Source: Arthrobacter sp. zg-Y238 (lineage in GTDB: Bacteria; Actinomycetota; Actinomycetes; Actinomycetales; Micrococcaceae). Taken from it: a stretch of 64,000 bases of DNA. A program made the translations under genes and the position numbers. The stretch is from the NCBI RefSeq assembly GCF_024385525.1, contig NZ_JANFLU010000005.1, positions 62,001 to 126,000 of the forward strand, written 5' to 3'. The notes below the pieces were generated by a model. The model had not been told where the DNA came from. It ran no database searches and saw only the letters and a list, made by a program, of their open reading frames with translations. Shown here one piece after another: positions 1 to 64,000 of the stretch. How positions within the stretch are numbered: position 1 is the stretch's first letter; each line of letters starts with the position of its first letter.

Positions 1-448
1 CATAGTAGCCGCCGCCCTTGCCCATCCGTCCGCCCGCGGAATCGGCGGCCAGCGCGGGAACAAGGACAAGGCCCAGCTCCGGCAGGTCGGAGGCGGCGTA
101 GCGTTGTCCGGCCGGTTCCAGCAGGGAGCCATGCAGTCCGGGCACCAGCTCTGTCTCCGGTGTCCAGTCGCACCACGACAGCTGCCATTCGGGTTCACAC
201 ACCGGAACCACCACACGGTACCCGGCCATTACCAGACCCGGGAGCAGCGCGCCCATGCCGGGTTCGGTCCCCACGGAGAGATAGCCGGCCACCGTTCCGC
301 CGCGGGGTACCCGCTGCTGAACCCCTTGTAGTCCGACGCGGGCCAGCCCCTGGACGGCTTCGGCCCTGTCCTCCGCGGTCAACTCCCGCCGCAGCCGCAG
401 GAAGTCCTTTCGGGCCTGGTCCTTTGCACGCGCACACATAGCCCCCAT
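1..448 (-). CDS. 5-formyltetrahydrofolate cyclo-ligase, partial (3' end beyond the left edge)
   Basis: ATP-dependent conversion of 5-formyl-THF to 5,10-methenyl-THF in folate one-carbon metabolism. On the minus strand an open frame runs from ATG 448 (alternative in-frame ATG at 439) to the window edge without a stop. It contains the family signature GRMGKGGGYY at its visible end, the nucleotide-binding/active-site loop, with an earlier stretch GYLSVGTEPGM typical of the central fold. About 149 residues are visible of the usual 180-200. It is divergently oriented from galU with a short shared upstream region, an arrangement I associate with Arthrobacter-type genomes. The choice between the two starts is open. 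Confidence 0.85.
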   Translation of the reverse strand, partial: MGAMCARAKDQARKDFLRLRRELTAEDRAEAVQGLARVGLQGVQQRVPRGGTVAGYLSVGTEPGMGALLPGLVMAGYRVVVPVCEPEWQLSWCDWTPETELVPGLHGSLLEPAGQRYAASDLPELGLVLVPALAADSAGGRMGKGGGYY

Positions 449-492
449 TGTCTATAAGCGTGCCTATTTGGTGCAATCAAAGACCTCTTAGG

Positions 493-505
493 TACGCTTA
501 CGACT
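493..505 (+). promoter_or_regulatory. Leaderless-type -10 for galU
   Basis: TACGCT (493-498) is followed by 7 nt and then the galU ATG at 506. There is no Shine-Dalgarno sequence. A TTGGTG hexamer at 468-473 is a possible but poorly spaced -35. Predicts transcription starting at or next to the start codon. Confidence 0.55.
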
Positions 506-1411
506 ATGACGACGTCACGCCCCTCCATAACCAAAGCCGTAATCCCCGCAGCCGGTCTGGGTACCCGCTTCCTCCCAGCTACCAAGGCGATGCCGAAGGA
601 AATGCTTCCGGTGGTGGACAAGCCAGCGATTCAGTACGTGGTTGAAGAAGCCGTTAATGCAGGCATGCCGGACATCCTGATGATCACGGGGCGGAACAAG
701 CGCTCCCTCGAGGACCACTTCGACCGTGTCCCCTTCATCGAGAAGACGCTGGAAGACAAGGGCGACCACGAGAAGCTTGCGATGGTGCGGGCGGCCTCCG
801 AGCTCGGCGAAATCCATTACCTCCGCCAGGGCGATCCCAAGGGCCTGGGCCACGCGGTGCTGCGTGCCAAGCTGCATATCGGCGACGAGCCCTTTGCCGT
901 CCTGCTGGGCGATGACCTGATCGACGCCCGCGATGAGCTGCTGGGCAAGATGGTCGAGGTCCAGGCAAAGACGGGCGGCTCAGTCATTGCCCTGATCGAG
1001 GTTGATCCGGAACAGATCAGTGCCTACGGCTGTGCCGACATCTCCGTTGTCGAGGGCGAGGACTACGTCCGGGTCAACAAACTCGTCGAGAAGCCCGACG
1101 TCGACGACGCACCTTCCAACCTCGCCGTGATCGGCCGCTACGTGCTGCACCCCTCGGTCTTCGGAGTGCTCGAAGAAACCGGCCCCGGCCGCGGCGGCGA
1201 AATCCAGCTGACGGACGCGCTGCAGACGCTGGCCGCAGCCGACGGCGAAGGGGCCGGGGTCTACGGTGTGGTCTTCCGCGGCCGCCGCTACGACACCGGT
1301 GACAAGCTGAGCTACCTCAAGGCAGTGGTGTCCCTGGCCTCCGAACGTGAAGACCTCGGCCCGGCCCTGCGGGACTGGCTGAAGGATTTCACCGGCACGC
1401 TCGAAGATTAA
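506..1411 (+). CDS. galU: UTP--glucose-1-phosphate uridylyltransferase
   Basis: Makes UDP-glucose from UTP and glucose-1-phosphate in the cytoplasm, feeding cell-wall and polysaccharide synthesis and the galE product further along this window. The 301-residue length is normal. The nucleotide-binding loop GLGTRFLPATK is at about residues 17-27, followed by KEMLPVVDKP (31-40), the GDD metal/nucleotide motif at 135-137 and VEKP near 195. The first ATG after a TANNNT-7 nt promoter signature is used and no ribosome-binding site precedes it. A GNAT gene starts 8 nt after the stop, so the two are probably co-transcribed. Confidence 0.96.
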   Translation: MTTSRPSITKAVIPAAGLGTRFLPATKAMPKEMLPVVDKPAIQYVVEEAVNAGMPDILMITGRNKRSLEDHFDRVPFIEKTLEDKGDHEKLAMVRAASELGEIHYLRQGDPKGLGHAVLRAKLHIGDEPFAVLLGDDLIDARDELLGKMVEVQAKTGGSVIALIEVDPEQISAYGCADISVVEGEDYVRVNKLVEKPDVDDAPSNLAVIGRYVLHPSVFGVLEETGPGRGGEIQLTDALQTLAAADGEGAGVYGVVFRGRRYDTGDKLSYLKAVVSLASEREDLGPALRDWLKDFTGTLED

Positions 1412-1419
1412 TTCCCCCC

Positions 1420-2034
1420 ATGCGGGCTTCATGGCCGGTGACGCTGGAGAGTGACGATGTCATTCTCCGGCCCATCCGGCACCGGGACCGGCGGGAATGG
1501 ACGGAGGTCCGTTCCCGGAACGCCCGCTGGGTAGGGCCGTGGGAGGCCAGCAATCCCGTCCCGGGCGGCGAACCGCCGACCTACGGCGACATGGTGCGCA
1601 GCCTCAACCGCCAGGCACGGCAGGAATCTGCCCTGCCGTTCCTCATTACCGAGCGGCAGGATCCTGCGCGGCCGCCGGCAATTGTGGGGCAGCTGACCGT
1701 GTCCACCATCGTGTGGGGGTCGGCGCGCATGGCGACCCTCGGATACTGGGTGGACCAGGCAAGGGCAGGGCTCGGAATTGTGCCCACGGCGGTGGCGCTG
1801 GCAACGGACCACTGTTTCCAGGCCCTGGCCCTGCACCGGATGGAAATCAACATCCGGCCGGAGAACGGACCGAGTCTCCGGGTGGTTGAAAAGCTCGGAT
1901 TCCGGGACGAGGGACTGCGCGAGCGCTACCTGCATATCGACGGAAAATGGGCCGACCACCGGAGCTTTGCGCTCACCGCGGAGGAGGTGCCCGAGGGCCT
2001 GTTGAACCGCTGGAAGTCCCGCCGGGCACGTTAG
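1420..2034 (+). CDS. GNAT family N-acetyltransferase (RimJ/RimL-like)
   Basis: A 204-residue acetyltransferase of the RimJ/RimL subgroup (ribosomal-protein N-alpha-acetyltransferase-like). N-terminal LESDDVILRPIRHRDRREW is typical of this subgroup. The acetyl-CoA binding region is GYWVDQARAGLGIVPTAV, and the C-terminal segment RVVEKLGFRDEGLRERY is the usual RimJ ending. The exact substrate cannot be read from sequence. It starts 8 nt downstream of galU without a clear Shine-Dalgarno, so it is probably translated from the galU transcript. RimJ-like genes next to galU and the folate cyclo-ligase are, to my knowledge, common in this group. Confidence 0.85.
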   Translation: MRASWPVTLESDDVILRPIRHRDRREWTEVRSRNARWVGPWEASNPVPGGEPPTYGDMVRSLNRQARQESALPFLITERQDPARPPAIVGQLTVSTIVWGSARMATLGYWVDQARAGLGIVPTAVALATDHCFQALALHRMEINIRPENGPSLRVVEKLGFRDEGLRERYLHIDGKWADHRSFALTAEEVPEGLLNRWKSRRAR

Positions 2035-2102
2035 GCAACAACTTTCACAGCAGACACGCCGACACACCGGACGTAATGCACGTGCCGGGCGCCCGGAGCT
2101 TC

Positions 2103-2115
2103 TACGGTCGTAAGT
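2103..2115 (+). promoter_or_regulatory. Leaderless-type -10 before the membrane protein at 2116
   Basis: TACGGT (2103-2108), 7 nt, then GTG 2116. This signature decides the GTG as start rather than any downstream ATG. Confidence 0.45.
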
Positions 2116-3189
2116 GTGGACTTCCCTCTTAACAGCTCACTGATCGGGTCACTGACCGGGTCACTGAACAGCTCACTCGTGCTGGCACTGGCCGTTGCAC
2201 TGTGGCTGGTTTGGGTAGGTCCGTATTTCCTCCGTCGTCCAGCTACTTCCGCGGCCGAGACAATCGCACAGACAGCAGCACCACAGGCAGCACCACAGGC
2301 AACAACACAGACAGCAGCACCGTCTACGGCACGGGCGGCAGTTACCGCCGACCGTCCAGCCGCCAACACCATCCGCCCGCCCGCCTCACCGGACAAGGGG
2401 TCCCAGGGGATCATCATGAACAACATCAGCACTACACCCAGCGGGGGCGGGGCAGCACAGTTCCAGAGCCAGGAGCAGCCGGACGTTCGCCCGGAGCAGC
2501 CGGGACCCGCTTTCCGGATCCGCACCGGCCGGACCGTCCTGGCGGCCAGCGGCCTTCTTGGCATCCTCGCCGTTGTGGTCGGCACACTGCTGGCAGCCTT
2601 CACCTCCGTGTCATGGTTCCTTCCCGTAGCCGGCCTGGCAGTCGTGGCCGCGGTGGTTGCGATGCTCCGCTCGCTCGCCCTGCGGGACCGCAGGCGTCGG
2701 GTGGAAGACGCTTTCCGTGCCGCCATGGGCCCGGAGCCCCGCTATATGCAGAACCGGGCCGCCGCGGAGCCCGACGACGTGCAGGCACCCGCGGCACCGG
2801 AAACTGAGCCGCAGCCCGAAACCGTTCTGTTTGACCGCGAGTCCGCTGCCGTACCTGACGAAAGCACAGCGCCCCCTGCCCGCGTTACTGCCGAGGAACT
2901 GCGCACGGAGGCCCTGAAGGTGGCTGCAGCCCCCGTCCAGCCCCCGGCCAAGCCCAGCACCACGCCGTGGCAGCCCGTAGAACTCCCGAAACCCATTTAC
3001 GTAGATGCGCCCAAGGCAGAGCGACCGGCGCCCGAACCGATCGTCCTTCCTGAAACCCCCCGGCCCCTGACCAAGACACCGCTGCGTCCCGCCTCCACAC
3101 CCGCTCCCGCCACCGCGCAGGCGCAGCAGGCGCGCCCGGAAACCGGCAAGATCAACCTCGACGACGTCCTGTCGCGCCGGCGGGCCTAG
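2116..3189 (+). CDS. Membrane protein with Pro/Ala-rich cytoplasmic regions, function unknown
   Basis: A 357-residue protein I cannot assign to a named family. One hydrophobic helix lies at about residues 21-39 and is followed by an Ala/Thr/Gln-rich linker (about 45-105). Two further helices are at about 142-163 and 168-185. The rest is a hydrophilic tail rich in Pro, Ala and Glu (about 190-357) ending DDVLSRRRA. The linker DNA is a run of degenerate CAG/ACA-type codons, a low-complexity stretch that may vary in length between strains. GTG 2116 is chosen because it follows a promoter-like TACGGT by 7 nt. The kinase gene downstream begins 32 nt after the stop, so co-transcription is likely. 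Confidence 0.7.
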   Translation: MDFPLNSSLIGSLTGSLNSSLVLALAVALWLVWVGPYFLRRPATSAAETIAQTAAPQAAPQATTQTAAPSTARAAVTADRPAANTIRPPASPDKGSQGIIMNNISTTPSGGGAAQFQSQEQPDVRPEQPGPAFRIRTGRTVLAASGLLGILAVVVGTLLAAFTSVSWFLPVAGLAVVAAVVAMLRSLALRDRRRRVEDAFRAAMGPEPRYMQNRAAAEPDDVQAPAAPETEPQPETVLFDRESAAVPDESTAPPARVTAEELRTEALKVAAAPVQPPAKPSTTPWQPVELPKPIYVDAPKAERPAPEPIVLPETPRPLTKTPLRPASTPAPATAQAQQARPETGKINLDDVLSRRRA

Positions 3190-3221
3190 GCGCCGAGACG
3201 CAGGCCACGGCACCCGCCGCC

Positions 3222-4466
3222 GTGCCAGTCGAGTCCAGGCCCGGCCGCGGACGGGCCGCGGAAGCTGTCGCCGTCCTGGCGGGCCCGGCGATGCGGGGAC
3301 CCCTGCAGGACCTGCTTCGGTCCCACGGGCTGGCGCTTCAACGCTGGGAACACCTGCGGAGCCACCACCGGCCGGGAGGAGCTGTCTCGGCCCTTTACCG
3401 GGTGCAGTGCCGCCGGACGGGGCCGGGACCGGCAGAAGATGACGCCCTGACCCTGCACCTCGGTGCCACGACAGGGGACGTCGCCGCCGCACCCGCCGGA
3501 CCCGAGGTCGCCACGGCACGGATTGCCGGGCTGGACCTGCGCCTGTGGTTCCACCCGCATGACCCCGTACTTAGGTCCCTGCCCTGGGCCACCGACGCCG
3601 ATGCCGTGGCGAGGGACGTGTTTGGTACCGGCGAACCGGCGAGGTTATCGCTCGTTGCCTACCGGCCGCTGAGACGGGCAGTAATCCGGGCGCAGCACTT
3701 TGACGAAGCCGCTTATCTGAAGCTCCTCCCGCGGGAGCAACTGCCTGCCCTGCGCCGGCGCCACCGGCTCCTCGAGGGCAGCGGCGTGCCGGCTCCGCGG
3801 CTCCTGCCCGGCGCTTCCGGCCCGGACCGTGAGGCGGTCATCCTCAGCCCGCTGCCCGGCACCTCCCTCTTCCGGCTGCTGGTTGAGGATACCGAAGCCG
3901 CGGTGCGGCCCGAAGCCCTGCTGGACCTGCTGGAGGCGTTGCCGTCCGGTGCGCTGGACCTGCCGATGCGCCGTTCCTGGGCCGACCGGGCCGAGGATTA
4001 TGCCGCAGCCGCCGCCGCAGTCCTTCCCGGGGAGCAAAACAGTATCTTCGAACTGGCGCGGCGCATCCGCGGCGTGGTGGAATCGGCCCCGGCCGGACCC
4101 CTGGTGCCGGTCCACGGCGACTTCCATGAGGGAAACCTGCTGCTCAGCGGGGGCAGGGTCACCGGGCTGCTGGACATTGACGGTCTGGGCCCCGGCCGCC
4201 GGGTCGACGATCTGGCCTGCCTGCTGGGGCACCTGGCCGTCCTGGCGGCAGCCAATCCAACACGCCCGCAGCTCGGACGGGCACTGGCCGATTTCCGCCG
4301 GGTCTTCGAGGACGCGGCGGACCCGGCCGCGCTGAATGCCAGGGCGGCCGGCGTCGTACTGACCCTCGTGTCCGGTGCCCGCGCCGCGAACGGCAGAAGC
4401 CGGACACGGAATGCCGGGATCCGGCTCGAAGCAGCACAGCAACTGCTTCGTGCCGCTGATCGATAG
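3222..4466 (+). CDS. Phosphotransferase of the aminoglycoside/choline kinase (APH) fold
   Basis: A 414-residue kinase-like protein. The catalytic loop HGDFHEGN lies at about residues 298-305 and the metal-binding LLDIDGLGPG follows about 15 residues later, with a DDLACLLGHLA helix, all hallmarks of the APH family. The N-terminal lobe is divergent and long, and the substrate is unknown: small-molecule or sugar phosphorylation (maltokinase-like enzymes share this fold) is possible. GTG 3222 is the first start, but the N-terminus is poorly constrained. It is convergent with the Lrp regulator, whose stop lies 18 nt away. Confidence 0.75.
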   Translation: MPVESRPGRGRAAEAVAVLAGPAMRGPLQDLLRSHGLALQRWEHLRSHHRPGGAVSALYRVQCRRTGPGPAEDDALTLHLGATTGDVAAAPAGPEVATARIAGLDLRLWFHPHDPVLRSLPWATDADAVARDVFGTGEPARLSLVAYRPLRRAVIRAQHFDEAAYLKLLPREQLPALRRRHRLLEGSGVPAPRLLPGASGPDREAVILSPLPGTSLFRLLVEDTEAAVRPEALLDLLEALPSGALDLPMRRSWADRAEDYAAAAAAVLPGEQNSIFELARRIRGVVESAPAGPLVPVHGDFHEGNLLLSGGRVTGLLDIDGLGPGRRVDDLACLLGHLAVLAAANPTRPQLGRALADFRRVFEDAADPAALNARAAGVVLTLVSGARAANGRSRTRNAGIRLEAAQQLLRAADR

Positions 4467-4484
4467 CAGCGGCAGCCGCCGGAC

Positions 4485-4961
4485 TCAGGGGGCCGGCGGG
4501 ACCAGTTTTTCCAGCAGCGGTTCGGTGCGGTACGGGATGTGCTCATGCAGGGCCAGGACCGTTTCCGTACGGATCACGCCCTTGATCCGAAGGACGGAGC
4601 GCAGGGCCTGCTGCAGCTGCTGGGTATCCGTTGCGGTCAACCGGCACCACACGTCACCGCGGCCGGAGATCTCATGCACTTCCAAAACCTGGGGGAGGGT
4701 GCGGAGACCGGAGATGACGCCGTCGAGTTCACGGTGGTTCACCTCGATGGTGACGAATGCCTGCACGTCATAGCCCAACTGCGTCAGATCGACGTCGCGC
4801 CCCGACCGGCGGATGACCCCGGCCCGCAGAAGGTGCCGGACGTGGGCCTGGGCGGTGTTGCGGGCCACACCGAGCCGCTCGCTCAGGTCGCTGATCTGTG
4901 CCCGGGGATCGCGCACCAGTTCCAGCAGCAGCCTGCGGTCCAGCGGGTCCAGATTGGCCAT
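4485..4961 (-). CDS. Lrp/AsnC family transcriptional regulator
   Basis: DNA-binding regulator of the leucine-responsive family, usually sensing an amino acid. N-terminal winged HTH at about residues 1-55 (LDPLDRRLLLELV then DLSERLGVARNTAQAHV), then a RAM ligand-binding domain containing VHEISGRGDVWCRL. ATG 4961 is preferred over ATG 4970 because AGGAG lies 9 nt upstream of it, while it abuts the earlier ATG. The family length is about 150-160 residues. It is divergent from the MFS gene at 5095. By the usual logic of this family it may control that transporter, but no operator was proven. Confidence 0.92.
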   Translation of the reverse strand: MANLDPLDRRLLLELVRDPRAQISDLSERLGVARNTAQAHVRHLLRAGVIRRSGRDVDLTQLGYDVQAFVTIEVNHRELDGVISGLRTLPQVLEVHEISGRGDVWCRLTATDTQQLQQALRSVLRIKGVIRTETVLALHEHIPYRTEPLLEKLVPPAP

Positions 4962-5094
4962 CTCGCGCATCTCCTGTCAGCTGCTCGTAACGATATTGAA
5001 CAATTCGCTCAAAAGAACACTCTAATGTGCCTACCCTGCTCCGAGACACTTCATCCTGTAGAGGCATTAGCTACAAATAGGATGGAAGTGCCCC

Positions 5095-6342
5095 GTGACA
5101 GTGCTCAGTGAGCTGCGCATGCAGCCCGCCGCCCGCACCAGGCGGAAGGAGTGGGACGCGGCCATCCGCCCCCGGCTGCTCCTGACGCTGGCCGTAATGA
5201 GCACGCTGTTGATCGGCGCCAACCTCGCAACCCCGCTGTATCCGCTGCTCGGCCAGTCCCTGGGCCTGTCCTACTTCGGCGTGACGATGGCGTTCACGTC
5301 CTACGTGCTGGTCCTGGTTGCCGGCCTGCTGCTGGTGGGCCACTGGTCCGACTACATCGGCCGCCGCGCCGCAATGGTACTGGCCGCCGTTGTTTCCCTT
5401 GCCGGCGGATTGATCTTCGGCACCGCCACCGGAGTCGGCACCCTGATGCTCGGGCGGGCGCTGCAAGGCGCCTCGGTTGCCCTCGCCACCGGAGCCAGTT
5501 CGGCTGCGCTGCGGGAACTGCTGCCGCACCGGCCGGAATGGGCCACCCGCTTTACCCTGCTGGTTTCGGCGGGAGGTGTGGCGGCCGGGCCGGTCATCGG
5601 CGGGCTCCTGTCCCTGCTGCCCGCGCCAACCATGACTCCCTTCCTGATCCACTCGGCGGTCCTGGCAGTGCTCCTGATTCCGCTCTGCATGCTGAAGGCC
5701 CGCCCGGCCATTTCCCTGGCGGAAGGCCGGCCGCTGGCCATGCTGCGTCCGCGCAAGCCCGCAGTCTCCCACCGTGCACGCAGCCAATTCTGGATTGCCT
5801 CCACCACCGGGTTCCTCAGCTTCGCGGCCTTCGGGTTCTGCCTGTCGCTGGCACCTACCTACTTCTCCTCCATCGCGGGCACCACGTGGCGGCCCGCCAT
5901 CGGACTGCTGGCCGCCCTTGCTCTCGGAGCGTCTGCGGTCAGCCAGCTCACCGGGATCCGCGGGCGGTACACGGCACCCGTCGGACTGACGGCCATGGGC
6001 ACCGGCATCGCGTTGATTCCGGTGGCCGGTGCCACCGGAAGCCTCGTGCTCCTGACCGTTGCCTGCCTGATGGCCGGCTTCGGGCAGGGCATGGCGTTCC
6101 GCGTGGTCTTCAACGAAGTGGCCGCAGCCGTTGAGGCAGCCGAACACGCCCGGATCATCAGCACGGTCTATGTCATCACCTACCTCGGCAGCGCCATCCC
6201 GGTGCTGGGACTCGGAGCGGCAGGCGGGATCTGGGGGCTGGACGTCTCGGTGGCCTGGTTCTCAGGACTGATCACCGCCGCCTGCCTGACCCTGGCCGTC
6301 CTGAGCCTGCGGCGGAACCGGCGCCGGAGCACCGCCGGCTAG
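5095..6342 (+). CDS. MFS transporter
   Basis: A 415-residue major facilitator with about 12 hydrophobic segments beginning near residue 22 (LLLTLAVMSTLLIGANLATPLYP). The MFS A-motif appears as GHWSDYIGRRAAM between helices 2 and 3. The Arg-rich C-terminus is cytoplasmic. GTG 5095 is used because GGAAG sits 7 nt upstream. It is divergent from the Lrp/AsnC regulator across about 130 bp, a common layout for amino-acid or drug exporters controlled by Lrp-type proteins. The substrate is unknown. Confidence 0.9.
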   Translation: MTVLSELRMQPAARTRRKEWDAAIRPRLLLTLAVMSTLLIGANLATPLYPLLGQSLGLSYFGVTMAFTSYVLVLVAGLLLVGHWSDYIGRRAAMVLAAVVSLAGGLIFGTATGVGTLMLGRALQGASVALATGASSAALRELLPHRPEWATRFTLLVSAGGVAAGPVIGGLLSLLPAPTMTPFLIHSAVLAVLLIPLCMLKARPAISLAEGRPLAMLRPRKPAVSHRARSQFWIASTTGFLSFAAFGFCLSLAPTYFSSIAGTTWRPAIGLLAALALGASAVSQLTGIRGRYTAPVGLTAMGTGIALIPVAGATGSLVLLTVACLMAGFGQGMAFRVVFNEVAAAVEAAEHARIISTVYVITYLGSAIPVLGLGAAGGIWGLDVSVAWFSGLITAACLTLAVLSLRRNRRRSTAG

Positions 6343-6366
6343 GTTCGCCCGGCGGCCGCGGGAAAG

Positions 6367-6378
6367 TAGGGTGGACGA
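6367..6378 (+). promoter_or_regulatory. Leaderless-type -10 for the sugar kinase
   Basis: TAGGGT (6367-6372), 6 nt, then ATG 6379. No Shine-Dalgarno sequence. Confidence 0.5.
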
Positions 6379-7359
6379 ATGCAAGCATTCCCTCCTCCGG
6401 CCACCAACGACGCCGGCCCCGACACCATCGGCCTCGACATCGGCGGTACCAAGACCCACGGCATCCGCCTGCACGGGGGCACCGTTAAAGCCGACGTCGT
6501 GGCCGGCAGCGCCAACGTGCAGAACGTCCCGGTGGAGACGGCACGGGAGTGCCTTGCGGAAGTTTTCGCCGCGCTGGGAACCGACGGCGTCGGCCGGGTG
6601 ATCGCCGGGTCCGGGGGAGTGGACACCGCGCAGGACGCAGCCGCCCTGCGCGCACTCATCGCCGAGCACGTCCCCGGCGCCGTCGTGGACGTCATTCATG
6701 ACACGCGGCTGATCCTCGCGGCAGGGCAAGCCTCGGAGGGCATTGCCGTCATTGCCGGCACCGGCTCCGTGGCCTGGGGCATCAACGGCTCCGGGCGGCA
6801 GGCCCGGTCGGGAGGCTGGGGCTATCTCCTCGGAGACGAGGGCAGCGGCTACTGGATTGGCCGCGAAGCCGCCCGCCACACCCTCCGCCGCAGCAACCTG
6901 GAACTCGCGCCGGATTCCCTCAGCCTTGCCCTGCTGAGCGCATGCGGCGTCGCGGACCCCGACGCGCTGATCGGCCTGTTCCACGGCGCCACCGACCGCC
7001 GCTACTGGGCCGGGAAGGCAGGACTGGTCTTCAAGGCGGCGCTGGAAGGAAACCAGCCGGCCATCGAGATCGTCAACGAGTCCGCGGAACACCTGGCCGG
7101 GCTCATCCTCGACGTGGCCGGTCTGCTGCACATCGGCGGCCCCGTAGTGATCGGCGGCGGGCTTGGCATGCACCAGCCGCTGCTGCAGGAACTGCTGACC
7201 GGCCGGCTCCCCGCAGCCGGGCTGACGGACATCCGCTTCCTCACTGCCGATCCCGTTTTCGGAGTGGCTTACCTGCTGGGGAACGGTTCCGCCGATTCTC
7301 TCCGCACCGGTTCCGCGGGCGGCGGCGCCGCCGGCACAGGCAACGGCAATGGCCGCTGA
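6379..7359 (+). CDS. N-acetylglucosamine kinase-like protein (BadF/BadG/BcrA/BcrD ATPase family)
   Basis: A 326-residue ASKHA-fold kinase. Phosphate-1 motif GLDIGGTKTHGIRL near residues 16-29. Phosphate-2 region AGTGSVAWG at about 130, followed by GGWGYLLGDEGSGYW, the signature of GlcNAc kinase-type BadF/BadG proteins. A second GGG loop (VVIGGGLGMHQ) is the adenosine motif. Likely phosphorylates N-acetylglucosamine or a related amino sugar salvaged from cell wall. The start follows a TANNNT promoter signature directly. The NUDIX gene overlaps its end by 11 nt, so the two form a translationally linked pair. Confidence 0.88.
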   Translation: MQAFPPPATNDAGPDTIGLDIGGTKTHGIRLHGGTVKADVVAGSANVQNVPVETARECLAEVFAALGTDGVGRVIAGSGGVDTAQDAAALRALIAEHVPGAVVDVIHDTRLILAAGQASEGIAVIAGTGSVAWGINGSGRQARSGGWGYLLGDEGSGYWIGREAARHTLRRSNLELAPDSLSLALLSACGVADPDALIGLFHGATDRRYWAGKAGLVFKAALEGNQPAIEIVNESAEHLAGLILDVAGLLHIGGPVVIGGGLGMHQPLLQELLTGRLPAAGLTDIRFLTADPVFGVAYLLGNGSADSLRTGSAGGGAAGTGNGNGR

Positions 7360-7786
7360 CTTTGACGTCCGCGTCGGGGCGTACGCGGTGATCGTCCGTG
7401 ACGGGCAGCTGCTCCTGGCGCACTGGAACCAGCACGGCAACCGGCGCTGGACCCTCCCTGGCGGCGGATTGGAACGGGGTGAGACTGCCCCGGTAGCGGC
7501 AGTACGGGAGGTCCGGGAGGAAACCGGCTACGAGGCCCGGCTCCAAGGGCTGCTGGGAGTGGACAGCATTTTCATCCCCGCGGAAAAGCGCATGCGCGGC
7601 GAACCCCGCATGCTGCATGCCCTGCGGATCATTTACCGGGCCACGCTCACCGGCGGCTCCCTGCGCCACGAACTAGGCGGCAGCACGGACGAGGCCGCCT
7701 GGATACCGCTGGACCAGGTTCCTGCCCTGGACCGGACCGAACTGGTTGATACGGGACTGCGCCTGCTGGACGCCGGACCTCCTTGA
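7349..7786 (+). CDS. NUDIX hydrolase
   Basis: A 145-residue NUDIX enzyme hydrolysing a nucleoside-diphosphate-linked substrate. The NUDIX box reads from GGGLERGET through AVREVREETGYEA, with the REXXEE core intact at about residues 49-54, and GGGLERG providing the leading glycines. The N-terminal VRVGAYAVIVRDGQLLL is the standard beta-grasp start. The ATG lies inside the 3' end of the kinase gene (11-nt overlap), implying coupled translation. Specificity cannot be told from sequence. Confidence 0.92.
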   Translation: MAADFDVRVGAYAVIVRDGQLLLAHWNQHGNRRWTLPGGGLERGETAPVAAVREVREETGYEARLQGLLGVDSIFIPAEKRMRGEPRMLHALRIIYRATLTGGSLRHELGGSTDEAAWIPLDQVPALDRTELVDTGLRLLDAGPP

Positions 7787-7882
7787 CGCTGGACTACCGC
7801 CGCACGTGTGAAATACCGTGATGCTTCACGGCACGTCGCGAGCTGCACCTGCACACCGGAGCCCCCACGGAAGGCATGCACC

Positions 7883-9070
7883 ATGACTGAGCCGCGAGAA
7901 CCCGCTACCCGCCAAGGAACCGAACCCGGCACGCGGTCCAGCGCTGCCGGACAGCCGATGATCCGGTTCCGTTCGGTGACCAAGACCTACGGTGATGCTG
8001 CGCCGGCGGTCCGGAACCTGGACCTGGACATTGAGCGCGGTTCCATTACGGTCTTCGTCGGCCCGTCCGGCTGCGGGAAAACCACCTCCCTGCGCATGAT
8101 CAACCGGATGGTGGAGCCGACGTCGGGCACCATCGAAGTTGACGGCCAGGACATCTCCACCGTCAAGGCCGCGCAGCTGCGGCGTTCCATGGGGTACGTC
8201 ATGCAGTCCTCCGGCCTGCTGCCGCACCGGACCGTGCTGGACAATGTGGCCACCGTGCCGCGCCTCAACGGCACCCCGCGGCGGGAGGCACGGCGCCGGG
8301 CCGCGGAACTGCTCGACGTCGTCGGGCTCGCGTCCAGCCTCGGGACCAGATATCCCGCCCAGCTTTCCGGCGGCCAGCAGCAGCGCGTGGGGGTTGCCCG
8401 TGCCCTGGCCGCGGATCCGCCGGTGCTGCTGATGGATGAACCCTTCAGCGCCGTGGACCCGGTGGTCCGGGCCGAGCTGCAGGACGAGCTCCTGCGGCTG
8501 CAGCAGGAACTGTCCAAGACCATAGTCTTCGTCACCCACGACATTGACGAAGCCACCATCCTGGGGGACAAGGTGGCCGTCTTCGCCACCGGCGGCAGGC
8601 TCGCCCAGTATGCCGCTCCCGAGGAGATCCTCCGGGCGCCGGTCGATGACTTCGTGGCGGGTTTCGTAGGGAGGGACCGCGGCTTCCGGCACCTGTCCTT
8701 CCAGGACGGAAACGCCGTGCCCCTGCATCCGGTGCAGGTGATTGCCGCTGACCGGCTGGCGGACCGGAGTGCGGACCGGAGCGTAACGGCCGACGGCGGC
8801 TGGGCGCTGTGCGTGGATGCCGACGGCGCGCCGCTGGGCTGGGTGCCGCCCGGAGGCCGCCACGCAGTCACCACCACCGCGGACCTGGTGCCGGGCGGCT
8901 CCCTCTACCCGGCCGGCACCAGCCTGCGCCGCGCACTGGACGCTGCCCTGTCCTCCCCGTCCGGGCTGGGCGTGGCCGTGGACGCGGACGGGCGCGTAAC
9001 CGGCGTCGTGCAGGCCACGGAAATCCTGGCCCTGATCGAGGCAGCCCGCCTGCAGCGGACCGGGAGCTGA
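7883..9070 (+). CDS. Osmoprotectant (glycine betaine/choline-type) ABC transporter ATP-binding protein
   Basis: A 395-residue ATPase of the OpuCA/ProV type. Walker A GPSGCGKTT, Q-loop YVMQSSGLLPHRT, ABC signature [10 protein letters not shown], Walker B LLMDEPFSAVDP and the switch His in VTHDIDE are all present. A C-terminal extension of about 150 residues corresponds to the CBS-containing region of this subfamily, although the second CBS half looks degenerate. ATG 7883 is chosen because GGAAGG lies about 9 nt upstream; an upstream in-frame start at 7808 has no such signal. It is the first gene of an operon with two permeases and a binding protein. Confidence 0.92.
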   Translation: MTEPREPATRQGTEPGTRSSAAGQPMIRFRSVTKTYGDAAPAVRNLDLDIERGSITVFVGPSGCGKTTSLRMINRMVEPTSGTIEVDGQDISTVKAAQLRRSMGYVMQSSGLLPHRTVLDNVATVPRLNGTPRREARRRAAELLDVVGLASSLGTRYPAQLSGGQQQRVGVARALAADPPVLLMDEPFSAVDPVVRAELQDELLRLQQELSKTIVFVTHDIDEATILGDKVAVFATGGRLAQYAAPEEILRAPVDDFVAGFVGRDRGFRHLSFQDGNAVPLHPVQVIAADRLADRSADRSVTADGGWALCVDADGAPLGWVPPGGRHAVTTTADLVPGGSLYPAGTSLRRALDAALSSPSGLGVAVDADGRVTGVVQATEILALIEAARLQRTGS

Positions 9071-9071
9071 G

Positions 9072-9839
9072 ATGGAATGGTTCCTGGCCCACACCGACGA
9101 CGTCTTCCGGCTCGGCGGGCTGCACCTCTACCAGTCGGTACTGCCCCTGGTTCTCGGCGTCCTGATTGCCCTTCCCCTGGCACAGCTGGTGCGCGGCCGG
9201 CGGAAGATCCGGGGCTTCGTCCTGTCCGCAGGCTCGCTGCTGTACACCATTCCGTCGCTGGCCCTGTTCGTTACCCTCCCGGCCATCCTGGGCACCCGGA
9301 TCCTGGACCTCGCCAACATCATCGTGGCCCTGACCATTTATGCCGTGGCCCTGATGCTGCGGGTGGGCATCGACGCGTTCGACTCCGTTGACGACGGCGT
9401 CCGGCAGGCCGCGGTGGCCATGGGCTACCGGCCGCTGCGCCGGTTCCTCACGGTGGACCTGCCGCTGTCCGTTCCGGTACTCATCGCCGGGCTGCGCGTG
9501 GTCTCGGTCAGCAACATCTCCATGGTCAGCGTGGGTGCCCTGATCGGCGTCGAAAACCTCGGGTTCTTCTTCACCGACGGGCTGCGCCGCTTTTTCCTCA
9601 CCGAGATAGTGGTGGGGATCATCGCCACCCTCGTCCTGGCCTTCCTGATGGACCTGCTCCTGGTCCTGGTGCTGCGGCTGCTCACGCCCTGGACCCGCGC
9701 CGGTGTATCCGGCCGCGCCGGCCGCGCCGGGCGGAGCCGCGCCAACCGCAACGGCGGCACGGATGGCGGAGGTCCGGCACCCAGCGCCCGGCCGGCGCCG
9801 GTGGCGGCCGCACCCGACGTCGCACTGAAGGGGGCATAG
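9072..9839 (+). CDS. Osmoprotectant ABC transporter permease
   Basis: A 255-residue inner-membrane permease of the OpuCB/ProW type with about five to six hydrophobic segments. The EAA-like cytoplasmic loop reads RQAAVAMGYRPLRRFLTVDLPLSVPVL, near residues 110-135, including the Gly that contacts the ATPase. The C-terminus after residue about 215 is an Arg/Gly/Ala-rich tail that is not part of the transport core. It begins just after the ATPase stop and ends 2 nt before the next permease, so translation is coupled. Confidence 0.9.
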   Translation: MEWFLAHTDDVFRLGGLHLYQSVLPLVLGVLIALPLAQLVRGRRKIRGFVLSAGSLLYTIPSLALFVTLPAILGTRILDLANIIVALTIYAVALMLRVGIDAFDSVDDGVRQAAVAMGYRPLRRFLTVDLPLSVPVLIAGLRVVSVSNISMVSVGALIGVENLGFFFTDGLRRFFLTEIVVGIIATLVLAFLMDLLLVLVLRLLTPWTRAGVSGRAGRAGRSRANRNGGTDGGGPAPSARPAPVAAAPDVALKGA

Positions 9840-9841
9840 GC

Positions 9842-10603
9842 ATGGTTGGCATTCCGCGCACCGACTACACCAGCACCAACCCCCTCGGGCAGGGCTGGGA
9901 ATGGCTGATGGATCCGGCCAACTGGGCCGGCCCGGCCGGCATCCCGGTACGGACCCTGGAACACCTGCAGTACACCGGGCTGGCCCTGCTGATCGCCGCG
10001 CTCATCGCGGTGCCGCTGGGCCTGTTCATCGGGCACACCGGCCGCGGGCAGGTGGCCGTTGTGGCAGTCTCCGGGCTGCTGCGGGCACTGCCCACCCTGG
10101 GCATGCTCACCCTGTTCGTCCTGCTGGCCGGGCTGGGCCTGATGCCGCCCATCTGGTCACTGGTCCTCCTGGCTGTCCCGCCCCTGCTGGCCGGCACCTA
10201 CGCCGGAGTCGCCTCGGTGGACCGGACCGTCGTCGACGCCGCCCGCAGCCTGGGCATGAGCGAGTTGCAGGTGCTGTTCCGGGTGGAGGTTCCCAACGGG
10301 ATGCGGGTGATCCTGGGCGGGCTGCGCGGGGCCACCCTGCAGGTGGTGGCGACGGCGGCCGTGGTGGCAACGATCAACCTGGGCGGGCTGGGCCGCTACC
10401 TGATCGACGGCCTGGCGGTGGGGGACTACGGGCGGGTCTTCGGCGGAGCGGTCATCATTGCCCTGCTGGCGCTCGCCGTGGATGCCGTGATTGCGTTGGG
10501 ATCACGCTTTCTGATCCCGTCAGGACTCGGCCGCCTAGAAGCGGCCGGCAAACCGACCGGCAGCGGAGTCCCCGCCGTCGGCGCACAAGGAGGAAAACAA
10601 TGA
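9842..10603 (+). CDS. Osmoprotectant ABC transporter permease (second subunit)
   Basis: A 253-residue permease pairing with the preceding one. Transmembrane segments start near residue 40 (LALLIAALIAVPLGLFIG). The EAA loop is VDAARSLGMSELQVLFRVE followed by PNGMRVILGGLRGATLQ. The last bases overlap the start of the binding-protein gene in an ATGA arrangement, after an AGGAGG ribosome-binding site within the 3' coding end. Substrate by family: glycine betaine, carnitine, choline or proline betaine. Confidence 0.9.
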   Translation: MVGIPRTDYTSTNPLGQGWEWLMDPANWAGPAGIPVRTLEHLQYTGLALLIAALIAVPLGLFIGHTGRGQVAVVAVSGLLRALPTLGMLTLFVLLAGLGLMPPIWSLVLLAVPPLLAGTYAGVASVDRTVVDAARSLGMSELQVLFRVEVPNGMRVILGGLRGATLQVVATAAVVATINLGGLGRYLIDGLAVGDYGRVFGGAVIIALLALAVDAVIALGSRFLIPSGLGRLEAAGKPTGSGVPAVGAQGGKQ

Positions 10604-12756
10604 TGCAGCACCCGCGTCCCAATGCACGGCGGAAGGCCCTGGCCGTCCTGGCCGGCGGAATGGCCCTGGCCCTGGCCGGTTGCAGCGGAGGAGGGGATCC
10701 GCTGGAGAATGAAACCACGGCGGAAGCCTCCGGCAGCAGCACCGAGCAGACGCTGGTGGTGGGCTCGGCGGACTTCCCGGAGAGCAGCACCATCGCCGAG
10801 ATCTACGCCGGGGCCCTCAACGCGGCCGGCATCGAGGCGGAGACCCGCCTCGGCATCGGGTCGCGGGAGGTCTATGTCCCGGCCCTGGAGGACGGCTCGA
10901 TCGACCTGATTCCCGAGTACACCGGAGCCCTGCTGGTCCACGCGGACCCGGAAACGGACCTGGTGGACGCCGGCGAGATCGTGGATTCCCTCGGGGAGAA
11001 GCTGCCGGAGAACCTGGTGGTCCTGGAGCCTTCCGAGGCCGAGGACAAGGACGCCATGGTGGTCACCGCGGCCACCGCCGAGAAGTACCAGCTCGAGTCC
11101 ATTGAGGACCTGGCGAAGGTGTGCGGTGAGCTGACCCTCGGCGCGCCTGCCGAGTTCGCGGAGCGGACCCAGGGGCTGGCCGGGCTGAAGGAGAAGTACG
11201 GCTGCGAGTTCAAGGAATTCACCGCCATCGGCGACAGCGGCGGTCCCCTGACCGTTGATGCCCTGCTGAACGACGACGTGCAGGTGGCCGACATCTACAC
11301 CACCACTCCCGCCATCGAGGAAAACGGACTGGTGGTCCTGGAAGACCCGAAGCAGAACTGGCCGGCCCAGCAGGTCATCCCGCTGATCGCCGATGACCGC
11401 GTGAGCGACGAGGCCCGGGACGTGCTCAACGAGGTCTCAGCGCAGCTGACCACGGAGGACCTGATTGCCCTGAACCAGGCAGTCAGCGGTGACCAGAAAC
11501 TCGACCCGGCCGACGCCGCCCTGTGGCATCCTAAGGAAATGGCAGAATTCAAGCAGTCGCATAAACTCCACAACGTCCTGTATGACATCCGTGGACCGTT
11601 GCTCGAACACGCGCAGCGGATGGAAGCAGCAGGCCACCGGATCCTCAAGTTGAATATCGGCAATCCCGCGCCGTTCGGCTTCGAAGCGCCGGAAGCGATC
11701 CTGGTGGACATGATGCGGCACCTGCCCAAGGCCCAGGGCTACAGCGATTCCCGCGGCATCTTTTCCGCCCGCACCGCCGTGGTGCAGTACTACCAGGGCC
11801 GCGGCATCAACAACATCGACGTCGACGACGTGTACCTGGGCAACGGGGTCAGCGAACTGATCACGCTCTCGCTGCAGGCGCTGCTGAACAACGGCGACGA
11901 GATCCTCGTTCCCGCCCCGGACTATCCGCTGTGGACCGCTTCGGTCTCGCTGGCCGGCGGCACGGCGGTGCATTACATGTGCGACGAATCCGAGCACTGG
12001 TGGCCGGACGTGGAAGACCTGGCCTCGAAGATCACCGACCGGACCAAGGGCATTGTCCTGATCAACCCGAACAACCCCACCGGTGCCGTGTACCCGGAGC
12101 ACGTGGTGAAGTCGATCGTGGACCTGGCCCGCAAGCACGGCCTGATCATCTTCTCGGACGAAATCTACGAAAAGATCCTGTACGACGACGCCGTGCACGT
12201 CAACGCGGCCACGGTCACCGGCGACGACGTCCTGTGCCTGACATTCAGCGGCCTGTCCAAGGCCTACCGGATAGCCGGCTACCGCAGCGGCTGGATGGCC
12301 ATCTCCGGTCCGAAACAGGACGCAGCGGATTACATCGAAGGCATCAACCTCCTGGCAAACATGCGCCTGTGCGCGAATGTGCCGGCCCAGCACGCCATCC
12401 AGACCGCGCTCGGCGGGTACCAGAGCATCAATGACCTGATCCTGCCCGGCGGTCGGCTGCGGGCCCAGCGCGACAAGGCGCACCAGATGCTCAACGACAT
12501 CCCCGGCGTCAGCTGTGAGCTGGCGCAGGGTGCCCTGTACCTGTTCCCGCGCCTGGACCCCGAGGTCTATCCGATCAAGGACGACGAACAGTTCGCCCTG
12601 GACCTGCTGAAGCAGCAGAAGATCCTGGTGTCCGTCGGCACTGCGTTCAACTGGGTGCGGCCGGACCACTTCCGGATGGTGACCCTGCCCAACGTCGAGG
12701 ACATCGAAGACGCCATGACGCGGCTGGGCGAGTTCCTATCCAGCTACAAGCCGTAG
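10600..12756 (+). CDS. Osmoprotectant-binding lipoprotein running in frame into an alanine-type aminotransferase (718-residue fused ORF)
   Basis: One uninterrupted frame encodes two proteins. Residues 1-313 are an OpuCC/ProX-type binding protein with a lipoprotein signal (LALAGC, acylated Cys 28) and the core VVGSADFPESSTIAEIYAGA, ending near LDPADAA. From Met 314 the frame continues as a complete aminotransferase (MAEFKQSHKLHNVLYDIRG onward). The customary last 8-10 residues of the binding protein, its stop codon and any intergenic gap are missing. An exported lipoprotein joined to a cytoplasmic PLP enzyme makes no topological sense, so I infer a deletion or insertion junction around 11520-11530 (or a sequencing error), with alaA expressed from its own start. 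The first ATG of the ATGATG pair follows AGGAGG. Confidence 0.8.
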   Translation: MMQHPRPNARRKALAVLAGGMALALAGCSGGGDPLENETTAEASGSSTEQTLVVGSADFPESSTIAEIYAGALNAAGIEAETRLGIGSREVYVPALEDGSIDLIPEYTGALLVHADPETDLVDAGEIVDSLGEKLPENLVVLEPSEAEDKDAMVVTAATAEKYQLESIEDLAKVCGELTLGAPAEFAERTQGLAGLKEKYGCEFKEFTAIGDSGGPLTVDALLNDDVQVADIYTTTPAIEENGLVVLEDPKQNWPAQQVIPLIADDRVSDEARDVLNEVSAQLTTEDLIALNQAVSGDQKLDPADAALWHPKEMAEFKQSHKLHNVLYDIRGPLLEHAQRMEAAGHRILKLNIGNPAPFGFEAPEAILVDMMRHLPKAQGYSDSRGIFSARTAVVQYYQGRGINNIDVDDVYLGNGVSELITLSLQALLNNGDEILVPAPDYPLWTASVSLAGGTAVHYMCDESEHWWPDVEDLASKITDRTKGIVLINPNNPTGAVYPEHVVKSIVDLARKHGLIIFSDEIYEKILYDDAVHVNAATVTGDDVLCLTFSGLSKAYRIAGYRSGWMAISGPKQDAADYIEGINLLANMRLCANVPAQHAIQTALGGYQSINDLILPGGRLRAQRDKAHQMLNDIPGVSCELAQGALYLFPRLDPEVYPIKDDEQFALDLLKQQKILVSVGTAFNWVRPDHFRMVTLPNVEDIEDAMTRLGEFLSSYKP
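11527..11538 (+). promoter_or_regulatory. Leaderless-type -10 before alaA, inside the fused ORF
   Basis: TGTGG then CATCCT (11527-11532), 6 nt, then ATG 11539. The same TGTGGCATC layout precedes the Imm5-like gene at 30401. It supports an independent alaA transcript despite the open upstream frame. AAGGA lies too close to the ATG to act as a Shine-Dalgarno. Confidence 0.45.
11539..12756 (+). CDS. alaA: Pyridoxal-phosphate aminotransferase (AlaA-type, glutamate-pyruvate)
   Basis: The 405-residue aminotransferase half of the fused ORF. Its sequence follows E. coli AlaA closely in memory: LKLNIGNPAPFGF, INPNNPTGAVY, the PLP-lysine segment FSGLSKAYRIAGYRSGW, and CANVPAQHAIQTALGGYQSI. It converts pyruvate plus glutamate to alanine plus 2-oxoglutarate in the cytoplasm. 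The length matches a stand-alone enzyme, so Met 314 of the fused frame is its natural N-terminus. Downstream, on the opposite strand, are xseB and xseA. Confidence 0.9.
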   Translation: MAEFKQSHKLHNVLYDIRGPLLEHAQRMEAAGHRILKLNIGNPAPFGFEAPEAILVDMMRHLPKAQGYSDSRGIFSARTAVVQYYQGRGINNIDVDDVYLGNGVSELITLSLQALLNNGDEILVPAPDYPLWTASVSLAGGTAVHYMCDESEHWWPDVEDLASKITDRTKGIVLINPNNPTGAVYPEHVVKSIVDLARKHGLIIFSDEIYEKILYDDAVHVNAATVTGDDVLCLTFSGLSKAYRIAGYRSGWMAISGPKQDAADYIEGINLLANMRLCANVPAQHAIQTALGGYQSINDLILPGGRLRAQRDKAHQMLNDIPGVSCELAQGALYLFPRLDPEVYPIKDDEQFALDLLKQQKILVSVGTAFNWVRPDHFRMVTLPNVEDIEDAMTRLGEFLSSYKP

Positions 12757-12789
12757 GGGGCGCTCCGTCAGGGCTGGGACAGCCCGTGA

Positions 12790-12845
12790 GCCCCGCATCG
12801 CCGAGCGAGGAACGAGCGAGGTGTCTAAGGGGCGGCGGGCTCTCC
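12790..12845. repeat. GC-rich imperfect repeat between alaA and xseB
   Basis: The convergent gap contains two near-copies of GAGCGAGGAACGAGCGAG-like sequence and imperfectly matched ends (GTCAGGGCTGG and CCCTGACTGGA). This could be a bidirectional terminator or a degenerate intergenic repeat. Confidence 0.3.
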
Positions 12846-12860
12846 CCTGCCCTGACTGGA

Positions 12861-13097
12861 CTACTCGCCGGTGGCTGAGCTGCGGGCAGCATCCAGGCGC
12901 TGGCGGGCGCCCTCGAGCCAGGATTCGCAGCGGTTGGCCAGGTGCTCGCCGCGCTCCCACAGGGCCAGGGATTCCTCCAGGCTGGCGCCGCCGGTTTCGA
13001 GCCGGCCTACAACGGTGAGGAGTTCGTCGCGGGCCTGCTCGTAGCTCATGGCCTCGATGTCTGCGGGTACTGCGGGTACTGCCGGTGTTTCACTCAT
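12861..13097 (-). CDS. xseB: Exodeoxyribonuclease VII small subunit
   Basis: 78 residues, the normal size. The core [38 protein letters not shown] is the XseB helical hairpin that binds the large subunit. With XseA it degrades single-stranded DNA into oligonucleotides. The start ATG 13097 has AAAGGA upstream. It is downstream of xseA on the same strand with a 56-nt gap. Confidence 0.95.
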
Positions 13098-13153
13098 GTC
13101 TTGTCCTTTACGGGCTTGCTGGGTAGGTAAACGGGGAGCGGCGGGGACGCAGG

Positions 13154-14422
13154 CTACCGGGTGCCTTCGGTGGCGGTCAGTTCACCGACGGCAACGCGGA
13201 TCCGCAGCTGTGCGGCGGACGGCACCGTGCCGGCGTCGCGCACCACGGAGCCGTCCTGCAACTGGACCACCGCGTAACCGCGGTCCAGGGTGTTCTGCGG
13301 GGAAAGCGCGCGGACCTGGGCGCGCAGGTGCCCGATCCGGTCCGCGTCTCGCCGGACCTCCGCGGTGATGGCGGACATGGCCCGGGAGCGCAGGCGGGAG
13401 ATCTCTTCCTGGCGCCGCTCCACCATGGACTGCGGCGCCGCCAGGGCGGGACGGGACCGGATGTGGTTCAGCCGGTCCGTTTCCCTGCCCACCAGGGTGT
13501 TGAGGACCCTGCGAAGCTGCTGACGGGACTGGCGGATCCGGGCCAGCTCTTCACCGACATCCGGTACCACCCGCTTCGCGGCGTCGGTGGGCGTGGAGGC
13601 ACGCAGGTCGGCCACGTCGTCGAGCAGGGGACGGTCCGCTTCGTGCCCGATGGCGCTGACCACCGGCGTGGATGCGGCCGATACCGCCCGGACCAGGTCC
13701 TCATGGCTGAACGCCAGCAGGTCCTCCAGCGAGCCGCCGCCGCGGGCAATGATGATGACATCCACTTCGGGCATGGCGTCGAGTTCCGCCAGTGCGCGGC
13801 TCACTTCGGCCACGGCGTTCACGCCCTGGACCGCCACCTCCCTGACCTCGAACTCGACGGCGGGCCAGCGCAGGGCGGCGTTGCGCATCACGTCCTTCAT
13901 GGCATCGGAGTTCCGCCCGGTGATCAGGCCGATCCGGCCCGGCAGCAGCGGCAGCGGCAGCTTGCGGTCCTCCCGGAAGAGGCCTTCCGCGGCGAGGGCG
14001 TGCCGCAGGCGTTCAATCCGGGCCAGGAGGTCGCCCAGCCCCACGGGCCGGATGTCGCGGGTCTGCATGGACAGCCGTCCGGTCTTGACCCAGAAGTCCG
14101 GCTTCACCAGGGCCACCACCCGCGCACCGCGCTCCAGCGGCAGCTCCAGCCGGTTCATGACCGCGCTCCACGCCGTCAGGGACAGCGAGACCTCGGCATC
14201 GACGTCGCGCAGGGTGATGTAGGAGGCGTTGGCCCGGCGGTTCAGCTCGATCACCTGACCCTCCACCCAGGTGGCGGGGGCACGGTCAATGTAGCTCTTG
14301 AGGTTCTTCGAGAGCAGCGCCAGCGGCCAGGGGTTCTCCGGGGTCGTCTGCGCGGCAGTGGCGGGCAGGGTGGACTGCTCCGGGGTATTCTCGGGACTCA
14401 ACGGTCCGCTGTCGTCTTGCAT
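13154..14422 (-). CDS. xseA: Exodeoxyribonuclease VII large subunit
   Basis: Catalytic subunit of ExoVII, 422 residues. N-terminal OB-fold at about residues 30-130 ([20 protein letters not shown]). The catalytic domain starts with [15 protein letters not shown] and contains the hallmark [20 protein letters not shown] and [15 protein letters not shown], followed by a coiled-coil. GGGAG lies 7 nt before ATG 14422. The arrangement xseA-xseB beside ispH is usual in actinobacteria. Confidence 0.96.
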
Positions 14423-14568
14423 GAAGATGCTCCCGCGGTGGATTGGAACTGGCTTTCGGGCCGGCGGAGGAACCGGCCCAGGCTTAATGTCTATCAGGTG
14501 CTTCCCCCGGTCCGGTTCCGCCGGCCGTCTTCAACGCCTGCGGATCCCATCGGACAAGGACCTTCTTT

Positions 14569-15396
14569 ATGCGCACATTCGTCTCGGCCGTCTTCGGCCT
14601 GCTCGCCGTCCTGCTTACCGCGGCGGCCTTCTGCGGGGCGTGGCTGAACACGAACGTGGTCTCGGAAAACGGCTTTGCCGCCCTCGGCGAATCGCTGGCC
14701 CGGGATGAGACCTTCCAGCAGGAACTTGCCACGGCCCTGTCCGCCGAGGCCGTCGGGGCGGTGGACGTGCCTGCTCCGCTGGCCTCTGTGGTGGAGCCGC
14801 TGATCATCTCGGCCGTCGAACAGGTCCAGACACTGCCGGAATACCCGCAGGCGTGGAGCGAAACGCTGCGCCGCTCGCATGCGCTCACCTTCGGGGACGC
14901 CGCGGAGGGGACGGGAGCGGCGCTGACGCTCGACGTCGCACCCCTGGTGGCGCTTGTCACGGGCAGCGTGGGGGACGAACTGTCCGTGGATGTGCCGGCC
15001 GTGGAGCAGGTACCCGTGGAAATCGGCGGGGCCGGGCACGCGGAGCTGTTGCAAAACGCCGAGCGGGCGGGCGAGGCATGGCCCGTGCTGGCGCTCGCTG
15101 CCGCCGTCGCCGGTCTCCTGGCACTGCTCGCCGCACGACGCCGGTCCACCACCTTTGCGCTGATCGGCCTGGGCGTGGCGCTCGCCGGGGGAGTGCTGTG
15201 GCTGGGAGCGGGGATGCTGCCGGGCCAGGTCTCTGCCCAGCAGTTCAGCAGTCCCGTGGCATCCGCTTTCGCCGAGGCCTTTGCCGGAGAGGCAGCGGCA
15301 AGCCTGCGCACCTGGACCATTGGCCTGATGCTGGCCGGGGCCGCCGCGTTCGTGGCCGGGATGCTGGCGCGGGTGCTGGCGGGCTCCCGGCGGTAG
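14569..15396 (+). CDS. Membrane protein with large extracytoplasmic loop, function unknown
   Basis: 275 residues. One N-terminal helix (about 5-27), an exported Glu/Ala-rich loop of about 140 residues, then three hydrophobic segments (about 167-185, 190-215, 245-268). AAGGA precedes ATG 14569. The topology suggests a cell-envelope protein. I recognise no catalytic motif. It is divergent from xseA and upstream of ispH but has its own spacing, so probably a separate unit. Confidence 0.7.
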   Translation: MRTFVSAVFGLLAVLLTAAAFCGAWLNTNVVSENGFAALGESLARDETFQQELATALSAEAVGAVDVPAPLASVVEPLIISAVEQVQTLPEYPQAWSETLRRSHALTFGDAAEGTGAALTLDVAPLVALVTGSVGDELSVDVPAVEQVPVEIGGAGHAELLQNAERAGEAWPVLALAAAVAGLLALLAARRRSTTFALIGLGVALAGGVLWLGAGMLPGQVSAQQFSSPVASAFAEAFAGEAAASLRTWTIGLMLAGAAAFVAGMLARVLAGSRR

Positions 15397-15451
15397 GTCT
15401 GCTGTGAGCGTACCCACCGTCCACGGGGACGGGATCGCAGGCCCCAGCCGA

Positions 15452-15463
15452 TAGCATAGGTGC
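15452..15463 (+). promoter_or_regulatory. Leaderless-type -10 for ispH
   Basis: TAGCAT (15452-15457), 6 nt, then ATG 15464. Confidence 0.55.
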
Positions 15464-16549
15464 ATGACCAGCACAGTTATCTCCGTGCCTATGCCCACCG
15501 TGCCCCGGCGGCGCCGCACCCCCGAGGAAGTGGCAGCAGCCGCTCCCGTTTTCGGCCCGCGGCGCGTGCTGCTTGCGGCACCGCGCGGCTACTGCGCCGG
15601 AGTGGACCGGGCGGTCATTGCCGTCGAAAAGGCGCTGGAAGCCTACGGGCCGCCCGTGTACGTCCGCAAGCAGATTGTCCACAACCTCCACGTGGTCACC
15701 ACCCTGGAGGAAAAGGGTGCGATCTTCGTGGATGAGACCGACGAGGTCCCGGAAGGCGCACGGCTGATCTTCTCCGCGCACGGCGTCTCACCCGCCGTCG
15801 TCCAGTCCGCCAAGGACCGGAACCTGCAGACCATCGACGCCACCTGCCCGCTGGTCACCAAGGTGCACCGCGAAGCCGTCCGGTTCGCCCGCGACGACTT
15901 TGACATCCTGCTGATCGGCCACGAAGGCCACGAAGAGGTCGAAGGCACCTACGGCGAAGCGCCGGAACACATGCAGATCGTCAACGGCCCCGAAGACGTG
16001 GACAAGGTCACCGTCCGGGACCCGGACAAGGTCATCTGGCTCTCCCAGACCACGCTGAGCGTGGATGAAGCCATGCACACCGTGAACCTGCTGCGCGAAC
16101 GTTTCCCCTCCCTGCAGGACCCGCCCAGCGACGACATTTGCTACGCAACCTCCAACCGCCAGGCGGCCATCAAGAAGATCGCACCGGAAGCGGACCTGGT
16201 GCTGGTCGTGGGTTCGGCGAACTCCTCCAACTCCGTCCGGCTGGTTGAGGTGGCGCTGGAGTACGGCGCCAAGGCCTCCTACCGCGTGGACTTTGCCAAC
16301 GAGGTGGACGAAAGCTGGTTCGAGGGCGTGGCCACGGTCGGCGTCACGTCCGGTGCCTCCGTTCCCGAAAACCTGGTCCAGGACGTGCTGCACCTGCTGT
16401 CCCAGTACGGTTACGGCGATGTCGAAGAGGTAGTGACGGCAGAAGAGGACATCATCTTCTCCCTGCCCAAGGAAATCCGCGCCACCCTGAAAGCCATGGG
16501 GGACTCTTCCCGAGGCCTGGGCGGCCGCCGTCGTTCCTACGAGTCCTAG
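15464..16549 (+). CDS. ispH: 4-hydroxy-3-methylbut-2-enyl diphosphate reductase
   Basis: Last step of the MEP isoprenoid pathway, an iron-sulfur enzyme producing IPP and DMAPP. The three cluster-ligating Cys are in [26 protein letters not shown] and [11 protein letters not shown]. The substrate-binding loops HGVSPAV and [11 protein letters not shown] are present. 361 residues including a C-terminal extension typical of actinobacteria. The start directly follows a TANNNT signature, and no ribosome-binding site is seen. Confidence 0.96.
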
Positions 16550-16585
16550 GTCTGCTGGACCCGGCGGACAGAACGGTCCTTGAGC

Positions 16586-18361
16586 TCATGAGCGCGGTGC
16601 GGATCGGGGCTGAAGCTGTCTTGCGATGCTGTCCGGAGCATCGACAGTACTGCCGCTAACTTCGGCCGGGTCGCCGTGGATGCTTGAAGCGCCCGGCAGG
16701 GGCGGAGCCGTCGACAGATAGCGGTGACCGGTGGGCGTGGTGATTTCCACGGTGTGCCGCTCCCGCACCGGCGAGCGGAGGTTTTGCCGGTCTTGGTCCC
16801 TGCGGTCCGGAGCTTCGGAACGGTGCGTGCCCGCCGCGAATTCTTTGCTGTTGCCGGGCGGGCCCGGGACCTTTCCAGGTGTCGTCTCGACGACCTGCGC
16901 ACTCCAGCCAGGGGTTTCCTTCGCGTGGTTACAGGCTTCACAGAGACCCTGGATGTTTGTGGCATCGGTCGTCCCTCCGCTTCGGTGCGGCCGGATATGG
17001 TCTTGATGCCTGACCGGTGCGCTGCACCACGGCGTTCGGCAGGTCTGGTCCCTGGCCGTGATGAGCCGGGCCAGGGACGCCGGTACGAAGCGCGCTTTGG
17101 AGTCCATAGCGATTAGTTGCCCGGATGACGGGGCAGTGTAGAGCCGCTGCAGCCAAATACCGGCTGCCGCTGCGAAGCCGCCAGGCCCGGTTGAGCCGGC
17201 AGAGCCGGAGGATCCACTGCACCTATCGTTGCCGTCGGACCCGGTGGGGCCGGTGGGGCCGGCGGCGTCGGTTGAATCTGCGGCGGAATCCGCCGGCGTC
17301 GATCTGCTCGGACCTTCGAGTCCCGCTCCTTTTCGCACAACGGCCCGCGCCCAGCCGGAGGGGACAATGCCGTAGCCGCTCAGATATGCCGGTTCAGCAG
17401 AACCCGCCAGGAGCGTCCGGTCGGTCATGACCAGTTGCACTTCGACGGGAACGTTTCCGGCGCGGGCCTGCCCGGTGATGCGTTCAACCATGGTGTCCGC
17501 CATGATCTGCCCACGCCCGCGCGAATCGCCCCGGGCCCGCAGCGAATCCGCTTGCCGGCTCAGGGCCGCGAAGACCGCTACACCCTGTGCCACCGGCAGG
17601 AGGCCGGTCAGGTACGTCATGGTGTCCGGGGCCGGGCGGCAGGAGACATAACGGTCCGCCTGCGCCTTGGCTGCGCGGCGGAGCAGCGCTTCCTGGTCGA
17701 TGCGGTAGGTAAGGCTGCGGATCTTGCCGAGCAGGCGGCCGTCACCGAGTCCTTCGAGCTTTTCAGGGTCGCCGGCGATTTCCTCATCCACGAGCCGCCG
17801 GTTCTCCACGGACAAGCACGCGGTCTCCCGCACGAGAAGGGTTGCGCGCCATTCACTGATGCGCCCCTCCGACAGGGCCCGGAGTGTGTCGGGCATTTCA
17901 TGGGTCAGGGCCTTGGCGAAACCCAGAATCCGGCCGCCGCGTGCCGGTGATTCACGCCGGGCGAGCGCCACCTGTGCCGCCGCACCCTTGCCCTGCTGAT
18001 CGGCGGGGATTCCTGCCCGCGAATGTGCAGCACGGATCGATGCATCAAGCGCGGCAGCAGCGCGGGCCTGCGCTGCGCTCGCGGCAGCCTTCAGCTCTTC
18101 GAGGCAGCGAAGCCGGTCAATAAGTCCTGCGTCAGAGTCTGCCGCGATACCCGCCAGCGATTCTGCGGAGGAAAGTTCCCGGAGCCAGGAGGTGATTGCC
18201 GTAACGGACCCGGGTGCGGCGGCTAACGCCGTCGCCGTCGGCTGGGAAGCGGATTCAGAAGCAGAAGCCGCCGCAACTGCCCTAGCTGCCCCGCCGGCAG
18301 GTGTTTTCCTGCCGGCGGGCCCGGGATCTTTGCATCGCGCCGGCTGTAATGATTCGAGCAT
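16586..18361 (-). CDS. DUF222 / HNH endonuclease domain protein (13E12 family) with collagen-like insert
   Basis: From ATG 18361 the product is 591 residues. The N-terminal two-thirds is DUF222 (helical, with LSEGRISEWRATLLVRETACL). The C-terminus has an HNH nuclease domain: CRTPWCSAPVRHQDHIRPH, then LCEACNHAKE, giving the paired Cys and catalytic His. Between them is a Gly-Pro-Thr/Gly-Ser-rich stretch (AGPTGPTGSDGND and GSSGSAGSTGPGG). These multicopy genes are typical of actinobacteria and their role is uncertain. An upstream in-frame ATG (18523) would overlap the ychF promoter, so 18361 is preferred. Confidence 0.85.
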   Translation of the reverse strand: MLESLQPARCKDPGPAGRKTPAGGAARAVAAASASESASQPTATALAAAPGSVTAITSWLRELSSAESLAGIAADSDAGLIDRLRCLEELKAAASAAQARAAAALDASIRAAHSRAGIPADQQGKGAAAQVALARRESPARGGRILGFAKALTHEMPDTLRALSEGRISEWRATLLVRETACLSVENRRLVDEEIAGDPEKLEGLGDGRLLGKIRSLTYRIDQEALLRRAAKAQADRYVSCRPAPDTMTYLTGLLPVAQGVAVFAALSRQADSLRARGDSRGRGQIMADTMVERITGQARAGNVPVEVQLVMTDRTLLAGSAEPAYLSGYGIVPSGWARAVVRKGAGLEGPSRSTPADSAADSTDAAGPTGPTGSDGNDRCSGSSGSAGSTGPGGFAAAAGIWLQRLYTAPSSGQLIAMDSKARFVPASLARLITARDQTCRTPWCSAPVRHQDHIRPHRSGGTTDATNIQGLCEACNHAKETPGWSAQVVETTPGKVPGPPGNSKEFAAGTHRSEAPDRRDQDRQNLRSPVRERHTVEITTPTGHRYLSTAPPLPGASSIHGDPAEVSGSTVDAPDSIARQLQPRSAPRS

Positions 18362-18517
18362 GTATTCGAGAGTATGGGCTGCTCGGAGCACTGGCACTGG
18401 GTGTATCGGTGCCTGGGGAAAAGTGCTGGCCTGCATTGCACAGCAGCATCTCTGTGGAGGGACTGTGCGTGTGCGGTCCGAATTCCCGTCGCTGTGCAAG
18501 GTGCAGCCTGCGCCCGG

Positions 18518-18531
18518 TATCATTTACTAAC
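18518..18531 (+). promoter_or_regulatory. Leaderless-type -10 for ychF
   Basis: TATCAT (18518-18523), 8 nt, then GTG 18532. It fixes GTG as start; the frame open upstream lacks ychF similarity. Confidence 0.45.
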
Positions 18532-19617
18532 GTGGCTCTTACTATTGGCATCGTCGGCCTGCCCAACGTCGGCAAATCAACCCTGTTCAATGCGCTGACC
18601 CGCAACAACGTGCTGGCGGCGAACTATCCGTTCGCCACCATCGAACCGAACGTCGGCGTCGTGTCCCTTCCCGACCCGCGGTTGGCCAAGCTGGCCGAAA
18701 TCCACGGTTCGGCGCGCATCCTCCCGGCCACGGTGTCCTTCGTGGACATTGCCGGGATCGTCAAGGGCGCTTCCGAGGGTGAAGGACTGGGCAACCAGTT
18801 CCTCGCCAACATCCGTGAAGCCGAAGCCATTGCCCAGGTTATCCGCGTGTTCGATGACCCCGACGTCATCCACGTGGACGGCAAGGTGGACCCGCGTTCG
18901 GACATGGAAACCATCAACACCGAGCTGATCCTGGCTGACCTGCAGACGCTGGAAAAGGCGATCCCGCGGGTGGAGAAGGAAGTCAAGATCAAGAAGCGTG
19001 ACGCCGCGCAGCTGGCAGCCATGGAGGCCGCCCGCACCGTCCTGGAACGCGGCGACACGATCTTCTCCTCCGTGGCCAGCGACAAGCTGGACATGGAGCA
19101 CCTGCGCGAGCTGAGCCTGCTCACCGCCAAGCCGTTCATCTACGTGTTCAACGTCGATGACGCCGTGCTGGGCAACCCGGACCGCCAGGCCGAGCTGCGC
19201 GAACTGGTGGCACCGGCGGACGCGATCTTCCTCGACGCCAAGCTTGAAGCCGACCTGGTGGAGCTGGACGAAGAAGAAGCCCGCGAAATGCTGGAGATGA
19301 GCGGCCAGGAAGAATCCGGCTTGGACAAGCTTGCACGCGTCGGTTTTCACACCCTCGGCCTGCAGACCTACCTGACTGCCGGCCCCAAGGAAACCCGCGC
19401 CTGGACCATCCGCAAGGGCGACACCGCACCCCAGGCTGCCGGCGTCATCCACTCCGACTTCCAGCGCGGCTTCATCAAGGCCGAAGTTGTGTCCTTCGAC
19501 GACCTGGTCGACGCCGGCTCCATGGCCGAGGCCAAGTCCCGCGGCAAGGTCCGCATCGAAGGCAAGGACTACGTTATGGCCGACGGCGACGTGGTTGAGT
19601 TTAGATTTAATGTATAG
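18532..19617 (+). CDS. ychF: Redox-regulated ATPase/GTPase YchF (Obg family)
   Basis: 361 residues (family about 363). P-loop GLPNVGKSTLFNAL at 8-21, switch DIAGIVKGASEGEGLG, coiled-coil insertion, and a C-terminal TGS domain ending GDVVEFRFNV. It binds ribosomes and hydrolyses ATP or GTP. The final codons (GAG TTT AGA TTT AAT GTA TAG) are AT-rich and unlike the GC-rich codon use of the rest of the gene. The same eight residues are re-encoded at 25863-25886 with host-like codons. I infer that an inserted element replaced the 3' end while keeping the protein intact. Confidence 0.96.
   Translation: MALTIGIVGLPNVGKSTLFNALTRNNVLAANYPFATIEPNVGVVSLPDPRLAKLAEIHGSARILPATVSFVDIAGIVKGASEGEGLGNQFLANIREAEAIAQVIRVFDDPDVIHVDGKVDPRSDMETINTELILADLQTLEKAIPRVEKEVKIKKRDAAQLAAMEAARTVLERGDTIFSSVASDKLDMEHLRELSLLTAKPFIYVFNVDDAVLGNPDRQAELRELVAPADAIFLDAKLEADLVELDEEEAREMLEMSGQEESGLDKLARVGFHTLGLQTYLTAGPKETRAWTIRKGDTAPQAAGVIHSDFQRGFIKAEVVSFDDLVDAGSMAEAKSRGKVRIEGKDYVMADGDVVEFRFNV
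19589..19617 (+). repeat. att-like site 0: recombinant 3' end of ychF
   Basis: ACGTGGTTGAGTTTAGATTT and the following AATGTATAG encode VVEFRFNV-stop. Closely related blocks recur at 20746, 25849, 28081 and 29720. This is the ychF-proximal boundary of the accessory region. Confidence 0.75.
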
Positions 19618-19640
19618 ATTCTTCGTCTGATTCAATAGAA

Positions 19641-19679
19641 ATGCCGCCCTCACCGGAAACATTGAGGGCGGCATTTCTT
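19641..19679 (+). terminator. Intrinsic terminator after ychF
   Basis: 12-bp perfect stem ATGCCGCCCTCA / TGAGGGCGGCAT (19641-19652 with 19663-19674) followed by a T-rich tail. An almost identical hairpin sits after the att-like copy at 25849. Confidence 0.85.
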
Positions 19680-19924
19680 GTTTACGGATCGAGGGTTGTA
19701 TCGTCACCAGCCTTCGCGGATCTCGTGCGGTACCGCCCACGAGCCTTTGAAGAGGAATAGCCAACACGGGTCACGACTTAGTTCGCCTCCGGAGGCCCCG
19801 ATCCCAGCGGACATTTCCGATCGGGGCCTGTAGCTTTGAGCGAACCATTTACTGAAGGCAGGTCGAATGCGATGCTTGGCACCAACGGCTGTTCTCCGTC
19901 CGGCCGACAAATCAAGGAGTCACT
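19680..19924. other. Non-coding leader of the first accessory segment
   Basis: No convincing gene on either strand. It contains a hairpin AGGCCCCGATC / GATCGGGGCCT (19793-19803 with 19819-19829), and AAGGAG just before the next start. The hairpin may be a terminator relic or a 5' UTR structure. Confidence 0.4.
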
Positions 19925-20536
19925 ATGTGGGGAATGGGGCTTAGACGGCGGGCTGTTTGGCCAAAGGAAATGACCATCCGGATTGATGACCACGCGCAGA
20001 ACCTGAAGATGCTTCTCTTTATCCGACAGGCATGGATGATCGCCCAGGACATCGAAATTCCGGAACTCAGCCCTGTGCCTGCGACGGGTGCATCGAAGAT
20101 CCCGGCGTCAGCAAGCCGTGAGGTATGGGATGAACGCTGGAAGCAGCAATGGGACCGCAGCTGGGACTGGTTCAACGTAAGCACAGTTCAAAACGAACCG
20201 ATCTCACAGGAAGAGATGCAAAAACTCTCGAGCCCTGGACAGGAACTCCACCCGATTGTGCCACCGTTCTGGCCCGTCGAATACGGCGAGGATGGGGTAG
20301 ATCTGGTGGCCTTCAATACGTGGGATAAACAGACAACGCCGAACTTTCCTTCCCGGTCCGAACAAGATAGCCTTCCGGCGCTGGTTAAGGCATGGCAAGA
20401 CGGGCTCACGACGATCATCGTACTGCCCTATTTGGGGTACTTTGCGCAGCGTCTCAACGGCAGTCATCTTGTCATCTCAGCTGAAACCAGGAACGACCCG
20501 AAACTCTACACTGAGGCACTCCAAACCAGTCGCTGA
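19925..20536 (+). CDS. Orphan Trp-rich protein of accessory segment 1, function unknown
   Basis: 203 residues, soluble, with no recognised domain. AAGGAG lies 6 nt before ATG 19925, a convincing ribosome-binding site. The protein is rich in Trp, Gln and Pro, with a WDERWKQQWDRSWDWF segment near 68-83 and a hydrophobic TTIIVLPYLGYFAQ segment near 165-178. It is the only gene between the ychF end and the first repeat of that end. Its position as sole cargo suggests an accessory role such as host-phage conflict, but that is inference only. Confidence 0.6.
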   Translation: MWGMGLRRRAVWPKEMTIRIDDHAQNLKMLLFIRQAWMIAQDIEIPELSPVPATGASKIPASASREVWDERWKQQWDRSWDWFNVSTVQNEPISQEEMQKLSSPGQELHPIVPPFWPVEYGEDGVDLVAFNTWDKQTTPNFPSRSEQDSLPALVKAWQDGLTTIIVLPYLGYFAQRLNGSHLVISAETRNDPKLYTEALQTSR

Positions 20537-20745
20537 TACCAAGAAGCGCCCAGGTGGCAAAGGACGGCGGCGCCGCTGGCAGGGTCCGGTGCCGCGCGCC
20601 GGCGGCAGGACCTCCGGCGCGGGAGCGGGGTTCCGTCAGCGGCCCATGCTGCCGCCGCCGGAGACATTCCTCAGATCAACCGGGACGTAACGCTCGGCTT
20701 CCCCTACCTCGAAGGTAATCTGACTGCGAATGTAAGAGGTTGATT
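20537..20745. other. Gene-free stretch before att-like site A
   Basis: Contains a strikingly GC-rich island (about 20555-20660) inside otherwise lower-GC DNA. No supported reading frame. Confidence 0.3.
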
Positions 20746-20783
20746 GGCTACGGAACGTGGTGGAGTTTAGATTTAATGTGTAG
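20746..20783 (+). repeat. att-like site A: repeat of the ychF 3' end
   Basis: 38 bp beginning GGCTACGGAACGTGGTGGAG and ending in TAG. In the ychF frame it reads VVEFRFNV-stop with AT-rich codons. It marks the right end of accessory segment 1. Confidence 0.75.
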
Positions 20784-20808
20784 TTCCTGACTTTCCCGGG
20801 ATGTGCGG

Positions 20809-20840
20809 TGGCCGCTTAGAACATGAGTTCTTAGCGGCCA
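20809..20840 (+). terminator. Hairpin after att-like site A
   Basis: TGGCCGCTTAGAAC (20809-20822), loop ATGA, GTTCTTAGCGGCCA (20827-20840), one mismatch. There is only a weak T tract, and the stop of the small minus-strand ORF lies in it, so it may serve that strand. Confidence 0.5.
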
Positions 20841-21025
20841 TCGTTGTCTGCGGGATCGAAGCCGCAGAAGCGGCAATGCTCTGGCCACGTCCAAAACTGG
20901 AGATCTGGTTCGAGCATGTGTAATCCTGGCCCGGTGGTGGCCCCGCAACTTTCTATGAGTGCGGACCGCTTGCTTGCTGGAAGCTGGGAAAATGCACAAG
21001 GGAATTGGGCAAGTCCTGACTTCAA
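20831..21025 (-). CDS. Possible small CxxC protein, function unknown
   Basis: 64 residues starting from TTG. The C-terminal half reads FWTWPEHCRFCGFDPADNDG, with a single CxxC knuckle that could bind metal or redox partners. It lies 40 nt downstream of the membrane-anchored protein on the same strand, so the two could form an operon. Frame length and the ordered C-terminus favour a real gene, but the start codon is weak. Confidence 0.35.
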   Translation of the reverse strand: MKSGLAQFPCAFSQLPASKRSALIESCGATTGPGLHMLEPDLQFWTWPEHCRFCGFDPADNDGR

Positions 21026-21065
21026 GTCGGTAGCTCCGAAAATTATTTACCGCTTCCACTCCTAC

Positions 21066-21503
21066 TCATCCACGGAGACGTCGTCGGATCTCCGCTTGAA
21101 CTAAATCCGCAAAGTGACGGGGGATCACGGAGTTACAATTTTCCGAACTGAGCCAGTAGGTTCCGCTTAGGCGCCCGTAGTCATTGAAATCTGCTTCCGC
21201 ACGCCACATCGAGAGACCCGTATTGGACCTCACGTGCAGAACTATTGTCATACCCACAACCTCTGAGCGCTTAACCCGAGGCGTTCGTCGTGCGGCTTCC
21301 TGAGCTATTGCACTGAAATCTGCCGGGGTGAGGGCATCGTCAAACTGAAGCGGAGTGCCTTTTCTACGGCGAGTCTCTGCGGCATTACGAAAAATCCCTG
21401 TGGCTACGGCGCCAGCTACGGCCACTCCGCCGCCAAGTAGAACCCGATCCAGTAATCCCAATTTGAATCCAATCTGGGGCTGCGAAGTCGAGTGATTGCT
21501 CAA
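21066..21503 (-). CDS. Membrane-anchored protein of accessory segment 2, function unknown
   Basis: 145 residues from TTG 21503. One hydrophobic segment at about residues 16-36 (LGLLDRVLLGGGVAVAGAVA) precedes a basic stretch (RRRKG) and a soluble alpha/beta-looking domain (residues about 50-145) with RRTPRVKRSEVVGMTIVLHV. Not recognised. The basic residues after the helix predict a cytoplasmic domain. It is on the same strand as the KAP gene but 600 nt downstream of it, so an independent transcript is likely. Confidence 0.55.
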   Translation of the reverse strand: MSNHSTSQPQIGFKLGLLDRVLLGGGVAVAGAVATGIFRNAAETRRRKGTPLQFDDALTPADFSAIAQEAARRTPRVKRSEVVGMTIVLHVRSNTGLSMWRAEADFNDYGRLSGTYWLSSENCNSVIPRHFADLVQAEIRRRLRG

Positions 21504-22110
21504 ACTTCAGACAGGGGCCCTAAGCTAGCTTGTCCGGTGAGACCCTGATGGAATGCCTCTTTACAATGTGGCATGGGCCGTGACCAATATTACAGTGGGT
21601 AGGACTGTAAAGCTGAGCGGCTCTGAAAGCTTCGGAGATCGCTGCCAAAGATGCCACAAACGAGAAATGCAGGATCTAAGCTAAAAAGGCCGCAGAAGTT
21701 CCCAAAGGAAATGTGTCACTATGCTTCGGCGCCAGGTGATGACGCGATAGCTGCTCGTGGTGCGACGTCCGTTTGGGCGTGCGCCGCGAATGCCAGAGCC
21801 GAGTGGCTGCGTTCCAGCGCTCATCGGCATTTTCCTTCTATTCGCCTTAATTACACAGCACTCTTCGCGAGGACACGTGCGAGTCTGAGAAGCCTAACCC
21901 CTATTGGTCCGATGGCCCCGGAAACCGGATGCTCGCTGAGGAAAACCAAAAGTAAAGTGACGGCTCCCGCTTCCCTTCAGGGAGCACAAGCCTTGATGGC
22001 GATCCGAAGCCGGAGCCGCACGTTACATCTTCTCCATGCGGGCGGAACGCTCCCGTTCATCGTGCAGCGCTTCGATCTGCTGTGCACCATCAATTCCGCC
22101 GCCTTCCTGT
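21504..22110. other. About 600 bp without a supported gene between the membrane protein and the KAP gene
   Basis: A plus-strand frame (21651-22274) is open but runs into the 3' end of the KAP gene and has no family resemblance. I see no strong hairpin or repeat. It could hold a decayed gene. Confidence 0.35.
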
Positions 22111-24186
22111 CTAGGACCTCTCCGGTCGCCAGCCCGATAGATACCTGTCCGCGAGCTGAAGAACTTTGTCATCACCCAGCGTCATGCGCACGTTGCTTAC
22201 GACCGTCCTCACTGCATCTTCAGAGCCGAATACTTGGACCAGAAGCTCCCAAGCAAGGCGATCTTCAGCGTTGACCTGTCGAGAGCCCATCGATTGCGAT
22301 CGTGCAGTGGACTTGAGCGAGTGAAGAACTGCTCGTAGGAGTGCAGGATCGTCACTCGGCTTCAGCGGCGTCTTACCGGTGTGAGTTTGAAGGGCGTCAT
22401 AGATGCGCCAGGCGTCCCATTCACGTTCGGGTTCAGTGGGCGGAGCCTTCTTCAGGCGTTCGACAAACTCAGTCTGTATCTGCTCGGCGAACGCTTTGCT
22501 CACGAGCTTGTGGCCGACGCCCTCCTGGTATCCCACGCTGTGGATGAAGTCCAATTGTGAGGAGTAGGTCTCGATGCTCTCGAGAATCTGCGCGACAAGC
22601 GCTTCGCGCACTGCCTCGTCCTCCACACGTCGCAGGAGTCGAAGGACCACGCGGCCAACTGTGATGTCCGGGCGACCGATGTCAAAGAAGCCTCGCTGTT
22701 CCTTCTCTGGGATAGCGTCGATGAGGTTGAGTAGCGTGATCGATCCTGGGGCGATCATGTCGGTCGTGAATTTTGACTCGTAGGAGGTGAGCCCTTCGAT
22801 AACTTCCTCGAGTTCCTCAGGGTCCAAGCCAGTCAGATGCTCCTTGAGCGCTGCTCCATCGCCCAGTAGTTCGAAGGCCCTTTCAGAACTCCGGAACGCG
22901 ACGAGCTCGTCGGGTGCTACTCGATCGAAATAGAGGTTCAGGAAGTCGATGTGTGCCATCCTGTGGGCAGTTCGCCACGTATTGAGCCAGTCATTCCCGT
23001 AGTGATTGTTCTCGATGTACTGCAGCGCGACGGGAAACACGCGGTTAAAGACTGCCCGGATTACATCGTCGTCATCAGGGAAATTTGCGAGCAGCGCATT
23101 CATGGTTGCCTGCGTCCGATCGTCTCTGCGCTCCGTGATGTTTCGTGTGCTCGTCAACTCACGGCGAAGCTTTGACAGCTCCTGCGTGAGTTCGGGACGG
23201 AAAACACGAAGCGCCTCCATCGCCAGGAGGTCGACAAGATTGACTTCATTGCCAAGACTTTTAACCGTGGACCTTGCGGAGATCGCGTAACGAGTGACAT
23301 CACGCAGGTTTGAGAACAGCGGGTCGATTACCTCCCAGTAGACGTCACTCCATCTGTCATCGAGCGTGGCGTTTGCGACGGGGGAGAGGATTCGATTTAG
23401 TTCCTCGAAGACCTGGGATCGAAGCAGTTTTCTGGGTGCCTGCGGAACATCGAAGCTTAGCTGGACGATCTTCTCCAGATACGCCCGTCCTGGGACGCCG
23501 TCGTCGGTGAGGGCTTGCTCCACACGTTCTCGGTCGAAAGCGAGCACATAGATTATGTTCGGGAAACTGGCCGTCAGACGGACGAGTTTGAAGATTTCGC
23601 GGATCTCGATCGTGGTAAGCCGATCGATGTCGTCGATGACGACCACAATCGGTTCTGTGAGCGCCGTGAGCTCCTTAGTTATTTTTTCCCGTACCTTCTT
23701 CGCGCTGAGATCTGCATTGGTCGCGTCTGCCAACCCCACGAGCGCAGTCGCGGTCGCCTCTCCTGCGGTCGCAGCTCCCGGGATGGGAATGAATTGAGAA
23801 ACGGGTTTAAGGATGCCGGCGTACTGGGCGAGCCAGTCCGCTGTCTTACCAAATCGGCTCTGACTGCGGACGTTTAGCTCGGCACCGATTTCGGTGAAGA
23901 AAAAGTTGACGAGCTGGTTCGAACCGGAAAACATCCAAGGGTTGAAGTCAACGACAGTAAGAGTTGGCTCCACCTCAAACTGTTCGCGCATCAGGTTGAT
24001 GAACGAGCTCTTGCCGTGCCCCCACGGCCCCAAGATGCCCACCACCAGTCCTTGGCTCGTGTCGAGCTCTCGGATAGATGCTGCGAAGTCGTGCGCGACT
24101 GGTGCACGTCCGAGATTGTCATCGACCGACGACGCGATTGGTGCGTCTATAGGCGGTTTCTCTTGGGAGTGATCAGTGCCGCTCAT
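22111..24186 (-). CDS. KAP family P-loop NTPase
   Basis: 691 residues. Walker A GPWGHGKSS (53-61), the KAP-typical FNPWMFSG (81-88) and Walker B VVVIDDIDRL (181-190) are clear. There is no evident transmembrane insertion between the two Walker motifs, in contrast to many KAP ATPases, so this member looks soluble. The C-terminal 400 residues are helical and unassigned. KAP NTPases occur in bacterial anti-phage systems as sensors or switches. The gene is divergent from a PIN-like nuclease across 232 bp within a mobile segment, supporting a two-component defence hypothesis. GC content is lower than in the flanking core genes. Confidence 0.88.
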   Translation of the reverse strand: MSGTDHSQEKPPIDAPIASSVDDNLGRAPVAHDFAASIRELDTSQGLVVGILGPWGHGKSSFINLMREQFEVEPTLTVVDFNPWMFSGSNQLVNFFFTEIGAELNVRSQSRFGKTADWLAQYAGILKPVSQFIPIPGAATAGEATATALVGLADATNADLSAKKVREKITKELTALTEPIVVVIDDIDRLTTIEIREIFKLVRLTASFPNIIYVLAFDRERVEQALTDDGVPGRAYLEKIVQLSFDVPQAPRKLLRSQVFEELNRILSPVANATLDDRWSDVYWEVIDPLFSNLRDVTRYAISARSTVKSLGNEVNLVDLLAMEALRVFRPELTQELSKLRRELTSTRNITERRDDRTQATMNALLANFPDDDDVIRAVFNRVFPVALQYIENNHYGNDWLNTWRTAHRMAHIDFLNLYFDRVAPDELVAFRSSERAFELLGDGAALKEHLTGLDPEELEEVIEGLTSYESKFTTDMIAPGSITLLNLIDAIPEKEQRGFFDIGRPDITVGRVVLRLLRRVEDEAVREALVAQILESIETYSSQLDFIHSVGYQEGVGHKLVSKAFAEQIQTEFVERLKKAPPTEPEREWDAWRIYDALQTHTGKTPLKPSDDPALLRAVLHSLKSTARSQSMGSRQVNAEDRLAWELLVQVFGSEDAVRTVVSNVRMTLGDDKVLQLADRYLSGWRPERS

Positions 24187-24418
24187 ATGTGCTACCTATC
24201 CGTCTTTGCCTTGAATTGTGCACGTGCACCCCAGATTCTCGCACATTGACACCCTGATACACTCTCCTTCCTCTCCCCAATATCGAAAGCGGCTGCTCCA
24301 TGGAAAGTTGTATAAATCGCGTGCAGTAATGGAAGCAGTTAGTTGGCAGGTGTCGCGGCTGCGCCGACCGCCCGCACTATATTTCCCAGGATTCCGAAAA
24401 AAGAGATAGAGGTTAGTT
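24187..24418. promoter_or_regulatory. Shared divergent promoter region of the KAP and PIN genes
   Basis: 232 bp, AT-richer than the core. Contains a 12-bp perfect palindrome GTGCACGTGCAC (24218-24229), 32 bp upstream of the KAP start, a candidate operator coordinating both genes. Confidence 0.4.
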
Positions 24419-25726
24419 GTGTCGTTCCCGATAGTTCACCGCCACATGCATGTCTACACGGACGAAGAAGTTAGGAGCTCCTTCGACAAAGGGATCCCGA
24501 TCTACTTCGACACGATGGTGTTTCGAAACCTTTGGAAATTACACAGCAATCCGCGCGCTAGTCTGCTCGAATCTATCCAAAATCTGAGCGAAAGAACCTA
24601 CCTGCCTCATCAGGTGCAAGCTGAGCTGCATCGGCAAGCCTATTCGGAAGCTGTGTTGAATAACGTTCCGCTTCCCGGCTTGTTTCAACCTCGCGGCATG
24701 CTGGAGACAGTGAAGAACTCAGTGCAGGCTGAAGTCAAGAAGGTCCGGCCTCAGGGGCAGAAGGACGGAGTCACAACGGCGCAAATCGAAGGCTTCCAAT
24801 CGGACATCCTGGAAAAGTTCAACGAGCTGAACGAATGGCTTGAAGGGATCGACAGACAGCTTCGGAGCTGGCTCGGCGAGCAAGTTAATGTGACAGCAAT
24901 TCGACGTGGCAGCACGACACACGCACTGTTGGACGAGATCGCCGCAGTGTTCGACGAAGGTCACCTCCTTGCCTCTCCAACAGAAGAGGAATTGGAGGAA
25001 TGGAAAGCGCTGTACCTCAAGCGCGTGAACCAGGACGACCCGGTTGGTCCGGGGAAGACGGACCGAAACAAAGGGTCGATCGACGAAGCAGCGGGCGACT
25101 ACTACGTCTGGAAAGAAATGCTGACGCATTGCAGACAGCGCGGATTTTCGGATGGTTTTATATTCGTCACAGAGGAACGAAAGCCAGATATTTGGGAAGT
25201 CCAGCAGGGCGATAAAGCGCTTCGACGGGTCGATCCTCGTATTCAGCTCGAGTCGCTGGAAGCGACGGGTGGTCCCATGTATGTTCTCACTTTCGACGAA
25301 CTCCTAGAACTCGCTGTCGCAGATGTCGGCGCGCGGGAGATTTTGTCCAATATCTCCCAAGACGTGAAGGTTTCTATGTCAACGTGGAGTGAAAGTGCCT
25401 ACGATGAATTGCTGGAACTCTTAGGCAAGCGTGGGCACGAACGTCAACGCGACGTGATCATCGGAGCCGCCCGTGCGGGTGGATACATCGAACGGGCCGA
25501 GATCGGCAAGATCCTCGGATGGGGCGATGCGAAGAAGCAGCTGACGAGGTTCCGAATGCCTGCTGATCGGGCCAAGGCTGAACTGGTCGAGCGTGGCCAG
25601 GTAAGCCAAGACGCGGGGGACCCACTCTGGGCGGTCTACGATGGCCCAGGGGAGGCGATCGGCTACGCAGTGCCTGATGTCTTCGCGGAGATCCAGCTCG
25701 AGTTGGATGGGGACAAGTCCGAATGA
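24419..25726 (+). CDS. PIN-like nuclease domain protein (PIN_8 type)
   Basis: 435 residues. Acidic PIN positions: D31 in IYFDTMVFRNLW, E69 in PHQVQAELHRQ, D227 in GDYYVWKEML, and FVTEERKPD (249-257). This matches the PIN_8 layout, in which a long helical insertion (about 90-215) splits the fold. The last 110 residues (from about 320) form a separate domain with GYIERAEIGKILGWGDAKKQ, perhaps a winged-helix. Family knowledge: PIN domains are Mg-dependent RNases. It is divergent from the KAP NTPase. GTG 24419 follows AGAGG. Predicted effector of the pair (inference). Confidence 0.82.
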   Translation: MSFPIVHRHMHVYTDEEVRSSFDKGIPIYFDTMVFRNLWKLHSNPRASLLESIQNLSERTYLPHQVQAELHRQAYSEAVLNNVPLPGLFQPRGMLETVKNSVQAEVKKVRPQGQKDGVTTAQIEGFQSDILEKFNELNEWLEGIDRQLRSWLGEQVNVTAIRRGSTTHALLDEIAAVFDEGHLLASPTEEELEEWKALYLKRVNQDDPVGPGKTDRNKGSIDEAAGDYYVWKEMLTHCRQRGFSDGFIFVTEERKPDIWEVQQGDKALRRVDPRIQLESLEATGGPMYVLTFDELLELAVADVGAREILSNISQDVKVSMSTWSESAYDELLELLGKRGHERQRDVIIGAARAGGYIERAEIGKILGWGDAKKQLTRFRMPADRAKAELVERGQVSQDAGDPLWAVYDGPGEAIGYAVPDVFAEIQLELDGDKSE

Positions 25727-25848
25727 CTGGGCGAAGATGAGAAAACGGTAGATCCTGACAACGTCTTACTCCGATGGCTATCAACTTCCATGCTGAACAA
25801 TAACGGTCGTCCCTGACCGGGGCGGCACCCCGTCCTCATAGGTTGTTC
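25727..25848. other. Right margin of accessory segment 2
   Basis: No gene. A small CGGGG/CCCCG hairpin near 25817-25832 may terminate the PIN transcript. Confidence 0.3.
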
Positions 25849-25886
25849 GGCTACGGAACGTGGTTGAGTTCCGCTTCAACGTTTAG
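25849..25886 (+). repeat. att-like site B: repeat of the ychF 3' end with host-like codons
   Basis: 38 bp beginning GGCTACGGAACGTGGTTGAG. The last codons are GAG TTC CGC TTC AAC GTT TAG (EFRFNV-stop), matching genome codon preference. Followed by the same terminator as ychF. Likely the displaced original ychF end. Confidence 0.75.
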
Positions 25887-25909
25887 TCGCTTCGCCTGAT
25901 TCCACAGAA

Positions 25910-25948
25910 ATGCCGCCCTCACCAGAAACGCTGAGGGCGGCATTTCTT
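25910..25948 (+). terminator. Terminator duplicate after att-like site B
   Basis: ATGCCGCCCTCA / TGAGGGCGGCAT with T-rich tail, near-identical to the hairpin after ychF. It shows that the duplicated unit extends about 55 bp past the stop codon. Confidence 0.8.
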
Positions 25949-26054
25949 ATAACCGGGATCGATAGCTTTCGTGAAGTGCATCTTCCGGCGGACTCCTTGG
26001 TCCAGAAGTGCGTTGGATTCCCATGGAACCCTAAACCCGCTCGGACGCAACAGG

Positions 26055-26066
26055 TATTCTGGGGTG
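26055..26066 (+). promoter_or_regulatory. Leaderless-type -10 for the small membrane protein
   Basis: TATTCT (26055-26060), 6 nt, then GTG 26067. Confidence 0.4.
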
Positions 26067-26219
26067 GTGGAAGATGAACTCGGTGCTGAGAAGGAACACT
26101 GGTTGGGTGAGCTCACGGAGCAGGATTTCTTGTTGGGCAAAAGAGCCACTCGAATTATCGATATCCTGCGCGTTCTTGCTTTAGTGGCGTGTGCCGGGAT
26201 AGGTGTATACGTTTTTTGA
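26067..26219 (+). CDS. Small membrane protein, function unknown
   Basis: About 50 residues: an acidic N-terminal half (VEDELGAEKEHWLGELTEQD) and a C-terminal hydrophobic helix (ILRVLALVACAGIGVYVF) ending at the stop. Tail-anchored-like topology is expected. The start is chosen by the promoter signature; a GTG 3 nt earlier or a longer frame from 25971 is possible, but the extra residues have no pattern. It is the first gene of accessory segment 3. Confidence 0.4.
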   Translation: MEDELGAEKEHWLGELTEQDFLLGKRATRIIDILRVLALVACAGIGVYVF

Positions 26220-26239
26220 GTGTTCCCTTCAACACTCGT

Positions 26240-26748
26240 ATGGATTACAGCGGACGGTTCGGCAGGAACGGGATCCCAATGCCCGTTGCAATGAGCGTGA
26301 CGCTCGTTGCCCTTTTTCTTTTCTGGCGCACAGGCAGGAGCCCGATGCTCACCATATGGGGAAAGTTGAACGCGTCGGACTGTATGTTTTCGGATCAGCA
26401 ATTGCGGTGGATTGTGTTGTTGGCCAGTTGGTTATGGCACAATCGATCCTTGGCTAGAAACGGAGCTCGTCCAATTGAGGTGTGCAATCCCGGTGTGGCG
26501 TGCTTGCTGAAACAGGCGGATTTATTAAAGTCTGCGCCCCTTTCGCTGGCTACGTCGACTCAACCCTGGTCGTCGAGACGAGTTCCAGCTTCATGATCTA
26601 TGACTGCCACGGCAACCAGAATGGCCCGATGACAAACACGGCCCGGGCGATTAAAGGAGATACGGAGTTGATCACCGCGTATGCTCCGTTGGGGCCGGCT
26701 GACCTGCAGAAGGCCTTAGTGGAAGGAATGAACGGTGCCCGCCTTTAA
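26240..26748 (+). pseudogene. Probable decayed gene (membrane-type N-terminus, shifted frames)
   Basis: ATG 26240 opens a frame with a helix (MPVAMSVTLVALFLFW) that then loses protein-like character. A second frame carries another hydrophobic stretch (GLYVFGSAIAVDCVVGQLV), then stops. From 26482 the same frame is open to 26748 with an ordered soluble tail (KGDTELITAYAPLGPADLQ). The pieces suggest one or two genes broken by indels. The last piece overlaps the start of the first lipoprotein copy by 14 nt, so it may once have been translationally coupled to it. No family recognised. Confidence 0.35.
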
Positions 26749-27321
26749 GACACGTATGAGGATCTTCCCGGCCGTGGCTGCCGTGCTCATGATGGGACTG
26801 ACAATGACCGGATGCGCCGGGAATGAGGCGCCGGAGGAGACCATCAGCGCCAGGGAGGGTCGGGACCGGGTGGTTGAACTCGTGTTCAATACCGCCGACC
26901 AGCTCGCGGTCACCGGGTGGTGGCCCCGCAACGGTGCGGCGGCGGCTGATGAGTGCATCCCCAAGAGCCGCAGCGGTATCGAGGATGCAACTGCCAGTTA
27001 TAGCTACGACCGTTGGGCCCCCGTGGAACCGACCATGTTGGGGACGCGAAACGCGTCGCCGAGTATTGGGAGTCCCTTGGTATGAGCGTACGCACGGTGA
27101 ATCCGACAACCCACCCGACTGTCTTCGCCGAGGGTGGTCCCGTCCTCCGGGCTGAATTCGATACTGATGCACCTGAACAGTCGTACAGTATCGGGGCTAC
27201 TGCTCCCTGCTCGCCGGGCGACGCTTGGACCTTGAATGAGGAGGACAGTGCAGAGCGGGATCAAGGCAAAGTCCTCCCGGGAGACGAAGGCCTCGTGCTT
27301 CAGGAAGAGCCTCCGCAGTAA
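26735..27321 (+). pseudogene. Lipoprotein, first tandem copy, frameshifted
   Basis: Starts GTG 26735 after GGAAGG with a lipoprotein signal (LTMTGC, Cys 27). It matches the intact copy at 27412 until the segment ASYSYDRWAP, where one base is missing near 27020. The rest continues in another frame (GTDHVGDAKRVAEYWESLG onward) to a stop at 27321. A single-base deletion relative to the second copy explains the shift, so it could also be a sequencing error or a phase-variable state. The two copies also share sequence just upstream of the start (GAAGGAATGAA) and after the stop (CTCCACGAAGC), defining the duplicated unit. Confidence 0.7.
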
Positions 27322-27411
27322 CTCCACGAAGCGATTACCTCTCCCGGCGCCCCGCCCGCAGGTTCCGGTGGGACCGGCTGGTCTTCTAAAGCCCTTAATC
27401 GAAGGAATGAA

Positions 27412-27993
27412 ATGTCCGCCGCTAAGCCACATATAAGGATCCTCACGGCAGCGGCTTCCGCGCTCATGATGGGAATGACAATAACGGCCTGCGCCGAGAA
27501 GGAGCCCAGTACGGCAATCAGTGCCAGGGAAGGACGGGACCGGGTAGTTGAACTCGTGTTCAATACCGCCGAACAGCTCGACGTCACCGGGTGGTGGCCC
27601 CGCAACGGCGCAGCGTGGGCGCAGGAGTGCACCCCCGAAAGCAGCCATGGACTGGGGGATGCCACTGCCAGTTACAGCTACGACCGCTGGGCCCCTCAAG
27701 GAACGGACCATGTTGAGGACGCCCAGCGCGTCGCCGAGTATTGGGAGTCCCTGGGCATGACCGTACGCACCATAAACCCGACAAGAGACCCGGTCGTGTT
27801 TGGCGAGGGGGGGCCCGTCCTCCGGGCTGAATTCGATACTGATGCACCTGAACAGTCGTACAGCATCGGGGCTACTGCCCCCTGCTCGCCGGGCGACGCC
27901 TTTACCTTGAATGAGGAGGACAGTGCAGAGCGGGATCAAGGCAAAGTCCTCCCGGGAGACGAAGGCCTCGTCCTGCAGGACCCTCCGCAGTAA
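27412..27993 (+). CDS. Secreted lipoprotein, second tandem copy (intact), function unknown
   Basis: 193 residues. Signal peptide with lipobox ITAC (Cys 27). The mature part begins with REGRDRVVELVFNTAEQL and ends with a Cys-containing motif GATAPCSPGDAFTLNEED. A second Cys (NGAAWAQEC) could pair with it. AAGGA lies just before ATG 27412. A surface or periplasmic-face location is expected. Similar proteins are, in my recollection, common as small families in Arthrobacter-like genomes; no function is known. Its frameshifted neighbour upstream shares most residues. Confidence 0.7.
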   Translation: MSAAKPHIRILTAAASALMMGMTITACAEKEPSTAISAREGRDRVVELVFNTAEQLDVTGWWPRNGAAWAQECTPESSHGLGDATASYSYDRWAPQGTDHVEDAQRVAEYWESLGMTVRTINPTRDPVVFGEGGPVLRAEFDTDAPEQSYSIGATAPCSPGDAFTLNEEDSAERDQGKVLPGDEGLVLQDPPQ

Positions 27994-28080
27994 CTCCACG
28001 AAGCAATCCCAACACTGCCCCGGCGCTGAGCGCTGGCCGTCCGTCTACAGTTCTCATTTGGTGTGGAGAAGGGGTTATTC

Positions 28081-28118
28081 GGTTACGGAATGTGGTGGAG
28101 TTTAGGTTTAACGTCTAG
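28081..28118 (+). repeat. att-like site C: repeat of the ychF 3' end
   Basis: 38 bp beginning GGTTACGGAATGTGGTGGAG and ending GTCTAG. Reads VVEFRFNV-stop. Ends accessory segment 3. Confidence 0.75.
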
Positions 28119-28139
28119 CTCGCAACCATTTGTTTGAGG

Positions 28140-28182
28140 AAGGCCCGGGGCGCTTAGTGCATCCCGGGCCTTTCTGTCTTTA
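28140..28182 (+). terminator. Terminator after att-like site C
   Basis: AAGGCCCGGG (28140-28149) pairs perfectly with CCCGGGCCTT (28163-28172), followed by a T-rich tail. Confidence 0.8.
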
Positions 28183-28218
28183 CTGCCTCGACCGGCGTCG
28201 ACCAGCCACCACCACGGG

Positions 28219-28313
28219 CGCTATTCACACGTGTGCTTTTTCACCCGGACCCGACAGAATCGGACCCGGAGAAGTCGGGCGGCGCGATCCTGCGCCGCAG
28301 AGAGTGAATAGCG
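28219..28313. repeat. Inverted repeat upstream of the AraC pseudogene
   Basis: CGCTATTCAC (28219-28228) and GTGAATAGCG (28304-28313) are perfect 10-bp inverted repeats 75 bp apart. Between them lie the palindrome CACACGTGTG (28226-28235) and a GGCGC/GCGCC stem. It may be an old operator or an element end. Confidence 0.45.
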
Positions 28314-28325
28314 GAGGGAATCGCC

Positions 28326-28700
28326 ATGATAGAAATCCTCAACCGCCTCGTCGACGAGATCGAGCAGCGCCTTGGTGAAGAAGACCTCGACATCGACGAG
28401 CTCGCCTGAACGATGGGAACAACGGGTTATCACGCACGCCGCATGTTCTCGGCTGTGGCAGGCATGCCGGTGTCCGAGTACATGCTGCGATGTCGCATGA
28501 CGGTCGCAGCGGCTGACGTGGTCGGGGATGAGGATCTGCTCACCATGGCCCTGCGCTACGGCTACGGTTCGGCCGAGGCCTTCGGTCAGGCGTTCCGTGC
28601 CGTGCACGACGTAAGCCATGGCGACGTACGCCGCGCCGGCGGTCCCCTTCGAGTACATTCTGAAACTCCTGAAACCGTTATGCCCGTTTTAACCCTATAA
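28326..28700 (+). pseudogene. AraC-family regulator (HTH plus truncated effector domain), nonsense mutated
   Basis: ATG 28326 starts an AraC HTH (MIEILNRLVDEIEQRLGEED), interrupted by TGA at 28407-28409 where the family has an Arg codon. The same frame then continues through GTTGYHARRMFSAVAGMPVSEY and LRYGYGSAEAFGQAFRAVH to GGPLRVHSETPE, then stops at 28700. The GyrI-like effector domain that normally follows is missing. A CGA-to-TGA change plus 3' truncation explains it. Remnant cargo of accessory segment 4. Confidence 0.75.
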
Positions 28701-28935
28701 TCTGGCCCTTTCAGAAGCCTCCGGCCGAATGGGTAAATGGGTGCAGGTAGCGCTGTATCACCCGGTCGACTTCCATATGCTGGGTACTCTCTTGTTCTCC
28801 GTGTGGCTATGGATACATTGGAGAATCGCGATTAGGCCGTACAGCAACCTGCCGAGGGAACTACCGAGTGCCGTTTGTTACTGTGGCAGATAACTATGAG
28901 CGTTGCTTTAGAAATGACCAGGGGGAAAATGAAGT
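28701..28935. other. Gap between the AraC pseudogene and the HEPN gene
   Basis: Only a 54-codon hydrophobic frame (28729-28893) is open, without a ribosome-binding site. A GGGGG tract lies close to the HEPN start. Confidence 0.3.
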
Positions 28936-29640
28936 ATGAGCACGGAGTCTAAGGCCAGTTTCGACGAGAATTGGGCCACCATTACGGACCTTATGTCGCT
29001 GACCGGGGATGGGGCTACCACCCATCCTCAGCGGGCAGCACGGAATAAAGCCGCGATGGTTTTTTGCATTACAGCTTGGGAAAGCTATGTTGAAGACTTG
29101 GCCTGTGAAGGTGCGAGGTACCTCGCCGATCACTGCCCCACATTCGATGACCTGCCTTCTCAAACCAAGAGATCGCTTGAACTAGCTGTGACACCTTCGA
29201 AAGGCCCAGGGACGCTGTCGCCGTCAGGAAAGTATCCGCGAGCCATTGCCGGAGATGGCTGGCGCTTGCTTCTTGTGGAGCTGGTCGAGGAATCAGCGAC
29301 AGGTAAGAGTTTCAATACCCCCAGTTCAAAGAACGTCAAGGAACTCTTCACGAAATGGTTCAGTGTTGACGTGACAGAATCCTGGGCTTGGAAAGGATTT
29401 GCCCGTCCCGGACCAGCGCGACGACTTGATGAATCAATCTCTCTTCGAGGTGAGATTGTCCACCGAGGAGGGAAGCCGAATGGACTCAACCAAAATTGGG
29501 TCTACACCTACGGTGAGGTTAATATCCGCCAATTGGTTGCTAAAACGGATGATTGTCTAATTCGATGGATCAATTCCATCACTGAGGAATTTGGCCCTTC
29601 AGCACCCTTCGGAAGCTCGACCCCGCTCATACCGGCGTAG
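28936..29640 (+). CDS. HEPN domain protein (RiboL-PSP-HEPN type), putative RNase
   Basis: 234 residues. The N-terminal helix carries CITAWESYVEDLACEGARYL (44-63), characteristic of the MAE_28990/RiboL-PSP HEPN group. The catalytic RX4H motif is R171-GEIV-H176 in SLRGEIVHRGG. Family knowledge: such HEPN proteins are metal-independent RNases in toxin-antitoxin, abortive infection and other conflict systems. No antitoxin or sensor partner is adjacent; the only neighbour in the segment is a dead AraC gene. Cargo of accessory segment 4. Confidence 0.8.
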   Translation: MSTESKASFDENWATITDLMSLTGDGATTHPQRAARNKAAMVFCITAWESYVEDLACEGARYLADHCPTFDDLPSQTKRSLELAVTPSKGPGTLSPSGKYPRAIAGDGWRLLLVELVEESATGKSFNTPSSKNVKELFTKWFSVDVTESWAWKGFARPGPARRLDESISLRGEIVHRGGKPNGLNQNWVYTYGEVNIRQLVAKTDDCLIRWINSITEEFGPSAPFGSSTPLIPA

Positions 29641-29719
29641 GAAGGCCTCAAACTCTCCGCGTGATGAAGCTCAGCGATCGTTAGCAGTGTCACCGCCCGA
29701 GAAACATGAGGGTTCTTCG

Positions 29720-29754
29720 TCATGGAACGTGGTGCAGTTTAGGGCAGTGTGTAA
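29720..29754 (+). repeat. att-like site D: degraded repeat of the ychF 3' end
   Basis: TCATGGAACGTGGTGCAGTT then TAGGGCAGTGTGTAA. It aligns with sites A-C but has a GAG-to-CAG change and a lost base, so it no longer encodes VVEFRFNV. Probably the oldest insertion boundary. Confidence 0.6.
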
Positions 29755-29775
29755 TTCGCTTCGTGTTATAGGGCT

Positions 29776-29810
29776 GGCCCGGGAACGAATGGCTGCCGGT
29801 CCGGGCCTTT
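29776..29810 (+). terminator. Hairpin after att-like site D
   Basis: GGCCCGG (29776-29782) pairs with CCGGGCC (29801-29807), followed by TTTT. It has the same position relative to its repeat as the hairpins after sites A-C. Confidence 0.6.
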
Positions 29811-29992
29811 TGGCTACTAGGATCGCGTCCTCTGGCTTACAGCCCGTTATGGCGGATTTCGGCGTTGCCGACGACGACGCTCGCCTGCGGATGACTGCAG
29901 GAATGGTTCGGCCGCGGGAGCCGAGCGCCTTGTGCATCGAGACTGAACGTAGTGAGCACCCGAGCGTTGTCGATAGTTCGGTCTTGGGGCAC
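29811..29992. other. Gene-free stretch right of att-like site D
   Basis: No supported reading frame and no strong structure. Together with the neighbouring pseudogene it forms a 760-bp stretch (29641-30400) without an intact gene. Confidence 0.3.
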
Positions 29993-30323
29993 TCAGGCTG
30001 ACACCTTCCAGATCCAGAGCCTCTCCACAGGTGAGCGGGAGATCGAGTTGGTCACGATCCCCACGGCGGCGAGCACAACACACCTGGAGGTTTCTCCGAC
30101 GCATGGAACGGGCCGTGCGGGAGGACGCAAGGGCTGCAGCACCTGCGAAATACACCGAGGAGGCCATGGCGCTGATGGCCCGCAGCCGGGCCGGCAGCCT
30201 GCCCGGATGCTGTCCGCCGTACGAAGCGCGTCCCCACGGTGCGCCGGTCGCGAGTGCAGCTTGGAAGACCGACTGCGCCGTGAGCAGCAGGGGAGCGGCG
30301 GGGCCCGTGTCCATAACGGTCAT
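29993..30323 (-). pseudogene. Remnant of a small actinobacterial membrane protein
   Basis: From ATG 30323 the frame reads TAQSVFQAALATGAPWGR and QHPGRLPARLRAISAMASSV, which resembles a family of roughly 130-residue four-helix membrane proteins of actinobacteria (my recollection of the family). It then loses sense. A second frame resumes with AVGIVTNSISRSPVERLWIW before a premature stop at 29993-29995. At least one frameshift and a 3' truncation are needed. Assignment rests on remembered family patterns. Confidence 0.5.
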
Positions 30324-30387
30324 GGAACCAGCATCGGTGCGGGTCCGCAGCCCTGACCTTGCCCGGTGTCCGGCTTGGCCGGTGTGG

Positions 30388-30400
30388 CATCATCTTTCAG
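30388..30400 (+). promoter_or_regulatory. Leaderless-type -10 for the Imm5-like gene
   Basis: TGTGG then CATCAT (30388-30393), 7 nt, then ATG 30401. It sets the start; the frame open from 30359 is not used. Confidence 0.45.
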
Positions 30401-30931
30401 ATGGCTTCACCCCAGACCCTCAGCGATTCGAACCGGCGCGTCCTCGCGCGTTGGGCCGCAGCCTGTGCTGAGCGTGTCCTGCCGCTCTACGAAGCCGACG
30501 AAACCGCGGAAGAAACAGCCCGGGATGCACTCGCCCGCACCCGCGCCTACAGCGCAGGATCAGGCACCGCTGGCGAAGAAATCAGCAAGCGGCTCATCGT
30601 CGTAAAGATCGCGAATGCTGCGACGACGCCGGCCGGCGCTGCAGCAGCCCGCGCCGTCGCTCAGGCAGCTGCGGTCGCCCACATGGGCGCCCATGCTTTG
30701 GGTGCGGCCGCCTACGCGGCGAAGGCGGTCTCGCTCTCGAAACCGGATGAACCGGAGGCGGTCCAGCAGGAGATCCGGTGGCAGCTGGCCAACCTGAACG
30801 ACGGCGAGCGAGAAGTGCTGCGGTTGCTGCCGCCCGTAGGTACTGACTCCCACGGCCCGCTGGGAGAAGGGCTGCTGTTCCGCGGCATCCTGGGGGCGAC
30901 GATCCGTGAGATTCAGGCCGAGATTGCCTAG
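30401..30931 (+). CDS. Putative immunity protein (Imm-5-like family)
   Basis: 176 residues, almost entirely helical and Ala-rich. N-terminal SDSNRRVLARWAAACAERVL and the repeated Ala-rich helices with AVAHMGAHALGAAAYAAKAV match the family often labelled putative immunity protein. Family knowledge: related domains neutralise polymorphic toxins, but many members stand alone. No toxin gene is visible nearby. The GNAT frame overlaps its end. Confidence 0.65.
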   Translation: MASPQTLSDSNRRVLARWAAACAERVLPLYEADETAEETARDALARTRAYSAGSGTAGEEISKRLIVVKIANAATTPAGAAAARAVAQAAAVAHMGAHALGAAAYAAKAVSLSKPDEPEAVQQEIRWQLANLNDGEREVLRLLPPVGTDSHGPLGEGLLFRGILGATIREIQAEIA

Positions 30932-31457
30932 GCACGATTGTCCGGGCGGCGGTGCCGACGACACGGCACAGGGCGAAGTTGGGGCCACGTCCTGGACGGC
31001 GGCCCTGGATCAACCCGTCCCCGACGACGTCGCCCGCCTGCTCGCCACCGTGCCGGAATGGTTCGGGCAGCCGGACTCCAATGCCGAGTACATCGACGCT
31101 GCCCGAAGCAAGGAAACCTGGACCGTGCGCGACGCCGGCGGTTCCGTCGTCGGAGTCACTCTGGTCGACCGGCACTTTCCGCATGTGGCCGAGATTCATC
31201 TGACGGTGGTTGACCGTGCGGCGCACGGCTCCGGAGTAGGGACCGCAATGCTGGCGGCCATCGAAGCCGATGCGATCAGCCGCGGCGTACGCCTCCTTGA
31301 GGTGAAGACGCTCGGCCCTTCGCATCCGGACACCGGTTATGCGCGAACTCGACACTTCTATGGGAAGTGGGGATTCCTTCCCTTGGAGGAAACGGATCTC
31401 TGGGGAGAAGCCACGCCGTGCCTGATTATGGTGAAGCCGCTGGCTCCGGTGCCCTAG
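30906..31457 (+). CDS. GNAT family N-acetyltransferase
   Basis: Up to 183 residues. The acetyl-CoA loop HGSGVGTAMLAAIEADA follows VAEIHLTVV, and the C-terminal YGKWGFLPLEE is the usual GNAT strand-helix ending. VPEWFGQPDSNAEYI in the N-terminal part is typical of a subgroup of actinobacterial GNATs. The N-terminus is uncertain: GTG 30906 overlaps the preceding gene, and a later GTG or TTG could be used. Substrate unknown. Confidence 0.8.
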   Translation: MRFRPRLPRHDCPGGGADDTAQGEVGATSWTAALDQPVPDDVARLLATVPEWFGQPDSNAEYIDAARSKETWTVRDAGGSVVGVTLVDRHFPHVAEIHLTVVDRAAHGSGVGTAMLAAIEADAISRGVRLLEVKTLGPSHPDTGYARTRHFYGKWGFLPLEETDLWGEATPCLIMVKPLAPVP

Positions 31458-32065
31458 CTGCTGACGCCAAAGGCCCTGCCGACAGTGGAATCGTCCGTGA
31501 GGATCTCCAGCATGCAGGCCGCCAGGTCGCGGCGGGGGATTGAACCTCGCAGCTTCCCCTCACCGCCTACCTCCAAGGCACGCCACGTACCGGACGGGTC
31601 CTTGTCCGTGAGACCGGTTGGGCGGACGAGCGTCCAGTCCAGCCCGGAGCCGGTAACTGCGGACTCCTGCTCGTTGTGATCGGCCAGGGGTTTGGCCAGC
31701 GCAACCCGGGTGATCAGTCCGAGCGGGCCGGGCAGCTGCGAGGAGGAATCTCCTGCTCCCAATGAGGACTGCACAACTAGCCGGCGGACGCCTTGCGCCT
31801 GCATCGCGCCGATAACGGTCCTGGTAACAGCGTCGCGCTGATGATGGACGCCCTTTGCCCCTCCCACGGTCACTACGACGGCGTCGGCGCCCGCAACTGC
31901 GCGGGCCGCTGCATCCGGGTCGGTTGCGTTTCCGGTGACGTTCCGGACACCTTCGGGTGCGGTGCCGCTGCGCGAGAGGACGGTTACCTCGTGGCCTGCC
32001 TTCTGGGCGAGGGAAGCCAGCTCGGCGCCGGTGCCTTTCGAGCCGCCGATAATGGTGATTCTCAT
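31454..32065 (-). CDS. NAD(P)-binding SDR/NmrA-like protein
   Basis: 203 residues from ATG 32065. The dinucleotide loop GGSKGTGAELA at about residues 6-16 starts a Rossmann fold. VVTVGGAKG, RLVVQSSLG and the SGLDWTLVRPTGL segment are typical of atypical SDRs (YwnB/NmrA-like NAD(P)H-binding proteins). The start is set by a TANNNT signature 7 nt upstream. It is convergent with the GNAT gene (4-nt overlap of ends). Substrate unknown. Confidence 0.85.
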   Translation of the reverse strand: MRITIIGGSKGTGAELASLAQKAGHEVTVLSRSGTAPEGVRNVTGNATDPDAAARAVAGADAVVVTVGGAKGVHHQRDAVTRTVIGAMQAQGVRRLVVQSSLGAGDSSSQLPGPLGLITRVALAKPLADHNEQESAVTGSGLDWTLVRPTGLTDKDPSGTWRALEVGGEGKLRGSIPRRDLAACMLEILTDDSTVGRAFGVSS

Positions 32066-32078
32066 ACAGTCCAATTTA
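32066..32078 (-). promoter_or_regulatory. Leaderless-type -10 for the SDR gene
   Basis: On the minus strand TAAATT (32078-32073), 7 nt, then ATG 32065. Confidence 0.5.
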
Positions 32079-32168
32079 CCCCGCGGGGTTGGAGCGGCCC
32101 TTCGCGCACATCAGCGGCAAGGTGGAAATGGTTCGGCGCGCCGTGGAACTTCCAGCAAACGGCCCCGC

Positions 32169-32180
32169 TACATTGGCCCG
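32169..32180 (+). promoter_or_regulatory. Leaderless-type -10 for the gene at 32181
   Basis: TACATT (32169-32174), 6 nt, then ATG 32181. Confidence 0.5.
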
Positions 32181-32783
32181 ATGACTCCGGAAGAACACCG
32201 CTTCAACGCCCTTGCACTCATGTTCGCCAACCTCCAGCGCCTGATGGTTTTCCATAACGCAGTCGCCATGAGCGAAGGCAAGGAACTGGACCCAGGCCTG
32301 CGCACAGAGCTCACCACGCAGCTCGACCTGGTCGGCGAGGCCATCCAACGTGCCAGCGAGACCAAAGCAGTCAGTGAGCCCGACGTCGAGGCCATGCGCC
32401 CGGTGGTCCAGTACCTCGCGAGGGAGATCCGCTCCTATTACGCAACCGAGCTCGGGAGTGATCTGGGCAAGCAGGCAGCCTTCGGTGCCGCGGAGGTCTA
32501 TGCAGCCGGATACCTCGACGACGGGACTATTCAGATGGGCCGCGTCTTCGGCCATCCGGAGTGGGTTGACCGCACACTGCAGAACAAACCCGTTCTCATC
32601 ACTCTCCGGAACCAGGCAAATGCCGCCGTCGCATCCGCGGCCAAGCGCGAGTTCTCCGCCGAAGTCCGCGGTTACATCGGCCACCACGTCAGTGTTGCGC
32701 TTGGCAACCGGGAACAGGCCCTGGCCCAGGTGGACGGGCTGCCGGAGATGCTGGCCGGACGGGATGCGCGCCAGCTTCAATAA
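32181..32783 (+). CDS. Conserved-looking soluble protein, function unknown
   Basis: 200 residues, mainly helical (MTPEEHRFNALALMFANLQR at the start), with a long helix pair up to about 100 and an Ala-rich C-terminal half. No motif recognised. The start is fixed by the leaderless signature. It is divergent from the SDR gene with 115 bp between starts, so they might share control. No membrane segment or signal peptide. Confidence 0.6.
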   Translation: MTPEEHRFNALALMFANLQRLMVFHNAVAMSEGKELDPGLRTELTTQLDLVGEAIQRASETKAVSEPDVEAMRPVVQYLAREIRSYYATELGSDLGKQAAFGAAEVYAAGYLDDGTIQMGRVFGHPEWVDRTLQNKPVLITLRNQANAAVASAAKREFSAEVRGYIGHHVSVALGNREQALAQVDGLPEMLAGRDARQLQ

Positions 32784-33109
32784 CGTGCCGATCGGCTTGC
32801 CCGGTCTGAGTACGGCGCAGGGGATTTTCGCCGTCGAACAGGCAATATGACATGTCATTGCATGTAATACAGCGTCCGTATGCCAAATCGTTACCAGGCC
32901 GTACGGACCGGCCTTTCCCCACGTCATCGCGCCCTTTTGCGCAGTGTGAACCACACCACCGTGTCCATGCCGGCGCCACATGCCGGACTTAGTTACCTGA
33001 CGGCAACAAAGTGGGCTTATGCTTTTGGCTTTGTGAGTCGGTTCACCATTTGGCAGAGCCGCAACGCCGGCGTCATCATCGCCGGCACCGAACAGAACTA
33101 GGAGGCGGA
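32784..33109 (+). promoter_or_regulatory. Upstream region of the peptide ABC operon
   Basis: 326 bp without a gene. It contains GTCCGTA (32874-32880) and TACGGAC (32902-32908) as an inverted repeat, a possible operator, and a -10-like TATGCT at 33018-33023. The -35 (TTACCT, 32993-32998) is weak with 19-bp spacing. AGGAGG lies before the ATG. Confidence 0.4.
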
Positions 33110-34762
33110 ATGCGCGTCACACGCACTTCCAAAATGCTGAGCGTAGCGGCACTTGCCGCACTTACGCTGAGCGCCTGCGGTGGAGGATCCGACGAATCGG
33201 CCGAAGGCTCGGGTGAGACCGAAGGCAGCAACAGCGCCGCGATCATCACGGCCAACGGCACCGAACCGCAGAACCCGCTGATGCCGGTCAACACCAACGA
33301 AGTTGGCGGCGGACGCATCATGGATCTGCTCTTCGAAGGCCTCGTCAGCTACGACGTTGACGGCAGTACGGTCAACGAACTCGCGGAGTCCATCGAGACC
33401 GAAGATTCCCAGACCTACACCATCAAGGTGAAGGCGGACCAGAAGTTCACCAACGGCGAGGCCGTCACGGCCAAGTCCTTCGTTGATGCCTGGAACTTTG
33501 GCGCAGCCGCCAAGAACGCCCAGCTCAACTCGTACTTCTTCGAGAGCATCGAAGGCTACGACGAAGTCAGTGCAGAAGGTGCCACGGCCGACACCATGAG
33601 CGGACTGACCGTGGTGGATGACACCACGTTCACCGTCAAGCTCAGCCAGCCGGAATCCGACTTCCCGCAGCGACTTGGCTACACCGCCTTCTTCCCGCTG
33701 CCCGCCGGTGCACTGGAAGATCCCGCCGCGTTCGGCGAGAACCCGGTCGGCAACGGACCGTACATGCTGGCCGGCGACGACGCCTGGCAGCACGAGATCC
33801 AGATCGACCTGGTCACCAACCCGGATTACACCGGAACCCGTGTACCGCAGAACGGCGGAGTAACCTTCAAGTTCTACTCCTCCTTCGACGCAGCCTACGC
33901 AGACCTGCAGTCGAACGAACTGGACATCCTCGACACCATTCCCAATATGGCGTTGAAGACGTTCAAGACCGATCTGGGTGAGGGCCGCTTCTCCGAAAAG
34001 GCGTACGCAGGCAACCAGACCATCACGATCCCCGGCTACCTGCCGGAGTTCTCGGGCGAAGCCGGAGAGCTGCGCCGCCAGGCCATCTCCATGGCCATCG
34101 ACCGGGACGAAATCACCGACGTTGTCTTCTCGGGATCCCGTGAACCGGCCACTGAATTCACCGCTCCGGTCATCGAGGGCTACAACGACAGCATCCCCGG
34201 CAACGAGGTGCTCGAGTTCAACCCCGAGAAGGCCAAGGAACTCTGGGAAGAAGCCGAGAAGGTTTCGCCGTGGCCCGCCGACCAGGCCTTCACCATCGGC
34301 TACAACGCCGACGCCAACCACAAGGAATGGGTTGACGCCGTAGCCAACGGCCTGAAGAACAACCTTGGTATCCAGGCCGAAGGCAAGCCCTACGCAACGT
34401 TCAAGGAACTGCGCGCAGACGCTACCGCCAAGACCCTGACCGGTGCCATCCGCACCGGCTGGCAGGCCGACTACCCGTCGCTGAACAACTTCCTCGGCCC
34501 GCTGTACGGCACCGGGGCAGGTTCCAACGACGGCGAATACTCGAGTGAAGAGTTCGACAACCTCCTGGGCGAAGGCCTTGCCGCTGCCACCCCGGAAGAC
34601 GGAGCCGAAATCTTCAACCAGGCCCAGGAAGTCCTGCTGAAGGACCTCCCCGTTATCCCGCTGTGGTACCAGGTGGCACAGTCCGGCTGGAGTGAAAACG
34701 TGGACAACGTGGAAACCGGCTGGAACGGTGTCCCGGTGTACTACAACGTCACGGCCAAGTAG
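33110..34762 (+). CDS. Peptide ABC transporter substrate-binding lipoprotein (DppA/OppA type)
   Basis: 550 residues. Signal peptide ending LTLSAC (Cys 23 lipidated), then the SBP class-5 fold: EPQNPLMPVNTNEVGGGRIM, VGNGPYMLA, and a C-terminal VIPLWYQVAQSG. Binds di- or oligopeptides outside the membrane and delivers them to the permeases encoded downstream. AGGAGG is 5-6 nt before ATG 33110. A strong hairpin follows the stop, so the binding protein can be made in excess over the permeases. Confidence 0.93.
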   Translation: MRVTRTSKMLSVAALAALTLSACGGGSDESAEGSGETEGSNSAAIITANGTEPQNPLMPVNTNEVGGGRIMDLLFEGLVSYDVDGSTVNELAESIETEDSQTYTIKVKADQKFTNGEAVTAKSFVDAWNFGAAAKNAQLNSYFFESIEGYDEVSAEGATADTMSGLTVVDDTTFTVKLSQPESDFPQRLGYTAFFPLPAGALEDPAAFGENPVGNGPYMLAGDDAWQHEIQIDLVTNPDYTGTRVPQNGGVTFKFYSSFDAAYADLQSNELDILDTIPNMALKTFKTDLGEGRFSEKAYAGNQTITIPGYLPEFSGEAGELRRQAISMAIDRDEITDVVFSGSREPATEFTAPVIEGYNDSIPGNEVLEFNPEKAKELWEEAEKVSPWPADQAFTIGYNADANHKEWVDAVANGLKNNLGIQAEGKPYATFKELRADATAKTLTGAIRTGWQADYPSLNNFLGPLYGTGAGSNDGEYSSEEFDNLLGEGLAAATPEDGAEIFNQAQEVLLKDLPVIPLWYQVAQSGWSENVDNVETGWNGVPVYYNVTAK

Positions 34763-34782
34763 CAGTATCTAGACCGACCGAT

Positions 34783-34812
34783 CCGGGGCCCGGCCCGAAG
34801 GCCGGGCCCCGG
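34783..34812 (+). terminator. Strong hairpin between the binding protein and the permeases
   Basis: CCGGGGCCCGGCC (34783-34795), loop CGAA, GGCCGGGCCCCGG (34800-34812), a perfect 13-bp stem with a stable tetraloop and no T tract. It more likely stabilises or processes the upstream mRNA than terminates fully. Confidence 0.6.
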
Positions 34813-34896
34813 CTTGTATTTCGGGTTCTATCAAGAACAGGCATAGAAAAAAATGCGAGACTTCAATCCCCCACAGCTGGCAGGAGGCCACCCCTA

Positions 34897-35823
34897 ATGG
34901 CCGGCTACGTCATTCGACGCTTCCTCCAAATGATCCCCGTTTTCTTCGGGGCAACCTTCCTCGTTTACTTCCTCGTATTCTCCCTCCCGGGAGACCCCAT
35001 TGCCGCACTCTTCGGCGATAAGCCGGTTAACGAGGCCGTCGCCGCACAGCTGCGCAGCCAGTACAACCTGGACCAGCCCTTCATCGTCCAGTACCTGCTG
35101 TACCTGAAGAACCTGGTCACCTTTAACCTGGGGGTCGACTTCTCCGGCCGCGAGGTTTCGGCCGTCCTGGCCCAGGCCTTCCCCGTGACTATGCGCCTCG
35201 CCGTGCTGGCCCTGCTTTTCGAAGCGGTCTTCGGTATTGCCTTCGGCCTGATCGCCGGCCTGAAGAAGGGCAAGATCTTCGACAGCACGGTCCTGGTTGT
35301 CTCCCTGATCGTGATCGCGATCCCGGTGTTCGTGCTCGGCTTCCTGCTGCAGTTCCTGGTGGGCGTCAAGCTCCAATGGACCAGCCCAACGGTTGGCGGC
35401 GACGCCAGCTGGGCGGACCTGATACTGCCGGCAGTGGTCCTGGGCCTGGCGTCCTTCGCCTACGTCCTGCGCCTGACGCGCACCTCGGTTATCGAGAACA
35501 TGAACGCCGACTACGTCCGCACCGCCACCGCCAAGGGGCTTTCCCGGCCGCGCGTGGTCACCGTGCACATCCTGCGCAACTCCCTGATTCCCGTGGTGAC
35601 CTTCCTCGGGGCGGACCTGGGTGCGCTGATGGGCGGCGCCATCGTCACCGAAGGCATCTTTAACGTCCCCGGAGTGGGACAGCGACTTTACCAGTCAGTC
35701 ATCAGGGGAGAGGGGCCGACGATCGTGTCGATCGTGAGTGTCCTCGTCTTCGTCTACGTCATCGCCAACCTCCTGGTAGACCTCCTGTACGCCTGGCTTG
35801 ATCCGAGGATCCGTTATGCATAA
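34897..35823 (+). CDS. Peptide ABC transporter permease (DppB type)
   Basis: 308 residues, six transmembrane segments. N-terminal YVIRRFLQMIPVFFGATFLVY is the DppB signature. The EAA loop reads VRTATAKGLSRPRVVTVHILRN. CAGGAGG lies upstream of ATG 34897. Its 3' end overlaps the next permease by 8 nt. Confidence 0.93.
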   Translation: MAGYVIRRFLQMIPVFFGATFLVYFLVFSLPGDPIAALFGDKPVNEAVAAQLRSQYNLDQPFIVQYLLYLKNLVTFNLGVDFSGREVSAVLAQAFPVTMRLAVLALLFEAVFGIAFGLIAGLKKGKIFDSTVLVVSLIVIAIPVFVLGFLLQFLVGVKLQWTSPTVGGDASWADLILPAVVLGLASFAYVLRLTRTSVIENMNADYVRTATAKGLSRPRVVTVHILRNSLIPVVTFLGADLGALMGGAIVTEGIFNVPGVGQRLYQSVIRGEGPTIVSIVSVLVFVYVIANLLVDLLYAWLDPRIRYA

Positions 35824-36769
35824 AGACACCACAAACATCGAGCACTACGTCGCTCCGCTGGAGGAAACCCCTCTGGCGGCGACCGACAGCGTCAAGGACG
35901 ACGTCCAGCCGCTGAGCCTCTGGGGGGAGGCCTGGCGCAACCTGCGTACCCAGCCGCTGTTCATCATTTCCGCCCTGCTTATCCTGCTGATCCTCACGGT
36001 CGCGGCTTTCCCGGGCCTATTCACGAATGCGTCACCGGATGAAAACTGCCTGCTGGCCAACTCCAACGGTGCACCTACGGCGGGGCACCCGCTGGGCTTC
36101 ACCTTCCAGGGCTGCGACGTTTACGCCCGCGTCATTTACGGCACACGCGCGTCCCTGATGGTGGGAGTGCTGACCACACTGGCCGTCGTAATCATCGGCG
36201 GCATCGCAGGAGCGCTGGCCGGCTACTACGGCGGATGGCTCGACGCCATCCTCGCCCGGGTCGGCGACATCTTCTTCGCCCTGCCGCTGATCCTCGGCGC
36301 CATCATCATCATGCAGCTGCCGACCTTCCGCGAGAACCGCACGGTCATGACGGTGGTCTTCACGCTGCTGATCTTCGGGTGGCCCCAGGTCGCCCGCATC
36401 ACCCGCAGCGCCGTGATCTCGGTCCGCAACGCGGACTTCGTGGTGGCGTCCCGCTCCCTCGGCGTTTCGCGGTTCTCGGCACTGGTGAAGCACGTTATTC
36501 CCAACTCCACCGCCCCCGTGATCGTGATCGCCACCATCTCGCTGGGCACGTTCATCGTTGCGGAAGCCACGCTGTCCTTCCTGGGCATCGGGCTCCCGCC
36601 GGGCATCATGTCCTGGGGCAACGACATCTCGGCCGCCCAGTCTTCGTTGCGGTCCAACCCCTCAACGCTGCTCTGGCCTGCGGCCGCCCTCTCCATCACC
36701 GTGCTGAGCTTCATCATGCTCGGCGACGCGGTCCGTGATGCTCTTGATCCGAAGGCGCGCAAACGATGA
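35816..36769 (+). CDS. Peptide ABC transporter permease (DppC type)
   Basis: 317 residues. N-terminal cytoplasmic stretch, first helix near residue 45, OppC-type region HPLGFTFQGCDVYARVIYGTR, EAA loop VVASRSLGVSRFSALVKHVIPN. ATG 35816 sits inside the end of the previous gene (8-nt overlap); an in-frame start at 35798 is less likely. The stop overlaps the ATPase start by 4 nt (ATGA). Confidence 0.92.
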   Translation: MHKDTTNIEHYVAPLEETPLAATDSVKDDVQPLSLWGEAWRNLRTQPLFIISALLILLILTVAAFPGLFTNASPDENCLLANSNGAPTAGHPLGFTFQGCDVYARVIYGTRASLMVGVLTTLAVVIIGGIAGALAGYYGGWLDAILARVGDIFFALPLILGAIIIMQLPTFRENRTVMTVVFTLLIFGWPQVARITRSAVISVRNADFVVASRSLGVSRFSALVKHVIPNSTAPVIVIATISLGTFIVAEATLSFLGIGLPPGIMSWGNDISAAQSSLRSNPSTLLWPAAALSITVLSFIMLGDAVRDALDPKARKR

Positions 36770-38460
36770 CCATCAATACACAAAACGCGGCTGTGAAGCC
36801 CCTGTTGGAAGTCCGCGACCTGGCAATCACCTTTGCCACCGCAAACGGCGACGTGGAAGCAGTCCGTGACGCACACCTGACGATCATGCCCGGCGAAACC
36901 GTGGCTATCGTGGGTGAGTCCGGTTCCGGCAAGTCGACGACGGCGCTGGCGGCCATCGGCCTGCTGCCCGGCAACGGCCGGGTCAGCGCAGGCCAGATCC
37001 TCTTTGACGGCGAGGACATTTCCAATGCCAGCGCCAAGCGGATCCAGGAGCTGCGCGGCAATTCGATCGGCATGGTTCCGCAGGATCCGATGTCCAACCT
37101 GAACCCGGTGTGGAAGATCGGTTTCCAGGTCAAGGAAACCCTGCGCGCCAATGGGCTGCCCCACTCCGCGGCGGACATCGCCAAGGTCCTGGAGCAGGCC
37201 GGCCTGCCGGATGCGGCAAGCCGCGCCAAGCAGTACCCGCACGAGTTCTCCGGCGGCATGCGCCAGCGCGCACTGATTGCCATTGGCCTGTCCTGCCGGC
37301 CCCGACTGCTCATCGCCGATGAGCCGACGTCGGCGCTGGACGTCACCGTCCAGCGGCAGATCCTGGACCACCTGGGCACCCTCACGGAGGAACTGGGCAC
37401 CGCGGTGCTGCTGATCACTCACGACCTTGGCCTGGCCGCGGAACGTGCCCAGAAGGTCGTCGTCATGTACAAGGGACGCGTGGTGGAATCCGGGCCGGCC
37501 TTGGAAATCCTTACCAACCCCCGCCACCCCTACACGCGTAAGCTCGTGGAATCGGCACCCTCCCTGGCCTCCAAGCGCATCGACTCTGCGAAGAGCCGCG
37601 GCCTCGAGAGCGCAGACCTGCTGACCTCCGAAGACGATGCCAAGCTGAAGGCTGCGGATAACGTCATTGAGGTGAAGGACCTGACGAAGGTCTTCAAGCT
37701 CCGCAGCGGACTCGGCAAGTCGACGGATTTCACCGCCGTGGACAACGTCTCCTTCGACATCAAGCGCGGCACCACCACCGCCGTCGTGGGCGAGTCCGGC
37801 TCGGGCAAGTCCACTGTGGCCCGCATGGTGCTGAACCTCGAGACTCCCACCAGCGGCTCCATCCTGTTCAACGGGGTGGATATGACCACGCTGAACAGCA
37901 AGCGGATGTTCGAGTTCCGCCGCCGGGTGCAGCCGATTTTCCAGGATCCGTACGGTTCCCTGGACCCGATGTACAACATCTTCCGCACCATCGAAGAGCC
38001 GCTTCGGGTGCATAAGATCGGCACGTCCAAGAGCCGGGAGGCCAAGGTGCGCGAGCTCCTTGACCAGGTGGCCCTGCCGTCATCGGTGATGCGCCGCTTC
38101 CCGAACGAGCTCTCCGGCGGCCAGCGCCAGCGCGTCGCGATTGCGCGGGCCCTGGCGCTGGATCCCGAGGTGGTCATCTGCGACGAAGCGGTTTCGGCGC
38201 TGGACGTCCTGGTGCAGGCCCAGATCCTGAACCTGCTGGCGGACCTGCAGTCGGAGCTGGGACTGAGCTACCTGTTCATTACCCATGACCTGGCCGTGGT
38301 CCGGCAGATCGCGGACTTCGTCTGCGTGATGGAAAAGGGCAAGCTCGTGGAGACCGGCACCACGGACGAGGTGTTCGACGCCCCGCAGCAGGCCTACACG
38401 CAGGCACTGCTGGCGGCCATCCCGGGCTCACGCCTGGAACTGCCGCCCGAAGTCGCCTAG
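36766..38460 (+). CDS. Peptide ABC transporter ATPase with two fused nucleotide-binding domains (DppD-DppF)
   Basis: 564 residues. First [43 protein letters not shown]. Second NBD (from about 300): GESGSGKSTVARMVLN, ELSGGQRQRVAIA, VICDEAVSALDVLVQ. In the second domain the usual Walker B DEPxSALD is DEAVSALD. Both domains keep the switch His (LLITHDL and LFITHDL). The oligopeptide-specific C-terminal motif with NPRHPYT follows the first NBD. Last gene of the operon. Confidence 0.94.
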   Translation: MTINTQNAAVKPLLEVRDLAITFATANGDVEAVRDAHLTIMPGETVAIVGESGSGKSTTALAAIGLLPGNGRVSAGQILFDGEDISNASAKRIQELRGNSIGMVPQDPMSNLNPVWKIGFQVKETLRANGLPHSAADIAKVLEQAGLPDAASRAKQYPHEFSGGMRQRALIAIGLSCRPRLLIADEPTSALDVTVQRQILDHLGTLTEELGTAVLLITHDLGLAAERAQKVVVMYKGRVVESGPALEILTNPRHPYTRKLVESAPSLASKRIDSAKSRGLESADLLTSEDDAKLKAADNVIEVKDLTKVFKLRSGLGKSTDFTAVDNVSFDIKRGTTTAVVGESGSGKSTVARMVLNLETPTSGSILFNGVDMTTLNSKRMFEFRRRVQPIFQDPYGSLDPMYNIFRTIEEPLRVHKIGTSKSREAKVRELLDQVALPSSVMRRFPNELSGGQRQRVAIARALALDPEVVICDEAVSALDVLVQAQILNLLADLQSELGLSYLFITHDLAVVRQIADFVCVMEKGKLVETGTTDEVFDAPQQAYTQALLAAIPGSRLELPPEVA

Positions 38461-38796
38461 CGGCCTGGCAGCACATGCACTGAAGGCGGGGAACCGGACA
38501 GGTTCCCCGCCTTCAGTGTGTCCGGCACGGCCCGAGACAGCGCCTGCCCCACGCCCTGTCCGCGCCTCGAAACAGCGGGGTTTGGTTCGCCCCGCAAAGG
38601 CGTGCATTAGGGATCGTATGGTATTGCGACTAGAATGTTAGCGTGCCCGCTGACGGCGGGGCCTTCGGTGGATTCTGACTGGTGATTGAGCAAGCGATTG
38701 AATCAGCATTCGTACAGAACAGCCGGAAACGCCGGTACCCATCCGGCCGAAAAAGATACACCCCGAACTGATCTCCTATGAATTGAGTCCTCACGC
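38461..38796 (+). promoter_or_regulatory. Intergenic region with typA promoter
   Basis: 336 bp, no gene. After the operon terminator there is a candidate -10 TAGAAT at 38631-38636 with a weak TAGGGA 17 bp upstream. This would give typA a long leader of roughly 150 nt, unlike the leaderless genes around it. Confidence 0.4.
38479..38517 (+). terminator. Terminator of the peptide ABC operon
   Basis: ACTGAAGGCGGGGAACC (38479-38495) pairs perfectly with GGTTCCCCGCCTTCAGT (38501-38517). Confidence 0.8.
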
Positions 38797-40719
<1,923 letters not shown>

Positions 40720-40745
40720 TCATTTCCGCCACGGCTGAAACCGGC

Positions 40746-40775
40746 AAGAGGTCCCCGCGCTGGCGGGGGCCTCTT
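40746..40775 (+). terminator. Hairpin after typA, adjoining the next gene's start
   Basis: AAGAGGTCCCCGC (40746-40758) pairs with GCGGGGGCCTCTT (40763-40775), one G-U pair. The candidate GTG of the next gene begins at 40776, immediately after the stem. Confidence 0.6.
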
Positions 40776-41165
40776 GTGGCTGTGATCGGGGGGATCCTGG
40801 CGGCTCTGCTGGGTACCTCCCTGCACGGCCACGTGGTGTATGCGGGCGACGACGGATTGCCCGTCGGTGCCCTGCTGGCCGTAGTGTTCAGCGGTGCCCT
40901 GGCCTTGCTGGTCGGCCTCTGGCAGCGCAGTGCGCTGTTGAGCGCCGTCACCGGCGTGATCACCTACCTGGTGCTGGGACTCTTTTCCCTGGACCTCGTC
41001 AGTGAGGTACCCCTGATCGTGACCGGTTCCTCCGCCCCGGAGCAGCCGCCGGTAGTGACTGCCGGACTGGTCTGGCTCTTCGGGCAGGCTGTCGCGACCG
41101 TGGCAGCTGTGCTGGTCTGCGCACGCGTGCTTGGCCGGGACCGGGCCGCCGGGACCGCTGCCTAG
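40776..41165 (+). CDS. Small multi-pass membrane protein, function unknown
   Basis: About 129 residues from GTG 40776, with four hydrophobic segments (AVIGGILAALLGTSL, ALLAVVFSGALALLVGLW, ALLSAVTGVITYLVLGLF and LVWLFGQAVATVAAVLV). The frame remains open upstream to an ATG at 40623 inside typA, but a start there would place nearly 100 nt in overlap. A start between the typA stop and 40776 would need a non-standard codon. The typA hairpin occupies exactly this stretch, so the true N-terminus is unresolved. Confidence 0.6.
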   Translation: MAVIGGILAALLGTSLHGHVVYAGDDGLPVGALLAVVFSGALALLVGLWQRSALLSAVTGVITYLVLGLFSLDLVSEVPLIVTGSSAPEQPPVVTAGLVWLFGQAVATVAAVLVCARVLGRDRAAGTAA

Positions 41166-41190
41166 GCATCCGCAGAATTCAAGATCACGT

Positions 41191-41228
41191 AAAAGGCCGC
41201 TGGAACAAAAGTTCCGGCGGCCTTTTTC
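41191..41228. terminator. Bidirectional terminator
   Basis: AAAAGGCCGCTGGAAC (41191-41206) with GTTCCGGCGGCCTTTT (41211-41226), one wobble pair, A tract before and T tract after. Serves both the membrane protein (+) and the SH3-like gene (-). Confidence 0.85.
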
Positions 41229-41244
41229 ATGCGGTTTTCGCGGG

Positions 41245-41487
41245 TTACAGCGGACGTGTCCGCGCAGCGCGGCGCGGGGGAGCGGGCGGGACGGTTTTGG
41301 CCGCGGTGACCAGCGGATAGGCGATAAGGACCTCGCCGCGCCGGGTGGAGACCGTGCACCCGTCCGTCCCGACGTCGCTGAGGGTGCCCAGAGCGTCCGT
41401 GAAGCCGCCGTCGATCCGGTAGCGGACGACGACGCGCACTCCGGGCTGCAGGCCGCGCAGCAGGGCGGCAGGTTCTTCGTGCGTCAT
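41245..41487 (-). CDS. Small SH3-like (Rv0428c N-terminal type) protein
   Basis: 80 residues. The pattern GVRVVVRYRIDGGFTDALGT, VSTRRGEVLIAYPLVTAAK and VPPAP followed by RR matches the small N-terminal domain that in many actinobacteria is fused to a GNAT acetyltransferase (Rv0428c type). Here it stands alone and no acetyltransferase follows. It may be a split or solitary version. Assignment is from pattern memory. Confidence 0.6.
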   Translation of the reverse strand: MTHEEPAALLRGLQPGVRVVVRYRIDGGFTDALGTLSDVGTDGCTVSTRRGEVLIAYPLVTAAKTVPPAPPRRAARTRPL

Positions 41488-41626
41488 CCTTCCATCCTAC
41501 GGAGGGGCCGGCGTCACCGGGACGCTCCGGCTGGGAGATAATGGACAAGGCTACTAACGTGGAACCAACACCCAGCGACCCGCCGTCCTACCGGCCGACG
41601 GTCCGCAGATCAGGAAGGCAAGGGAC

Positions 41627-41950
41627 GTGACGTACGTAATTGCGCAGCCGTGCGTGGATGTAAAAGACAAGGCATGTATCGAAGAATGCCCCGTGGACTG
41701 CATCTATGAAGGCGAACGCTCCCTCTACATCCACCCGGACGAATGCGTCGACTGCGGGGCCTGTGAACCCGTCTGCCCGGTAGAGGCCATCTACTACGAA
41801 GACGACACTCCCGAGGAATGGGCCGAGTACTACAAGGCCAATGTCGAGTTCTTCGACGTCCTGGGCTCTCCCGGCGGCGCTGCCAAGGTAGGCAACACGC
41901 ACACGGATCACCCGATCATCGCGGCCCTGCCGCCGCAGAACCAGGCATGA
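41627..41950 (+). CDS. fdxA: 7Fe ferredoxin
   Basis: 107 residues from GTG. First cluster motif CVDVKDKACIEECPVDC, second CVDCGACEPVCPVEAI, the 3Fe-4S plus 4Fe-4S pattern of actinobacterial FdxA. Cytoplasmic electron carrier. The stop overlaps dapC by 4 nt (ATGA), a conserved fdxA-dapC operon. Confidence 0.95.
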   Translation: MTYVIAQPCVDVKDKACIEECPVDCIYEGERSLYIHPDECVDCGACEPVCPVEAIYYEDDTPEEWAEYYKANVEFFDVLGSPGGAAKVGNTHTDHPIIAALPPQNQA

Positions 41951-43104
41951 GCGCCGCGGCGTCCCGGGCCTTCGGGCTGGACCTGCCGGAGTACCCCTGG
42001 GACGCCATGGCGCCCTACCAGCGCCGGGCAGCAGAGCATCCTGATGGAGCGGTGAACCTGTCCATCGGCACCCCCGTGGATCCAACGCCCGCCGTCGTCC
42101 GCGACGCGCTGGCAGCTGCTTCGGATGCCCCGGGCTATCCCACAACGCACGGCACCGCGGACCTGCGCGCCGCCGTCGTCGACTGGTTTGCCCGACGCCG
42201 GAACGTGTCCGGGCTGGATCCGGCGGCCGTGCTGCCCACCGTGGGTTCGAAGGAACTCGTTGCCTGGCTGCCGCTGCTGCTCGGGCTGGGGGAGGGCGAC
42301 GTCGTTGTCCGGCCCGTGGTGGCTTACCCCACCTACGACATGGGTGCGGTCTTCGCCGGCGCCACGGCGGTAGCCGCGGACCACCTCTCCGATCTGGACG
42401 AGCAGACGCGTTCGCGCGTACGGCTGGTCTGGGTGAACTCTCCGGGCAACCCCACCGGCATTGTGCGTTCCGCCGAGTCGCTGCGCACCCTCGTCGAAGA
42501 AGCCCGTGCCCTGGGCGCAGTGGTTGCCTCGGACGAATGCTATGCCGAACTCGGCTGGGGACAGTGGGATCCCGCTGAAGGCGGCGAACCCGTCCCCAGC
42601 ATCCTGGATCCGCGGATCAGCGGCGGAAGCACCGACTCCCTGCTCGCGGTGTACTCCTTGAGCAAGCAGTCCAACATGGCCGGTTACCGCGCTGCGTTCA
42701 CGGCGGGAGATCCGGCATTGATCGCCAACCTGGTCAACAGCCGCAAGCACGCCGGGATGATCGTCCCCGCGCCCGTACAGGCCGCCATGGCCGCTGCGCT
42801 GCGCGACGACGCACACGTGGCGGCACAGAAGGACCTCTACCGCTCCCGCCGCAACCGGCTCGTTCCGGCACTCGAGGCGTTCGGCCTGAAGATCGAGCAC
42901 TCGGAAGCCGGGTTGTACCTGTGGGCGAGTGCGGGCGAGGATACCTGGACCACCGTGGCACGTTTCGCGGAACTGGGAATAGTGGTGGGTCCCGGCGTTT
43001 TCTACGGCGACGCCGGTGCCGGCTACGTGCGGATTGCCCTCACCGGCACGGACGACGGCATCCGTGCAGCCGCCGAGCGCCTGCACGCGGGTTCGCAGGA
43101 ATAG
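41947..43104 (+). CDS. dapC: Succinyldiaminopimelate transaminase
   Basis: 385 residues, class I PLP aminotransferase. LSIGTPVDPTP near the start, YPTTHGTADLRAAV, VGSKELVAWLP, VNSPGNPTG, and the PLP lysine in YSLSKQSNMAGYR. Transfers an amino group from glutamate to N-succinyl-2-amino-6-ketopimelate in the DAP/lysine route; dapD and dapE lie 4-6 kb downstream. Start ATG 41947 overlaps the fdxA stop. Confidence 0.93.
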   Translation: MSAAASRAFGLDLPEYPWDAMAPYQRRAAEHPDGAVNLSIGTPVDPTPAVVRDALAAASDAPGYPTTHGTADLRAAVVDWFARRRNVSGLDPAAVLPTVGSKELVAWLPLLLGLGEGDVVVRPVVAYPTYDMGAVFAGATAVAADHLSDLDEQTRSRVRLVWVNSPGNPTGIVRSAESLRTLVEEARALGAVVASDECYAELGWGQWDPAEGGEPVPSILDPRISGGSTDSLLAVYSLSKQSNMAGYRAAFTAGDPALIANLVNSRKHAGMIVPAPVQAAMAAALRDDAHVAAQKDLYRSRRNRLVPALEAFGLKIEHSEAGLYLWASAGEDTWTTVARFAELGIVVGPGVFYGDAGAGYVRIALTGTDDGIRAAAERLHAGSQE

Positions 43105-43289
43105 TATTGGGCACTGCACCGTAATACTGCGCCCAGCCATGTTGCGCTTGTACAACGGTGCCCGCCTCGATTAGTGGTAAGGGCACTGAAACCGGTAGCG
43201 TTTTAGCGAAATAGTTTAGTGGAATGCACTATGTCCGTCGGAAGCGGATGTACATAGCGGCGGTTTCAAAAACTCCTAAAGGAGAATTA

Positions 43290-44582
43290 ATGACTGAGCA
43301 ACCAAGTGCCAAGCTCCAGTACGGGCCGAACCCGGAAGACGAGCTTGTACTGCCCCGCGTTGCCGCAGCTGAAGGAAACAACGGTTTCGACGTTTCCAAG
43401 CTGCTGAAGCAGACCGGCACCGTCACTTTTGACCCCGGCTTCATGAACACGGCGGCCACCACCTCCGCGATCACCTACATCGACGGCGACCAGGGCATCC
43501 TGCGCTACCGCGGGTACCCCATTGAGCAGCTGGCAAAGCACTCGAGCTTCCTCGAGACCTCGTACCTGCTGATTTACGGGGAACTGCCGACGCCGACCGA
43601 GCTGGAGAACTTCGACCAGCGGATCCGGCGCCATACCCTGCTCCATGAGGACCTGAAGGGCTTCTTCGGCGGCTTCCCGCGCGACGCGCACCCGATGCCG
43701 GTACTGTCCTCGGCGGTCAGTGCGTTGTCCACCTTCTACCAGGACTCCCTGGACCCGTTCGACGAAGAACAGGTGGAGCTCTCCACGGTCCGCCTGATGG
43801 CGAAGCTGCCCGTGATCGCGGCCTACGCGCACAAGAAGTCCATCGGCCAGCCGATGCTGTACCCGGACAACTCCATGAACCTGGTGGAGAACTTCATGCG
43901 GCTGTCCTTCGGCCTGCCGGCCGAGCCGTACGAAATCGATCCGGACCTGGTCAAGGCCCTGGACCTGCTGCTGATCCTGCATGCGGACCACGAGCAGAAC
44001 TGCTCCACCTCCACCGTCCGTCTGGTGGGCAGCTCCAACGCCAACATGTTCGCTTCGGTTTCGGCCGGCATCAGCGCCCTCTTCGGACCGCTGCACGGCG
44101 GGGCCAACGAAGCAGTGCTGAACATGCTGCGCGACATCCAGGCCACCGGGATGCAGCCGGAGACCTTCATGGAAAAGGTCAAGAACAAGGAAGACGGCGT
44201 GAAGCTCATGGGCTTCGGGCACCGCGTCTACAAGAATTACGACCCGCGCGCCAAGATCGTCAAGGCCACCGCCCATGACATCCTCGCCAAGCTCGGCGGC
44301 AACGATGAGCTGCTGGACATCGCCATGCGCCTGGAAGAGAAGGCACTGGCGGACGATTACTTCATCGAGCGCAAGCTGTACCCGAACGTGGACTTCTACA
44401 CGGGCCTGATTTACAAGGCCATGGGCTTCCCGGAGAAGATGTTCACGGTCCTGTTCGCCATTGGCCGCCTGCCGGGCTGGATTGCCCAGTGGCGTGAAAT
44501 GATGCAGGACCCGCAGACGAAGATCGGCCGCCCGCGCCAGCTCTACACGGGCGCACCGGAGCGCAACTACCCGCAGCGCTGA
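43290..44582 (+). CDS. gltA: Citrate synthase
   Basis: 430 residues, hexameric type. ATTSAITYIDGDQGILRYRG, catalytic His regions in HADHEQNCSTS and GPLHGGANE, MGFGHRVYKNYDPRA with the second catalytic His, and the Asp in NVDFYTGLIY. First step of the TCA cycle. AAAGGAG is 7 nt before ATG 43290. Its own promoter lies in the 185-bp gap upstream. Confidence 0.97.
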   Translation: MTEQPSAKLQYGPNPEDELVLPRVAAAEGNNGFDVSKLLKQTGTVTFDPGFMNTAATTSAITYIDGDQGILRYRGYPIEQLAKHSSFLETSYLLIYGELPTPTELENFDQRIRRHTLLHEDLKGFFGGFPRDAHPMPVLSSAVSALSTFYQDSLDPFDEEQVELSTVRLMAKLPVIAAYAHKKSIGQPMLYPDNSMNLVENFMRLSFGLPAEPYEIDPDLVKALDLLLILHADHEQNCSTSTVRLVGSSNANMFASVSAGISALFGPLHGGANEAVLNMLRDIQATGMQPETFMEKVKNKEDGVKLMGFGHRVYKNYDPRAKIVKATAHDILAKLGGNDELLDIAMRLEEKALADDYFIERKLYPNVDFYTGLIYKAMGFPEKMFTVLFAIGRLPGWIAQWREMMQDPQTKIGRPRQLYTGAPERNYPQR

Positions 44583-44600
44583 TCGGTTTTGTAAAAACAG

Positions 44601-44642
44601 AAAAGGGAAGGTCCCCGGAAAATTCCGGGGACCTTCCCTTTT
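44601..44642. terminator. Perfect bidirectional terminator between gltA and galE
   Basis: 20-bp perfect stem: AAAAGGGAAGGTCCCCGGAA (44601-44620), AA loop, and its complement at 44623-44642, ending in TTTT. Confidence 0.92.
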
Positions 44643-44649
44643 CTAATCC

Positions 44650-45666
44650 CTACGGGGCGGCGTAGCCCTCGGGGTTGTTCTTCTGCCAGCGCCAGTGGTC
44701 CTCGCACATGCTCGCCAGGGAGCGTTCGGCCCGCCAGCCGAGGTCCGCGTGCGCGGCGGCAGGGTCGGCGTAGCTGACGGCGGCATCTCCCGGGCGGCGC
44801 TCGGCGAACTCGTAGGGGATTTCCTTGCCTGCGGCGGCGGAGAAGGCCGAGAGGACTTCCAGGACGGACGAGCCGTTGCCCGTGCCCAGGTTCCAGCGGT
44901 GTACGCCGGGGGCCTCGCTCAAGTAGTTGAGTGCGGCGAGGTGGCCTGCGGCAAGGTCCACTACGTGGATGTAGTCGCGGACGCCGGTGCCGTCCGGTGT
45001 GGGGTAGTCGTTGCCGAAGACCATGACCTTTTCGCGGCGGCCAACGGCAACCTGCGCCACGAACGGCAGCAGGTTGTTCGGCACACCGGTGGGATCCTCG
45101 CCGATCCGGCCGGATTCGTGGGCGCCGGCGGGGTTGAAGTACCGCAGCAGCGCAACGCTCCAGCGTTCATCGGCGGCACCGAGATCGCTGAGGATGTCCT
45201 CGATCTGCTCCTTGGTGCGCCCGTAGGGGTTCACGGCGTCCATGGGGGAGTCCTCGGTGAGGGGGACCTCCTCGGATGCGCCGTAGACGGTGGCTGACGA
45301 GCTGAAGACGATGGTCCGGACGTTATGCCGGTCCATGGCGTGCAGCAGGTTGATGGTGCCGACTACGTTGTTGGTGTAGTAGTACAGCGGTTTAGCTACC
45401 GATTCACCCACTGCCTTCAGCCCGGCGAAGTGGATGACGGCGTCGATGGAGCGGCCGTCGAATGCCGCTTCGAGCGCCGCTTCATCCAGCAGGTCGGCCT
45501 TGATGAATTCCGCCTTGCGGCCGGTCAGCTCCTGGACCCGCCGCAGCGATTCCTCGTTTGAATTCTGGAGGTTGTCCAGGACTACCACGTCGTGGCCCGC
45601 TTCGAGGAGGGCCAGAGTGGTGTGGGATCCGATATAACCGGTGCCACCGGTAACTAAAATGCGCAT
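44650..45666 (-). CDS. galE: UDP-glucose 4-epimerase
   Basis: 338 residues, extended SDR. NAD loop TGGTGYIGSHTTLALLEAGH, catalytic SSATVYG and the YGRTKEQIE Tyr-x3-Lys pair, HFAGLKAVGES. Interconverts UDP-glucose (from GalU) and UDP-galactose. The start follows TAGGCT and 7 nt, leaderless type. Confidence 0.96.
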   Translation of the reverse strand: MRILVTGGTGYIGSHTTLALLEAGHDVVVLDNLQNSNEESLRRVQELTGRKAEFIKADLLDEAALEAAFDGRSIDAVIHFAGLKAVGESVAKPLYYYTNNVVGTINLLHAMDRHNVRTIVFSSSATVYGASEEVPLTEDSPMDAVNPYGRTKEQIEDILSDLGAADERWSVALLRYFNPAGAHESGRIGEDPTGVPNNLLPFVAQVAVGRREKVMVFGNDYPTPDGTGVRDYIHVVDLAAGHLAALNYLSEAPGVHRWNLGTGNGSSVLEVLSAFSAAAGKEIPYEFAERRPGDAAVSYADPAAAHADLGWRAERSLASMCEDHWRWQKNNPEGYAAP

Positions 45667-45679
45667 GGTTCTAAGCCTA
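45667..45679 (-). promoter_or_regulatory. Leaderless-type -10 for galE
   Basis: Minus strand TAGGCT (45679-45674), 7 nt, then ATG 45666. Confidence 0.55.
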
Positions 45680-45727
45680 AACGCTCGCTCGTCCGTATCC
45701 GCGGCGGCGGTCCCGCGGCGGACCCCT

Positions 45728-46597
45728 TTATTCCGCGGGGAGACTGAACGCCGTCACGGCCACCTGCCCGGGTGCGGCGTCCGATTCGGACCAGACGGCG
45801 GTACCCCGGTGCCAGGTCCGACCGTCATAGGCGACGGACTCGATCCCGAGCGCCTTGGCATTGGCGACGAACCACTGGGCCACGGACCAGCCGTAGGCAC
45901 CCTCGACGTCGGCCAGATAGAGCGGGCCCAGCACGGACCCGTTCAGCGGTCCGTAGATTTCTTCGACGGCGGCAGCGCTCAGCGCGGGATCGGCGGATTC
46001 AACCGGAGCCCGCAGGGTGCAGGAGAGAGCTGTAGGGGTCTGCCCGGTCAGGGCGGAAGCGAAGGCCCGGGCAGGACCCTCATGCTTGGCGTACGCGTCC
46101 GGGAAGGCGCTGCGCTGGACCGCTTGCGCCGCCTCCGTGATCGGAAGCTCCAGGTAGCCCGGGACCTGCTCCAGGCCGTTGTAGAAGGCGGTGGCGGCGT
46201 AGGCGGGGTCCATCACCTGTTCCTCGCTGCCCCATCCCTGCGACGGGCGCTGCTGGAAGAGGCCGCGGGAGTCCGGACCGGCGTCGTCGCCGTAGTCCAG
46301 GTTGCGCAGCCCCGATTCCTGCAGGGCAGTGGCAAGGGCAATGGAGACGGCCCGCGGCGGCAGCCCGCGGGCCACCGCCACCCCGGAAATGATTGAGGCG
46401 TTCGCCGCCTGTTCCAGCGTCAGCCAGTATTCCGCGCCGCCCACAACGGCCACGCAGCGTTCAGTGATCACCGGTGCCTGCTTCTTTCCCGAGAGCGCGG
46501 AAACAGCGAACAAGGCAGCGAACGCCGCCACGCACAGCGCCAGCAGCAGGACCAGCACCCGGAAGGAACGGGTTTCATGCTGCTGGAGCAGTTGCAT
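45728..46597 (-). CDS. Membrane-anchored lysozyme-like/transglycosylase-fold protein
   Basis: 289 residues. One N-terminal helix (about 12-35) anchors an extracytoplasmic domain. IALATALQESGLRNLDYGDD and SRGLFQQRPSQGWG place a Glu and aromatic loop as in lysozyme-fold peptidoglycan enzymes, and AATAFYNGLEQVPGYLEL is the following helix. Such proteins are often mislabelled as heavy-metal transporters in Arthrobacter annotations. Enzymatic activity is unproven. Shares strand and close spacing with dapD. Confidence 0.75.
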   Translation of the reverse strand: MQLLQQHETRSFRVLVLLLALCVAAFAALFAVSALSGKKQAPVITERCVAVVGGAEYWLTLEQAANASIISGVAVARGLPPRAVSIALATALQESGLRNLDYGDDAGPDSRGLFQQRPSQGWGSEEQVMDPAYAATAFYNGLEQVPGYLELPITEAAQAVQRSAFPDAYAKHEGPARAFASALTGQTPTALSCTLRAPVESADPALSAAAVEEIYGPLNGSVLGPLYLADVEGAYGWSVAQWFVANAKALGIESVAYDGRTWHRGTAVWSESDAAPGQVAVTAFSLPAE

Positions 46598-46609
46598 GGT
46601 GTCCGGCCG

Positions 46610-47587
46610 CTAGTTCGCGTGCAGCGCGGAGTTCAGTTCCACGGTGCGTCCGTTGCGGGGCAGTGCCTCCACCGCGCCGGTGGCGGAATTGCGGCGGAAC
46701 AGCAGGTTGGGCACGCCCGAGAGTTCAGCGGCCTTCACCAGGCGGGGCTCGCCGCCGTCGAGGACGGTGACCCGGGTCCCGGCCGTCACGTACAGCCCGG
46801 CCTCAACCACGCTGTCGTCACCGATGCTGATGCCGACGCCGGAGTTCGCGCCCAGGAGGACACGTTCGCCCAGGGTGATCTTTTCCTTGCCGCCGCCGGA
46901 GAGGGTGCCCATGATGGAGGCGCCGCCGCCGACGTCGGTCCCGTCGCCCACGACTACTCCGGCGGAGATGCGGCCCTCGACCATGGACGTGCCGAGGGTG
47001 CCGGCGTTGAAGTTGACGAAGCCTTCGTGCATCACGGTGGTGCCTGCGGCGAGGTGGGCGCCGAGGCGGACCCGACCGGCGTCGGCAATGCGGACGCCGG
47101 AGGGCAGTACGTAGTCGGTCATGCGGGGGAACTTGTCCACGCCGTAGACGGTCACGGTGCCGCGGCTGCGCAGCCGCAGGCGGACCGCCTCGAAGTCGGC
47201 CACCGCGCACGGTCCGTGGTTGGTCCAGACCACGTTGGGCAGGGCAGCGAAGATGCCGTCAAGGTTGATGGTGTTGGGCTGGACCAGGCGGGCCGAGAGC
47301 AGGTGCAGGCGGAGGTAGGCGTCGGCGGTGTCGGCGGGGGCGGCGTCGAGGTCGATCCGGGTTTCCAGCACTTCGCCGTGGGTGCCGCGGATACCGTCGG
47401 CCATTGCTTCGGCGGCGGCATCGAGATCGTCTTTCAGGGCCGCGTCGAAAGCGGCATCACCCAGAGCGGGGCTGGGGAACCAGACATCGAGCACGACGCC
47501 GTCGGAGGTGACGGTGGCCAGGCCGAGGCCTGAGGCAGTACGGGTATCGGGGGTTCCAGCGGGTGTGGGGGCAGCGCTTACAGTCAT
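46610..47587 (-). CDS. dapD: Tetrahydrodipicolinate N-succinyltransferase
   Basis: 325 residues, actinobacterial DapD type with a left-handed beta-helix: hexapeptide repeats from about 170 ([20 protein letters not shown]), [36 protein letters not shown]. Succinylates tetrahydrodipicolinate in DAP/lysine synthesis. ATG 47587 follows TAGACT plus 7 nt; the frame stays open far upstream only by chance. Divergent from dapE with only 33 bp between starts. Confidence 0.93.
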
Positions 47588-47600
47588 GGTTCCCAGTCTA
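47588..47600 (-). promoter_or_regulatory. Leaderless-type -10 for dapD
   Basis: Minus strand TAGACT (47600-47595), 7 nt, ATG 47587. It interleaves with the dapE promoter. Confidence 0.5.
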
Positions 47601-47608
47601 CCGAGCGG

Positions 47609-47620
47609 TACTGTGGGAGG
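47609..47620 (+). promoter_or_regulatory. Leaderless-type -10 for dapE
   Basis: TACTGT (47609-47614), 6 nt, GTG 47621. GGGAGG lies directly before the GTG, too close for a normal Shine-Dalgarno. Confidence 0.45.
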
Positions 47621-48712
47621 GTGACTGATGCATCTGTGCCTTCCTTGGATCTTTTCGGCGATGTCGCGGACCTGACCGCGGCCCTGATGGATTTCGAGAG
47701 CGTTTCCGGAAACGAGACCGCCCTGGCGGACGCCGTCGAGACCGCTCTCCGTGCCTGCCCCCACCTCGAAGTGTCCCGCGACGGGGACTCCGTGGTGGCT
47801 CGGACCCGGCTTGGCCGGGCGGAGCGGATCATCCTTGCCGGCCACCTGGACACCGTGCCGCTGCCGACGGTGCCGGGGTCGCGCGGGACCGTACCGTCGG
47901 CATGGGACGGGGACGTGCTTTACGGCCGCGGTGCCACCGATATGAAGGGCGGTGTGGCGGTCCAGCTGGCCCTGGCTGCCGCTCTCACCGAGCCCGCCCG
48001 GGACATCACCTACGTTTTCTACGACCACGAAGAGGTCGACGCTTCCCTCAGCGGGCTCGGCCGGTTGGAGCGCAGCCATCCGGACTGGCTGAAGGCGGAC
48101 TTCGCCGTCCTCCTGGAGCCGACCAACGGGACCGTGGAGGGCGGCTGCAACGGCACCATGCGCTTCCACGCCACCACCACCGGCCGCGCCGCGCACTCCG
48201 CGCGGGCCTGGATGGGGGAGAACGCCATCCACGCAGCGGCGGACATCCTGGTGCGGCTGCGGGACCACTCACCGGCCACGGTGAACGTCGAGGGCCTGGA
48301 TTTCCGTGAGTCCCTGAACGCCGTCCGGATCTGGGGCGGGACAGCGGGCAATGTAATTCCGGATGCCGCCACCGTCGAAATCAACTACCGCTTTGCCCCG
48401 GACAAAGGCATCGAGGAAGCCGAAGCCTACGTCCGGAAGCTGCTTTCAGGGTTCGACGTCGTGCGGACCGATGCCGCGGCCGGCGCCCGGCCGGGACTGA
48501 CCCTGCCGGCTGCCGCGTCCTTCGTGGCCGCCGTGGGCGCCGAACCGAAACCGAAATACGGCTGGACCGACGTCGCCCGGTTCAGTGCGCTGGGGATTCC
48601 CGCCGTGAACTTCGGCCCCGGGGACGCCCTGCTGGCGCACACCGATGACGAACATGTACACGCTGCCGCCATCCGGGACTGCTTGGCGGCGCTGAGGTCC
48701 TGGCTGAGCTAG
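47621..48712 (+). CDS. dapE: Succinyl-diaminopimelate desuccinylase
   Basis: 363 residues, M20 metallopeptidase fold. Metal ligands in [26 protein letters not shown] (bridging Asp) and YDHEEVD; dimerisation domain about 185-295. Hydrolyses N-succinyl-LL-DAP to LL-DAP plus succinate. GTG start. A 21-bp terminator stem follows. Confidence 0.94.
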
Positions 48713-48752
48713 GCCGGCCGCGGTTCCCGCGTCGACAAGAGCCTAAGGGCAG

Positions 48753-48797
48753 CGAAAAAGGAGAGGACCGGCATAGTGCCGGTCCTCTCCTTTTTCG
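48753..48797. terminator. Perfect bidirectional terminator between dapE and gluD
   Basis: 21-bp perfect stem (48753-48773 with 48777-48797), loop TAG, A/T tracts at both ends. Confidence 0.92.
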
Positions 48798-48820
48798 TTA
48801 GCTGTCCGGGGCTGGTGAGC

Positions 48821-49726
48821 CTATTTGGCCGCGCCCTTTGCCGGTGCGGCAGCCGGAACCGGAGCTTCGATGCCCTCGGGCTCGATCGTGTCTTCGATCT
48901 TCAGCACCTTGCCGGCACGTGCGCCCAGGCGCCGGGAGAGGCGCTGCGCGGCAAACGTGAGCAGCCAGTTCAGGGCGATGAAGATCGCGGCGGTAACCAG
49001 CAGTGCGGGCAGGATGTTGCCTTCACCCGCGGCCAGGCGGCGTGCGTAGTCCAGCAGTTCGGTGTAGCCGATGAAGGTACCCAGCGCGGAGTCCTTCAGG
49101 ATGACCACGAACTGGCTCAGCAGCGCCGGCAGCATGGCCACCAGCGCCTGCGGCATCTCGATGCTGCGGAGCGACTGGCCCGGTGTCAGGCCGATGGCGA
49201 GGCCGGCCTCGCGCTGGCCCTTCGGGAGACCGAAGACGCCGGAGCGGACCAGTTCCGCGATCACCGAACCGTTGTACAGGGTGAGGGCTATGACAACGGC
49301 GTAGAAGGGGACCTGTTCCGGATTCACCGAAGTGGACTTGGAGAGGAACTGGTAGAAGAACACCATCATCAGCAGCACGGGAACCGCGCGGAAGAACTCC
49401 ACCACGAGCCCGCAGGCCCAGCTGATCGGCTTGAAAGCCGAAAGGCGCCCGATGCCGAAGAGCAGGCCGAAGACAATCGACGTCACCACGGCCACGGCGG
49501 CAGCCTTCAGCGTGGAGAGCAGTCCCGGGAGCATGAAGTACTCCCAGGTCCGCCACTCCAGGAAGGGCGTCCACTTGGCGGCGTCGAACTGGCCCTTGTC
49601 CGCCAGCCCGGAGATCGCCACCCAGAGCAGCGCTGCGATCAGCAGCACGCCCAGGATGTTGCCGACCATGATGTTCCGGCGGGCCTTGGGCCCGGGGGCA
49701 TCAAACAGGACATTCTGTGCGCTCAT
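48821..49726 (-). CDS. gluD: Glutamate ABC transporter permease
   Basis: 301 residues, polar-amino-acid permease (HisM family): MFYFQ-type helices with AVPVLLMMVFFYQFL and the EAA loop GQREAGLAIGLTPGQSLRSI. An Ala/Pro-rich C-terminal tail is present. Start overlaps gluC stop by 4 nt. Last gene of gluABCD. Confidence 0.9.
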   Translation of the reverse strand: MSAQNVLFDAPGPKARRNIMVGNILGVLLIAALLWVAISGLADKGQFDAAKWTPFLEWRTWEYFMLPGLLSTLKAAAVAVVTSIVFGLLFGIGRLSAFKPISWACGLVVEFFRAVPVLLMMVFFYQFLSKSTSVNPEQVPFYAVVIALTLYNGSVIAELVRSGVFGLPKGQREAGLAIGLTPGQSLRSIEMPQALVAMLPALLSQFVVILKDSALGTFIGYTELLDYARRLAAGEGNILPALLVTAAIFIALNWLLTFAAQRLSRRLGARAGKVLKIEDTIEPEGIEAPVPAAAPAKGAAK

Positions 49727-50400
49727 CGTGCGACCGCCAGTTTCTTCGAGGCCCAGGTGGTGAGCAGGCCGATGGGGATAACGATGATGACGTAGCCGAT
49801 GGCAAAGGTCAGGAAGATCTGCGTCATCAGGTTCGGATTGAACTCGATCATGGTTTTCATCATGCTCGAGGTCTCCAGGGCGACGCCGGCCGTGGCGGCC
49901 ACGGTGGTGTTCTTGACCAGGGCGATCAGCACATTGCCCATCGGGGCGATGGCGCCGCGGAAGGCCTGCGGCATGATGACCAGCCGGGCTGCTTCCAGGA
50001 ACCCAAGGCCGATGGCGCGGGCGGCCTCAGCCTGTCCCAGCGGAACCGTGTTGACGCCGCTGCGGATGGCCTCGCAGAAGAATGCTGCGTGGTAGACGGT
50101 CAGCGACAGCACGGCAAGGCGGAAGAAGTTGGTGGTGAAGTCGCTGGACAGGCTCACGTTCAGCTGCGACCACAGCGCCAGTGAGCCGAACACCATGATG
50201 ATGGTCAGCGGGGTGTTGCGGAAAATGTTGACGTAGGCGGCACCGAACCACTGCAGGCTGGGGATCGGTGAGATCCGCATCAGCGCCAGTACGGTACCGA
50301 GTATCAGCGACCAGAGCGCGGCCCAGAACGCGAGCTGGATATTGACCCAGAAAGCGCCGAGGACGTCGTACTGCTCGAAGAGGGCAGTAAAACCCTCCAT
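49723..50400 (-). CDS. gluC: Glutamate ABC transporter permease
   Basis: 225 residues. YVNIFRNTPLTIIMVFGSLA and the EAA loop QAEAARAIGLGFLEAARLVIMPQ are diagnostic of polar-amino-acid permeases. Partner of GluD in the membrane. It follows gluB after 88 nt. Confidence 0.92.
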   Translation of the reverse strand: MEGFTALFEQYDVLGAFWVNIQLAFWAALWSLILGTVLALMRISPIPSLQWFGAAYVNIFRNTPLTIIMVFGSLALWSQLNVSLSSDFTTNFFRLAVLSLTVYHAAFFCEAIRSGVNTVPLGQAEAARAIGLGFLEAARLVIMPQAFRGAIAPMGNVLIALVKNTTVAATAGVALETSSMMKTMIEFNPNLMTQIFLTFAIGYVIIVIPIGLLTTWASKKLAVAR

Positions 50401-50488
50401 GTTTCACCTCTTTACGGTGGAAGAAAACCCGCAACGGGGAAGCCGGAGGTTATCGCCGGCTTCCCCGCGGGGGTGGAACGTGCAGGAA

Positions 50489-51346
50489 CTAGGCGCAGGC
50501 GTCAGGCGTCGGCGGGTTCAGGTCTTCATTGAAGGTGTAGTCGGCGCCTTCGGTGTTCTTCTTGATGGCTTCCTCCCACGCACCGTCCTGGACCATCTTG
50601 GTGATGGCTGCGTTGATGTCCTCGCACTTGACGATGCCGCCTTCCTTCGGCAGGCCGACACCGTACTTCTCCTCCGAGAAGGTGTTGCCGACAACCTTGA
50701 ACTGGCCCTTGTTGGCGTCAGTCGAGGCCAGGCCGGCAAGGATGATGTCGTCAGTGGTGACGGCGTCAATGGAGCCGCCCTGCATGGCGGTCACGCACTC
50801 GGCGTAGCTCGGCTGCTCCAGCAGGTTCACGCCGGCGGCGTAGTTGTCCTTGATCTTCTGTGCCGAGGTGGAGCCGGTGACGGAGCAGAGGTTCTTGCCG
50901 TCCAGATCCTCGGGGCCGCTGATGTCGCTGTCGACGGGAACCAGAAGGTCCTGGCCGGCCACGAAGTACGGTCCTGCGAAAGCAACCTTTTCCTTACGGG
51001 CATCGGTGATGGAGTAGGTTGCGAAGATCATGTCCAGCTGGTCATTTTCCAGCATGTTCTCGCGCTGGGCGGAGGGACTGGAAATGAACTTGATCTGGTC
51101 CTCGGGGTAGCCCAGTTCGTTGGCGACGTATTTGGCGACGTCGACGTCGAAGCCGGCGTAGTTGCCGCCCTCGTCGAAGCCCAGGCCGGGCTGGTCGAAC
51201 TTGATGCCGATACGGATCTGCTCGCCGGAGCCTTCGGTGGCGGCTTCGCTGCTGCCGGATTCGGAACCGGAATCGCCGCCGCAGGCGGACAGGGTCAGGG
51301 CTGCCACGGCGGCGATGGCCGCAGCGGCGTAACGGGTCTTGCGCAT
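50489..51346 (-). CDS. gluB: Glutamate-binding lipoprotein of an ABC transporter
   Basis: 285 residues from ATG 51346 (AAGGAG upstream). Lipobox LTLSAC (Cys 22). SBP family 3: GFDVDVAKYVANELGY, DMIFATYSITDARKEKVAFA, GPYFVAGQDLLV. The open frame extends upstream past the true start. Located between gluA and gluC. Confidence 0.93.
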   Translation of the reverse strand: MRKTRYAAAAIAAVAALTLSACGGDSGSESGSSEAATEGSGEQIRIGIKFDQPGLGFDEGGNYAGFDVDVAKYVANELGYPEDQIKFISSPSAQRENMLENDQLDMIFATYSITDARKEKVAFAGPYFVAGQDLLVPVDSDISGPEDLDGKNLCSVTGSTSAQKIKDNYAAGVNLLEQPSYAECVTAMQGGSIDAVTTDDIILAGLASTDANKGQFKVVGNTFSEEKYGVGLPKEGGIVKCEDINAAITKMVQDGAWEEAIKKNTEGADYTFNEDLNPPTPDACA

Positions 51347-51464
51347 GTTTTCTCCTTGCATTGCGGTCCTCCGCGCAAAAGCGGAGGACCTAGCCTCATA
51401 AGGGTTGCCCCCAACTGGTGAAACCCCGGTACTGCTGGTGGAGCGTGTAGTGCTTGGAACGGTT

Positions 51465-52244
51465 CTAGTGGGAGAGGATCTTGCCCAGGAAGTCCTTGGC
51501 GCGGTCGCTCTTCGGGTTCGTGAAGAACTCCTCGGGAGTGGCTTCTTCGACAATCTGTCCGTCGGCCATGAAGATCACCCGGTCCGCCGCCTTGCGGGCG
51601 AAGCCCATCTCGTGGGTGACGACCACCATGGTCATGCCGTCCTTCGCCAGGCCCACCATGGTGTCCAGCACCTCATTGATCATTTCCGGATCGAGGGCGG
51701 AGGTGGGCTCGTCGAAGAGCATGACCTTCGGCTTCATGGCCAGCGCGCGGGCAATGGCTACGCGCTGCTGCTGGCCGCCGGAAAGCTGCGCCGGAAGCTT
51801 GTTCGCCTGGTTGGCCACGCCCACACGCTCAAGCAGTTCCATGGCCAGTTTCTTGGCCTCGGCAGGCTTGGACTTGCGGACCTTGACCGGTCCGAGGGAA
51901 ACGTTGTCCACGATGGACTTATGCGCGAAAAGGTTGAACGACTGGAAAACCATGCCGACGTCGGCGCGCAGCTTGGCAAGGGCCTTGCCTTCGGCCGGCA
52001 GGACGGCGCCGTCAACGGTGATTTCGCCGTCGTCGATGGTCTCGAGGCGGTTGATGGCACGGCACAGGGTCGACTTGCCGGACCCGGAGGGTCCGATCAC
52101 CACCACTACCTCGCCGCGGGCAATGTCGAGATTGATGTTCTGCAGGACATGGAGGTCCCCGAAATGCTTGTTCACGTTCTTCAGCGAAACGAGCGGTGCA
52201 GCGGATTCAGGCACGGATTTACCTGGGGATGTGTCACTGGTCAT
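51465..52244 (-). CDS. gluA: Glutamate ABC transporter ATP-binding protein
   Basis: 259 residues. [62 protein letters not shown]. First gene of gluABCD, energising uptake of glutamate or another polar amino acid. Leaderless-type start. Confidence 0.94.
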
Positions 52245-52256
52245 AAGGAAAATCTA
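52245..52256 (-). promoter_or_regulatory. Leaderless-type -10 for gluA
   Basis: Minus strand TAGATT (52256-52251), 6 nt, ATG 52244. Confidence 0.55.
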
Positions 52257-52380
52257 ACCATTGATTATTGCCGGCGTGTGTCAGGGGCCATTCGGGCACG
52301 TAATTGTGACGTAAGCGCAACCTGCCCGGAGCTAACCTCGCCGATGGAGCCCGCCGCGTTGCCAGCGGCGCCATCACGGC

Positions 52381-52392
52381 TAGCCTAGAAGA
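52381..52392 (+). promoter_or_regulatory. Leaderless-type -10 for the LOG-family gene
   Basis: TAGCCT (52381-52386), 6 nt, ATG 52393. Confidence 0.55.
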
Positions 52393-53160
52393 ATGCCTAT
52401 CAGCGATGCCTCAAGTCCCATGTCCGACCGTCCGCGCAAGCGGGGGCCGGTGGAGCTGCGCCGGGGCGCTGCCCTGACCCCGCAGTCGGACCGTTTCCTG
52501 CTGGACTCGTCGGATGCCACCCATTTCACGCATACCGACCCCTGGCGGGTGCTGCGGATCCAGAGCGAGTTCGTGGAAGGCTTCGGCACGCTGTCCGAGC
52601 TGGGTCCTGCCGTGAGCGTGTTCGGTTCGGCCCGCAGCGTTCCCGGATCGCGCTATTACAAGCTGGGGGAAGAGGTGGGCAGGCTGCTGGCTGAAGCGGG
52701 CCTCGCCGTGATCACCGGGGGAGGGCCCGGCTCCATGGAGGCCGCCAACAAGGGGGCCGTGGGGGCGGACGGCCTGTCCGTGGGCCTCGGGATCGAACTT
52801 CCCTTCGAGACCGGCCTGAACGAGTGGGTGGATCTGGGGGTCAACTTCCGGTACTTCTTCGTACGCAAGACCATGTTCGTCAAGTACGCGCAGGGGTTCA
52901 TTGTCCTGCCCGGCGGGTTCGGCACCCTGGATGAGCTTTTCGAGGCCATGACCCTGGTGCAGACGCAGAAGGTGACCTCCTTCCCGATTGTGCTGATCGG
53001 CACTGAGTTCTGGAATCCGCTGCTGGGCTGGATCCGCGAGACCCTGTTGGCGGAGGGCATGGTCGGCGAGGCGGACCTCAAGCTCCTGCACGTAGTGGAT
53101 GACCCGGCGGACGCGGTACGGCTGATGATCGCGGACAGCGCAGGACACGTTTCCCCCTAG
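52393..53160 (+). CDS. LOG family protein (TIGR00730), nucleotide N-glycosidase-like
   Basis: 255 residues. GSARSVPGSRYYKLG, GGGPGSMEAANKGA and the signature PGGFGTLDELFEAMTLVQT identify the lysine-decarboxylase-like LOG family, which cleaves nucleoside monophosphates (cytokinin-type ribotides) to base and ribose phosphate. Leaderless start. Confidence 0.9.
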   Translation: MPISDASSPMSDRPRKRGPVELRRGAALTPQSDRFLLDSSDATHFTHTDPWRVLRIQSEFVEGFGTLSELGPAVSVFGSARSVPGSRYYKLGEEVGRLLAEAGLAVITGGGPGSMEAANKGAVGADGLSVGLGIELPFETGLNEWVDLGVNFRYFFVRKTMFVKYAQGFIVLPGGFGTLDELFEAMTLVQTQKVTSFPIVLIGTEFWNPLLGWIRETLLAEGMVGEADLKLLHVVDDPADAVRLMIADSAGHVSP

Positions 53161-53195
53161 CCGGCCGGCCCCCGCCCGGGACCGGCGCCATCTGG

Positions 53196-53207
53196 CACCA
53201 TGGTCCT
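53196..53207 (+). promoter_or_regulatory. Weak leaderless-type -10 for the DivIVA-like gene
   Basis: CACCAT (53196-53201), 6 nt, GTG 53208. Confidence 0.35.
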
Positions 53208-53546
53208 GTGACATTCCTCTTGGTCTTCCTCGCCATCGCCGTGCTGGGCCTGGCTGCCGTATTCGGCATCGGCCGGCTGCGCCCGGGACCCGCCGGCACC
53301 ATTCCGGCGGCCGTACAGGGCCTGCCGGAGCCGGATCCCCGGCTGCCGCCCGTTTTGCTGCCTGAGCACCCTGTGGCCGGCGACGTTTCCCGGCTCCGGT
53401 TCTCCGTGGCCCTGCGCGGCTACCGCATGGACGAGGTGGACACGGTACTGGACCGGTTCGCCGAAGCACTCGAGGAACGCGATGCCCGGATCCGCACGCT
53501 TGAAGCAGCGGGCCGGAGCAACCTTGCTGACGGAGACGGGAATTGA
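53208..53546 (+). CDS. DivIVA-domain-like membrane protein
   Basis: 112 residues: one N-terminal helix (about 2-22), a Pro-rich linker, then FSVALRGYRMDEVDTVLDRF, the short DivIVA-type repeat, and a helical end. The family acts in polar growth and cell-wall placement. It overlaps tag by 4 nt. Confidence 0.8.
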   Translation: MTFLLVFLAIAVLGLAAVFGIGRLRPGPAGTIPAAVQGLPEPDPRLPPVLLPEHPVAGDVSRLRFSVALRGYRMDEVDTVLDRFAEALEERDARIRTLEAAGRSNLADGDGN

Positions 53547-54121
53547 CTGCCGTGCCGGGCGCGGACGGGCGGCTGCGCTGCGGCTGGGCGCTGGCCAGCG
53601 AGGACTACCAGCACTATCACGACACGGAATGGGGGCGTGCCGTGGAGGGCGAGGCTGCCCTCTTCGAGCGCCTGAGCCTGGAAGCCTTCCAATCCGGCCT
53701 CAGCTGGATCACCATCCTGCGCAAGCGTGAGGCGTTCCGCGCCGCGTTCGCCGGTTTCGACCCGGAGGCGGTGGCGGCCTTTGACGACGCCGACCGGGCG
53801 CGGCTGATGTCCGATGCCGGCATTGTGCGCAACGCCGTCAAAATCGATGCGGTGATCAACAACGCCCGTGCACTGGTGAAGCTGCCGGAGAATGAAGGCC
53901 TCGGCAGCCTGCTGGACCGGTACCGCGCTCCGGCCGACCGGCCCGCGCCGCAGACACTGGCCGAGGTCCCGTCCGCTACGACGGAGTCCGCCGCGCTGGC
54001 CAAGGAGCTGAAAAAACGGGGCTTCCGGTTTGTCGGGCCCATCACCGCCTACGCGATGATGCAGGCCACCGGCTACGTCAATGACCACCTCGACTCCTGC
54101 TGGGTGCGCCATGGAAACTGA
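53543..54121 (+). CDS. tag: DNA-3-methyladenine glycosylase I
   Basis: 192 residues from TTG 53543, overlapping the DivIVA-like gene. RCGWALASEDYQHYHDTEWG, LEAFQSGLSWITILRKREAF and the HxxxC end (NDHLDSCWVR) supply the zinc-binding and base-flipping features. Removes 3-methyladenine from alkylated DNA. Confidence 0.93.
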   Translation: MTAVPGADGRLRCGWALASEDYQHYHDTEWGRAVEGEAALFERLSLEAFQSGLSWITILRKREAFRAAFAGFDPEAVAAFDDADRARLMSDAGIVRNAVKIDAVINNARALVKLPENEGLGSLLDRYRAPADRPAPQTLAEVPSATTESAALAKELKKRGFRFVGPITAYAMMQATGYVNDHLDSCWVRHGN

Positions 54122-55346
54122 ATCAGCTGAAAGGTCCTCCGTGAACCTCCGGGCAAAGACGGCGCCGGGCCGTGCCGCTGCCGCCGTCCAGCGGTGGCCG
54201 TGGTACCTCCAGGTCCTCGCCTTGTGGTTGGCGGCCCGCCTCTTCTCCTACGCCGTGCTCGCCGCCACCGCCCGGTTCCAGCCGGCGGGCCCGTGGTGGG
54301 ACGCATCGCCGGCGTACTGGGACTTCATCAACATCTGGGACGCCGAGTGGTACTTCCGGATCTTCTCCGACGGTTATCCCGACAGCGTTCCGCGGGATGC
54401 GGCGGGCAATGCCGTGGAGAACGAGTGGGCCTTCTATGCTCTGTTCCCGATGCTGGTGCGGGGGCTCGACGCCGTAACGGGCCTGGGCTGGAACGTCCTG
54501 GCCCCCGTGGCGGCCACGTTGGCGGGCTTTGCCGCAGCACTTGTCATTTACCGGCTCTTCCGGCTGCGGGCAGGGAAAGGCACCGCCATGTGGGGAGTGC
54601 TCTTCGTGGCGGTCTTCCCCGTGTCCCCGATCCTGCAGATCCCCTACGCCGAGTCACTGAACCTGCTGCTTCTTGCCGGGGCCCTGTACCTCTTCCTGTC
54701 CGGGCGCTACCTCACCGCCATCCCGGTGGTGGCCCTGATGTGTCTCTCCCGGCCGGTGGGCGTTCCCTTCGCGCTCGCGGTCGGGCTGGTGCTGGTTGTG
54801 CGGTTCCTGCGACGCGGGCAGGTGCCGTTCCCAGCCGGTCAGGCATGGCGGCTGACCGCCCTGACTGCGGCGGCCGGTTTCTCGGCGCTGGCCTGGCCGG
54901 TCATCGCATGGGCCGCCACCTCGGACATCCGCGCCTACACGGACACGGAGAGTGCCTGGCGCTTCGGGGACCTGGTTCCCTTCAAACCCTGGCTCACCAT
55001 GTCCCAGCACCTCCTGGGGCCGCTGTTCGGACCCGTGGCGCTGGTGGTGCTGGTGGCAGGCGCCGCGCTCTACCTGATGTCCCCGCCCGTCCGGCGGCTC
55101 GGGCTGGAACTGCAGCTGTGGTGTGCAAGCTATCTGCTTTACCTCCTGGTGTTCCTGAACCCGCAGACCAGCACGTTCCGCCTTCTGCTGCCGCTGTTTC
55201 CGCTGGCGCTTGCCACCGCCTGGCTTAGCCGGTCCAGGGCCTACCGGGGGACCGTCGCGGTTGCCTTCGCAGTCCTGCAGATCGTCTGGGTGGTGTGGCT
55301 TTGGCGGTGGACGCAATTACCCGGCGGAGGGGATTATCCACCCTGA
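54111..55346 (+). CDS. Membrane mannosyltransferase-like protein (PIG-V type)
   Basis: 411 residues with about eight to ten helices. The first luminal loop has WDAEWYFRIFSDGYP, the acidic WDA/WYF motif of GT-C glycosyltransferases that use polyprenyl-phosphate sugars. ATG 54111 overlaps the tag stop region by 11 nt. Probably adds mannose to a wall glycan or protein; the substrate is unknown. Confidence 0.8.
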   Translation: METESAERSSVNLRAKTAPGRAAAAVQRWPWYLQVLALWLAARLFSYAVLAATARFQPAGPWWDASPAYWDFINIWDAEWYFRIFSDGYPDSVPRDAAGNAVENEWAFYALFPMLVRGLDAVTGLGWNVLAPVAATLAGFAAALVIYRLFRLRAGKGTAMWGVLFVAVFPVSPILQIPYAESLNLLLLAGALYLFLSGRYLTAIPVVALMCLSRPVGVPFALAVGLVLVVRFLRRGQVPFPAGQAWRLTALTAAAGFSALAWPVIAWAATSDIRAYTDTESAWRFGDLVPFKPWLTMSQHLLGPLFGPVALVVLVAGAALYLMSPPVRRLGLELQLWCASYLLYLLVFLNPQTSTFRLLLPLFPLALATAWLSRSRAYRGTVAVAFAVLQIVWVVWLWRWTQLPGGGDYPP

Positions 55347-55492
55347 TTTGTGGCCCGCGACACACGAAATTTCGTTTGCCCGGTACTTGTACGGAATAAT
55401 GACAGCAATTGCCGGGCGGATATTTTACTTCCATCGGCAGCGGATTACAGGTGATCCGGTTAAACCGGGCGCTGTGAAAGGGGAATCTCGAA

Positions 55493-55660
55493 ATGGCTGC
55501 GATGAAACCAAGGACGGGAGACGGTCCCATGGAGGTTACAAAGGAGGGGCGCAGCCTCATCTTGAGGGTGCCGATAGACGGCGGCGGACGCCTGGTGGTT
55601 GAGCTGAATGTGGAAGAAGCAGGCAAGCTGAAAGACTGCCTTCTGGGCGTTACGGGCTAG
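55493..55660 (+). CDS. DUF3117 micro-protein
   Basis: 55 residues: MAAMKPRTGDGPMEVTKEGR at the start, then RVPIDGGGRLVVELNVEE. This small actinobacterial family is highly conserved; function unknown. AAAGGGG lies upstream of ATG 55493. Its TAG stop is part of the pepA -10 hexamer. The 146-bp gap upstream probably holds its promoter. Confidence 0.88.
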   Translation: MAAMKPRTGDGPMEVTKEGRSLILRVPIDGGGRLVVELNVEEAGKLKDCLLGVTG

Positions 55661-55670
55661 CCTTTAATTC
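55658..55670 (+). promoter_or_regulatory. Leaderless-type -10 for pepA overlapping the DUF3117 stop
   Basis: TAGCCT (55658-55663), 7 nt, ATG 55671. The first three bases are the DUF3117 stop codon. Confidence 0.5.
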
Positions 55671-57308
55671 ATGCAGCTGCCTCCGAAGCCATCAGACCGG
55701 ACCGGATCCGCTCCGGCGTCGCCTTACATCACCGCATCGCTGCCGGGAGTCACTGCCCTGGCTGCGTTGAACGCACGGACTGGAAAGGCGGAGTCGGGAA
55801 GCGGACTGCATCCGGTCCCGGCTGAAGGCGTCGACGTCCTGGCAGTGGCCATGACCCCTGCGCCGGCCGGCTCCGGTCCCGAAGACGCCGACGAGGCAGC
55901 AAACCCGGTTCCCCAGCCGCGGCGCGGTGCCGTCGAAGCGGCGCTGCGGTACGGCGCCGACATCGCCGACCGGGCCCGCAGCGCGAAAGTTACCGGCAGG
56001 GCAGGGGAGATCCTTGTGATCGAGCCGCCCCGCGATGCTGCGGACCTGCCCGGAAAACTGATTTACGTGGGTGCCGGCGACGTGTCGGAGCCTGCGCTGC
56101 GGCGTGCCGGTGCCGCGTTGGCCCGCGCCACGATGGGCGCCAAGCGGGTGCGCGGAAGCGTGGTGGACGGGCTGAAACCGTCCGCGCAGGAAGCTTTTCT
56201 TGAGGGCTTCCTGCTCGGCGGTTACCGGCCGCCGCGTGCGGGTATCACCGAACCGCCGGCACCGATTGCGGCACACCTTGAACTGACCGGACTGGATGCT
56301 GCCGCAGCCGAACGTGCCACGGTTACCGCACAGGCAGTGTGGATTGCCCGCGACCTGACCAACACGCCGGCCGAGACGGCTACGCCGGACTGGATGGCGG
56401 AGCAGGCACGGGCGATTGCCGGGCGCAGCGGGCTCACGGTTCGGGTCCGCGGCGAGTTCGAGCTGCGCGCCGAAGGATTCGGCGGGCTGCTGGCAGTAGG
56501 CGGCGGATCCGAGCATCCGCCGCGGCTGGTCGAGGCCACCTACCAGCCCGACGGCGGGGACGTGCCGCACGTTGTCCTGGTGGGCAAGGGCATTACGTTC
56601 GATTCCGGTGGAATCTCGCTTAAGCCGCGGGATGCCATGATGACCATGAAGACGGACATGGCCGGTGCGGCAGCGGTCCTGGCCGTGGCCGAGGCTGCAG
56701 CCGCGTTGAAGCTGCCCGTAAAGGTCACCGCGGTGCTGGCTTTGGCTGAGAACGCCATCGGTGCAGCCTCCTACCGGCCTGCCGACGTCGTGACCACCTA
56801 CAACGGGACCACTGTCGAAGTGGGCAACACCGATGCCGAGGGCCGGATGGTCCTGGCCGATGCGATGGCCTATGCCGCCGCCGAGCTGGCCCCGGATGTG
56901 CTGGTGGACGTCGCCACCCTTACCGGTGCGGCGGCCCTGGGACTCGGCATGCACCACGCAGCGCTGTTCGGCAACGCCCCGGGGCTGCTCACCCGGTTGG
57001 AGGCGGCAGGGAAGGCCTCCGGCGACGCCGTGTGGCAGCTGCCGCTGGTGGCGGAGTACGGCTTTGTGCTGGACTCCGACATTGCCGACGTTTCCCACAT
57101 TGCGCCGGTGCAGGCAAAATTCGGCGCCGGTGCGATTGTTGCCGCCCTGTTCCTGGAGAAATTCACCGGCGGCGTCCCGTGGGCACATATCGACATCGCC
57201 GGACCTGCACGTGCCAACAAGGACAGCCGGGAACTCACCAAGGGAGCGACGGGCTTCGGCGTGCGTCTGCTGCTGTCCTATCTTGCCGGCTTGGGCCGGA
57301 CCGCCTGA
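55671..57308 (+). CDS. pepA: Leucyl aminopeptidase (M17)
   Basis: 545 residues, slightly long, with an Ala-rich N-terminal domain. Catalytic domain: GKGITFDSGGISLK (metal and Lys), MKTDMAGAAAV, and NTDAEGRMVLADAM near residue 386. Zn/Mn exopeptidase releasing N-terminal residues in the cytoplasm. Convergent with map. Confidence 0.95.
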   Translation: MQLPPKPSDRTGSAPASPYITASLPGVTALAALNARTGKAESGSGLHPVPAEGVDVLAVAMTPAPAGSGPEDADEAANPVPQPRRGAVEAALRYGADIADRARSAKVTGRAGEILVIEPPRDAADLPGKLIYVGAGDVSEPALRRAGAALARATMGAKRVRGSVVDGLKPSAQEAFLEGFLLGGYRPPRAGITEPPAPIAAHLELTGLDAAAAERATVTAQAVWIARDLTNTPAETATPDWMAEQARAIAGRSGLTVRVRGEFELRAEGFGGLLAVGGGSEHPPRLVEATYQPDGGDVPHVVLVGKGITFDSGGISLKPRDAMMTMKTDMAGAAAVLAVAEAAAALKLPVKVTAVLALAENAIGAASYRPADVVTTYNGTTVEVGNTDAEGRMVLADAMAYAAAELAPDVLVDVATLTGAAALGLGMHHAALFGNAPGLLTRLEAAGKASGDAVWQLPLVAEYGFVLDSDIADVSHIAPVQAKFGAGAIVAALFLEKFTGGVPWAHIDIAGPARANKDSRELTKGATGFGVRLLLSYLAGLGRTA

Positions 57309-57328
57309 CAGCAGCAGCGGTATAGCCG

Positions 57329-58099
57329 TTACTTCGGCAGTGTGAGGATCTCGGCCCCGTCATCGGTGATGGCGATCGTGTGCTCGCTGTGCGCCGTCCG
57401 GCAGCCTGTTGCGCTGCGCAGGGTCCACCCGTCGGCGTCGGTCACTAATTCTGCGGTGTCCGCCATGACCCACGGTTCCAGGGCCAGCAGCAGTCCGGGG
57501 CGCAGCTTGTAGCCGCGGCCCGGCCGCCCGGAGTTCGCGATGTGCGGGTCCTGGTGCATCGTGGAACCGACGCCGTGCCCGCCGAACTCGGTATTGACCG
57601 GATATCCCGCATCGGTGAGGACTGTTCCAATGGCAAAGGAAATGTCCCCGATGCGGGCGCCGGGACGGGCCGTCGCAATTCCGGCGGCAAGGGCCCGTTC
57701 GGTCACGGCGATCATCGCGGCGCTCTCCGGGGACGGGGCATTGCCGACGATGAACGTGATGGCGGAGTCGGCAACGATTCCCCTGAGTGATACCGCGAGG
57801 TCCAGTGTCAGCAGGTCGCCGTCGGCCAGCGCGTAGTCGTGCGGAAGCCCGTGCAGCACGGCGTCGTTGACGGACGTGCAGATGTAATGGCCAAACGGCC
57901 CGCGCCCGAAGGACGGCGCATAGTCGACGTAACAGGACTTGGCACCGGCCTCGGTGATCATGGCCCTGGCCCACCTGTCGATGTCCAACAGGTTGGTTCC
58001 CACCGTGCTGCGGGCCTTGATCGACTGCAAGATGTCAGCGACCAGGGCACCCGTCTGCCTTGCACGGGACAACTCGTCAGGGTTGAGGATCTCGATCAT
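57329..58099 (-). CDS. map: Methionine aminopeptidase type I
   Basis: 256 residues. Metal ligands: two Asp in LDLAVSLRGIVADSA, His in GGHGVGSTMHQDP, Glu in LALEPWV and the C-terminal SEHTIAITDDGAEI. Removes N-terminal Met co-translationally. AGGAAAGG before ATG 58099. Confidence 0.96.
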   Translation of the reverse strand: MIEILNPDELSRARQTGALVADILQSIKARSTVGTNLLDIDRWARAMITEAGAKSCYVDYAPSFGRGPFGHYICTSVNDAVLHGLPHDYALADGDLLTLDLAVSLRGIVADSAITFIVGNAPSPESAAMIAVTERALAAGIATARPGARIGDISFAIGTVLTDAGYPVNTEFGGHGVGSTMHQDPHIANSGRPGRGYKLRPGLLLALEPWVMADTAELVTDADGWTLRSATGCRTAHSEHTIAITDDGAEILTLPK

Positions 58100-58149
58100 G
58101 TGGCACCTTTCCTGGGAGCCCTGGGTGCGGGCCGCTTTGGTGAGGTTGG

Positions 58150-58785
58150 CTAAGCGGTTTTCACGGCCAGCAGAAGGCCGTCACCGGTGGGCAGCAGGGC
58201 CGAGGCGAGGTCTTCGTTCTCCCGGATGGCCTTGCCTACCTTGCGCATGGTGTTGGTGGTGGCTTCCCGGACAGCCGGATCCGCGACCTTGCCGTGGTCC
58301 AGTGCGTCATTGACCACCAGCAGGCCGCCGCGCTTGAGGAGCCGCACCGCCTGGTTCACGTAGAGCGGGAAGGAGGGCTTGTCTGCGTCGATGAACACCA
58401 TGTCGTAGGCGGCGTCCGTGAGGCGGGGGAGTACCTCGGCCGCCCGGCCGGAGATGGTGCGGGTCCGGTTGCCCGGAATGCCGGCCTCCGCATAGGCCTC
58501 GCGGGCCGCACGGAGGTGGTCGACGTCGGAATCGATCGTGGTGAGCACCGCGTTGCGGCCCAGGCCGCGCAGCAGGCAGACGCCCGAAACACCTGCTCCG
58601 GTGCCGACTTCCACTACCGTGGTGGCCTTGCTCGCAGCCGCCAGTACGGTCAACGCGGCGCCTACGCCGCTGGATACGGCACTGACGCCCAGCTCGTAGG
58701 ACCGTTCGCGCGCACGGATCAGGACCTCATCCTCGGTAGGCAGGGCCTCCGTGTAGGACCAACTGGTCTGCTTGTCGGCGCGCAT
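58150..58785 (-). CDS. SAM-dependent O-methyltransferase (COG4122 type)
   Basis: 211 residues. SAM loop VVEVGTGAGVSGVCLLRGL, acidic TIDSDVDHL, and DMVFIDADKPSF with the metal-binding Asp pair, as in catechol-type O-methyltransferases. Found beside map; in actinobacteria this gene typically sits upstream of sigE on the opposite strand. Confidence 0.92.
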   Translation of the reverse strand: MRADKQTSWSYTEALPTEDEVLIRARERSYELGVSAVSSGVGAALTVLAAASKATTVVEVGTGAGVSGVCLLRGLGRNAVLTTIDSDVDHLRAAREAYAEAGIPGNRTRTISGRAAEVLPRLTDAAYDMVFIDADKPSFPLYVNQAVRLLKRGGLLVVNDALDHGKVADPAVREATTNTMRKVGKAIRENEDLASALLPTGDGLLLAVKTA

Positions 58786-59068
58786 GGGGTTTCACTTTCG
58801 GTCCGGAGGAATTCCTGCTCAGTCAAGCTTAAGGCCAACGGAGGCATAACCGGGTACGCACTGCAGTGCTGCCTTGTCCCAGTACTAAAGGCGTGCTAAC
58901 AGCCAACTCCCAGATTGATGCGTAAACATTGTTAATCGGTGATAAATGGCCCTCCGGACAACTTTGGGCCCACCCGGATTCCTTGCACCCTACGGGAACT
59001 GCTCGGGGCACACCGGGACTGCACCGGCTGCACTGATGGCACGCAGGTTGGAAGGAAGGAGGAAGACT

Positions 59069-59677
59069 ATGGCAACGACGCCGGACACAGCAGCCGCGGA
59101 CATGGCTGGGGAGTGGGTACGTCCCACTTGGGAGGAAGTGGTCCAGGCACACTCGGCGAAGGTATACCGGCTGGCCTATCGGCTGACCGGAAACAAACAT
59201 GATGCCGAGGACCTGACCCAGGAAGTCTTCGTCCGGGTTTTCCGCTCGCTGGCCAACTTCCAGCCCGGCACCCTCGACGGCTGGCTGCACCGCATCACCA
59301 CCAACCTATTCCTGGACCAGGCCCGGCGGCGCAGCCGGATCCGTTTCGACGGCATGACCGAGGAAACCTCCAGCAAGCTGCCCAGCAACGGGCCAGGCCC
59401 CGAACGAAGCTTCGAATTCAATAACCTCGACGTGGACATCGCCCGCGCCCTGGAAGAGCTGCCGCCGGACTTCCGCGCCGCGGTTGTCCTGTGCGATCTG
59501 GAGGGGCTTTCCTACGACGAGGTTGCCCGCGTATTGGACGTCAAGCTGGGCACCGTCCGGTCCCGGATCCACCGCGGCCGGGCAATGCTGAAGGAAAAGC
59601 TCGCCCACCGGGACCCGCAGGTGCCCCCGGCCGCCCGTTCACTGCTCAAACTGCCCCGAGTTGCGGGAGCCAGCTGA
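59069..59677 (+). CDS. sigE: ECF RNA polymerase sigma factor
   Basis: 202 residues. Region 2: AYRLTGNKHDAEDLTQEVFV with VRVFRSLANFQPGTL; region 4: ALEELPPDFRAAVVLCDLEG and VLDVKLGTVRSRIHRGRAML. Envelope-stress sigma factor. AAGGAGG 7 nt before ATG 59069; the frame open from 58946 is not needed. Followed after 3 nt by its anti-sigma gene. Confidence 0.94.
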   Translation: MATTPDTAAADMAGEWVRPTWEEVVQAHSAKVYRLAYRLTGNKHDAEDLTQEVFVRVFRSLANFQPGTLDGWLHRITTNLFLDQARRRSRIRFDGMTEETSSKLPSNGPGPERSFEFNNLDVDIARALEELPPDFRAAVVLCDLEGLSYDEVARVLDVKLGTVRSRIHRGRAMLKEKLAHRDPQVPPAARSLLKLPRVAGAS

Positions 59678-59680
59678 ATA

Positions 59681-60613
59681 GTGCGACACCCCACACGGCA
59701 TTTACGGAACTACATCGACGGCGAAACAACCCCGCAGCGCGAGCAGGCCATTGACGCTCACTTGACCCGCTGCGCCTCGTGCCGCGCCGCGGTCGCGGAG
59801 GAACGCCGGCTGCGCAGCCGCCTGCGTGCCTTCCGGGTGCCCGATGCCGGTCCTGAACTTTCCGCCCGGATTGCGGGACGGGTGACGGCACTGCAGTCCG
59901 GCTGCCCGGAACCCGAAGGACGTCAGTCCGGGGCGGCGGCCAAGACCCTTGACCGGCGCAGCCATGCCTTGGCCGCAGCCGGGGCGGTAGCAGCAGCCGG
60001 GGCGGTGCTGCTCGGCGGTGCCTATTTTGCCGGCAGCATCCTCGAGGTTCCGGCGCAGACCGGTGCGCGTGCCGCCATGGCCGACGGCTGGGAGGAAGTT
60101 GCCCAAAGCGGCGACCTTGGAGCGGACCAGCTGCAGCTGCTTCGTGCGCATGGCTGGACCTGCCCCGAACTGGCGGATCTGGGCTTGAAACTGGAGTCCG
60201 CCCGCTCCCTCCGGGTCCAGGGGCGTCCCGCCGTCGAAATGACCTTCGCTGCTGCTGACGGGGAACAACTCCGGCTGGTGGAACAGCATCCGCTGCCGGG
60301 AGAGGACCACCAGCCCGTGATCAACGGCGTGACCGGCCGGACCGTCTCGGAAGACGGGTTCTCGGTTGCGGGGTCGCAGGCCGGCCCGGCTGTCTTCGGT
60401 TCCGATGAGCATCCCGGCCAGAAGGTCGTGGCAGCCGGCAGCGTCACCTACACCTTCGAGTCCAGCCAGCCGGAGAAATCGCTGCCCCGGGCGGTGGAGG
60501 AGCTTTCCCTGCTCGAATCCGCCCGCCTCGCCCGCACCGGCGGCGATTCCGAGCCGATGGAACGCATTGTCCGCGGCCTTTCCATGTTCACGCGTACGGG
60601 CTGGAGCCTCTAG
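59681..60613 (+). CDS. Anti-sigma factor with zinc finger (RseA-like) and C-terminal region
   Basis: 310 residues from GTG 59681. The ZAS motif AHLTRCASCR (His-x3-Cys-x2-Cys) lies at about 28-37. A helix near residues 95-115 (ALAAAGAVAAAGAVLLGGAYF) anchors an exported C-terminal domain. It should hold SigE at the membrane until stress. Neighbour order resembles sigE-rseA-htrA-tatB of mycobacteria, but no htrA is present. Confidence 0.9.
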   Translation: MRHPTRHLRNYIDGETTPQREQAIDAHLTRCASCRAAVAEERRLRSRLRAFRVPDAGPELSARIAGRVTALQSGCPEPEGRQSGAAAKTLDRRSHALAAAGAVAAAGAVLLGGAYFAGSILEVPAQTGARAAMADGWEEVAQSGDLGADQLQLLRAHGWTCPELADLGLKLESARSLRVQGRPAVEMTFAAADGEQLRLVEQHPLPGEDHQPVINGVTGRTVSEDGFSVAGSQAGPAVFGSDEHPGQKVVAAGSVTYTFESSQPEKSLPRAVEELSLLESARLARTGGDSEPMERIVRGLSMFTRTGWSL

Positions 60614-60649
60614 GGGAGCAGCGAGTGGCTCCCCGCTCCCGGGAAAAGG

Positions 60650-60661
60650 TAGTCTTCAAGA
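60650..60661 (+). promoter_or_regulatory. Leaderless-type -10 for tatB
   Basis: TAGTCT (60650-60655), 6 nt, GTG 60662. Confidence 0.5.
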
Positions 60662-61114
60662 GTGGTAGGAATCAACGGTTACGAGTTCATCCTTCTGGCA
60701 ATAATCGCCGTGGTGATACTAGGTCCCGAACGCCTGCCCGAATACGCTTCGCAGTTGGCCCGGCTGGTGCGGGAAGTGCGTCGGATGGCCTCCGGCGCCC
60801 GTGAACAATTGCGTGAAGAAGTGGGCCCCGAGATTGACGAAGTCGACTGGCGGAAGCTGGATCCACGGCAGTACGACCCGCGGCGCATCATTAAGGAAGC
60901 GTTGCTGGATGATTTCGACGACGCCGCCAAAGCGGTCAGCGGACGGCCGTCCGCAGCGCCCGCCCCTCCGGTACCGGCGGCCCAGCCGGCCGCGGCTTCT
61001 GCCGCACCCGTCGCTGCTGCCGCGTCGGCAGCAGCGAGCCGGCCGCCTGCGGTGAAACCGCTGGAACGCCTCGCCGAGGGCCAGCCTGCACCGTTCGACA
61101 TCGAAGCAACGTAG
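60662..61114 (+). CDS. tatB: Sec-independent protein translocase TatB
   Basis: 150 residues. Short N-terminal helix FILLAIIAVVILGPERLPEY with the conserved Gly-Pro hinge, an amphipathic helix, then an Ala/Pro-rich tail. Component of the twin-arginine pathway. Confidence 0.93.
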   Translation: MVGINGYEFILLAIIAVVILGPERLPEYASQLARLVREVRRMASGAREQLREEVGPEIDEVDWRKLDPRQYDPRRIIKEALLDDFDDAAKAVSGRPSAAPAPPVPAAQPAAASAAPVAAAASAAASRPPAVKPLERLAEGQPAPFDIEAT

Positions 61115-61144
61115 CGGCCACCGCTAAACCGTCACGCCCGCTGC

Positions 61145-62365
61145 CTAGACCGGGCTGACCCCGAGGCTGCGTCCGGCCAGGCCTCGCGGCCGGTGTGCCA
61201 GCTCCCGGGCAATCCGCCGCAGTTCGGCTGCGGCCGTTTCTGCGTCCTCCCGGGTGGTTCCCTCGGCGCCGACACCGCCGTCAGCAGTACTGACCGCACC
61301 TGTATCCGCCACCGTGGCGGCAGCGTCGGCCAGCACTACCGGCAGGCCGCCGTCGCCGCCTTCACGGAGGGCAACGTCGAGGGGGATGCTGCCCAGCAGC
61401 GGAACCGGATAGCCCAGCGTGTCGCCGAGCCGGCCGGACACCGCGGCACCTCCGCCGGAGCCGAAGATCTCCAGACGCTCACCGCCGGGCAGTGCGAGCC
61501 AGGACATGTTCTCGATCACGCCGGCCACCTTCTGTCCGGTCTGCCGGGCAACGCTGCCGGCGCGTTCGGCAACGTCCGCCGCGGCGCTCTGCGGCGTGGT
61601 GACCAGCAGGATCTCCGACCCCGGCAGGAGCTGCCCTACGGAAATGGCGATATCTCCGGTACCGGGAGGCAGGTCCAGGAAGAGGACGTCCAGGTCCCCG
61701 AAATACACATCGGTCAGGAACTGCTCCAGGGCACGGTGCAGCATGGGTCCGCGCCAGGCCACGGGCTGGTTGCCGTCCACGAACATGCCAATGGAGATGG
61801 TCTTGATGCCGTAGGCCACCGGCGGCAGGATCATCTCATCCACGCGGGTGGGCGGCCGGGTGATTCCAAGGAGGCCGGGAACCGAGAATCCGTGGACGTC
61901 GGCGTCGACAATTCCCACCCGCAGCCCGAGCGAGGCCATGGCCGCTGCGAGGTTGACGGTGACGCTGGACTTGCCCACGCCGCCCTTGCCGCTGGCCACT
62001 GCATACACGCGGGTCAGCGAATCTGGGCGGTTGAAGGGGATGGTCCGCACCGGGTCGCCGCCTCGCAGCCGGTCCTTGAGCGCGTTGCGCTGCTCGGGAG
62101 TCATCACGTCCAGGTTCACGCCCACAGTGTTCACTCCGGGCACCGCGGCTAGCGCGCGCTCGACGTCGGCCGTGATGGTCTCCCGCAGCGGACAGCCGGC
62201 GATCGTGAGGAGTACGTCGACTACCACGCCGCCTTCGGCGTCGAGCCGTACGTCCTTGAGCATCCCGAGTTCGGTGATGGGCCGGCGCAGTTCCGGGTCC
62301 TGGACAGTGTCCAGGGCACGGAGCACCTGTGCTTCCAATGCGGAAGCTGGTTCGGATACTGGCAC
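61145..62365 (-). CDS. mrp: Mrp/NBP35-type ATPase, iron-sulfur carrier
   Basis: 406 residues. N-terminal DUF59/MIP18-like domain (about 10-85), P-loop GKGGVGKSSVTVNLA at about 126-140, then DVHGFSVPGLLG and DLPPGTGDIAISVGQLLPG. Loads or delivers Fe-S clusters. An Ala/Gly/Thr-rich insertion near the C-terminus (about 345-375) is unusual. Confidence 0.92.
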   Translation of the reverse strand: MPVSEPASALEAQVLRALDTVQDPELRRPITELGMLKDVRLDAEGGVVVDVLLTIAGCPLRETITADVERALAAVPGVNTVGVNLDVMTPEQRNALKDRLRGGDPVRTIPFNRPDSLTRVYAVASGKGGVGKSSVTVNLAAAMASLGLRVGIVDADVHGFSVPGLLGITRPPTRVDEMILPPVAYGIKTISIGMFVDGNQPVAWRGPMLHRALEQFLTDVYFGDLDVLFLDLPPGTGDIAISVGQLLPGSEILLVTTPQSAAADVAERAGSVARQTGQKVAGVIENMSWLALPGGERLEIFGSGGGAAVSGRLGDTLGYPVPLLGSIPLDVALREGGDGGLPVVLADAAATVADTGAVSTADGGVGAEGTTREDAETAAAELRRIARELAHRPRGLAGRSLGVSPV

Positions 62366-62369
62366 GGCT

Positions 62370-62960
62370 TTAGCGTTCCCTCCCGCCGGGATTCAGTTTG
62401 GGCATGCTGTCGGTGCTGTCCGAACTGCGGCGGCGGCGCCGCGTCCCGCCGTCCTCGCGGTCGTCATTGGCCTCGAGGAGTTCCTCCAGCAGCCCGCGGA
62501 TTTCGGAGCGGACATAGTCACGGGTGGCAACCTCACGCAGGGCGATCCGCAGTTCGGCGATTTCCCGGGTGAGGTATTCGGTATCCATAAGGTTGCGCTC
62601 GGCGCGTTCGCGGTCCTGCCGGACGGAGACGCGGTCCCGGTCGTCCTGCCGGTTCTGTGCCAGCAGCAGCAGGGGAGCGGCGTAGGAGGCCTGCAGCGAG
62701 AGCATAAGCGTCAGGACGGTGAAGCCCAGGGCGGCACTGTCAAAGCGGGCGGATTCCGGCCCCCAGGTGTTCCAGGCCAGCCACACGAGGCAAAAGACCG
62801 TCATGTAGACCAGGAACTGCGGGGTGCCCATGAACCGGGCGAAATTCTCCGTGGCATGGCCGAAGGCGTCGGGGTTCGGGGAGAGCCGCGGCAGCCATCG
62901 GGTCCGTGCAGAGCGGGGAGTGTCGAGGCCGGTGGTCGTTGACTTGATCTTTTCAGCCAT
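62370..62960 (-). CDS. DUF1003 membrane protein
   Basis: 196 residues. NFARFMGTPQFLVYMTVFCL and NTWGPE, then LTLMLSLQASYAAPLLLLAQ, give the two DUF1003 helices; VRQDRERAERNLMDTEYLTR is the conserved cytoplasmic helix. Function unknown. Overlaps the upstream MgtE-N gene by 8 nt. Confidence 0.9.
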   Translation of the reverse strand: MAEKIKSTTTGLDTPRSARTRWLPRLSPNPDAFGHATENFARFMGTPQFLVYMTVFCLVWLAWNTWGPESARFDSAALGFTVLTLMLSLQASYAAPLLLLAQNRQDDRDRVSVRQDRERAERNLMDTEYLTREIAELRIALREVATRDYVRSEIRGLLEELLEANDDREDGGTRRRRRSSDSTDSMPKLNPGGRER

Positions 62961-64000
62961 TTGTCCTTCCCTGCTGCGTTATCGGGCCGGTTTCGTCGGA
63001 GATGCGCCAGTCGTCCGGCAGCAGGTGGTCCAACACATCGTCCACCGTGACCGCACCCACCAGGCGTCCGGCGTCGTTGATTACCGGCAGTGAATTCAAG
63101 TTATAGGTGGCCAGCATCCGCGATACTTCGCTGATGGTGGCGTAGTCGCGGACCGGTTCCAGGTCCGTATCCAGGATGTTGCCCAGTGCCTCGGGCGGTG
63201 CCGAGCGCAGCAGCTGCTGGATGTGCACCACGCCGAGGTACTTCCCCGTGGGGGTTTCCAGCGGCGGCCGGCAGACGTAGATGGAAGAGGCAAGGGCGGG
63301 GGTGAGCTCTTCGCGGCGCACGTGTGCCAGCGCCTCCGCCACGGTGGCCTCGGGCGGAAGGATGACCGGCACGGGGGTCATCAGCGACCCGGCGGTGTCT
63401 TCCTCGTAGTTCAGCAGGCGCCGGACGTCGCGGGCGTCTTCGGGCTCCATGAGGGCAAGGAGCTCTTCCTTCTGCTCTTCGGGCAGTTCGTTGAGGAGGT
63501 CCGCGGCGTCGTCGGGGTCCATTTCCTCCAGCACGTCGGCGGCGCGTTCCACGTCGAGGGACTGCAGGATCTGGACCTGGTCGTCGTCGGGAAGTTCCTG
63601 CAGGACGTCGGCGAGGCGTTCGTCCTGCAGCTCGCTGGCCACTTCGATCCGGCGTTTGCCGCTCATCTCATGCAGGGCATCGGCAAAGTCGGCTGCCTTG
63701 AGGTCATCATTCTGGGCGACGAAGGACGTGGCGGCCTGCGGGCCGGTGGCGTCCCAGTGCGCAATGTCCTTCCAGTCCAGGATCATCTGTTCCCCGCGCC
63801 GGCGCAGGGAGCGCAGGCGGGAGGCAGAGCCGCCGCGGCGGACGAAGAGGTTGGAGACGTACCAGTCCCCGGCGCGGTTCTGCTCAATGGCGATGTCTTC
63901 AATGGTGGCCTCGCCGCTGCCGTCGCGCAGCTGTACCCGGCGGTCGAAGAGTTCCGCGACCACCAGCATCTCTGCTCCACGCTGTTCGAAGCGGCGCAGG
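62953..64000 (-). CDS. MgtE N-terminal/CBS domain protein (start beyond the right edge)
   Basis: About 349 codons are visible, with the N-terminus outside. PRC-barrel-like start, then MgtE_N (ADVLQELPDDDQVQILQSLD, DPDDAADLLNELPEEQKEEL), then two CBS domains (MTPVPVILPPEATVAEALAH and NSLPVINDAGRLVGAVTVDD). There is no transmembrane channel at the C-terminus, so this is a soluble regulator-like member rather than a full Mg channel. Confidence 0.88.
   Translation of the reverse strand, partial: LRRFEQRGAEMLVVAELFDRRVQLRDGSGEATIEDIAIEQNRAGDWYVSNLFVRRGGSASRLRSLRRRGEQMILDWKDIAHWDATGPQAATSFVAQNDDLKAADFADALHEMSGKRRIEVASELQDERLADVLQELPDDDQVQILQSLDVERAADVLEEMDPDDAADLLNELPEEQKEELLALMEPEDARDVRRLLNYEEDTAGSLMTPVPVILPPEATVAEALAHVRREELTPALASSIYVCRPPLETPTGKYLGVVHIQQLLRSAPPEALGNILDTDLEPVRDYATISEVSRMLATYNLNSLPVINDAGRLVGAVTVDDVLDHLLPDDWRISDETGPITQQGRTNG

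Follow-up and report, generated by a model that had tools for sequence, protein, structure and literature searches.

An array of small recombinase-less cassettes behind ychF in Arthrobacter sp. zg-Y238, the gene's 3' end being a probable attachment site of large serine recombinases

The window analysed here, a 64,000-nucleotide stretch of the Arthrobacter sp. zg-Y238 genome, carries an array of repeats and intervening segments behind the end of ychF (positions 19589-29754). In the ORF list, ychF occupies 18535..19617 on the + strand, and its tail recurs at 20746, 25849 and 28081 and, in degraded form, around 29720, which agrees with the original prediction. The stop codons of the three good copies end at 20783, 25886 and 28118 (19617 for ychF itself), and the successive ychF-type ends are spaced by 1166, 5103, 2232 and 1637 bp, matching the segments of about 1.2, 5.1, 2.2 and 1.6 kb that had been announced. 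The arm GG(C/T)TACGGAA(C/T)GTGG is indeed common to the three good copies and is absent from ychF's own end. The 38-bp block that had been taken for a repeated ychF end matches the gene in its right part, but its left ~25 bp form a separate arm. This arm (hereafter P arm) is longer than the motif above and reads AGAGGTTATTCGGCTACGGAACGTGG in many relatives. As for the hairpin claimed after each good copy, it follows the three good copies and also ychF (z-scores of -6.1 for ychF and of -6.9, -5.9 and -3.6 for junctions 1 to 3), while the degraded copy has no significant one (z +0.2). A folding z-score test detected these hairpins, which a separate terminator scan, limited to loops of 3-8, did not list.

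The end of ychF (19589..19617, +) reads as a B.B'-type site, in which B would belong to the host and B' would be carried by cassette 1, since the block shared with genome G016 starts at the core. The arginine codon of this tail is AGA, while the gene outside its last 60 nt has 20 CGN and no AGR codons. Cassette 1 (19618..20759, +, about 1.17 kb) is also present in G016, with 95.7% identity over 1174 bp and a fall in similarity at both cores. The shared block includes the terminator-like hairpin at 19637..19679 (+), which is carried with the cassette and forms part of the rebuilt ychF end. Its 203-aa ORF (19925..20536, +) belongs to a cluster found in 7 genomes, its own included, and had no Pfam or PADLOC match. 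Repeat alignment places junction 1 at 20735..20783 (+), with a P arm at 20735-20760 and a ychF-type tail at 20761-20783, followed by a hairpin (20794..20855, +). Between junctions 1 and 2, cassette 2 (20784..25862, about 5.1 kb) encodes a PifA-like KAP family P-loop NTPase (22111..24186, -; PF07693, E 2.5e-49; PADLOC PifA, E 7.8e-76) and a PIN-like domain protein (24419..25726, +; PF18476, E 2.8e-21). Junction 2 (25838..25886, +; repeat alignment) combines a P arm at 25838-25863 with a tail that has a CGC codon; from its core onward the DNA is an 84% repeat of the ychF end and terminator, including a hairpin at 25906..25948 (+). Cassette 3 (25887..28094, about 2.2 kb) contains, according to the ORF list, a tandem pair of related genes at 26735-27321 (the first copy, interrupted by a shift of frame) and 27412-27993; its relatives in G003 and G019 extend to the site (87% over 1.4 kb). 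Junction 3 (28070..28118, +; P arm at 28070-28095 plus tail, by repeat alignment) and its hairpin (28137..28175, +) precede cassette 4 (28119..29742, about 1.6 kb, delimited by repeat spacing), with an AraC-type HTH_18 fragment (28413..28700, +; PF12833, E 1.9e-11) and a HEPN (RiboL-PSP) protein (28936..29640, +; PF18735, E 4.5e-9). The last junction (29708..29754, +), judged from its sequence and the hairpin test, has a recognisable P arm and a broken tail (77% to the reference copy over 29708-29742).

Could such repeats reflect chance or an ordinary duplication of the ychF end? Apart from the degraded copy, nothing favours this, and the counts refute it. In 41 ychF regions, 64 extra tail copies (at least 21/24 matches) lie on the strand of ychF and 1 on the other, with 0 in the reversed-sequence controls, and the arm is conserved in many genera; we consider the probability of this explanation negligible. 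In the window's genome, the exact arm pattern has 3 matches, all in this array, and the reversed pattern none. Across genomes, all 47 distinct exact-arm sites that share a stretch or contig with ychF (23 and 25 from two sets, one site being in both) are downstream of the gene on the same strand, so that blocks unrelated to ychF, which would have spoken against the original prediction, were not encountered among these sites; 18 further sites are on contigs that do not include ychF. Relatives with zero, one or several segments were also found as anticipated, with 0 to 12 extra copies and differing segments between them.

In Brevibacterium casei, the same P arm has the start of a gene for a large serine recombinase (LSR) only 27 bp away, and LSR, P.B' site and a HigBA-like cassette stand in a row there. 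A truncated LSR (92% over 229-230 aa) adjoins the arm in Corynebacterium suicordis, and a remnant of about the first 58 codons does so in five more loci; the PF00239 and PF07508 domains were present in three LSRs by profile search. Of the 12 LSR loci at E 1e-80 or better, 9 share a contig with ychF and place the LSR no more than 20 kb downstream of it; in the unselected set, 6 of 8 do so. In seven of the nine ychF-linked loci the gene has a new tail, e.g. VEFRHGITSAGQGKK, and so does ychF of B. casei (VEFRSGLTSGGKK), which is on another contig than the LSR. These new tails are the putative P' halves, which the array P arm mirrors at 15-18/24 positions; for the tails from B. casei, G011 and A. 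hankyongi the figure is 16-18/24 (180000 shuffles: mean 5.8, sd 2.1; 4 reach 16/24). The window's arms mirror the same three tails at 13-17/24 (junction 1, 13-16; junction 2, 15-17; junction 3, 15-16), versus only 4-8/24 for ychF-type tails (6-8, 5-7 and 4-7 for B', respectively). Array tails were accordingly rejected as P' halves, their scores being 4-8/24 with array or window arms and up to 9 with that of A. hankyongi. Where both ends of one element are visible, its two halves mirror each other (G194, 19/24; L171, 14/24), weakly so in G267 (13/24, shuffle maximum 15). In L171, ychF with a new tail is followed by the LSR and then by P plus VEFRFNV at the far end; A. hankyongi and G194 likewise show both kinds of hybrid junction (P with B', B with P'). 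A P' tail is also present in Dermabacter L230, one of whose arms mirrors no P' (7-10/24), and no LSR match was found at its locus or in its genome.

Hybrid sites, an LSR beside the arm, mirrored P and P' halves and a cassette with both ends at cores are thus legible in the DNA itself. On this reading, the repeated block is an attR-type hybrid att site, with an LSR P arm as its left ~25 bp and an ordinary ychF tail on its right, and an LSR is likely the enzyme behind the array. The window holds no LSR (best E 0.18 with two queries of the ychF type, not Ccr), and no ychF-type LSR was found in its genome, in which one resolvase in a 200-aa frame lies elsewhere than the array. Since this genome has only two tyrosine recombinases, a number shared by 14 of 28 genomes of the same genus, and no LSR-type match, one may ask whether a tyrosine recombinase (XerC/XerD included) or another enzyme made the array, the LSR link being secondary. 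This is very improbable: LSR genes adjoin the same arm, the att halves mirror each other across some 25 bp, like those of serine integrases, and the array genomes G009, G018 and G020 lack a third tyrosine recombinase, which led us to reject a tyrosine integrase as the driver.

Array segments are small and varied in cargo (131 segments, median 1.2 kb), and LSR pieces occur in 10 of 111 stretches. The P.B' layout is retained in 140 of 178 copies; a clear arm of this type is missing in the other 38, and in 20 of 56 in unselected regions. When cross-genus pairs are alike to the left of the site (72-98% over the last 100 bp), 22 of 23 drop to 15-38% right of the tail, the pair L126-L154 being similar on both sides; all 11 pairs alike on the right drop to 20-32% on the other side. 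Segments with counterparts in other genera thus begin or end at the core. LSR-less HigBA-like blocks start there in eight genera (two matched over 124-169 bp only) and finish short of the next site. Conversely, 3-kb blocks of Brachybacterium, Acidipropionibacterium, Kocuria and Brevibacterium end on the right at the core, start on the left inside the segment and retain an LSR remnant. Both ends at cores were seen for one cassette, within one genus only: cassette 1 is first in the G000 array and second in that of G016 (96% inside the cores, 24% left, 35-44% right), and a recheck found no cross-genus equivalent. Tail types also differ along the arrays: ychF ends in VEFRFNV and the far site in VEFKFNV in C. 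suicordis and Nesterenkonia L089, L228 retains a Corynebacterium-like ychF tail, and in G028 one of the tails within the array is of P' type. Both these differences between ychF and far site and the cross-genus segments ending at the core are apparent from the sequences. A rule placing the native tail last in every array is not supported, the farthest copy in 20 Arthrobacter-group genomes with copies having AGR as arginine codon in 9, CGN in 9 and another in 2.

These data bear on the idea of a fossil array, in which every segment would go back to its own autonomous LSR insertion, since decayed and stripped of LSR and P' tail by deletions, with nothing moving now except by homologous recombination. 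The 58-codon remnants beside P arms, the broken far sites that adjoin the LSR of G011 and that of A. hankyongi, the 3-kb blocks that start inside segments, the lack of an LSR-type match in the window's genome and the degraded last junction would all suit such decay. We nevertheless hold it rather doubtful, since an LSR-less cassette, bounded by a core on either side, occurs at two array positions, LSR-less HigBA-like blocks begin at the core in eight genera (even if two matches span only 124-169 bp), and the same P.B' layout in 140 of 178 copies is unexpected from independent deletions.

The initial proposal, repeated site-specific insertion into a coding att site with ychF rebuilt each time, stands as the best reading, and the checks suggested with it came out in its favour. 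Judging from sequence comparison, the region is probably a series of small non-autonomous cassettes lined up at the ychF 3' end, which would act as attB of an LSR family. An LSR element would enter by attP x attB recombination, ychF gaining a new tail (B.P') and the far end becoming P.B'. The array junctions would correspond to P.B', and ychF in arrays would again be B.B', a possible attB. Several of the observations above speak against this reading: the L126-L154 pair, the P'-type tail of the G028 array, the Dermabacter locus, the weak mirroring in G267, the copies that lack a clear arm, the irregular farthest copies, the ychF tail of L228 and the limitation of core-to-core matches to one cassette. 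How cassettes could be left behind is more tentative, and a relay is one possible route. A helper whose excision ran from its attL to an attR farther out would take neighbouring segments along, the composite would insert at ychF in a new host, and excision between attL and the nearer attR would remove the helper alone, leaving B.B'-cassette-P.B'. Recombinase activity, the relay and any role of the cargo are what we infer from these arrangements. Alternatively, cassettes might move on their own P.B' circles that recombine with the B.B' of ychF under an LSR acting in trans, without riding on a helper. Here, too, ychF would regain B.B' and the junctions left would be P.B', and since A118 integrase and CcrA/CcrB are reported to pair attP x attP (PMC3783163), pairing rules can be loose. 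We regard it as unlikely, attR x attB not being a canonical pairing: according to the same source, serine integrases normally pair attP x attB only, or attL x attR with a helper factor, and attL and attR are described as autoinhibited (PMC3783163).

A phage or plasmid carrier of the system is not backed by comparisons of the arm, of the 49-nt site or of the LSR protein. The exact arm was found in no IMG/VR contig, and the tail-only pattern in one (L086/L171), an LSR element with another arm. The 49-nt site matched one plasmid and one phage record, each over only 29 nt of the ychF tail, and no such record had the whole site. The LSR protein matched 312 phage and 113 plasmid records, none of which reached 60% identity, with ~24-31% among the matches listed.

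The closest published systems are SCC/ECC elements at rlmH and the Dehalococcoides ssrA islands; the site, the miniature LSR-less cassettes and the breadth are new. SCC/SCCmec and ECC (ccrAB) are likewise described as LSR elements seated at a conserved gene's 3' end, with direct-repeat att junctions and variable cargo, and the ECC sizes given start at 21 (PMC6222049), whereas the segments here have a median of 1.2 kb and mostly lack an LSR. Their insertion region is the rlmH 3' region, whereas the target here is ychF; they carry ccr-type LSR genes, while the window shows no match to the two ychF-type LSR queries. Pseudo-SCC lack ccr. The Dehalococcoides islands, with their CcrB-like DsiB, are reported as tandem islands bounded by gene-end repeats; 15 of them are without integration module, and next to the repeat lies a 15-bp motif unlike the gene (PMC3146451). 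This anatomy is that of the P.B' junctions. They nonetheless target the RNA gene ssrA rather than ychF, in one genus, with a six-gene integration module and sizes overlapping SCC. The A118/LI serine integrase has similar pseudo-palindromic attP, 25-bp half-sites and hybrid attL/attR (PMC3783163), but it is a phage system with one insertion, whereas chains of attR-type sites are found here. CIMEs are depicted as segments that lack an integrase, lie between att sites and travel with a neighbour (PMC3146451); the window's segments are att-bounded and without LSR. Unlike in CIMEs and accretion at one att site, however, very small cassettes are here proposed to be left behind by a helper. Integrons carry tandem small cassettes with diverse cargo. 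The present array resembles theirs in this respect, but it has no tyrosine integrase and its sites are ychF tails; the two PF00589 proteins of the window's genome are on other contigs, and Rfam gave no match in the window, although this is not a specific test for attC sites. Pneumococcal prophages adjoining ychF are intergenic and upstream, not at the coding 3' end, with no arrays in the parts of the reports available (PMC8637289, PMC10383233). Among the papers listed by a search of the open PMC literature, we found none on LSR arrays at the ychF 3' end.

To conclude, the end of ychF might be, as a tentative overall proposal, the docking site of an integron-like gene-capture system in several orders of Actinomycetes, based on serine instead of tyrosine recombinases. 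Its helpers would take up cassettes of ~0.6-5 kb, enter new sites as composites, excise alone and leave the cassette, a rebuilt tail, a terminator and a fresh attB. The work points to one predictable site, immediately behind ychF, at which exchangeable genes seem to gather in many actinobacteria. These genes, whether metabolic, defence-like, of toxin-antitoxin type or unknown, are left by annotation as mere neighbours of a housekeeping gene. Besides, it provides a family of LSRs whose attP and attB halves are matched, as well as a testable route for the accumulation of LSR-less cassettes, a question also raised by SCC and ssrA islands.

In the window, the array of repeats begins after the gene ychF, whose end is at 19617, and shares its orientation. 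As the original prediction held, the last codons of ychF are repeated by three downstream blocks on its own strand, to 20783, 25886 and 28118, and strong hairpins lie 3' of ychF and of all three good copies. A degraded tail copy is also found on this strand at 29708-29742, and the hairpin check of the array gave no strong hairpin after it. The segments between successive tail copies (cassettes) carry a 203-aa ORF, a KAP/PifA-like NTPase with a PIN-like protein, related genes as a tandem pair (26735-27993; pieces 76-93% alike, the first copy interrupted by a frame change) and an HTH fragment alongside a HEPN protein. Upstream of ychF, a 645-aa ORF on the minus strand (16586-18523) presumably resembles a DUF222/HNH (13E12-type) protein.

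Tail copies were sought at a threshold of at least 21 of 24 in 41 regions, namely the window and ychF plus 19.5 kb downstream in 40 relatives (12.4 kb in all for one of them). Further copies were present in 28 regions, up to 12 in one genome, with 64 on the ychF strand versus one opposite and none in reversed sequences. The exact pattern of the arm (the left ~25 bp of the block) occurs in 9 of 59 genomes, that of the window included; across the order, 28 of 396 genomes and 9 of 109 genera have it. In the named genome collection, it was found in 69 stretches (72 sites) from Arthrobacter, Kocuria, Nesterenkonia, Brevibacterium, Brachybacterium, Demequina, Corynebacterium, Dietzia, Acidipropionibacterium, Cryobacterium and others, which we take to span several orders. 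Of these 69 loci, 23 include ychF, and in every one of them the site lies 3' of the gene in the same orientation. For the loci without ychF (40 genomes), 25 of 43 sites are on ychF's contig, all downstream, on the same strand and 1.5-21.9 kb off, and the other 18 are on different contigs; one site (L152) counts in both sets, giving 47 distinct sites, and L140 was left out.

Genes for a large serine recombinase (LSR) are found near the site. In Brevibacterium casei (L154), 27 bp separate the start of a 514-aa LSR from the arm. A truncated relative occupies the corresponding position in C. suicordis, where ychF belongs to the same locus, and five more loci preserve roughly the first 58 codons. 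With the LSR of genome G011 as query, 10 of 111 stretches (41 regions and 70 loci) matched, and three LSRs contain both PF00239 and PF07508. Of the 396 genomes of the order, 8 contain an LSR at E 1e-80 or better, as do 4 of the 20 genomes or records in a second set. In 9 of these 12 strong loci, ychF and the LSR share a contig, the LSR being at most 20 kb downstream: six of the eight in the order-wide set (G011, G025, G186, G194, G267 and G379), together with A. hankyongi, C. suicordis and Kocuria soli, genomes chosen for carrying the arm. The link was not seen in G317 (no ychF in the fetched stretches), G112 (11.5-kb contig) and B. casei (ychF on another contig), and a weaker Cryobacterium match (29%) had no ychF within the fetched stretch. 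Two arrays, L076 and L077 (genomes G031 and G032), display a second arm type, CGTGTGGG..., a hint that a further LSR subfamily uses this site. The 13.8-kb phage record MT836021.1 ('Bacteriophage sp.') contains, at 2335-2363, an exact 29-nt match to a ychF tail.

In seven of the nine ychF-linked LSR loci, ychF carries a new tail (VEFRHGITSAAQGKK, VEFRSGSASKR, VEFRTGLTSKK, VEFRHGGTSGSGAKK and similar); of the other two, C. suicordis ends in VEFRFNV and the K. soli tail was unread. The ychF of B. casei ends in VEFRSGLTSGGKK. Once reversed, the new tails match the array arm at 18 (B. casei), 17 (G011) and 16 (A. hankyongi) of 24, next to 13-17 for the window arms, 4-8 for ordinary ychF tails and 5.8 +/- 2.1 for shuffles, of which 4 of 180000 reached 16. 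A sliding-offset version was concordant (shuffles 8.6 +/- 1.5, maximum 15); in it G267 reached a weak 13. Since the new tails mirror the arm, the arm is the putative P half of attP and the new tail its P' half, and the array blocks, P plus an ordinary ychF tail, are predicted attR-type junctions (P.B'). All pieces of the site are present on one 17-kb record, L171. This 16,971-bp IMG/VR record, filed as viral, starts with ychF and ends with a far att site, and so represents an inserted LSR element with ychF as its target. A score of at least 13 of 24 against the arm consensus is reached by 140 of 178 copies and by 0.24% of random positions. The arm itself was the selection criterion for most of these loci; the 41 unpicked regions give 36 of 56. 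Some low-scoring copies are other arm types.

Codon usage and the encoded ends also bear on a possible exchange of the ychF tail. Outside its end, the window ychF has 20 CGN and no AGR arginine codons, and its tail has AGA. Among Arthrobacter-group genomes, AGR occurs in the ychF tail of 17 of the 20 that have copies and of 2 of the 8 that lack them, two of these eight bearing LSR tails. In the array genomes of this group, AGA/AGG and other AT-rich tail codons are unexplained by the P-arm mirror symmetry and might alter attB strength. Among 30 Corynebacterium loci, the 29 readable ychF ends comprise 15 VEFKFNV, 4 close K variants, 4 VEFRFNV (including C. suicordis), 3 VEFRFNVT and 3 others. 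In both C. suicordis and Nesterenkonia L089, ychF ends in VEFRFNV and the far site has VEFKFNV; L228 retains a Corynebacterium-like ychF tail.

With 7 duplicate loci left out, the 131 segments below 12 kb between adjacent sites have a median of 1215 bp (86 below 2 kb), and their 289 ORFs form 235 clusters. Annotation of 94 representatives from 122 ORF-bearing segments, which describes the content of the cassettes and not an enrichment in defence genes, yielded 88 Pfam families and 136 PADLOC models, each in at most three members. In cargo set A1, the rRNA adenine dimethylase and aminoglycoside adenylyltransferase-like families were each matched once. Cassette 1, first after ychF in the window and second in the array of G016, has 96% identity internally, against 24% on the left and 35-44% on the right of the cores; a forced alignment gives 65% for the 19 bases immediately to the left. 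Its terminator falls within the shared block. Blocks of 3 kb, 91-96% alike, reach the core in Brachybacterium, Acidipropionibacterium, Kocuria and Brevibacterium. Both sides of the site were checked because the DNA had been split at the core for the earlier block searches. Right of the tail, 22 of 23 cross-genus pairs drop to 15-38%, the exception being L126 and B. casei (L154), where a HigBA-like cassette comes next in both; on their left, the 3-kb blocks end within segments and not at a core. The HigBA-like block starts at the core in Arthrobacter and Demequina (matched over 124-169 bp only), Dietzia, Gulosibacter, Acidipropionibacterium, Brachybacterium, Brevibacterium and Paeniglutamicibacter, and all 11 tested pairs drop to 20-32% left of the arm. 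HigB was Pfam-confirmed in two such blocks. In two Corynebacterium loci (L201 and L205), the start of this block (CGTTATTGACG) is directly 3' of ychF.

These arrays might tentatively be built by a relay, in which an LSR helper would excise alone and leave a cassette at ychF. The reactions attP x attB and attL x attR, described for serine integrases, would suffice, and the relay would explain the LSR-less cassettes, the P.B' junctions, the foreign tail and terminator of ychF and the remade attB. In B. casei, the LSR, the junction and the HigBA-like cassette are consecutive, which looks like a composite stage of such a relay, although ychF is on a different contig there. In three genomes with arrays (G009, G018 and G020), no protein matched PF00239 and two per genome matched PF00589, so any mover would need an external source. 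The comparison with known systems drew on PMC3146451, PMC3783163, PMC6222049, PMC8637289, PMC10383233, PMC3218068 and PMC10083194. SCC, ECC and the Dehalococcoides ssrA islands follow the same logic as the ychF arrays, which are set apart on the features compared, namely target gene and resident recombinase.
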